Shown piece by piece: positions 1 to 29,604 of a DNA stretch of 29,604 nt; position 1 is the stretch's first letter, and every line of letters starts with the position of its first letter. The notes under the pieces are model-generated. The model was not told the DNA's origin. It saw only the letters and a program-made list of their open reading frames with translations, and did no database searches. A program made the translations under genes and the position numbers. The stretch is from positions 1 through 29,604 of IMG/VR virus record IMGVR_UViG_3300032516_000127; one strand, written 5' to 3'. Origin of the DNA: a virus.

Positions 1-102
1 CGCAGTCTCGGCCAGGCGCGCCTCCAGGCGTGCGCGGAAGGCTTCTTCCGACTCGACCCACCTCCCGAACTCTGCGCCGGTCACATGGTCGGTCTCGGGC
101 AT
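1..102 (-). CDS. Unknown protein, N-terminal fragment cut by window edge
   Basis: Only the first 34 codons are inside the window; the frame is still open at base 1. It begins MPETDHVTGAEFGRW and continues as a charged, Glu/Arg/Ala-rich helix. The start is well supported: an AGAGGA ribosome binding site lies five bases before the ATG, and the stop of the upstream gene is ten bases away. The helix could be a coiled coil, but the fragment is too short to name a family. Confidence 0.6.
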   Translation of the reverse strand, partial: MPETDHVTGAEFGRWVESEEAFRARLEARLAETA

Positions 103-112
103 GGCTGTCCTC

Positions 113-1786
113 TTACGGGCGCGGCACCGCGTTCCCGAACGCGATCCACTGCGCGTGTAGTGTCGGGAACTTACCCGACGTCACGAGATCCACGATCCCG
201 CCTTTTCGCTTGTAGCTGAACGCCAGCGTGCCCTTGTGCCGCGGCCCCAACTGCGCGGCCAGCTCGTGATAGACCGGCACCAGGGCGGACACGTCCCCCG
301 CGTATGTGCCGTTTCGGTCGTAGGCTTGCGCGATCTGGACAATGTGCAAACCGGCGAGCCGCGCGAGCGACACTGCAGCGAGCTGTCGCAGATCGTCCGG
401 TCCCTGTCCCGGTTCGAGGTAGAGCTGGACCCCGGCCCACGTGTCCGCGTCATCTACGGTGACGCGGTAGAGTGCGTCCAGATCGCTGCCGAGATAGACG
501 ATGATTGGCTTGAACGGCACGCCGAAGAAGTCCATGGTGTCGCGGGACCACTGCCGAAGTTTGCGGATCATCGCGACCGGGTCGGCCGTGCCTTCGGCCG
601 CAATCGAGATGGCCGCAACGGTCGCCCAGTGCTCCAGCGAGTCCGCCATCACGGGGATGGTGCTCGGGTCGATGATCCGATAGCGCACCTGCCCGTCAAT
701 GCAGGGGTCGAGGGTCTGCGCGGCGACGCTCTCGCCGACCACGACCGCGCAGTTGCCAAACACGTCCTTGCAGCCGTTCGAGTTCTCCAGCGTCGAAGGC
801 CAGCGGTACGTCCCGACGAAATAGGCGCCGATGAGCGCGGGGTACTGGAGCCTCGGATAGTCGGGCACGGGTTCGGGTGCCGGAACGGACGGGACATTGA
901 CGAGCGGCTTCCGTTCAGCGTCCACCGACACGCTCTGGATGTAGGTTTGCCCCTGGTCTCCGTTCGTCGCGATGAGCCAGTCGCTTCCGCGCTTCACGAC
1001 GTGGAGGTAGACGCAGGACTCCGGCACCGGCACCTGAATACAGGCGGTCTCGCCCAGCGGCCGACCCATCACCATCGGTGTCGGCTTCTCGCGGAACGAC
1101 CAGACCCACCCGTCCACCACCTGCGGCGCGGATTCGCGCTCCGGGCGTGGGTTGATCTGCGCGTCTGTGTCGATGCCCGTCGCCATGTCGATCAGGCGGC
1201 ACTGGCCATAGCCATAGCCGAGGTAGGGATCACAGACATTGATGTCCATCACGACCGCGCCGGGGGCTGCGGGATAACTGGCCCGGTGCATCCCGACGCC
1301 CCCGGCCATCTGCCAGACCTCAATCCCCTGCGATGTCGGCACCGCGAGCAGGTGCCCATCCCAGGCGATGCGCCAGTGCAGGTGCTCGCTCCAGATCACC
1401 CCGTCCACCATCACGGTCGTACCGCACGCCGCCGCCCAGTGCCCGTTCGCGGCGACACAGCGGACCCCATCCAGCCAGGACGCTGGGAGATACGCAATGC
1501 GGCTCACGTTCCGCGAGGGCAGTTCGACAACCTTGAGGTCGAACGGACCTTTGCGATCTTGGCGGTAGCTGGCGAGGTAGGCGAGGTGGCTGTTGTCCAA
1601 CCAGCCGCAGGGATACGCGGCGGCCTCGTTGTCGATAGGCGCGAGTTCTACTTCCTCGCCCGAGTCCAGCGCGACGAGACGCACCGTCGGATGACGCGGC
1701 TCCGCTACCTGGCTGGACTGATAGGCACACCACTGGCCACTTGGCGAGAAGCGCGGAGACCAGCCAGCGCGCGGACGGATCATCAT
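113..1786 (-). CDS. Beta-propeller-like protein with possible TIM-barrel C-terminal domain
   Basis: A protein of about 557 residues with two parts. Residues 1 to about 295 are a run of short beta blades (RFSPSGQWCAYQ, GWLDNSHLAYL, ANGHWAAACGT, DGHLLAVPT), as in TolB- or WD-like propellers. A proline-rich linker follows at about 299-312. The C-terminal half (about 316-558) alternates hydrophobic strands and helices (ALIGAYFVG, VAAISIAAEG, KPIIVYLG, VQLYLEP, GTLAFSY), resembling a TIM barrel. Two glutamates at strand ends, about E399 and E459, could be the acid pair of a glycosidase; that is inference. There is no signal peptide. The start is one of three adjacent codons GTG-ATG-ATG (1789, 1786, 1783) and I chose the first ATG. 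Its place after a small membrane protein fits a receptor-binding, depolymerase or lysis role. The ORF is certain; the function is not. Confidence 0.75.
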   Translation of the reverse strand: MMIRPRAGWSPRFSPSGQWCAYQSSQVAEPRHPTVRLVALDSGEEVELAPIDNEAAAYPCGWLDNSHLAYLASYRQDRKGPFDLKVVELPSRNVSRIAYLPASWLDGVRCVAANGHWAAACGTTVMVDGVIWSEHLHWRIAWDGHLLAVPTSQGIEVWQMAGGVGMHRASYPAAPGAVVMDINVCDPYLGYGYGQCRLIDMATGIDTDAQINPRPERESAPQVVDGWVWSFREKPTPMVMGRPLGETACIQVPVPESCVYLHVVKRGSDWLIATNGDQGQTYIQSVSVDAERKPLVNVPSVPAPEPVPDYPRLQYPALIGAYFVGTYRWPSTLENSNGCKDVFGNCAVVVGESVAAQTLDPCIDGQVRYRIIDPSTIPVMADSLEHWATVAAISIAAEGTADPVAMIRKLRQWSRDTMDFFGVPFKPIIVYLGSDLDALYRVTVDDADTWAGVQLYLEPGQGPDDLRQLAAVSLARLAGLHIVQIAQAYDRNGTYAGDVSALVPVYHELAAQLGPRHKGTLAFSYKRKGGIVDLVTSGKFPTLHAQWIAFGNAVPRP

Positions 1787-1790
1787 CACG

Positions 1791-1982
1791 TCACGTCTCT
1801 TTCACGAACGCGCGCTTGAGCAAGTCGAACGTGAGCGAGGCGGCCCCGACGCCACCGGCCGCCTTGAGTTCCCCCGCGTCGAAGTGGCTGGCGGTAATCG
1901 ACAGGATGAGACACGCCCCGCCCATCAGCACGGCCATGCGCAGGATCGACCAAATCGGATGCCGCCCATCGCTGAGGTTCAT
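1791..1982 (-). CDS. Small membrane protein, holin candidate
   Basis: A 63-residue protein with one clear membrane segment near residues 13-33 (ILRMAVLMGGACLILSITAS). A Gly/Ala-rich amphipathic stretch (residues 38-53) and a basic end follow. The ATG overlaps the upstream stop as ATGA, which supports this start over the longer frame that reaches 2231. Small one- or two-helix membrane proteins at the end of a tail operon are often holins, and the adjacent larger gene could then be a lysis partner. Sequence alone does not prove that: it could be any small phage membrane protein. No export signal or lipobox is seen. Confidence 0.7.
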   Translation of the reverse strand: MNLSDGRHPIWSILRMAVLMGGACLILSITASHFDAGELKAAGGVGAASLTFDLLKRAFVKET

Positions 1983-2269
1983 GGAGCCTCCATATCGTCC
2001 GAAAACACCTGGGAGACGATCTGGCCCGACGCGTTCGGGTCTCCCTTCCGGAGACGTCCTTCGATCGCGTCGTGCGCGACCAAACAGAAGTGTTCGTGAC
2101 AATTCGGCCACGTGCTGTCTGGCCTCAGCCGATGTAGCCGATGCAGCGCACTTGCGAGCTTGCGCAAGGCGACGATGCAGCGCTCTGTGCGCGTCACCTG
2201 CTGGTCCAGTAATTCGCATGTCCCCGCACAATCCGGATAGCGATCAGGCGTCAGGTTCATGGCCCTCAC
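1979..2269 (-). CDS. Unknown small cysteine-containing protein
   Basis: A 96-residue protein with four cysteines in its N-terminal two thirds (DCAGTCELL, then single Cys in ERCIV and HFC plus WPNC) and a helical centre rich in Arg/Leu/His. No family is recognised. It starts with GTG in a GTGA overlap with the gene before it, with AAAGGG five bases upstream; ATG at 2260 is an alternative. Its own stop overlaps the next gene as ATGA, so the three genes here are probably translationally coupled. No membrane segment or signal peptide is present. Confidence 0.65.
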   Translation of the reverse strand: MRAMNLTPDRYPDCAGTCELLDQQVTRTERCIVALRKLASALHRLHRLRPDSTWPNCHEHFCLVAHDAIEGRLRKGDPNASGQIVSQVFSDDMEAP

Positions 2270-2712
2270 CGTGACCCTTTCAGCCAGGATTCCCCCGTCG
2301 TGATCCCGCTACGCCACGGCCATGACGCGACCAGGTGCACCGTGAGGACGCGCCACGGATGCGTCCCCGTCCGTGACCAGATCTGCACCGTGCCGGTCGG
2401 ACCCGTTGGCGAGAAGACGCCGGAGAGGCCGGTCGCATCATCCAGCGTCACCGTGCCGAGCGTGCGCGGCAGCACGTGCCAGACGGTCTTCTCACCCGGC
2501 GCGGACAGTGCATCGATCGCGAGCACGCGCACCTCGTGCGTGAACGGCACCGCGATCGTTTCGGCGTCCGCAATGAACGTCCACGTATGAACCGCCGGCC
2601 GCCAGAGTTCAGCCCAGGGAAACGGCGTCTGCGCCGGCAAGGGCGCGATGAGCGCAAGCAGCAGGATCGCGACGGCACCGACGACCTGTTTCATTGCGGT
2701 CTGACCCTTCAT
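2266..2712 (-). CDS. Exported beta-rich protein of unknown function
   Basis: A 148-residue protein beginning MKGQTAMKQVVGAVAILL, with a typical signal peptide: basic start, hydrophobic core and a cleavage-like LPAQ-TP site near residue 28. The mature part is beta-rich (TWTFIADAETIAVPF, VRVLAIDAL, GVFSPTGPTGTVQIW) and looks like a small beta-sandwich. The ATG overlaps the upstream stop as ATGA, with GGAAG before it; the next ATG (2694) would still keep the signal peptide. A secreted protein inside a tail operon is unusual. It may act in the periplasm during lysis, superinfection exclusion or receptor blocking, but nothing in the sequence decides which. Confidence 0.7.
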   Translation of the reverse strand: MKGQTAMKQVVGAVAILLLALIAPLPAQTPFPWAELWRPAVHTWTFIADAETIAVPFTHEVRVLAIDALSAPGEKTVWHVLPRTLGTVTLDDATGLSGVFSPTGPTGTVQIWSRTGTHPWRVLTVHLVASWPWRSGITTGESWLKGSR

Positions 2713-3080
2713 GTGACTTCCGCCAGATTCAGGACCTTGATCGACACCGGGTGGCGACACGCTTTGACGCCCCCGCCGCCCCAGGTGAAGACAAACAGCG
2801 CCATGTGTTCCTCGATGAGCTGCGTGCCCACGATGAGATTGTCAGCGGGCGCCATGGCCCAGACGAGCGCCCCCAGCGCGGAGATCGTGACGCCATTGGC
2901 GTTCTTGACGTTCTGGGCATTACGGCTATTGATCACCGTCCCCGTGGCCACGTCTTTGAGCGTCAAGGTGGCCGTCTCGAGCGCCGTGCCGTCGACCATC
3001 GCTCCGGTCTCATCCGTGAGCGTGGCCGTGTAGCGCGCGCTCGTCTGCTCGTTGACGGGTCCCAGAGATGCCACTGGCAT
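2709..3080 (-). CDS. Beta-rich tail accessory protein, unknown
   Basis: A 123-residue protein. The first 80 residues read as an Ig-like or BppU-N-like beta sandwich (ARYTATLTDETGAMVDGTALETATLTLKD), of the sort common in baseplate and tail-tip proteins. It then has a hydrophobic strand (MALFVFTWGGGG) and a short basic end. The start has a GGAGGAGG-type ribosome binding site within 14 bases. It lies between two other small beta proteins, consistent with an accessory tail-tip or decoration role. I do not recognise a named family with certainty. Confidence 0.7.
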   Translation of the reverse strand: MPVASLGPVNEQTSARYTATLTDETGAMVDGTALETATLTLKDVATGTVINSRNAQNVKNANGVTISALGALVWAMAPADNLIVGTQLIEEHMALFVFTWGGGGVKACRHPVSIKVLNLAEVT

Positions 3081-3094
3081 GTCCGCCTCCTCCC

Positions 3095-3604
3095 TTATGC
3101 GGCCGTCGCACTGACCGTCGCCGTCACGTCCAGCGTGTCGCCGGACACCATCGCGCGCGACCCCTCGGTGAAGTCGGCCGCGCCGTACAACGTGCCCGTC
3201 GTGCCGCTCTTGGTGCTGTTGCTCGTCATGAACAATCCAAGCACGGTCATGGATCCGTTGGCCGTGAAGCGGGCTTTCGCGGCGGTGTTACTGACGCTGC
3301 CCGCCGCTACGGTGCCCGGCGTCCACCCCGGACGGGCACCTTCCGAATAGGCCACGAGTTCGGTCCATGAGCCGTGGGCGTTCATGACGTCGCCCGCCAC
3401 TGGGGTGCCCGTGGACTTCAGTCCCAGATACCAGGTCACTGACCCGGGGATGGTCTTGAAGCAGGCCGCGATCAGCGCATTGAGTCCTTCGGTCACCACG
3501 AGGTTCTTCGCGGTGGCCACCCACTTGATGTTCCCCTGCGCGTCGCGGCAGACCGCCTCGTAGAAGGTGATCATCGCCACCGCGCCCAGATTCGTGTCCT
3601 TCAT
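3095..3604 (-). CDS. Small tail-associated structural protein
   Basis: A 169-residue beta-rich protein resembling a group of structural proteins often found beside phage tail-fibre genes. It opens with an extended strand pair (FYEAVCRDAQGNIKWVATAKNL), then a helix (VTEGLNALIAACF), a WYLGLKSTGTP strand, and a C-terminal half rich in Thr/Ser/Gly (TGTLYGAADFTEG) ending with the VSGDTLDVTATVS pattern typical of that group. The start is strong: GAGGAG six bases before the ATG. Its partner is probably the tail tip or fibres, judged from position. The exact role is unknown. Confidence 0.75.
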   Translation of the reverse strand: MKDTNLGAVAMITFYEAVCRDAQGNIKWVATAKNLVVTEGLNALIAACFKTIPGSVTWYLGLKSTGTPVAGDVMNAHGSWTELVAYSEGARPGWTPGTVAAGSVSNTAAKARFTANGSMTVLGLFMTSNSTKSGTTGTLYGAADFTEGSRAMVSGDTLDVTATVSATAA

Positions 3605-3622
3605 GGTTTTCTCCTCTCGCGC

Positions 3623-4870
3623 CTACGATGAGCGCAGCGTTTCGTTGATGATCGCCGAGCTCGTCAGTGCGTCGTTGATGATCGTCGGGCTCGTCAGTGC
3701 GTCGTTGATGATCGTCGGGCTCGTCAGCGTGCCGCCCGACACACCAGCTGACGTCAGAGATCCTGAGGTCACGGCCGCGGCCACGATCACCTCAGCGAGC
3801 CACTCGATGAAGAGCGCCGCCAGCGTGGGCTGACGTGATGCTGCCAGGACCAACGCCGCGGCCAGCAACGCCGTGCCGGTGAGGCCCGCCTGGCTCTGCG
3901 CGCCCATCGCGGAGAGGATGCTGAGCGCCGCCGTCACGGATGTGCCGACCATGCCGGTGCCCTGCGCGTCGGCCAGCACGCCAAGCGCCGCTGACAGCAG
4001 GAGTCCGTGGCGGGACGCGGCATCGAGCCCGGCGAGCTGCGTCAGCATCGCTGCCCCGCGCAGGCTCAGCGTGCCGCCAACGGGCATGGTCGCGACCATG
4101 TCCAGGACAGCTGACGCGAGATAAGCGGTGATGGCCTCATAGATGGCCGCGAACGCCGCGGCTGAACCGAGCGCCCCCGCACCGGACCACCCCGCTTCGC
4201 TCACCTGATCGAGCGCCGCGAGCGCTAGGAGCGTCGCGCCACCGAAGAACCCGACCACGCTCCCGTTCGTGACGCTCCCAGCGACCGGCAACGTGCCCGC
4301 CCCCGCCCACCCCGCGAGTCCGTTGCTGGCGACTGCGCCCGAGGTTGGCAAGGCTCCTGCGCCGAGGAGCGCCAGGAGGCCCGCCGTGTTCAGCGACGCC
4401 AGGTGCGCCAAGGTCGAGGCTCCAACAAAGCCTGCACCACTCCCACCCGCAACACCCCCGGAGACCGGAAGCGCCCCGGAGCCAAGCAGGGCCCGTACCC
4501 CCGCGGCATCCATCGCGGCCAGGTGCGCGAGCACGGACGCGCCGACGAACCCAACCCCGCTGCCGGGCGACGCCGTGGCAGCCGTCTGGAGCATGCCGCT
4601 TCCGCCGAAGCCCACAAGGCTGGCACCAGCAGCCGCGCCAGACACGGGCAACGCGCCGGCGCCCATCCACGCGGCGAGGCTGACCCGATCCAGCGCCGCC
4701 GCGAGAGTCAACGACGCGGTGCCGTCATACGCCGTCCCACCCGCCGCCGGACTTTCCAGCGTCAGTGGCGGGTTCGGGTCGTGGACCGTGAGTGTCGGGG
4801 CCCACTGGAGCCGAGCCGGATTCCAGAGGCGGGCTCCGAGGAGCCCGCCTCGCCACGCCATGAAGCTCAT
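3623..4870 (-). CDS. Repeat protein of 20-residue units, probable tail fibre or appendage
   Basis: A 415-residue, Gly/Ala/Leu-rich protein with a very regular body. From about residue 70 to 240 there are nine 20-residue units, each starting with a glycine-led GxGxL- or GASxL-type motif. One flavour reads GAGALPVSG then GF; the other reads GASxLAHLA then ALL, and they partly alternate. More diverged units follow to about 345. The C-terminus has three near-identical 10-residue units around TIINDALTSP, typical of triple-stranded beta-helix fibre tips. The N-terminal 60 residues are non-repetitive and could dock on the tail. No signal peptide is visible. The start (ATG 4870, just after the upstream TAA) could also be GTG 4873 or ATG 4861. 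Function is inferred from repeats and position. Confidence 0.75.
   Translation of the reverse strand: MSFMAWRGGLLGARLWNPARLQWAPTLTVHDPNPPLTLESPAAGGTAYDGTASLTLAAALDRVSLAAWMGAGALPVSGAAAGASLVGFGGSGMLQTAATASPGSGVGFVGASVLAHLAAMDAAGVRALLGSGALPVSGGVAGGSGAGFVGASTLAHLASLNTAGLLALLGAGALPTSGAVASNGLAGWAGAGTLPVAGSVTNGSVVGFFGGATLLALAALDQVSEAGWSGAGALGSAAAFAAIYEAITAYLASAVLDMVATMPVGGTLSLRGAAMLTQLAGLDAASRHGLLLSAALGVLADAQGTGMVGTSVTAALSILSAMGAQSQAGLTGTALLAAALVLAASRQPTLAALFIEWLAEVIVAAAVTSGSLTSAGVSGGTLTSPTIINDALTSPTIINDALTSSAIINETLRSS
3642..3731 (-). repeat. Three tandem 30-bp units inside the repeat-protein gene
   Basis: Three consecutive 30-bp copies (3642-3671, 3672-3701, 3702-3731) differ by only a few bases and each encodes ten residues around TIINDALTSP. 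The copies are in frame, so copy number could change without breaking the gene. Confidence 0.9.
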
Positions 4871-4873
4871 CAC

Positions 4874-5986
4874 TTATCCATGCACAAACGTCACACCACC
4901 GTTGTAGGTGGTCGCGGTGGTGGAGGGCTTGCTGAGTTCCAACCACGCGAGCGCTGCCCCGTCGAAGACCCGCACTAGGTTAAAGGCGGTGTTGATCCCG
5001 TCGTACTGACACGCGATGTTGGCGAGTGGGACCGGATGGAATGCGATCGGATGGCCGATCACAAAGTTCCCGGCCCCGGTCGCCATCGCGCCGCTGCTTT
5101 GCATCTGGTCAAGGTCCATCACGCCCGTGTCGCCAGCCGCGAGGGGCATGAACCAGGAAGAGATGGGATGGTCAAGACGGTCCACGATCGCGCCCGAGTT
5201 GCCCGCCATGGACGGGAACGAGATCGTATCGGCGCCCGCTTGGTTGCGATACCGGCAGACGGTCCAGTTGTGCGCGGTCGCGGCGAGGGCCGGCGTGCCG
5301 ACCTCGATGAAGCAGAAATTGCCGCCCGCGTAGTCGGGATCGGTCACCGTGCTCGACTGATACCGTGTCGGCACGCCCGTCACGCTCTGTGTCGACGTGC
5401 TGTTCATGTTGCAGGCGACGTCGAAGAGCCGGTCATAGAGCAACAGCGTCTGACCAGCGACTGACGCGATCGCCCACGCCGACACGAAGTGGCGCGTATC
5501 GGGGCCCACGGCGTCGAGCCCGTAGATCGCACCCGCGACCGTTCCGTCTACCGCTCGGCCGCCCGGCGCCGCGCTGCCCGCGCCCCCCGCGCCGGGCTGG
5601 TTGCCGAGCCGCCACAGGCTCGACGTCACCGCGATGACACCGGTGGGCCCAGCCCGCTGGAAGACGATCTCGCGCCGCTTCCCGGCTGTCGCCTCCGCGA
5701 TCAAGTCGGACAGCGAGGCGAACCCCGCGCACGCGGTCACCCGCTGACGACGAGCCGTGTCGCGCAAGATGCGTTGTGCGCGGGCGATGCCAAAGTCAAG
5801 CGCGCAGGTGAACTGCCCGGCCCCGATGCGGCCACGGAAGTCGCCGCCCCTCATCGCCCAGACGTTGCCCGGGACGCCAGCCACCGCGATGGGCGGGCCG
5901 GGCCAGTCCCGCATGCTGCCGCTGATCTTGGTCACCGCGTCCAGGCCGAGCCATCGTTCCAAGCGACCCGCGTGTGTGCTCGTCAT
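4874..5986 (-). CDS. Unknown tail-region structural protein
   Basis: A 370-residue protein that I do not recognise. It begins MTSTHAGRLERWLGLDAVTKISGSMRDW in part, and has a Gly/Ala-rich first half with alternating short strands and loops. A glycine-rich loop lies near residues 133-147. The second half is beta-rich and aromatic (WTVCRYRN, FVIGHPIAFHPVP, FNLVRVFDGAALAWLEL). There is no signal peptide or membrane helix. GAGGAG lies eight bases before this ATG but only two before the ATG at 5992, which decides the start. It sits between an exported protein and the repeat fibre, so a tail-tip or fibre-linked structural role is likely but unproven. Confidence 0.75.
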   Translation of the reverse strand: MTSTHAGRLERWLGLDAVTKISGSMRDWPGPPIAVAGVPGNVWAMRGGDFRGRIGAGQFTCALDFGIARAQRILRDTARRQRVTACAGFASLSDLIAEATAGKRREIVFQRAGPTGVIAVTSSLWRLGNQPGAGGAGSAAPGGRAVDGTVAGAIYGLDAVGPDTRHFVSAWAIASVAGQTLLLYDRLFDVACNMNSTSTQSVTGVPTRYQSSTVTDPDYAGGNFCFIEVGTPALAATAHNWTVCRYRNQAGADTISFPSMAGNSGAIVDRLDHPISSWFMPLAAGDTGVMDLDQMQSSGAMATGAGNFVIGHPIAFHPVPLANIACQYDGINTAFNLVRVFDGAALAWLELSKPSTTATTYNGGVTFVHG

Positions 5987-6016
5987 CTTCATTGCTCCTC
6001 AATCCGCAGCCGCGCC

Positions 6017-6382
6017 CTACTTCTTCTCGTTCTTCGGCGGTGGCGTCATCTCGACCTTCGTGTAGACCCAGGTCCCCGGGTTCAGCGTGAAGCCGGGTTT
6101 CTGCAGCGAGGTCATCAGCCTGTCCCAGTCCGCCTTGATGGTCTGCATCTCCTGCTGCGCCGCTTGGATGCGCAGTTCGGCATTCGCCATGCGCTGCGCC
6201 AGGAGCGCACCTTGGAGCTGCGACACCTCGGGCACGGTCAGTGGAGGCGGTGCGGGTTGCGTGGCCAGCACCTCCGCAGGCTTCGGCTTCGCGTCCTGCG
6301 CGAACAGGGTGCACTCGAGGGCAAGCCCGAGGCTCACGCACACCAGGAACACCACGCTGTAGGACACTCTCGCTCGCGTCAT
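6017..6382 (-). CDS. Exported or membrane-anchored coiled-coil protein
   Basis: A 121-residue protein with a basic start (MTRARVSYS), a hydrophobic core of about 16 residues and a possible signal-peptidase site at LFAQ-DA near residue 29. No lipobox fits the single cysteine. A Pro/Lys linker leads to a helical coiled-coil-like segment at about 50-90 (LQGALLAQRMANAELRIQAAQQ), then a Lys-rich end. An N-terminal hydrophobic segment plus a periplasmic coiled coil is also the layout of inner-membrane spanins, so a lysis role is possible. ATG 6382 is chosen because AAAGG lies five bases upstream; the GTG at 6397 overlaps the fibre stop but has no ribosome binding site. Confidence 0.7.
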   Translation of the reverse strand: MTRARVSYSVVFLVCVSLGLALECTLFAQDAKPKPAEVLATQPAPPPLTVPEVSQLQGALLAQRMANAELRIQAAQQEMQTIKADWDRLMTSLQKPGFTLNPGTWVYTKVEMTPPPKNEKK

Positions 6383-6393
6383 GAAACCCTTTC

Positions 6394-9300
6394 TCACCGA
6401 ATAATGTTCACGAGGATCGTGTCCGACGTGATGTCGGCCCCGGTCGTATCGCTCGTGCCCGTCGTCTTGATCGTGATGGTGCCGCTCTCGAGGTTTTCAC
6501 CGGGCGAGGCGACACACAGATAGGTGGTGGCCCCCGTGCCGATGCCGGACCAGAGCCCCCACGCCTGCTGCGTCGTCGAGGTCAGCCGCATCGCCGTCAC
6601 GTCGAAGGCCCACGGGACGTTCTGCCAGGCTTGCTGTGTGATCTCGCAGACCTTCGTCGCGCCGAAGTACAGCGCCGCCTTCTTTTCGTGCGCGTTGTCG
6701 GCAAATGTCCCTTTGGCCTGGATGCGGATCGAGTGTCCCGCCGTCAGCAGGTAGTCTTCAGGGAGCGTCGTGCTCTGGAGGTCCTTCTCGCCCGTGCCTG
6801 ACGCACCCGTGACCGCCGTCGCGTTGTACCGGGCGTTGCCCCAGGTGCCAAGCGTGCTGTCGATATAGCCGAAGACCTTCACCTTGTACTGGTCGCTATA
6901 GGTGTGGATCTCGACGTCGCCCGTCGTGTCGTTCAGCCCGAGCATCTTCATCGACCCGCCGAGCAGTGTGGAGTACGCCGTGATGTACCGGTTGGCATAG
7001 AGCCGAATCACGTCGTAGGCATCGTAGTAGCCCGCTGACGACCAGTCGCCCGCATACAGGATCCCGAGTTTGACGTTCCCCGCCTTCGTGACGCTGAACT
7101 CCGCGGCGCTCGGGGTGGCATCACCCGCCCAGAACCGCACATCATCACCGGAGACGACCGCCGACGAGAGGCCCACGGTCCCGGTATCGCCGGTGAGGCT
7201 CGTCGCGCCGATCGTCCATCCCCCGATCGCCCCGGCCGGCGCCGTAATCGTGCCCGTGAATGACGCGGATCCGTCCGCCGCTAGGTGGATCTTGGTGGTG
7301 GCGTCATGCCCGATCCGCACGCCGTTCGTCGGATCGATCTTCACCCAGGCGCCCGCCGGCGAGCCGAACGCCGCGCCGTAGGTGTCGGCCGAGTAGCCGT
7401 ACAAGCCGTTCAGGTTCCCGATCGCCCACCGCTCCTCGAGATTCGAGTACGTCGTCCCCGTGCGGACGGTCCCGACGATGGTCGGCCCATACTGCGTGGC
7501 GCTTCGAATCGACCGATCCGAGTAGAGATCGATGTACCCGTCGCCCGTCGTGCCGGTGTTGAACACCGCATCCCCGGCACTCCAGGCGTTCGCTCCGGAG
7601 CCGTCGAGATTCCGGGCCACCGCGTACACGTAGGGTCCGCTCACTCCCGCATCGGTGCGTAGGGCGTAGTGGGCCGCGACTTGTGCGGGACTCAGCACGT
7701 GGTTATAGATAGCCACTTCGTCGAGCGAGCCGGGCCAGCCGTACCCAGACACGGAGTAGTTTCCGAGAATGAGCCCCGTCGATCCAATCCCCACGTTGCC
7801 CGTCCACGGCAACGGGCTCAGTGGAGACCCGTTCAGGTACACCCGCTGCGTCGTGCCGTCATACGTCAAGACGACGTGATGCCATTGGCCGATGGTGAGG
7901 GTCCCGTCGTACGTGACGTGCTGAGTGCTGCCGTCCCAGACGACCATGTAGAGCGCAGACCCATAGGCCCCAAAGTAGGTTCCTGCCGTGCCACCGCACC
8001 CCAGAAAGATCTTCAAACCCGTCAGCGCGGACGGGTTCAGCCACATTTCAATCGTGAGCTGATTCGTGCCATTGATCGAAGACGTGGACCCGCCGGGGGT
8101 TGTGACCTTCGCCCCATCTGTCCCATCGAGCGTGATCGCGGTCGTGCCGTCGCTCAGCGCTCCGGTCGCCCCGAGCGTGTATCCTCCGCTGTACGTCCCG
8201 TCGTACTGATTCCCGCTCCAATCCATCGCCGTCGTGCCGCTCGACTCGCCCACTCTCCAATACCCCAGTGGAGCGTCGTCAAGGACGGCCGCAGCATACC
8301 CCCGCGTCACTGGGGAGCCGACCGCCATAAACTCGACGGCGCCGTTCGCCTCCAAGTAGACCCGGTCGTCGTTGCTGAGCTGGTTATGCTTGACATGGAG
8401 ACTCGTCGCGCTCTCCGTAAGGTCGGCGACCAGCATCGTTGTCGGCCCCACGAGGATGCGCCCGCCAATAGTGCCGATCGTCTCTTGCGCCACAAGCGTT
8501 TCCACGCGGAGTTCTGCCGCATGGAGCGTCAGCCATTTCTTCGTGAAGGCGCCGAGGTCGGAGACGTACGTGGTTTCGGGTGCGACCGTCCCGTCGACTT
8601 GTAGCTTGTAGTCTGGCGTGAGCGTCCCGAGGCCGAGGTTGCCGAGAACGTAACTGTTGCCCGTCCCGGTGACGTGGAATTGCGCGTTGACGGTCAGATA
8701 TTGATTCGCCACCGCCGCAGCGAACTCGCCGTAGATGAGTGCTTTTGTTCTGCCGTCTGCTTCGCTCGCCCGCATGGCGTTGTCGATGAACAGCTTCATC
8801 GCTCCGGTTTCGTGGTAGCCAGCGCCATACCCCACAAAGACGCCACCGCCGTTCGTTGTCGTGCTCAATCCAGCAAGCGCGCCAAGAAAAGTGCCACCAC
8901 TGGCGAGGTTGAAGGCCCCGGCGCTCACGCCCCAGGCGGCGTTCCCGCTCCCTGAAACGTTGGTATAGAGTGCGCCGTACCCACCGGCCGTATTACTGTT
9001 CCCATCGACAGTCATCCGGAGCGTGTTGGCACCAAACCCGCTGTTGCCGTTCCCCACCGTATTATTCAAGAGGCTATAGACCCCAAACGCAGCCAGGTGC
9101 CCTCCGGTTGTGTTCGCGAGAAGCACGCCCTTGCCCCAGCCCGTGTTGTTGGTTGAGGCCATACCAAGTGGGTAGGTCGCCACATCCGTGGCGGTGATCA
9201 CGCCCGCGGTCAAGTTGTTGCGGTTCGTCCAATCGTCAGCACCCAGGCTCGCATCAGAGGCGGCGTCGATGTAGGTCGTGGTGGAGTTGTCGCTGAGCGT

Positions 9301-10470
9301 CGTCACGAGGAAGTACGACGACCCACCCGCCTTCGTGCGGTAGAGTTTTCGAGCGGTGACGCGAGCATCAGACGAGAGGGGAATGGCACTGAGCGGGACG
9401 GTATTGTTGCCGCCGCCCGTTGTCACGACAGATGAGACCGTGCCGAGTTCAGTCTCACCAACCGCCGTGACAAACGTCGCCTTATAGAGATGCGCCCCAT
9501 CGTTAACGCTGCCGCCTGCTGTCGGCGCGCCGCCTGTCGGTGCGCCAGGGGCAATGACTAAACGAAAGGCGAGGTTCCCGCCAGAGGTCAGCGCGGCGCC
9601 GCTGACCGGGTTCGGCGTCCCGAATCCCACGTTGCCGCCGAAATACGATGGCGTGGCTCCGACCGTGTAAATGGCATAGTTGGCCGCGCCGGAGGTGAGC
9701 GACCCGATGTAGACGCCGTACTGCGAATTGAGGGATGCGCCAGACCCCAAATAGCTGTTTTGGACACTCAACCCCATGGCGAAGGTGACCGCGCGCCCCG
9801 CAGCAATGTCATTTCGCGCCCAAAACCCAATCGACTGCGCCGTGGTGCCGCCAGCCCCATCGTTCCAGTTGTACGCCGTTACGCCCGTGAGGTTGTCCAC
9901 GGTCCCAGCGGTATTGCCTGTGAGCCCGTTGACCCTGAGGACTTGTTTCAGGGACGAGTCGGCCGCCAGATACGTCGCCCCCACGATGAGTGTTTGCTGT
10001 TCGCCAGCGGTCCCGACGGAACGGGTCGCCGACACATAGAGCGGAGTACCCGCCGAGACCTCTGGAAGGCCCACATCACCGCCCGCCTCGACGATGACGC
10101 TGTTGCCAAGCGTGCCCGTCCCCGTCCATTTCGACACGTAGCCAGCGGTGCCGCTCCCGCCAACTGTGCCCGCTCCCAGCGCCTCCCATCCGGTCATGCC
10201 CGTGCCTGAGGTCTTGACGTAGACCGTTGTCGTCAGCGCCCCATTCGACCGCACGTAGAGGTCGCAGACCTTGCCGGTCACCGCGCCTTCGGGGGAGCCG
10301 GAGCCAGACTTCAGCGTGCAGGTGGTGTTGTCGAAGACGAACCGCGTCGCCAGGCTACTCACCTGCGCGCCGGCGCGCGTCGGCCAGGCCAGCCACGCCA
10401 GCAGGACGAAGACCGTGGCCGCGCTACGCCGGAACAATCTGCACCCCCGGGTGTGAACAGACAAAGACAT
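6394..10470 (-). CDS. Large mosaic tail fibre/host-recognition protein with LamG domain
   Basis: A 1358-residue protein. Residues 10-36 look like a signal peptide (RRSAATVFVLLAWLAW then RAGAQ). Residues about 310-405 form an Fn3-like sandwich known from tail proteins (YKATFVTAVGETE through ARKLYRT to TTTYIDA). Residues about 440-560 carry GNSNTAGGYGALY-type repeats as in trimeric fibres and adhesin heads. Near 612-625 is GLGTLTPDYKLQV, a common fibre motif. Residues about 735-940 are a laminin-G/concanavalin-like domain (WRVGESSG, MWLNPSAL, QWHHVVLTYDG, SLDEVAIYN), probably sugar-binding. The remaining 400 residues are beta-rich. The gene overlaps the hub gene by 47 bases. The ATG has a weak ribosome site; TTG 10437 keeps the signal peptide, and GTG 10362 would remove it. 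Confidence 0.88.
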   Translation of the reverse strand: MSLSVHTRGCRLFRRSAATVFVLLAWLAWPTRAGAQVSSLATRFVFDNTTCTLKSGSGSPEGAVTGKVCDLYVRSNGALTTTVYVKTSGTGMTGWEALGAGTVGGSGTAGYVSKWTGTGTLGNSVIVEAGGDVGLPEVSAGTPLYVSATRSVGTAGEQQTLIVGATYLAADSSLKQVLRVNGLTGNTAGTVDNLTGVTAYNWNDGAGGTTAQSIGFWARNDIAAGRAVTFAMGLSVQNSYLGSGASLNSQYGVYIGSLTSGAANYAIYTVGATPSYFGGNVGFGTPNPVSGAALTSGGNLAFRLVIAPGAPTGGAPTAGGSVNDGAHLYKATFVTAVGETELGTVSSVVTTGGGNNTVPLSAIPLSSDARVTARKLYRTKAGGSSYFLVTTLSDNSTTTYIDAASDASLGADDWTNRNNLTAGVITATDVATYPLGMASTNNTGWGKGVLLANTTGGHLAAFGVYSLLNNTVGNGNSGFGANTLRMTVDGNSNTAGGYGALYTNVSGSGNAAWGVSAGAFNLASGGTFLGALAGLSTTTNGGGVFVGYGAGYHETGAMKLFIDNAMRASEADGRTKALIYGEFAAAVANQYLTVNAQFHVTGTGNSYVLGNLGLGTLTPDYKLQVDGTVAPETTYVSDLGAFTKKWLTLHAAELRVETLVAQETIGTIGGRILVGPTTMLVADLTESATSLHVKHNQLSNDDRVYLEANGAVEFMAVGSPVTRGYAAAVLDDAPLGYWRVGESSGTTAMDWSGNQYDGTYSGGYTLGATGALSDGTTAITLDGTDGAKVTTPGGSTSSINGTNQLTIEMWLNPSALTGLKIFLGCGGTAGTYFGAYGSALYMVVWDGSTQHVTYDGTLTIGQWHHVVLTYDGTTQRVYLNGSPLSPLPWTGNVGIGSTGLILGNYSVSGYGWPGSLDEVAIYNHVLSPAQVAAHYALRTDAGVSGPYVYAVARNLDGSGANAWSAGDAVFNTGTTGDGYIDLYSDRSIRSATQYGPTIVGTVRTGTTYSNLEERWAIGNLNGLYGYSADTYGAAFGSPAGAWVKIDPTNGVRIGHDATTKIHLAADGSASFTGTITAPAGAIGGWTIGATSLTGDTGTVGLSSAVVSGDDVRFWAGDATPSAAEFSVTKAGNVKLGILYAGDWSSAGYYDAYDVIRLYANRYITAYSTLLGGSMKMLGLNDTTGDVEIHTYSDQYKVKVFGYIDSTLGTWGNARYNATAVTGASGTGEKDLQSTTLPEDYLLTAGHSIRIQAKGTFADNAHEKKAALYFGATKVCEITQQAWQNVPWAFDVTAMRLTSTTQQAWGLWSGIGTGATTYLCVASPGENLESGTITIKTTGTSDTTGADITSDTILVNIIR

Positions 10471-12340
10471 CGTCCGACCCGCCGCTGCCCGTCAGTTGCA
10501 GCCGGTAGGTGTGCGTCAGCCCGGCGCTCGGCCTGGTCAGCGTGAGCATCTGCGTCACCCAAGTCGTGCTCGTGCTCGCGGAGCCTGTGGCCGCGACCGC
10601 GCTGGCCGTGTCGTCGTAGACCGAGGGCGTCACGCTGACCGCGGCATTGCTGGTCTTGACCTGGACGCTGACCGTGACCGTCACTGAGCCAATCTCGCCC
10701 CAACGCACGGGTACGCTCACGTGGTTCGGCGCGTCGACGGTGCCCGCGTCGCCCGCGATCCCGTTGAGCCGTGAGCCGCCCAGATAGGCGACGGTCGGCA
10801 TCGAGGACGAGGAGGATGGCGGGCTGCCGCCACCGCTGATCGCTGCCATCGTCGACGTGCCTCCACCCGACCACTGCTGGTACGTGTCGCGCCAGGATCC
10901 CTGCGACGTCGTGCCTTCGACAGCTGTCACGTCGTACCGCATGAGGTTCCGCACGTCTCGAGCGCGCACCTCGGTGATCAAGCAGGACACGCTGATGTGA
11001 CGCGTCGTGCTGTTGATCGTCTGGATCTGACCAGGCCGGAGGCCATCCGCATACGTCGCATAGCGCACGATGCGCGCGGTCGCCGACACGCGCACGTCGA
11101 GTTCAGCCTCGGCCATGGCCTGCGCCGTCGTCGCGTTCGTGCAGTCCGGCGCCGCCACCGCGATCTCCCAGAGTCCGTGCGCGATCTGTTCCGCGGTCGG
11201 TTCCGTCGACGCGAGTGGGGCTTGGACGGTGAACGGGAACTGCGCCATGTAGAGGATGGTGATCGTTGTGCCGCTCACGTAGGTCGTCTGCCCGACGTTC
11301 TGGCTGATCGTGCCAGCCGCAAAGGCGATCGTCAGTGTCGTACCCACGCCATCCTCGGGGATGATGTAGAGCGTCGCGCTCCCACCGGGTGGCGTGACGT
11401 AGACCGCGTACCACCGCTGCACGACCGGGTAGGTGAAGTCCCACGACCGGGCGGTCCCGTTCGCCGTCCAGGTGTCCGTCTCTTCGACCTGCACGGCCGT
11501 GCCCGCACGCAGAATGACGCGGTTTGCGTAGCCCTCGTCCCCGGGTTCGACCTCGAGGTCGCCGTCCACGTAGCCATCGCCATCAGTAATATTAAAGGGC
11601 GCCGCGATCGTGCCCGGCGCATACATGCCGAGGACCTGCTCGTAGCTGATGTCGCGCACGTAGCCCGATAGCGTTTCGAGATCCGTGAACACTTCGCTCA
11701 GTTTCTTCGCGTCATAGGTCAACGCTGGCAACGTCGGCCCGGTGGCTTGCGCCGAATCGAGCGTGACCCCGTAGGGCGTCAGGTAGGTGACGAGGACCTG
11801 GAGTGCGGCCAGCAATGTCCCGGCGGGAATGGTGGCGGTGACGTAGCGCCGATCCGCCAAAGCATTGAAATCGAGCGCGTTGACCGCCGTGGTGATCGGC
11901 GTCAGGCCCACCCCTTGAAAGCCCCGCTCGGTCGGCTTACACACGGACCCGCCAAAGATGCGCCGCGCCACCGTGCCGCCCGTCCCCCCCGTGGTGACGT
12001 TGACCGGCACCGTGAAGGTGGTGGGGCCCGTCCGCGTCGCCACGTAGGCCCCGCTCAGGGCTGGCGTGCTGCCCGTGTGGCCCGCGATCGTGACCGTCTG
12101 CCCACTGACGATGCCGTGCGGCTCCGTGGTCGTCAGAACGGTCGGAGAAGCCACGGACGAGGTCAGGACGGCCACGCTCTTGCTGACCAGCACGGCGGCG
12201 CCGAGCGCGGGTCGCACGGACCCATCGACGCTCGTCACCTCCACGGACAGACGGTCGATCCCGTTGATGACCGCCGCGATCTGCAGCGTGCCCTCGTCGA
12301 TCGTGACCGGCGATCCGCCGATGCTGACGTCTAGGGACAT
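10424..12340 (-). CDS. Tail hub/baseplate-like protein
   Basis: A 638-residue structural protein directly after the tape measure, where siphophages encode the distal tail and hub proteins. The start (MSLDVSIGGSPVTIDEGTLQIAAVING) and the middle (residues 200-440, with YDAKKLSEVFTDLETLSGY and LRPGQIQTI) resemble hub proteins of the gp27/Tal type. Residues about 60-125 are an inserted small beta domain (HGIVSGQTVTIAGH, ALSGAYVATRTGPTTFTVP, TGGTGGTV), often grafted into phage structural proteins. A Gly/Ser-rich linker near 485-515 leads to a C-terminal beta sandwich (about 525-638) that may bind the fibre encoded next. GAGG lies five bases before the ATG, and the tape-measure stop is seven bases away. 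Confidence 0.8.
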   Translation of the reverse strand: MSLDVSIGGSPVTIDEGTLQIAAVINGIDRLSVEVTSVDGSVRPALGAAVLVSKSVAVLTSSVASPTVLTTTEPHGIVSGQTVTIAGHTGSTPALSGAYVATRTGPTTFTVPVNVTTGGTGGTVARRIFGGSVCKPTERGFQGVGLTPITTAVNALDFNALADRRYVTATIPAGTLLAALQVLVTYLTPYGVTLDSAQATGPTLPALTYDAKKLSEVFTDLETLSGYVRDISYEQVLGMYAPGTIAAPFNITDGDGYVDGDLEVEPGDEGYANRVILRAGTAVQVEETDTWTANGTARSWDFTYPVVQRWYAVYVTPPGGSATLYIIPEDGVGTTLTIAFAAGTISQNVGQTTYVSGTTITILYMAQFPFTVQAPLASTEPTAEQIAHGLWEIAVAAPDCTNATTAQAMAEAELDVRVSATARIVRYATYADGLRPGQIQTINSTTRHISVSCLITEVRARDVRNLMRYDVTAVEGTTSQGSWRDTYQQWSGGGTSTMAAISGGGSPPSSSSSMPTVAYLGGSRLNGIAGDAGTVDAPNHVSVPVRWGEIGSVTVTVSVQVKTSNAAVSVTPSVYDDTASAVAATGSASTSTTWVTQMLTLTRPSAGLTHTYRLQLTGSGGSDDVFVCSHPGVQIVPA

Positions 12341-12347
12341 GACTGCC

Positions 12348-15300
12348 TCACGTCCGCACCAACCCGTACTGCTTCAGCACGGCGGGGAGATAGGGCGCCA
12401 TCGCTTCCGCGACCTGGCGGCCGTCGATGACGATCTGCGGACGGAACACGATCTCTGGCACCGTCGGCGTGGGCGCTGACCGGCCCATCCCGAGCGCGGC
12501 GATCGCGCGCGCGAGCACGTCCCCCATGAACCCGACCGGCCCGATCAACTCGGGTTCCCCGCCTTCACCCACGCGAGCCATGTGCTCGCGCGTGATGAGG
12601 GCGCCGGTGGCGTAGCCAGGCGTCCGACTGGGAGAGCCGCGCTGATCGTCTCCGCCGCCCTCCTCGGGTGGCACGTAGTTCTCGTAGTCGTACCCGACTT
12701 TGACGCGGACCTGGGTTGGGATGTCTTTGATCGCCGGCGTCAGTTTGTTCCTGAGCGTCTCGATCAGTTCGTCCATTTTGGCGACGATCTTGTCGACTTC
12801 GGAGATGATCGGCGCGCCGAACTTGATTCTCGACAGGTCGGTCATCTTCACGCCGTTCTCGTCGAAGAGCCGCCCTTGCTCAAGCAGCGTTTGCGCGAAC
12901 GACTTGAACTGCTCCGGCACCTCCGTGCCGAGCCGCAGGGCCTCGCTGATCGTCGTCCCGATCTTCTCGCTCATCAGATTGAACGTGTCGCCCGCGTCGG
13001 CGTTCATGTCGATGAGCGTCTGGTAATCGTCCCAGATGGCCTTGAACGAATCCTGCAGTTTCGCGCCCTCGAATTTTGTACCGAGGCTGGCGAGCGTGCC
13101 GCCGTACTTCTCCGCCAGCTCGTTCGCTGTCTGCCAGTTCATGACCGCGCGGTCGTCGAAGAACTGCTGTTTCCCCGCGATGGCGAGCTCGAGCTGTTTC
13201 TTGGGGACCTCCCCCAATGTCTCCACGATCGCCCGCACGGCCGCGTCGTAGGCTTTGATGTCCTTGGCCTGCCACAGGTTCTTGAGCGCGGCTTCGGCCT
13301 CCGTGCCCGACTTGCCCAGGAACGCGTAGCCCTCGCTGACCGATTTGATCATCGCGTCGCTACCGCCGAACTGCCCTTCGAACTCGGCCCGCGCCTGCTT
13401 GATGTCCTTGTACGCCTTGCTGGCACCCATCAGCCCGCCGATCAGCCCCGCCACCCCGCCGACCAGCGCGCCGATGGCGGTGCCCAGGACGGGCACCACG
13501 GACCCGACGGCCGCCCCGGTCGCCGCACCCGCGCCCGCGCCACCGAGCGCGCCGGCGGTTTTCCCGTACTTCTCGCCCAGATACTTGCCGATAAGGAAGC
13601 CGCCCACGGCAACCCCTGCGCCCGCCCCTACGCCAGCCGCCGTGGCACCAAGCCCCGCGCCTGCGCCCGCCCCACCTCCCACCGATCCCGCGCCCTCCAT
13701 GCCGGCCGCCACCCCGCCAGCGCTGGCCGACAAGCCCCCACCGCCCGCCGCCGCCGCGCCGCCAGCCGAGGTGAAGAGCGAGCCGAACGACGCCAGCCCG
13801 CCGCTCGTCTTGCTCCCCATACCGGCGAACAGGCTCGAGAACCCGCCGGCAAACGCCGCCTTGTTCCCGGCGAGGCCGGCGAGCATCCGCTTCAGGAGGC
13901 CGCTGAGGAAGGCGTCGGCAATCTCCGCGAAGATCCGCACCACCGACGCTTTCAACGAGGCCCAGATGTCCAGGAAGCCATCCTTGAACCCTTTCGCGCC
14001 GAGCATCATCTGCGCGAACGTGCCAGACCACGCGGTCTGGAGTTGCCCCAGTATGTTCTTGATGCCAGGCAAGACCGACGTCGCCCATGTCTTCGGCAGC
14101 TCGCCGGTCACCGCAATCTGCGCCTCGACCATCTGTTTATAGGCCGCAACGGCCGCCGGCGCCGATGCGCCCACCGACGCAGCGATGAGCCGGTAGTTGA
14201 CCTCCGCCGCGGCCGCGACCTTCCGCAGCTCGTCCGGCGTCTTCAGCCCGAAGGCGTGGTAGGCGTCGGTCGTGAGCCGGACCTTGATCGCCTGCGTATC
14301 CAGCGTCTCGCTCTGGGTATTGGTTGCGCTAATCAAATCGCCGATCTTCTCCGTGGGGAGCGAGAGCTCCCAGGCGGTGAAGGCGTCGCCCGCGTGAGTC
14401 GACGCCGAGCGGGCGCGATCGAGCGCCGCTTGCAGCCCGTCGACTTTCACGCCACTCGCATCGGCCTTCTTCGCCAGCGCCTCGAGATCTGGCAGGAGCG
14501 CGATGAGCGCCTGTTCCAACGGCATGGCGCCCAGCTTCGCCGCGGCGTCGATCTGTTTCTGGAGCGCCGCCATGTCCTCGTTGGCGACCGCGCGCGTCGT
14601 CAACCCGAGCGTGTTGAGCTCGCGCCCAAGCTTCATCGCCTCAGCCGCCTGCTCCTTCATGGCCGCGGTAGATTTCTTCTCCTGCTCCTCCTGCTTCTTG
14701 GCTTCCGCCGTGAGGAAGGCGATCGCCTCCTTGCTGAGATGCTGGGACTCCGCCCACGCATTGAAGGCCGTTTCATTCGTGCGGATGGCTTTCACAGACG
14801 CCGTCAGCGTCTCGTTGGTAAACCTCCCGAGTTCGTCGGCCAGCGCACTTTGCTTGGTCTTGATGGTGTCCAACAGGCTGGCGTGGGCACGATTCGCGTC
14901 CATGTGCTTCACGGCCGCGTCCATGAAGCGCGCCTCGGCATCGACCCCTTGCGTCGTCGCGCCCGTGTTTTTCTGCTGCGCGTCCAGCCAGGCTTTGGAC
15001 GGGCCGATCAATGATTCGATGCCCTTGCGCAGCCCGTCATAGCCCTTTTCCCCGAGCACCGCCGACACACCCGCGGCCGCCACCACCGCGCCCAGCGCCG
15101 CCCCGACTGTGGCGAGTCCGCCCGGGATCGCCGTGAGCGCCGCCCCAATCTTGGTGAGCGGCGCGACCCACCCGCCAAGCGTGACGCCAAAGCCTTGCCA
15201 CCCGAAGGCCATCGTCATCGCCCCGAGCGTCTTGATCCCGCCCGCCGCCGAGAGCGCCCATCCACCAAGCTGTGTCTTGACGAGCGCCCCCGACGCGGCG

Positions 15301-16124
15301 TTAAGCGCCCAGAGACCACCGGCCGCGACAAGGGCCGCCGCGCCAGCCTCTTTTAGTGGTCCTGGCACTGATACCCACGCGGACTTGAACCGCTCGACGA
15401 GGTCCATAGTGGTGGTGAGGGCCTTCGCGATCCCTTCGCCGATGACGTTCTTTGTCTGTGTCCACAGCCGAGACAGGCCGTCGCCGATCGCATCGAACGC
15501 GTACACCGCCTCTTTGCTCATCTTCGGCGCGGCCGCACGGAGTTCATCGACCTTCGCGATCAGTGAGGGCAGGACTTCGGCTCCGGATTTGCCGAAGAGG
15601 TTTGTCGCCGCGGTCACGCGCTTGACGGGATCCTCGATCTTGGCGACTTCGCGGGCGATCGTCATGAACTGTTCATCAGGGGTGAGCTGTTGGAACGCTT
15701 GGACTTCAATCCCGAGCCCCTTCAGGGCCGCGATCGCGGAATCGTCCCCCGCGCCGAGGCGCTTCTGGAGCATGGAGACAGCGCTGGTGAGCTGCTCCAG
15801 CGTGTTGCCCGACTGCTCCGCGATGTACTTGAGGTCCTGCACGGCCGTCACGGACATGCCGAGTTTGTCGGCGAGCTTCACGGTCGCGTCGGCGTCGTCC
15901 AGGAGTTCCTTGCCGAAGCGGACCAGGCCCGCCGCGCCGAGCGCCACGCCGAAGATCCCAGCGAGTGAGGAGGCCCCACGCAGCGCAGACCCCAGCCCGG
16001 ACGTCGTGCCGGTGGCGCCTTCGGTGTCCTTCTTGAACCCCGCGATGTCCCGCCGCGCCTTTTCCAGCTCCGCGGCGGAGAGGTTCTTCGCTTTGATGAC
16101 GATCTCGATGATCTTCTCACCCAT
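12348..16124 (-). CDS. Tail tape measure protein
   Basis: A 1258-residue protein, the largest helical protein in the window, placed right after the G/GT chaperones as in lambda-like phages. It sets tail length and threads through the tail tube. The N-terminus is helical and charged (IKAKNLSAAELEKARRDIAGFKKD), followed by hydrophobic segments near 50-75 and 258-361. A Lys/Glu/Ala coiled coil lies around 475-505 (EEQEKKSTAAMKEQAAEAM). Residues about 755-900 are a long Gly/Ala-rich, membrane-active-looking stretch (GVGAGAGVAVGGFLIGKYLG, VPVLGTAIGALVGGVAGLIG). From the rule of about 0.15 nm per residue, the tail would be near 190 nm if the protein is unprocessed. No peptidase or lysozyme domain is visible. 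Confidence 0.95.
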   Translation of the reverse strand: MGEKIIEIVIKAKNLSAAELEKARRDIAGFKKDTEGATGTTSGLGSALRGASSLAGIFGVALGAAGLVRFGKELLDDADATVKLADKLGMSVTAVQDLKYIAEQSGNTLEQLTSAVSMLQKRLGAGDDSAIAALKGLGIEVQAFQQLTPDEQFMTIAREVAKIEDPVKRVTAATNLFGKSGAEVLPSLIAKVDELRAAAPKMSKEAVYAFDAIGDGLSRLWTQTKNVIGEGIAKALTTTMDLVERFKSAWVSVPGPLKEAGAAALVAAGGLWALNAASGALVKTQLGGWALSAAGGIKTLGAMTMAFGWQGFGVTLGGWVAPLTKIGAALTAIPGGLATVGAALGAVVAAAGVSAVLGEKGYDGLRKGIESLIGPSKAWLDAQQKNTGATTQGVDAEARFMDAAVKHMDANRAHASLLDTIKTKQSALADELGRFTNETLTASVKAIRTNETAFNAWAESQHLSKEAIAFLTAEAKKQEEQEKKSTAAMKEQAAEAMKLGRELNTLGLTTRAVANEDMAALQKQIDAAAKLGAMPLEQALIALLPDLEALAKKADASGVKVDGLQAALDRARSASTHAGDAFTAWELSLPTEKIGDLISATNTQSETLDTQAIKVRLTTDAYHAFGLKTPDELRKVAAAAEVNYRLIAASVGASAPAAVAAYKQMVEAQIAVTGELPKTWATSVLPGIKNILGQLQTAWSGTFAQMMLGAKGFKDGFLDIWASLKASVVRIFAEIADAFLSGLLKRMLAGLAGNKAAFAGGFSSLFAGMGSKTSGGLASFGSLFTSAGGAAAAGGGGLSASAGGVAAGMEGAGSVGGGAGAGAGLGATAAGVGAGAGVAVGGFLIGKYLGEKYGKTAGALGGAGAGAATGAAVGSVVPVLGTAIGALVGGVAGLIGGLMGASKAYKDIKQARAEFEGQFGGSDAMIKSVSEGYAFLGKSGTEAEAALKNLWQAKDIKAYDAAVRAIVETLGEVPKKQLELAIAGKQQFFDDRAVMNWQTANELAEKYGGTLASLGTKFEGAKLQDSFKAIWDDYQTLIDMNADAGDTFNLMSEKIGTTISEALRLGTEVPEQFKSFAQTLLEQGRLFDENGVKMTDLSRIKFGAPIISEVDKIVAKMDELIETLRNKLTPAIKDIPTQVRVKVGYDYENYVPPEEGGGDDQRGSPSRTPGYATGALITREHMARVGEGGEPELIGPVGFMGDVLARAIAALGMGRSAPTPTVPEIVFRPQIVIDGRQVAEAMAPYLPAVLKQYGLVRT

Positions 16125-16133
16125 GCGTCCGTC

Positions 16134-16601
16134 TCATCCCCGCTGCCGTCGGATCCGTTCGCGCCAGCTCGCGAGTCCCGCCTGGCCGCGCTGGGCCTGC
16201 AGGTCCTCTACCAACGCCGCCTGGTACACCTGCCGCGCGATCGTCAAGCCGTTGAGCATCCGCGCGTCTTGCTCTCCCACGCTGCCTGGCCCGGGCAGCC
16301 AGGCCAGCCGCCAGTACGCCCCGAACCCGCTCACCACCAGGTCATGCGTCACCGCGAACCACGCCAGGAGCTCCGTCACCTCGGGATCCCGCGCGATGCG
16401 AACCGGACATTCCGTCAGTTCAAGGTCGCCGTCGACCCAGACGACGGTGGATCCGTCTCCGCCATCGCAGCCTCGCTCACGGGCGTACCCGCCGGCGCGG
16501 CACCGTTCGCAGCTGTCCCCGGTCTCGGCCCATCCACTGCCGGGCCGCTCGCGTCGAGCGCGCCGGAGGAACGCGTCGAATCGGACGGCGACCCGGAGGC
16601 T
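16134..16601 (-). CDS. Tail assembly chaperone GT: T extension made by -1 frameshift
   Basis: This frame is joined to the gpG-like frame by slippage at 16607-16601. The fusion is 139 residues of G plus 155 from here, about 294 in all. After the shift it reads SLRVAVRFDAFLRRARRERP, then a cysteine set (C170, C173, C184, C204 in fusion numbering) that could bind zinc, then VVWVDGDLELTECPVRIARDPEV and a helical end. The frame has no stop from the slip site to 16134. Its only own start candidate is GTG 16379, which has a poor ribosome site and would lose the cysteine part. In lambda the GT fusion recruits tape measure and tube during tail assembly; the tape measure starts nine bases downstream here. 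Confidence 0.85.
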   Translation of the reverse strand, partial: SLRVAVRFDAFLRRARRERPGSGWAETGDSCERCRAGGYARERGCDGGDGSTVVWVDGDLELTECPVRIARDPEVTELLAWFAVTHDLVVSGFGAYWRLAWLPGPGSVGEQDARMLNGLTIARQVYQAALVEDLQAQRGQAGLASWRERIRRQRG

Positions 16602-17017
16602 TTTCCCACGCGCGCACTCATGCTCGACCCGGACGCGATGGCATACATCAGGTCAATCGCCAGCCGCGGCTCCGTGCCGAAGCAGTCCAGGAGGTCTTTC
16701 CCGGTTGTCATCTCGCGGCCGTCGACCTTGAGTTGGTTAGGCTCCACGGTCACATAGGTTTCGATCGCCGTCCGCACCGTCTGCTCGGTCTCCTGGTCCT
16801 CGCGCGCATGGAGCGCCTGCAGGTCGCGCAGCGCGTCACTCGTCATCGTCTCCGCGGACGTGAGCTCGTGCACTTGTCGTTTTGTAAGCTGGTCAATCGC
16901 ATCCATCTCGCGCCGATGGCGCTCTGATTGCTCGAAGGTCAGCCGCATGACGCGGACGTTGAGGAGGACCTCGCCAATCTGTACCGTCGTCTTGTGGGTC
17001 TTGCTGAGGGTCACCAT
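16415..17017 (-). CDS. Tail assembly chaperone G
   Basis: The unshifted product is 200 residues. Residues 1-139 form the folded part: an N-terminal beta strand pair (TTVQIGEVLLNVRVMRLTFEQ), a charged helical centre and VEPNQLKVDGREMTTGKDLLDCF. After the slip site the zero frame becomes a low-complexity Ala/Ser/Gly/Pro tail, typical for frames that overlap the T extension. Role: tail assembly chaperone expressed between the tail tube and tape measure genes, not expected in the finished virion. AGGAG lies nine bases before the ATG, directly after an 18-bp palindrome that could affect initiation. Confidence 0.85.
   Translation of the reverse strand: MVTLSKTHKTTVQIGEVLLNVRVMRLTFEQSERHRREMDAIDQLTKRQVHELTSAETMTSDALRDLQALHAREDQETEQTVRTAIETYVTVEPNQLKVDGREMTTGKDLLDCFGTEPRLAIDLMYAIASGSSMSARVGKASGSPSDSTRSSGALDASGPAVDGPRPGTAANGAAPAGTPVSEAAMAETDPPSSGSTATLN
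16601..16607 (-). promoter_or_regulatory. -1 ribosomal frameshift site GGGAAAA
   Basis: On the minus strand the heptamer G-GGA-AAA is correctly phased with the gpG-like frame: GGA is codon 138 and AAA codon 139. It matches the X-XXY-YYZ rule and is nearly the lambda G/GT site. A perfect 5-bp hairpin (GCTCG-acg-CGAGC) lies about 42 bases downstream at 16547-16559. A weaker CGTC/GACG stem sits about 13 bases downstream. Neither is proven to stimulate slippage. Confidence 0.88.
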
Positions 17018-17031
17018 GTGGGCACGCTCCT

Positions 17032-17049
17032 GGCCGGATCGATCCGGCC
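17032..17049. repeat. Perfect 18-bp palindrome upstream of chaperone G
   Basis: GGCCGGATCGATCCGGCC is fully self-complementary and ends two bases before the AGGAG of the chaperone gene. As RNA it could fold into a hairpin that limits access to the ribosome site or processes the message; as DNA it could be a dimer-binding operator. Confidence 0.85.
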
Positions 17050-17164
17050 TCTACGGGGTTGTTCTGCCGTCGTGCCTGTCTGGTGCGCCCGCAGGGTGGA
17101 GCCGGCGACCCCCGCGCCTGAATGCGTGGGGCCGCCAGCGGTGCGTGACGCAAATCTGAAGGGT

Positions 17165-17195
17165 GGGACTGGACTTTTTCTGGCCTGCCAGTCCC
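17165..17195. repeat. Inverted repeat with 8-bp perfect arms after the tail tube gene
   Basis: Arms GGGACTGG (17165-17172) and CCAGTCCC (17188-17195) enclose a 15-base loop, about 40 bases past the tail tube stop on the minus strand. No U-tract follows, so it may be a message-stabilising hairpin or a weak attenuator rather than a full terminator. Confidence 0.75.
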
Positions 17196-17234
17196 GTCAG
17201 GCCGTGCGCCAGCGACGCTGCGCGCGCGGTATCG

Positions 17235-18404
17235 CTATGCCAGCGCGAATTTGAGTTCGTCGTTCAGCCCGTCGGCGGTCTCGCAGCACACGCCCTTGAA
17301 CGGCCATGTGGGCACACCATCCGGGTCATCATCTTCGGGCACCGAGAAATCTACCGCCGGCGCATAGAGGGCGATGATATTGCCCTCGGTGAACCCGGTC
17401 TGCTTGTGGATCGCGACGCGCGTGCCGGCCTCTGCCAGGTCGTAGATGACCGCCTCGTCACCCACTAGGGCGTCAAGGCCGAGAGTTATGTCTCGAGTCC
17501 CGGTCATCAGGATGCCCTCGGCAGATGAGTACCCATAGGAGTTCTCACGCAGCGCGACGCCCGTGCTGATCTCCACGTCCAGCTTGATGAACTTGTACGC
17601 GGCACCGCCGACATAGAGTTCGCCAGTGAGACCCGAGGGGGGGTTCTGCGCGCCCACGGTCGTGAAGGCCGCGGGCTTGGTGGGCGCCGGCGTGACTTGG
17701 GTCTTGGCCTTGAACGTAGCCGTCAGCCGGGCTTCGTCGTTCTGCGCAAACGAAAACCCCAGCTTCTCGCAGACGGCGCCTTTGATGATCTTGGAATGGG
17801 TCGTGTCGGCAGTCCGGTAGTGCCCGAAGGCCAGCGAGGACGCTACCGCCGAGGTCAGTTTGTATGTACAGCAACCCTTGACCGCATCGCCGGTGGCCGG
17901 CGCTTGAGGCAGCGCCGGCGTCACGGTCAATGCCAGCGTGTTGATGGCGGCGATCCACCGCACGTATTTGCCGGGGAACGTGCCGCCCGTGCAGGCCACC
18001 AGGATCGCTTGCCCCACGACGAGCCCCGTTGCGGAGGCCACCGTGAAGACCGTGGTCGTGGGGGCGGGCGAGGCCGCCACCGTCGTCGCCAGCGTGACGT
18101 TGCTCTTGGCGCCCATCGCGTGTTCCAGAATAGGGTCACATTCCGCGAGCGTGTTGAGGGTGCCGCTCGGCTGAATGAGGGCCTCAAGGGAGGCCCCCGC
18201 CGAGGCGCGCCGGTCCAAACGCATCGCCACGCCAGGGCTCACCTTCTTCGCCGGGCTATTCACCCGGTTGAATGGGCTGAAGCTCGGCTTGAAATTAATG
18301 TGCCGCATCGCATGGGTGGCCACCAGCGTGGGTGGCACGCCGTATGATGTTTCGGTCGCCACGAAGAGTTGTACCAGTCGTCCGACCACTAGCGTTTCAG
18401 CCAT
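17235..18404 (-). CDS. Major tail (tube) protein
   Basis: A 389-residue protein just upstream of the G/GT pair, the usual place of the tube subunit. The N-terminus (VGRLVQLFVATETSYGVPPTL), the following beta-rich region and the C-terminus (ITLGLDALVGDEAVIYDLAEAGTRVAI, VDFSVPEDDDPDGVPTWPF) fit long tube proteins of siphophages. Residues about 113-177 are an inserted beta domain (TVFTVASATGLVVGQAILVA, TGDAVKG), probably exposed on the tube surface. It starts four bases after the previous stop, with GAGGAG inside the end of that gene. The gap and hairpins after it may help make tube far in excess of chaperone. No other gene nearby fits the tube better. Confidence 0.82.
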   Translation of the reverse strand: MAETLVVGRLVQLFVATETSYGVPPTLVATHAMRHINFKPSFSPFNRVNSPAKKVSPGVAMRLDRRASAGASLEALIQPSGTLNTLAECDPILEHAMGAKSNVTLATTVAASPAPTTTVFTVASATGLVVGQAILVACTGGTFPGKYVRWIAAINTLALTVTPALPQAPATGDAVKGCCTYKLTSAVASSLAFGHYRTADTTHSKIIKGAVCEKLGFSFAQNDEARLTATFKAKTQVTPAPTKPAAFTTVGAQNPPSGLTGELYVGGAAYKFIKLDVEISTGVALRENSYGYSSAEGILMTGTRDITLGLDALVGDEAVIYDLAEAGTRVAIHKQTGFTEGNIIALYAPAVDFSVPEDDDPDGVPTWPFKGVCCETADGLNDELKFALA

Positions 18405-18408
18405 GGCT

Positions 18409-18660
18409 CTACTCCTCTGTCGCCGGACTCGCCGGCACGTCCGTCGTCTCTGCGCTCATCGGCGACCGCCGGCGGCGCGGGGCCTCCGCAATGTCGGGCG
18501 AAAGGGCCTCGAACCAGTCCGGATGTACCACATCCGCCAGCACACCACCGCAGGGCAGACGCTCATCCAGGTCGACGACTTGACCAACAATCAGATTCAT
18601 CCCGTAGTCGGGGGCCGTGACGCGGGCGCCGCCGATGAGCTTGCATCGCATCTGTCGCAT
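18409..18660 (-). CDS. Small unknown protein before the tail tube
   Basis: An 83-residue protein starting MRQMRCKLIGGARVTAPDYG. It has a short beta-rich core (LIVGQVVDLDERLPCGGVLADVV), an aromatic helix (HPDWFEAL) and an Arg-rich then acidic/Ala-rich disordered end. The start is decided by GAGGAG six bases before this ATG; the open frame continues upstream to 18744 but would overlap the terminator gene. Similar short proteins of unknown role are common between head-tail and tube genes. It may be a minor joining or tail-completion factor. Confidence 0.7.
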   Translation of the reverse strand: MRQMRCKLIGGARVTAPDYGMNLIVGQVVDLDERLPCGGVLADVVHPDWFEALSPDIAEAPRRRRSPMSAETTDVPASPATEE

Positions 18661-18683
18661 CGTCGTCTCCTCGTCCCGGTGCG

Positions 18684-19178
18684 CTAGGCGTCCGGCGCAC
18701 CGAAGGTCCGATACAGGTGGATCTCGATGTCGATGATCGCCCACACCGCCGCGCCCCCAATCGACCCGTCCATGGTGCGCGTCACGATGCGCGTGTCCAC
18801 CGCCCGCCCGCCGCGGCTGATGTCGATGGTGATCGCCCGTTCCACGTCGGCGCAGCCACGCAGGTAGGTGCGCATCCGGCTATTGTCGTCGGTAGGATCG
18901 GACTCGCCGACCCAGTGAATCGCGATGGGCCAGATGAGACGTACCCGACTCGACTTCTGATAGTCCCACGCCTCTGGCTTGACCTGGAGAATGACGATCG
19001 GTCGCGGGCCGTTGTTTGACTTGATCAGTTCGTTGACGTTCTGATCGGGATCGAGCTTGACCGCCACACTCGTCACGGTGTAGTGGTAGCCGCTCGCGAC
19101 GGCCATGCCTCGCAAGGCCGTCTGCAGGTGCTGCGCGATCAGATAGTCGATAGGCTCACTCACTGAACGGCCCCTCAC
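18684..19178 (-). CDS. Tail terminator candidate (gpU-like)
   Basis: A protein of 164 or 159 residues between the gpZ-like gene and the tube gene, the lambda Z-U-V order. It is alpha/beta: an N-terminal helix (IDYLIAQHLQTALRGM), then strands (HYTVTSVAVKLD, RPIVILQVKPEAW, VRLIWPIAIHWVGES), a helix (LRGCADVERAI) and C-terminal strands (AAVWAIIDIEIHLYRTFG). This fits the fold of tail terminators, which cap the tube when length is reached. The start is ambiguous: GTG 19178 and GTG 19163 each follow a GGGG ribosome-like site, because a 15-bp duplication copied the start region. It overlaps the upstream gene by 23 or 8 bases. Confidence 0.7.
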   Translation of the reverse strand: MRGRSVSEPIDYLIAQHLQTALRGMAVASGYHYTVTSVAVKLDPDQNVNELIKSNNGPRPIVILQVKPEAWDYQKSSRVRLIWPIAIHWVGESDPTDDNSRMRTYLRGCADVERAITIDISRGGRAVDTRIVTRTMDGSIGGAAVWAIIDIEIHLYRTFGAPDA

Positions 19179-19791
19179 TGAACGTCCCCTTCAGGAGGAG
19201 GCGCTTCATCTGGTGGGCGAACTCGGTGTCGAACGCTTCCTTCGTGCGCGCCATCCCCATCGGGCGGTACTTCGCGAAGACGTGCCCGAGCGACGGGCCG
19301 TAGAGTTCCACGATTGGGAGATTCGGACTCCAGGCGCCGCGACTCTTCCGCTGACTGAGGGCGCCCATGACCCGCCCCGTCCGCGATCCGGCCTTCCCGG
19401 CGCGACGGAAAACGCCCCGGTGTCCACTCTCCATGGTCGCCAGAAACGCATCTGGCAGCCGGCCTTTCCCTGTGGGCAGCCGGTAGCTGACGCCACGCCC
19501 CCGGCCCCGTGAGGGCTCCGGGCCTGTCGCCTTGAAATCCTTCAGAGGAATGCGCTGGAGGCCAGCCTTGAATGTGGCCTCCGCACGCGCCAACGTGGCT
19601 TGGCTGATGGGCATGGCGTCGCGCACGACGCCCACCCGAAGGCCGGTGTCGCGCGCGATTTCGCGGGACATGACTGTGCGGCCACTGGTGATGGCGCGGT
19701 TCATGGCCCACACCGCCCCGCGCATCGCCTTGGCCGACAGGCCGGCCAGGTCCGCTACGACCGCGTCCGCGCCTTCTACGCTGATGTTCAT
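19156..19791 (-). CDS. Minor tail protein Z-like
   Basis: A 211-residue protein resembling the lambda gpZ family, which helps finish the tail end that joins the head. It has an N-terminal helical part (VADLAGLSAKAMRGAVWAMNRAITSGRTVMSREIA), a basic loop-rich middle (EPSRGRGRGVSYRLPTGKGRLPDAF) and HRGVFRRAGKAG, features seen in the family. The C-terminal GPSLGHVFAKYRP and helix AFDTEFAHQMKRLL also match its usual layout, and length fits lambda gpZ (about 190). Its C-terminus ends in a short duplicated FSEG motif caused by the 15-bp duplication. The ribosome site is weak, and the previous stop is eight bases before the ATG. Confidence 0.78.
   Translation of the reverse strand: MNISVEGADAVVADLAGLSAKAMRGAVWAMNRAITSGRTVMSREIARDTGLRVGVVRDAMPISQATLARAEATFKAGLQRIPLKDFKATGPEPSRGRGRGVSYRLPTGKGRLPDAFLATMESGHRGVFRRAGKAGSRTGRVMGALSQRKSRGAWSPNLPIVELYGPSLGHVFAKYRPMGMARTKEAFDTEFAHQMKRLLLKGTFSEGPFSE
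19160..19189 (-). repeat. 15-bp tandem duplication carrying two start sites
   Basis: Two copies (19189-19175 and 19174-19160 on the minus strand) of GGGGACGTTCAGTGA differ at one base. Each contains a purine-rich ribosome-like site and a GTG in the same frame of the tail terminator gene. In the upstream gene the same bases encode the repeated TFSEG/PFSE end. Confidence 0.85.
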
Positions 19792-19799
19792 GGCTCTGG

Positions 19800-20135
19800 C
19801 TACTGCTGCACCACGATGACTCGAAATAGATCAGCTTCGGTGCGCTCGAGCCCGTCCACCCGCCACATGCGGGTAGGCCCGCCCTCCATCTCCGCCGCGA
19901 GGATCACGGTCCCGCGTGGGACCGCGTCCAGCACCGCGGTGCGGGGAATCGCCAGCACGCGACGCGGGTCCCGGCGCACCAGGTCCGTGCCGAACGGCTG
20001 GGCCTCCTCGAGCGCCCGCACCCACACACCCGTGGTCGTAACGGGGTTGCTCAGAGGTAGTGTGACCGTGGCAGGCACACCGAACGCGTCTTGCACTAGC
20101 ACGCATGTCAGCGCCCGCAACGGCCCCAGGTCCAT
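19800..20135 (-). CDS. Head-tail connector/stopper candidate
   Basis: A 111-residue beta-rich protein between the decoration protein and the gpZ-like gene. Strands include CVLVQDAFGVPATVTLPL, TTTGVWVRAL, PRGTVILAAEMEGGP and MWRVDGLERTEADLFRVIVVQ. The last element, a WRVDG strand followed by a strand ending the protein, is typical of small head-completion or stopper proteins of the lambda FII type. Size fits (FII is about 117 residues). AGAGG lies six bases before the ATG. Assignment rests on position and secondary-structure pattern, not on a signature motif. Confidence 0.6.
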   Translation of the reverse strand: MDLGPLRALTCVLVQDAFGVPATVTLPLSNPVTTTGVWVRALEEAQPFGTDLVRRDPRRVLAIPRTAVLDAVPRGTVILAAEMEGGPTRMWRVDGLERTEADLFRVIVVQQ

Positions 20136-20144
20136 GCACGGCCT

Positions 20145-20807
20145 CTACGCGACCGTGACGACGTTCTTCGACACCACTGTCCAGTGGAGGTTGTACGCCA
20201 GCAACGTGATCGCGGAGCCGACGTACGCGCCGAAGGTCGCGGTGTTCTTGCCCCCGCCCGTGACGCCATCATCCAGGAGTCCCGTGGCCGTGATCACGTG
20301 TGCCCAGGCCGATCCGTTGATAACGTGGATTACGGTCCCGGCCTGCGCCGCCATGGGCGCCGCGAGGGTGATCGCCGCCGCCGACCCCTTCGTCAGCGCG
20401 ACAACTCCCTGCGCGATGGTGATCGCACCGTCACCCGCGATGGTCGTGATCGCCAACAGCGGGCCCACGGTCACCGGCGATACCCCATTCAGCCGCACGA
20501 CCCCCGTGGACGTCGGGTTCGCCGCAACCGCCGTCGCCACGCCGACGAACTGGCCCAGCGACGCGTCGGAGTCGCACCGCTTGTTGCTGTTGTCCCAGTA
20601 GATCTTCTGGCCGACGGTCCACGCCTGCGCGCTCGTCTTCGCGAGCGTCCAGACGCCGTCGAGGGCGAACTCACCCGCGACGGTGCTCAGCACCGTGCCG
20701 AGCGAGACGCCGAAGATCGCCCCGACCAGGGCGCCCGTTCCGGGCGTGCGATCATAGGGCGCGGTCAGGGTGAGAATCTTGCCCGGCTGCACGTAATTGG
20801 TCGCCAT
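20145..20807 (-). CDS. Capsid decoration/cement protein (DUF2190-like) with C-terminal extension
   Basis: A 220-residue protein right after the capsid gene. Residues 1 to about 108 match the DUF2190 cement pattern: MATNYVQPGKILTLTAPYDRT, GALVGAIFGVSLGT, GVWTLAKTSAQAWTVGQKIYWD, then LGQFVGVATAVAA and GVVRLNG. DUF2190 proteins are usually about 110 residues and sit on the capsid surface like lambda gpD. The other half (about 112-220) is a separate beta-rich domain (AITIAQGVVALTKGSAAAITLA, GTVIHVING, TATFGAYVGSAITLLAYNLHWTVVS), possibly displayed on the head. AAGGAG lies seven bases before the ATG, and two hairpins lie just upstream. Confidence 0.85.
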   Translation of the reverse strand: MATNYVQPGKILTLTAPYDRTPGTGALVGAIFGVSLGTVLSTVAGEFALDGVWTLAKTSAQAWTVGQKIYWDNSNKRCDSDASLGQFVGVATAVAANPTSTGVVRLNGVSPVTVGPLLAITTIAGDGAITIAQGVVALTKGSAAAITLAAPMAAQAGTVIHVINGSAWAHVITATGLLDDGVTGGGKNTATFGAYVGSAITLLAYNLHWTVVSKNVVTVA

Positions 20808-20906
20808 CTCACTGCTCCTTTTGCGGGGTTACGGCCCCCCGTGGCCAACGAGGCGCGGGTGGGCGCCGATCAGCACGACCGGCGCCCCGAGAGTCGCGCG
20901 AGTGCA
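20808..20906 (-). other. 99-base gap between capsid and decoration genes with two hairpins
   Basis: Hairpin one has perfect 8-bp arms GGGCGCCG (20861-20868) and CGGCGCCC (20880-20887) with an 11-base loop. Hairpin two has CGGGG (20824-20828) and CCCCG (20837-20841). Neither has a downstream U-tract on the minus strand, so they look like message-stability or attenuation elements, not standard terminators. Confidence 0.75.
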
Positions 20907-22868
20907 CTAGGCTCCGGCGTTGGTGAGCGCGCCTCTGAAGTCGACCGCGGCCACGCCGTAGTCGAAGCGCACCTTCATTTCAGCGCCGTCGGTGTTCCAG
21001 CCGTCCTTCGTCTCCAGGACTGGGCTCGCCTGCCCCTCGAGGAACGCCACCTCGAGAACGGGCGCGACACTCGGGTCGGCGAACAGATACCGGCGCGTGC
21101 CCGTAATCCGCGGGCTGTCGACGATGTCGCGGAACAGGTTCTGCGCCATGTTCGGGCGCTGCAGTTTGTTCGCGGTATCGGGATCGTACTGCGCGGCGTT
21201 GATCACGCGGGCCGTGCCCCCGAGCGTGATCGGCACGAGCAGGACCGCCGGCCGGAGGTCGAGGTACTGATGGCCCCACGGGTCCGTCTGGCTCGCCATC
21301 CCCTGACGGTCCAGGTCAAGCGCCACGGCCGAGAGGGCCGCGCCCGTGGTCAGGTTCGCATGCGCCGCCGCATCGAAGAGCGGCGCGCTGCCCATCGTCG
21401 GGCCGAGGTTGCTGTTGAGGGCCAACAGGGCGTAGACGTCCACCTCCACTGAGAGCCCAGCCGCACGGCCGAGCATCGTGAGCAGGCGCGCGAACGCGCC
21501 CATGTCGTCGTTGACGATCATCTGTCGCGAGACGTTGATGATGTTGCCCTTCGTCGTCGCGGTGATCGACGCTTTCTCAGCATCGCTGATCGCCTTGTTC
21601 TTGAACTCGCCGTTCTCATTGAGGGCGTCGAGCGCCCCGAACGAGCCCATGCGATACCGGTTGTGGGCGCGGAAGTCACTCACGGTGCCCCGCGCGCAGA
21701 ACTTCGACCAGGTGTCCGGCTGCGTGGCGTAGGCCGCCTGCAGCACCTTGTGCATGGTGTTCTCGAGCAGCGTCGCGAAGTCGCTGGTCGACTGCGTGAT
21801 GTCCCGGCGCACGAACGCCTCCGACACGATCCGCATCTTGTCGAGCCCGCGTGTCGAGATGTTCAGTCGACGCAGGCACTCGCGCGCCACGTCCACGAGC
21901 GTCATCCCGCGGAACTCACCCGGGTCGCCCGCGTCCTTCACGTCGGTGCCGGCCTTGGCCAGCAACCAGCTCGTGACGCCCCGCAGGAACTTGTTACGGG
22001 CGTCCTCCCCCAGTTCCACGCGCACCTGCTGATCGGTCGGGGGCTTCGTGGCGTCGGCCGCGGCCATCTTCGCGAAGACCTCGACCCGCGCGGCGTCGAG
22101 CGTGAGGCCCCGCACGACCAAGTCCTCCGCGACCTTTGGGTCGAGTTTGGCCACGCGCACGATCGTCTGGATACCCGTGATACGCTCGCGCTCAGCGCCC
22201 CGGATCGCCTCCGCGTCGGGGGGCGGCGCCGCGGCCGGCTTCGGCTCGGGCTTCGTCTCGATGGGTTTTGTCTCTTCGGCCATGACTTCCTCCTCTGCCC
22301 GTCGCACAATCACGCACGGGTTTGTTTCCACGTCCTTGACGCTGCGCACGCGAGCGCCCACGTCGGCCCCCATTGGGACCATGCTGATTTCGTAGGGCTC
22401 CCAGTCAACGGCGAGCCTGATCGGAAAGCCATCCTTGGGAACCGCCTGCTCTTCAAACCGATGGACGCGGTAGCCCACGCTCACGTTGCGGATGATCTTG
22501 TCGCGGACATCCTGATAGTACGGTTCCACGTCGGCGCGCTTCGAGAACCGCACCGTCGCGCGGGCCTCGCCCTTGAGCAGCTTCACGGAGTCGTCTTCCA
22601 CGACGCCGATGACGTTGCCGACCTCGTAGGCGCTATGGGCGTTCAAGAGCGGCGCGCCGTGGTTCAGGCGGTCGAGGCGGACGTGTTCCGCGTCCAGAGA
22701 CAACCGCTCCCAGTACCGCTTGCCTGTGTCCCAGTCATAGCGCAGCACGTCGCCGCCAGCCTTCGTCGAGAACGTTACGTCCACGGTGCGCTTGTCGGCG
22801 TCGATCGCGCCCACGTCCGCACGGCGATCGAGCGGCGGCACGGTGATGGCTTGTGGCGTCGGCTTCAT
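20907..22868 (-). CDS. Prohead protease/major capsid protein fusion
   Basis: A 653-residue fusion of two normally separate proteins. Residues about 20-185 are an HK97-type (S78) prohead protease: RLNHGAPLLNAHSAYEVG holds the likely catalytic H78, NVSVGYRV the likely S130, and WEPYEISMVPMGAD the likely third member E160. Residues about 190-300 are charged, Pro/Ala-rich and helical, as expected for a scaffold or delta segment removed in maturation. Residues about 300-653 resemble the Mu gpT-like major head subunit (FATLLENTMHKVLQAAY, RMGSFGALDALNENGEF, YLFADPSVAPVLEVAFLEG). Such fusions are known in other phages. AGGAG eight bases before ATG 22868 decides the start over GTG 22886. Confidence 0.92.
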   Translation of the reverse strand: MKPTPQAITVPPLDRRADVGAIDADKRTVDVTFSTKAGGDVLRYDWDTGKRYWERLSLDAEHVRLDRLNHGAPLLNAHSAYEVGNVIGVVEDDSVKLLKGEARATVRFSKRADVEPYYQDVRDKIIRNVSVGYRVHRFEEQAVPKDGFPIRLAVDWEPYEISMVPMGADVGARVRSVKDVETNPCVIVRRAEEEVMAEETKPIETKPEPKPAAAPPPDAEAIRGAERERITGIQTIVRVAKLDPKVAEDLVVRGLTLDAARVEVFAKMAAADATKPPTDQQVRVELGEDARNKFLRGVTSWLLAKAGTDVKDAGDPGEFRGMTLVDVARECLRRLNISTRGLDKMRIVSEAFVRRDITQSTSDFATLLENTMHKVLQAAYATQPDTWSKFCARGTVSDFRAHNRYRMGSFGALDALNENGEFKNKAISDAEKASITATTKGNIINVSRQMIVNDDMGAFARLLTMLGRAAGLSVEVDVYALLALNSNLGPTMGSAPLFDAAAHANLTTGAALSAVALDLDRQGMASQTDPWGHQYLDLRPAVLLVPITLGGTARVINAAQYDPDTANKLQRPNMAQNLFRDIVDSPRITGTRRYLFADPSVAPVLEVAFLEGQASPVLETKDGWNTDGAEMKVRFDYGVAAVDFRGALTNAGA

Positions 22869-22879
22869 AGGGAGTACTC

Positions 22880-23143
22880 CTACCACTGGCGCGGTGCGCC
22901 CGCATTTGATTGGGACGTAAAATGCTCACCCACGCCGTGGGCGACCTGATCGGCGACGGCCTGTCGCACGACCTCCGGCAGCGATCGTCCTGACGCCAGC
23001 GCCACGTGGCAACATGCGTCGAACAACGGCTCAGGCAGGCGCACGCTCGTGCGCACCATCGGCGTGGCGACGCGCGGGCGGCCGCGGCGACGGTGCATCA
23101 GTTGGTTTGTGAACACCGCGCGGTTCTCGGGGCTGACGATCAC
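22880..23143 (-). CDS. Small ribbon-helix-helix DNA-binding protein
   Basis: An 87-residue protein starting at GTG 23143 in a GTGA overlap with the portal stop; AGGAG lies seven bases before it, which rules out the longer frame to 23227. Residues 29-67 fit a ribbon-helix-helix fold: strand VRTSVRLP, helix EPLFDACCHVALAS, turn GRS and helix LPEVVRQAVADQV. A basic arm (MHRRRGRPR) precedes the strand. Such proteins bind DNA as dimers and are often repressors, or the antitoxin half of toxin pairs, but no toxin partner is adjacent. Position between portal and capsid genes suggests control of late genes or a packaging role; both are inference. Confidence 0.78.
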   Translation of the reverse strand: MIVSPENRAVFTNQLMHRRRGRPRVATPMVRTSVRLPEPLFDACCHVALASGRSLPEVVRQAVADQVAHGVGEHFTSQSNAGAPRQW

Positions 23144-24624
23144 GGTGCGGCTCCTGTCGGCAGGGCGGGCTGTCCACCCGTAGCGCTCTGAAACTGCCCA
23201 GCTTGCGTGAGTTTTCGCGGATCGCAATCGAGCACCAGACCGCGCCGGTCGAGCTCTGCGAAATCGGCCTGCAGTTCGTCAAGGAACTGATCGCGGTTGT
23301 AGCCACGCGCCCGGATCTCTTCCGAGAGCGTCGTGATCCCCGTGCGGATGTTGCGCTGGATTGCCAGCCCTTCCTTGTCCGGCTCGATCATCGGCAGTGG
23401 CGGCGCGGTCCACTCGGTCGTCTCGAAGACGGGCATCCCGAGGATCGTGGCGGTTTGCATCGCCCACGCCCAAACGGGATTCAAGAATTGAGGGACCAGC
23501 AGCCGCCACCGCCAATCATCCACGCGCGCCTGATGCCGGAGACGTGACATCCGCGCCGCACTGAAGGGAAGATTCTCGTAATCCCCCGTGAGATCTTCGT
23601 AGGTGACCCCAAGCCCCGTGGCCACCGCGCGAAGCAGCGTCTTCGAATACCCCGCATAGTCGGTGACAGCAGGCGGTGTCACGACGTGGATGTCTCGGCC
23701 GGGCGGCACGTTCAGGATCATGCCGGGTTCGAGGGAATCGACGCTCGGCGTGACCGTATCGTCCGCGGTACCCAAGGGCGGCGCGCTCCCGTCCACGTCG
23801 CTCGTGATCACGGCGAGGCATGCCGCGATCTTCTGTTTCATCAACGTCGCGTCTTCGAACTCGTCGAAGTCCTTGAATCGCAACAGCACGGGGGCAAACC
23901 ACGACGGCCCGCGCACCTGGCCGGGGCGGCCCGCTTCGAAGATGTGCAGCACGTCCTCAGCCGGCACACGCGAGGAGGCGCCGCTGAATATTGTGCTGAC
24001 GATCGAGCACGCGGAGCCCGGGTGGGAGCGAAACAACCAGTACGCCGCGCGTTTGCCCAAGACGTCGAATTCGACGCCCTGGACAATCCGCCCGCCATTC
24101 GGCAGCGACGCGGCTTCCTTGTTGGTATCGAGGAAGTCTGGCTCGAGCACTTGGAGTTGCAAGGGGAGCGGGAACCCATCCTCGAGGCGACGCACGCGCC
24201 GGCGCACCAGGACCTCGCCCGATTCGACCACGGTACGCAGGACCAGCTTTTCGAGCCCAGCTAGGTCGTGCCGGCCATCGGCGTCGATCGCGGTGCTCTC
24301 GGTCCAGCGCAGCCACGCGTCATGCTTCGTGGCCGCGACGATGCCCCACCCAACCGCATGGTCGACAATGGTGGCGAGCGCAGAGGCCGCGTACGGGTTG
24401 TTGCGTACGAGGTCTCGCGCGGCGTCGCGCAGTTTCGCCAGACTCGGCCCGATCGCCGCATTGGCGTCGGTCGTCGTGCGATACCAGCCCTGAGTGCGAC
24501 GACCAGTAGCTGAGGCTTCGTAGTGTCGTTGGAGAAGCGCGTGAGCCGTCTGGGCCCGGAGACGCCGGAGGGCCACCTGGGGCGCCAAGAAGCCGATTGC
24601 CCGGTCCAACCAAGTGCCCGCCAT
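23140..24624 (-). CDS. Portal protein, lambda gpB family
   Basis: A 494-residue portal protein, which forms the dodecameric ring at one capsid vertex through which DNA is packaged. Family signature is strong near the N-terminus: YEASATGRRTQGW, then NAAIGPSLAKLRDAARDLV and RNNPYAASALATIVDHAVGWG, closely matching the lambda pattern. Later motifs also fit: GVEFDVLGKRAAYWLF, RVPAEDVLHIFEAGRPGQVRG, SVDSLEPGMILNVPPG and YEDLTGDYENLPFSAARMSR. Length is close to lambda gpB (533). It starts in a TAATG overlap with the gpW-like gene and ends in a GTGA overlap with the ribbon-helix-helix gene. Confidence 0.95.
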   Translation of the reverse strand: MAGTWLDRAIGFLAPQVALRRLRAQTAHALLQRHYEASATGRRTQGWYRTTTDANAAIGPSLAKLRDAARDLVRNNPYAASALATIVDHAVGWGIVAATKHDAWLRWTESTAIDADGRHDLAGLEKLVLRTVVESGEVLVRRRVRRLEDGFPLPLQLQVLEPDFLDTNKEAASLPNGGRIVQGVEFDVLGKRAAYWLFRSHPGSACSIVSTIFSGASSRVPAEDVLHIFEAGRPGQVRGPSWFAPVLLRFKDFDEFEDATLMKQKIAACLAVITSDVDGSAPPLGTADDTVTPSVDSLEPGMILNVPPGRDIHVVTPPAVTDYAGYSKTLLRAVATGLGVTYEDLTGDYENLPFSAARMSRLRHQARVDDWRWRLLVPQFLNPVWAWAMQTATILGMPVFETTEWTAPPLPMIEPDKEGLAIQRNIRTGITTLSEEIRARGYNRDQFLDELQADFAELDRRGLVLDCDPRKLTQAGQFQSATGGQPALPTGAAP

Positions 24625-24830
24625 TAGACCCCCTTGCTCGTGGCGGCCACGCGATAGCCCTGGCGCGTGCTGCTGTTGACGGTCTGTTGCATGATCGCCA
24701 GCAGCTCCAACATCTCGGCCGGTGAATTGAAGGTGACCGACTGCCCATCGACGAACGCGATCGACCGCACGCCGCGGCCATCCGCAATCGCGCGCTGTAG
24801 GGCGTCGATGTCCGCCTGAGTCCAGGCCAT
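24624..24830 (-). CDS. Head-tail joining protein, gpW-like
   Basis: A 68-residue protein matching the size (lambda gpW is 68) and pattern of gpW: MAWTQADIDALQRAIADGRG, then a short hairpin (RSIAFVDGQSVTFNSP) and helix AEMLELLAIMQQTV. gpW joins the packaged head to the tail and lies just before the portal gene in lambda. There is no ribosome binding site before this ATG. The reading frame stays open upstream through a 9-bp repeat array and into the HTH gene region, so a longer product with a Ser/Gln/Arg-rich N-terminus cannot be excluded, though no good start codon was found. Confidence 0.88.
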   Translation of the reverse strand: MAWTQADIDALQRAIADGRGVRSIAFVDGQSVTFNSPAEMLELLAIMQQTVNSSTRQGYRVAATSKGV

Positions 24831-24878
24831 GCTGTGGACACGGTAGGGCCCGAGTCGGGGAAATGTAAGGGAATTGTT

Positions 24879-24941
24879 GCTCTGGAGGCTCTGGCGGCTC
24901 TGGCGGCTCTGGAGGCTCTGGCGGCTCTGGCGGCTCTGGCG
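24879..24941. repeat. Minisatellite: seven 9-bp units
   Basis: Seven consecutive copies of a 9-mer, GCTCTGGCG on the plus strand, with two copies reading GCTCTGGAG (units 1 and 4). It lies between the HTH stop and the gpW-like start. Unit length is a multiple of three, and in the gpW frame it reads RQS or LQS per unit with no stop. Confidence 0.95.
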
Positions 24942-24942
24942 G

Positions 24943-25170
24943 CTATTCCCTGAACTGACGCGCCACGCGCGGACACCACGCTCGGCAATACACAAGGAAG
25001 TCCGCGCGCGCGATGCGCCGGTAGGTGCGGCCACCGGGACGACGAATCTCCACCGCCGCGAGAAGACGGCCGTCCACAATCTCGCCGCGTACGAATTCGG
25101 TGTCGACGCCGATAATGTCGGCCGCTTCACGCAACGTCAAGGTGGGGGTCGCGTGCGTCATTGTCTTCAC
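24943..25170 (-). CDS. Small helix-turn-helix DNA-binding protein (excisionase/MerR-like)
   Basis: A 75-residue protein starting at GTG 25170 in a GTGA overlap with the large terminase stop. AAAGGA lies eight bases before it, while ATG 25161 would be 17 bases away, so GTG is preferred. The body LTLREAADIIGVDTEFVRGEIVDGRLLA, followed by the wing-like RRPGGRTYRRIARADFLVYCRAW, is a winged helix-turn-helix of the excisionase/MerR type. It may bind DNA near the packaging genes, act as an accessory terminase factor or regulate late genes. No integrase is in the window, so an excisionase role is unproven. A minisatellite starts one base after its stop. Confidence 0.75.
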   Translation of the reverse strand: MKTMTHATPTLTLREAADIIGVDTEFVRGEIVDGRLLAAVEIRRPGGRTYRRIARADFLVYCRAWCPRVARQFRE

Positions 25171-27059
25171 GTGCGTCGTCCTTTCAGCCAGCCGCCCTCG
25201 CGCCGCGGGGGAATCCACCCTCCCGGTTTCTTGACCATCGGCGCCGCAGGTTTCACGGGGCCGCCGCCCATCCGCGCCGCGAGCGCGTCCAAGTCCGGAT
25301 GCGTCAAGCGCAACGCCGCCAACGCGTAGACGGCGCAATCGAGCGCATCGTTTCTCGGGCGCATCTTCTTCCACGTCTGTGTCGGGACTCCCTTCGTAAA
25401 CCGCGTCAGCAGCCGCTCGCTCGTCAACTGCGCCGCGAGTTCTTCGTCGCACCAATCGGCCATCGGCAGGTGCACGTAACCGCGGCCTTTCTCCGTGACA
25501 TTCAAGCGCGAGATCCAGAGTGCCTTCGCCGCGTCGACGCCGATGGTGTAGAGCGGTACCTGGCGTTGCGTGCGGCCCCACCGTCGAGGGGAGGGTGACG
25601 ACACGATCGGCCGCTGCCCGTCTCGACCGATGACGGCATACACGCGCCGGGCCGCCTTGCGCGCCGCGTAGTCGTAGACCATCGTCGTCCGATGGCCGGC
25701 GGAGTCGATGCACGTCGCGTGAATGGACAGAGCGACGCCGCTGGCGTGGAGGTAGGTCCGATCGAGCACTTCCGTGAGTGCGGTCCACGGCTCCGGCTGC
25801 GAGGTGTCGCCGCCCAATGTGTCGCGATCGACGATCCAAGATTCCTCACCGGGGCCCCAGCCCATCACGAGCACCTCGAGGCGGTCGTCCTGCACGTCCA
25901 CGCCCATCGTGAGGAGGCACACCCCACCTGGCGCCAGCGCGTCGAACGTCTCTCGGCGAATCAGGAGCAGGTGCGGTTCGACGCCATCGCCTTGATCGTG
26001 TTCGATTGGTTCCCCGAGCGTGGTGTTCTGCCAGGTGTGCATCTCGCTACGGTCGCCGGCCTTCTGGGCGGACCTGGCCCGCAGAAAGCTCGCCACGATC
26101 TCGCGCAGCGACGACAGCGGGGAGTAGGCCTCCCACACATGGAACGAGACGATCGCGTGATCCGCGCGGTCAGGACAGGACGGGCGCCACTCGCCCCGCG
26201 CGAGAATCGCGACACGCTCCGCGTCGTCGATGCCGTAGTCGCACGCGCTGCAGTGCAACCGCGCGGTCTGTGGATCGTCGTGTATCCACCGCACCTGGGC
26301 CCAGGTCAGTGGTTGCATCACCCCGCAGGCCGGGCAGGGCACGTGGTAGTGTCGTTGGTCGCCACGTTGGAACCACGCGTGGATCGGCGCGTCCTTGAGC
26401 GTTGGGGATGAGAGCAGCAAGATCTGCCGGCGGCGGCGGTACGTCGTCGTCCGCTTGATCGCGATGCTGATCGTGTTGCCCTCGCCGGGCAGCTCGGGTG
26501 GGTAGCGATCGAGTTCGTCCAGGATGAGCAGCCGTACGGGACGCGCCGCGAGCGACGCCGCGGAGTTCGCCCCCGCGAGCGCCACCTGCCCTCCGCGATA
26601 CGTGATCAAGAGCGTGGTGTTGGAGGACCCCGTCTGCCGGGGACGTCCCACGAGCTCGCGTAAAATGGGACTCGCGTCGATGAGGGGCCGCAGGCGGTTC
26701 TTCGAAAAGTCCTCCGCCATCGGCTTCACCGTCGGTTCCACCACGAGCACCGACGACGGATCGTGCGCAATCACGTACGCAATCCGGCAGAGCGCAATCG
26801 AGGTCTTCCCGAACTGGGCGCTGCCCATCACCACGACGAATTCCACGCCGGGCTCATGATGCGCGTCCATGATGCCGCGCTGGTACGGCGCGAACGCGGT
26901 CTGCCACCGCGTGCCCGCGAGCGGCCCCGACGTCACAATCAGTTCGCGATCGGCGAACTGCGAGACGGTCAACTCGGGCGGCGGGGTGTACCCCGCGCGC
27001 ATCGTCATCAGGACGACGAAGACGGGTGACGGCATGTGGCGAGCCGGGGTCGGGGTCAT
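25167..27059 (-). CDS. Terminase large subunit, GpA family
   Basis: A 630-residue packaging motor and nuclease. The ATPase part shows a Walker A-type motif GSAQFGKTS (79-87) and a Walker B segment RLLILDELDRYP (176-187, DE at 181-182), with LLLSSPT (214-220) as the coupling motif. A four-cysteine pair CPAC (242-245) and CSAC (270-273) is typical of GpA-type terminases. The nuclease part has acidic residues in GVDVQDDRLEV (D388), CIDSAGH (D452) and RPRNDALDCAVYA (D571, D574). Length is close to lambda gpA (641). It begins in an ATGA overlap with the small subunit gene and acts with it on concatemeric DNA at the portal. Confidence 0.96.
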   Translation of the reverse strand: MTPTPARHMPSPVFVVLMTMRAGYTPPPELTVSQFADRELIVTSGPLAGTRWQTAFAPYQRGIMDAHHEPGVEFVVVMGSAQFGKTSIALCRIAYVIAHDPSSVLVVEPTVKPMAEDFSKNRLRPLIDASPILRELVGRPRQTGSSNTTLLITYRGGQVALAGANSAASLAARPVRLLILDELDRYPPELPGEGNTISIAIKRTTTYRRRRQILLLSSPTLKDAPIHAWFQRGDQRHYHVPCPACGVMQPLTWAQVRWIHDDPQTARLHCSACDYGIDDAERVAILARGEWRPSCPDRADHAIVSFHVWEAYSPLSSLREIVASFLRARSAQKAGDRSEMHTWQNTTLGEPIEHDQGDGVEPHLLLIRRETFDALAPGGVCLLTMGVDVQDDRLEVLVMGWGPGEESWIVDRDTLGGDTSQPEPWTALTEVLDRTYLHASGVALSIHATCIDSAGHRTTMVYDYAARKAARRVYAVIGRDGQRPIVSSPSPRRWGRTQRQVPLYTIGVDAAKALWISRLNVTEKGRGYVHLPMADWCDEELAAQLTSERLLTRFTKGVPTQTWKKMRPRNDALDCAVYALAALRLTHPDLDALAARMGGGPVKPAAPMVKKPGGWIPPRREGGWLKGRRT

Positions 27060-27649
27060 GACGCCACGGCCTCACATGGCGCGCGATTGGGATCGGCGAG
27101 CTCGCGCAGAATCTCATGCGCCAGGTCTTTCAATTCGCGCTCCACCCCCGCGAGCCCCTCAAGCGTCGACGCGCGATGGACTCGGTCTGCGTGGGTCACG
27201 TAACTCGAAAGAATCAGCGAGCGCACCGCGGCGACTTCTGCGCCCCATACACGCTCGACCTCCTCGCGCGGGAGGAGATCTCCCGACCGCAGCTTGTGCT
27301 GCTGTTCAGCGAGCCGGGCTTGCCACTGCTCCTTCGTGGCGCGCGCCTGCAGAAAATGTTGTGGGGCCCCGGGGGCACGCGCCGCTTCATCACGCGTCTG
27401 CAGCCAGGCGCGCACCTCCACCTCGCGATACCGGGAACAGACCCCGCGATGGCCACGAAACGCGAGGGGCAGGCCATCCTGCTCCCACCGGGTGACGGTC
27501 TGCATGTGGACATGCAGCTTGGCCGCAAGCTGGCGCCGCGTCAGGGTCGAGGAAGGGCTGGCGACGTCGCGCACTTTCTTCGCACGCACGCGCCGAGCGG
27601 CCGTCCGTGGCTTCGGTCGCTTCGCCTTCGGTTGCTTCCTCGCCGCCAT
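27056..27649 (-). CDS. Terminase small subunit, Nu1-like
   Basis: A 197-residue DNA-recognition subunit. It has a Lys/Arg-rich N-terminus (ARKQPKAKRPKPRTAARRVRAKK), then a helix-turn-helix of the Nu1/MerR type at about 36-82 (LTRRQLAAKLHVHMQTVTRWEQDGLP, YREVEVRAWL), a helical assembly region (KEQWQARLAEQQHKLRSGDLLPREEVERVW) and a C-terminal helix likely to contact the large subunit. ATG 27649 is preferred because AGGA lies six bases upstream; ATG 27664 and a start at 27721 are in frame. Its stop overlaps the large subunit start as ATGA. It would select the packaging site, perhaps in the gap just upstream. Confidence 0.88.
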   Translation of the reverse strand: MAARKQPKAKRPKPRTAARRVRAKKVRDVASPSSTLTRRQLAAKLHVHMQTVTRWEQDGLPLAFRGHRGVCSRYREVEVRAWLQTRDEAARAPGAPQHFLQARATKEQWQARLAEQQHKLRSGDLLPREEVERVWGAEVAAVRSLILSSYVTHADRVHRASTLEGLAGVERELKDLAHEILRELADPNRAPCEAVAS

Positions 27650-27891
27650 CGCTGGTCCTATCATCCGCTCAAGTGATATGTCGCGCTGGCGCCTCGTTAC
27701 GCGCCGCGCCGTGCTGGCCATACCCCAACCCGATCGGCTTCCCGATCGCCTCGCCTGGGGGCGGCCAGTGCGCCGGCGTAGCTCTTATCCCCATGGGAGC
27801 CCCAAGAAAAGCGCGAAAACTACGCGCCCGTTTGCCCGCACGGCGCTCAGCCCGGAAGAACCTAACGGGCGGGGGGGGTGTCCTCTCGTGA
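27650..27891. other. 242-base gene-free gap upstream of the terminase genes
   Basis: No supported gene on either strand. Contents: an 8-bp direct repeat CCCGATCG at 27729-27736 and 27741-27748, an 8-base G run at 27871-27878 (C run on the coding strand), an A-rich patch near 27803-27820 and the CCCATGGG palindrome near 27791. It is the largest gap in the window and could hold a packaging site or late promoter; no clear promoter boxes are seen. Confidence 0.6.
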
Positions 27892-28173
27892 TCATCGTCG
27901 TCGGCCCCGTCGCTTCGCTCGCTGCTCCCGTCGCTTCACTCGTTGCTCGCGCGGTTTCGTCATGAGCGCCGAGTGCCCTTCCGCATCCTGCGTGAGTTGC
28001 GCCCGTCGTAGACTGCCATCCGCGGCCTTGACGTAGAGACGTCCATTCGTCGGATCGCGGCCGGGCTCACCGGGCTTGGCCGCGGTCATCACGTAGCCGG
28101 TCGTGAGTGGCTCCTTCCGCTCGGGCAATCCGTAGGCCGTCAGTTTCGGCGCGGTGAGCTTTGGCTCGTTCAT
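27892..28173 (-). CDS. Unknown small basic protein
   Basis: A 93-residue protein starting MNEPKLTAPKLTAYGLPERKEP. The N-terminal part contains a duplicated PKLTA; the middle GRLYVKAADGSLRRAQLTQDAEGH looks like a beta hairpin. The last 23 residues are strongly basic (EQRVKRREQRAKRRGRRR) and may bind nucleic acid. ATG 28173 is chosen because it follows the previous stop by seven bases with a GAG-type site; the longer frame to 28206 overlaps that gene. No family is recognised. It is the last gene before the pre-terminase gap. Confidence 0.65.
   Translation of the reverse strand: MNEPKLTAPKLTAYGLPERKEPLTTGYVMTAAKPGEPGRDPTNGRLYVKAADGSLRRAQLTQDAEGHSALMTKPREQRVKRREQRAKRRGRRR
27906..27947 (-). repeat. 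Two tandem 21-bp units encoding a basic tail
   Basis: Copies at 27906-27926 and 27927-27947 differ at two positions and encode REQRAKR and REQRVKR. The repeat is in frame, so expansion would lengthen the basic tail. Confidence 0.85.
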
Positions 28174-28180
28174 CGTCCGC

Positions 28181-28384
28181 TCACGAACAACCACGCATAG
28201 CGTCAAACGCCTTGATGATGAGAACTGGATCTCCCGACTCCCACGCGCGCGTTGCTTCGGCGACCACGCCCCGGATCATGGTGTGGCCGAACGCGCCGAT
28301 GGGGCCGAGCTCCTCGTAAACCCGCAGCAATTTCATGCACCGCGCCACTTCTCTGGGAAACGCCAGACCCACTGAATCGGCCAT
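28181..28384 (-). CDS. Unknown small helical protein
   Basis: A 67-residue, mostly helical protein (VARCMKLLRVYEELGPIGAFG, IRGVVAEATRAWESGDPVLIIKAFDAM) with two cysteines and no membrane segment. The start overlaps the resolvase stop as TGATG, which favours ATG 28384; GTG 28387 is one codon earlier. No family is recognised. It belongs to the DNA-metabolism end of the operon and may be an accessory of the resolvase or of replication. Confidence 0.65.
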   Translation of the reverse strand: MADSVGLAFPREVARCMKLLRVYEELGPIGAFGHTMIRGVVAEATRAWESGDPVLIIKAFDAMRGCS

Positions 28385-28863
28385 CACTCACCGCCCGTCC
28401 TACTCAAGCAAGTCATTACTGCGCCGCCTTTCGTAGTTGACGCCCCTTCCGCGCGTAGCAGCGGCGGGTCGAGGCTGAGGTGGATCTCGGTCCACCTGGT
28501 TGGTTGCGTGAACGGGCTGACCTCCTGGCGCGGCTCGAGGTCGATGGCCTTAGTGGTGTCGTCCGCGATGAGTTCGTGCGCCTTCAGCGCATCCAGGAGG
28601 GGCTTCAGCCCGCCGGCGAGGTTGTCCTGGTCAAGCCACTGGTGCTCAGGCGCGTAGCGTGTCACGCGCACGTGGACGCGCTCGTGTGGCGGTCTGGGCC
28701 ACGGCAGGGGTCGGCGCTCGGCGATTCGAGCCTCGAGGAGCGCGTCCCTGATGGCACGCGACCAGATGCGCCGAATCTCGGGATACCGCCAGGGCTGCCG
28801 GCGCAGGTTCGCGAAGTTATTGAGACTCGGCGTCGCGCGCAGGATCGTGAGCACGAGCGTCAT
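28384..28863 (-). CDS. rusA: RusA-family Holliday junction resolvase
   Basis: A 159-residue endonuclease of the RusA family, which cuts four-way junctions during phage recombination and before packaging. The family signature is present: WLDQDNLAGGLKPLLDAL (the D-x-D-N spacing and the K-xxx-D helix) followed by LIADDTTKAIDLEP, giving the metal-binding aspartates. The N-terminal strand TLVLTILRATPSLNNF is also typical. RusA of E. coli is 120 residues, so this version has a longer C-terminus. ATG 28863 overlaps the previous stop as ATGA, and the 27 extra codons up to 28944 are rejected. Confidence 0.88.
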   Translation of the reverse strand: MTLVLTILRATPSLNNFANLRRQPWRYPEIRRIWSRAIRDALLEARIAERRPLPWPRPPHERVHVRVTRYAPEHQWLDQDNLAGGLKPLLDALKAHELIADDTTKAIDLEPRQEVSPFTQPTRWTEIHLSLDPPLLRAEGASTTKGGAVMTCLSRTGGE

Positions 28864-29348
28864 ACCGACGCCTCCCGGTTGGCTTGGTTCCGCTGGCGCA
28901 CCCGCTCGCGGTCCCGCACGAGAATCGGATTCGTCGCGCGACACGAGCAGGCGCGCGTGTAGCCATGGGGATGATTCAGATACCCCTCGCGCCCACAGTG
29001 CCCCACGTGGCAGCCGCCTGCGCCGTCACACTCCAGGCCGCGTTCGAAGCCCGTGTCCTGGCACGTATCGCAGTAGTACCGCTCGGCGGTGTGATTCACC
29101 CACGGTGGGAGCGCCGTGGTCGGTTCGGCGCCCGGCGCACGAAGGCACACTGCACGGATCGCGCTCGGCCGCGGCCAGAAGCGCGAGGTCTTGCGCACCT
29201 CCGCCAGCGCCGTCTCGACAAGCGGCCATTCGAACTCTTTGAGGTCCTGGAAGTAATCCTCCACCAGGTCTTCAGTCACGGCCCGGCCCATCACGCGGCC
29301 CAGCCGGTGGAGTGCATCCTTGAACGACGGCAGGTCGCTCGGCGTCAC
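28860..29348 (-). CDS. Helicase-loader-like protein with C-terminal cysteine cluster
   Basis: A 162-residue protein in two parts. Residues 1 to about 70 are helical and resemble the N-terminal domain of phage helicase loader/inhibitor proteins (FKDALHRLGRVMGRAVTEDLVEDYFQDL, FEWPLVETALAEV and the FWPRPSAIRAV turn). Residues 90-136 contain seven cysteines (C93, C96, C107, C113, C118, C134, C136), including CDTCQDTGFERG, which looks like a DnaJ-type zinc motif. It would act in replication initiation, loading or controlling the helicase. The start is GTG 29348 in a GTGA overlap with the upstream gene, with GCGGGG before it. Family assignment is tentative. Confidence 0.7.
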   Translation of the reverse strand: MTPSDLPSFKDALHRLGRVMGRAVTEDLVEDYFQDLKEFEWPLVETALAEVRKTSRFWPRPSAIRAVCLRAPGAEPTTALPPWVNHTAERYYCDTCQDTGFERGLECDGAGGCHVGHCGREGYLNHPHGYTRACSCRATNPILVRDRERVRQRNQANREASV

Positions 29349-29604
29349 AGGACACCCCGCTTTTTGAGGTTGGCCAGCATGCGGTCGGTGTTCAGTTCGG
29401 GTTCGGCGCGCCGCGTCGGAAACCGCTGCTCCCAGCGGGCTCGCCAGAACTTGATCGGATCGCCGAAGGACTCGGTATCGGAGAGTCCCTGCATAATGGC
29501 CAGGGCCCAGGCGTCGACGTCCTGCCGCGCCTCGTCCTCAGGGCCTCCCTTGAGTTGAAGAAACTCGCGAAACAGGAACCCGGGGAGACACACCCGGCCG
29601 CAGA
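29345..29604 (-). CDS. Replication-protein-like gene, C-terminal fragment
   Basis: Only the last 85 or so codons are in the window; the frame is open to base 29604, so the GTG at 29593 is probably not the true start. The segment FREFLQLKGGPEDEARQDVDAWA followed by FGDPIKFWRARWEQRF is like the C-terminal tail of phage replication initiation proteins, where a helical region and a FWR motif end the protein. It ends with LANLKKRGVL. It lies immediately before the loader-like gene with overlapping stop and start, supporting a shared replication role. The identity cannot be fixed without the rest. Confidence 0.65.
   Translation of the reverse strand, partial: CGRVCLPGFLFREFLQLKGGPEDEARQDVDAWALAIMQGLSDTESFGDPIKFWRARWEQRFPTRRAEPELNTDRMLANLKKRGVL

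Follow-up and report, generated by a model that had tools for sequence, protein, structure and literature searches.

A probable lambda-type G/GT tail chaperone pair with a Cys-rich T extension and a changing slippery site

The slip site used by phage lambda is GGGAAAG. In lambda, a low-level −1 frameshift yields the proteins gpG and gpGT at about 30:1, with G binding the tape measure protein and T binding the tube protein, and this G/GT mechanism is widely conserved (PMC5009743). Here we analyze a DNA of 29,604 nucleotides from an uncultured phage, hereafter the window (IMG/VR virus record IMGVR_UViG_3300032516_000127, positions 1 to 29,604), which very probably (about 93%, judged from sequence) encodes a lambda-type G/GT chaperone pair produced through programmed −1 ribosomal frameshifting. 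The frameshift mechanism is of the standard, well-known phage G/GT kind. What is new, as far as the compared loci reveal it, is a Cys-rich T protein family present in no library searched, together with the turnover of slippery sites within that family.

Layout of the Locus and the Slip Site

Pfam and PHROG assignments place the tube gene, G/GT and the tape measure gene in this order, all on the minus strand of the window. The features are as follows.

17235..18404, minus strand: major tail (tube) protein, 389 aa, expected partner of T (Pfam PF18906 Phage_tube_2, E 1.4e-11, above cutoff)
16415..17017, minus strand: G open reading frame, tail assembly chaperone-like, 200 codons (1-139 common to G and GT, 140-200 the unshifted tail)
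16601..16607, minus strand: slippery heptamer G_GGA_AAA, in phase with G codons 138-139
16540..16596, minus strand: candidate stimulatory hairpin, 4-5 nt 3′ of the heptamer, from computed folding
16415..16600, minus strand: unshifted G tail overlapping T, Ser/Ala/Pro-rich
16134..16601, minus strand: T extension in the −1 frame, 155 codons plus stop
12348..16124, minus strand: tape measure protein, 1258 aa, expected chaperone client (PHROG tape measure matches, best E 4.1e-16)

An earlier note on this DNA had placed GGGAAAA in phase with the chaperone frame and had described a −1 frame open for 155 codons, from the slip to 16134, that reaches the tape measure gene. Both claims are borne out: the heptamer runs from 16607 to 16601, with GGA as codon 138 and AAA as codon 139, and the coordinates confirm the open frame, whose stop at 16136-16134 is separated by a gap of 9 bases from the tape measure ATG at 16124. 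The −1 frame translation opens with SLRVAVRFDAF and does contain the CxxC pair and two further cysteines that had been reported (C31xxC34, C45 and C65). Read in the T frame, the window has its closest upstream stop 17 codons ahead of the slip, and no ATG, GTG or TTG follows it until the GTG at 16379, which is T codon 75. Automatic gene calling would consequently drop about 74 residues, including all of the conserved cysteines, in agreement with the loss of roughly 75 residues predicted earlier.

The length of the open frame was dropped as evidence by itself, as 9.7% of in-phase positions reach 155 codons by chance (570 of 5848 positions where the −1 frame stays open for 155 codons or more, counted in the nine other minus-strand genes); open frames are frequent in this GC-rich contig. 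Two other in-phase heptamers of the form XXXYYYZ, with Y being A or T, occur in those nine genes and open frames of 51 and 46 codons. Because the open length is weak evidence and the in-phase heptamer is rare but inconclusive, the case rests on conservation across relatives. Codon usage favors the T frame over the zero frame 3′ of the overlap (0.168 versus −0.681). Within the 61-codon overlap the T frame is not favored (−0.059 versus 0.051), and codon usage was dropped there as an uninformative means of choosing the frame.

Several other genes of the window were also compared. Along its whole length, the 659-residue protein encoded at 20907-22886 (minus strand) matches the PHROG "major head and protease protein" (E 1.1e-184), and the protease and the major head protein are therefore fused in one gene. 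Downstream of the tail genes, a 1358-residue ORF at 6394-10470 (minus strand) has no PHROG match at E 0.001. The terminase large subunit (25167-27059, minus strand) is closest to those of Roseobacter phages CRP-821/822/823/831, at 43% identity; these phages are small (29-31 kb), and the annotation of CRP-823 has one single tail assembly chaperone gene.

The Slippery Site and the T Frame across Relatives

Relatives of T were collected from IMG/VR contigs, giving 14 distinct loci including the window, from about 12 lineages; identical or near-identical copies (L002, L008, L015 and L020) were left out of the 14. All 14 loci have a −1 slippery site immediately 5′ of the conserved T, in phase and at one shared position of the alignment. 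The sites are distributed as follows.

G_GGA_AAA: window and L003 (2 loci)
C_CGA_AAA: L004 (1 locus)
A_AAA_AAA: L005, L010, L013, L016, L019 and L021 (6 loci)
A_AAA_AAC: L007, L009 and L014 (3 loci)
A_AAA_AAG: L017 (1 locus)
G_GAT_TTT: L018 (1 locus)

One T family thus holds six slippery sequences, two of which, G_GAT_TTT and C_CGA_AAA, are not X_XXY_YYZ with identical X. G_GA in the first three heptamer positions is a documented variant, and C_CGA_AAA contains CGA AAA, which is near the Bacillus subtilis cdd site CGA AAG (PMC5009743).

T can be aligned from its very first residues across the relatives, and therefore the conserved reading frame starts at the slip. Consistent start codons are not seen in this frame: in 13 of the 14 loci there is no ATG, GTG or TTG in the first 43 T codons, nor within 170 codons of open frame upstream, the exception being L018, where a TTG stands at T codon 10. 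A single T-frame start is also found farther upstream in L019 (188 codons) and in L021 (178 codons), close to where G begins. The earlier note had named homologues that do without the slippery site and start T on their own as the observation that would count against a frameshift; the search for them returned a site at each of the 14 loci and no conserved T start. The aligned sequences themselves show the slippery site, the phase it keeps, how it is conserved, and that the conserved T frame depends on a frame change.

The four cysteines (window T residues 31, 34, 45 and 65) are invariant in all 14 loci, as are R7, F8, W24, W55 and P66. T is more conserved than G, the identities of relatives to the window being 72, 62, 47, 49, 47 and 45% for T and 52, 29, 22, 24, 27 and 32% for G. 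Furthermore, where the two frames overlap, T is better conserved than the zero frame in 15/15 pairs compared (79% against 56% identity between the window and L003), with the changes concentrated at position 3 of the T codons in most pairs. Since the T frame is the better conserved of the two, the unshifted tail of G looks like a by-product of the overlap.

These comparisons also bear on other ways of explaining the locus. T could be a separate gene started inside the overlap, for instance at GTG 16379 and coupled to G termination, with the heptamer being incidental, and this GTG does give an 81-residue ORF just after the G stop. However, the product would lose some 74 conserved residues and every one of the four conserved cysteines, the start positions are unrelated among relatives (anywhere from T codon 44 to 87 in 13 loci, codon 10 in L018), and the slippery site is never missing, which makes a separate start very improbable. 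We judge it just as improbable that the frame is changed by RNA polymerase slippage, with bases inserted into or lost from the mRNA, instead of by the ribosome. Runs of 7 to 9 A in L005, L010, L013, L016, L019 and L021 would allow polymerase slippage, but in the window and L003 the run is only four or five A long, the CCGAAAA, CTAAAAAAC and GGATTTT sites of other loci are poor polymerase slippage sites, and every site is in the codon phase required for ribosomal slippage. A disabled gene or a sequencing error in what is truly one continuous frame can practically be dismissed: homopolymer indels may arise in single contigs, but the frame break has an identical position in 14/14 loci from different metagenomes with differing local sequence, and an independent contig, L002, reproduces both T and the upstream part of G at 100% identity.

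RNA structure was considered as a further support for programmed −1 ribosomal frameshifting. The hairpin predicted in the window (−32.4 kcal/mol) ranks in the top 2.7% for stability among the contig's coding segments. Across the loci folded, structure prediction gives a strong hairpin in L003 (z −3.11), a moderate one in the window and in L007 and none in L005 and L010; a conserved downstream RNA structure was dropped as a family-wide feature because of the latter two. The candidate hairpin of the window may help frameshifting, its z of −1.58 against shuffles being not individually significant and the structure not being conserved.

Family Membership of G and T

Searches of Pfam, PHROGs and NCBIfam gave no family match for G or T: NCBIfam returned a single row, for G, far below its cutoff, and T has a weak match to Pfam DUF6300, also below cutoff. 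Neither protein has a match among the phage records searched, and for T none was found among PDB sequences or in a scan of bacterial and archaeal genomes. Tail chaperone families diverge fast, so a missing PHROG or Pfam match does not exclude membership.

The G model has a mean pLDDT of about 84 in all five models, and the viral structures that match it best bear the name tail assembly chaperone (E 0.003, probability 1.00, with a modest TM of 0.43), suggesting a modest resemblance of G to tail assembly chaperones. The five T models differ in confidence (pLDDT 58-82), and fold searches with T returned nothing significant. The gene order in the window (tube gene, G/GT, tape measure gene) and the G model agree, and together they support the tail chaperone identity proposed in the earlier note. 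In the relatives, PHROG profiles place the tape measure gene directly 3′ of T in L007, L013, L017 and L021, and a tube-size ORF precedes G; L007 alone has a profile match to tube, and the ORFs of this size in L017 and L021 match no PHROG. Together, these observations would identify a family of tail chaperones that escapes sequence profile libraries.

Proposed Mechanism and Comparison with Known Systems

In the proposed mechanism, the majority of ribosomes would make G (200 aa), stopping at 16415, and a minority would slip by −1 on G_GGA_AAA, where the tRNAs on GGA and AAA would re-pair with GGG and AAA. Translation would then enter T and produce a GT protein of 294 residues. By analogy with lambda, the part common to G and GT would coat the tape measure protein, while recruitment of the tail tube protein would fall to the Cys-rich T part. 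We infer the occurrence of the shift, its frequency and these roles of G and T from the features described above. The frameshift had been called canonical, which is right for the form of the heptamer and not for its strength: G_GGA_AAA is described as inefficient in E. coli, yet G_GG.A_AA.A is present in IS elements that use frameshifting (PMC4066793), and it would therefore suit a low level of GT.

There are about even odds, in our estimate, that T is a previously undescribed metal-binding (four-cysteine) chaperone extension whose family swapped its slippery site several times (GGGAAAA, CCGAAAA, AAAAAAA, AAAAAAC, AAAAAAG and GGATTTT) with position and phase kept. If so, the family would form a natural series that illustrates how the level of frameshifting is kept despite replacement of the site. 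The homologous sites, with differing heptamers at one position, also lend themselves to a comparison of frameshift efficiency in one shared reporter.

Three known systems can be set beside this locus. The top viral structural match of the T model is phage Mu FS-gp41, a tail assembly protein, at a level that is not significant (E 0.4, TM 0.21). The HK97 tail assembly chaperone (PDB 2OB9) is, like the predicted G, a small chaperone, and VIA-align superposes the two over 90 residues (Z 4.0, rmsd 5.5), although this is a weak match with 6% identity that ranks below unrelated coiled-coil rows. The third system is lambda gpG/gpGT. The window differs from it in that its heptamer ends in A, its unshifted tail has 61 codons, its T has four invariant cysteines, and its G and T are without a sequence match to any PHROG or Pfam family. 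In both, however, the tube gene, G/GT and the tape measure gene follow in the same order, the −1 shift, predicted here, is placed near the 3′ end of G, and the T frame, which overlaps G, extends as far as the tape measure gene (PMC5009743 for lambda).
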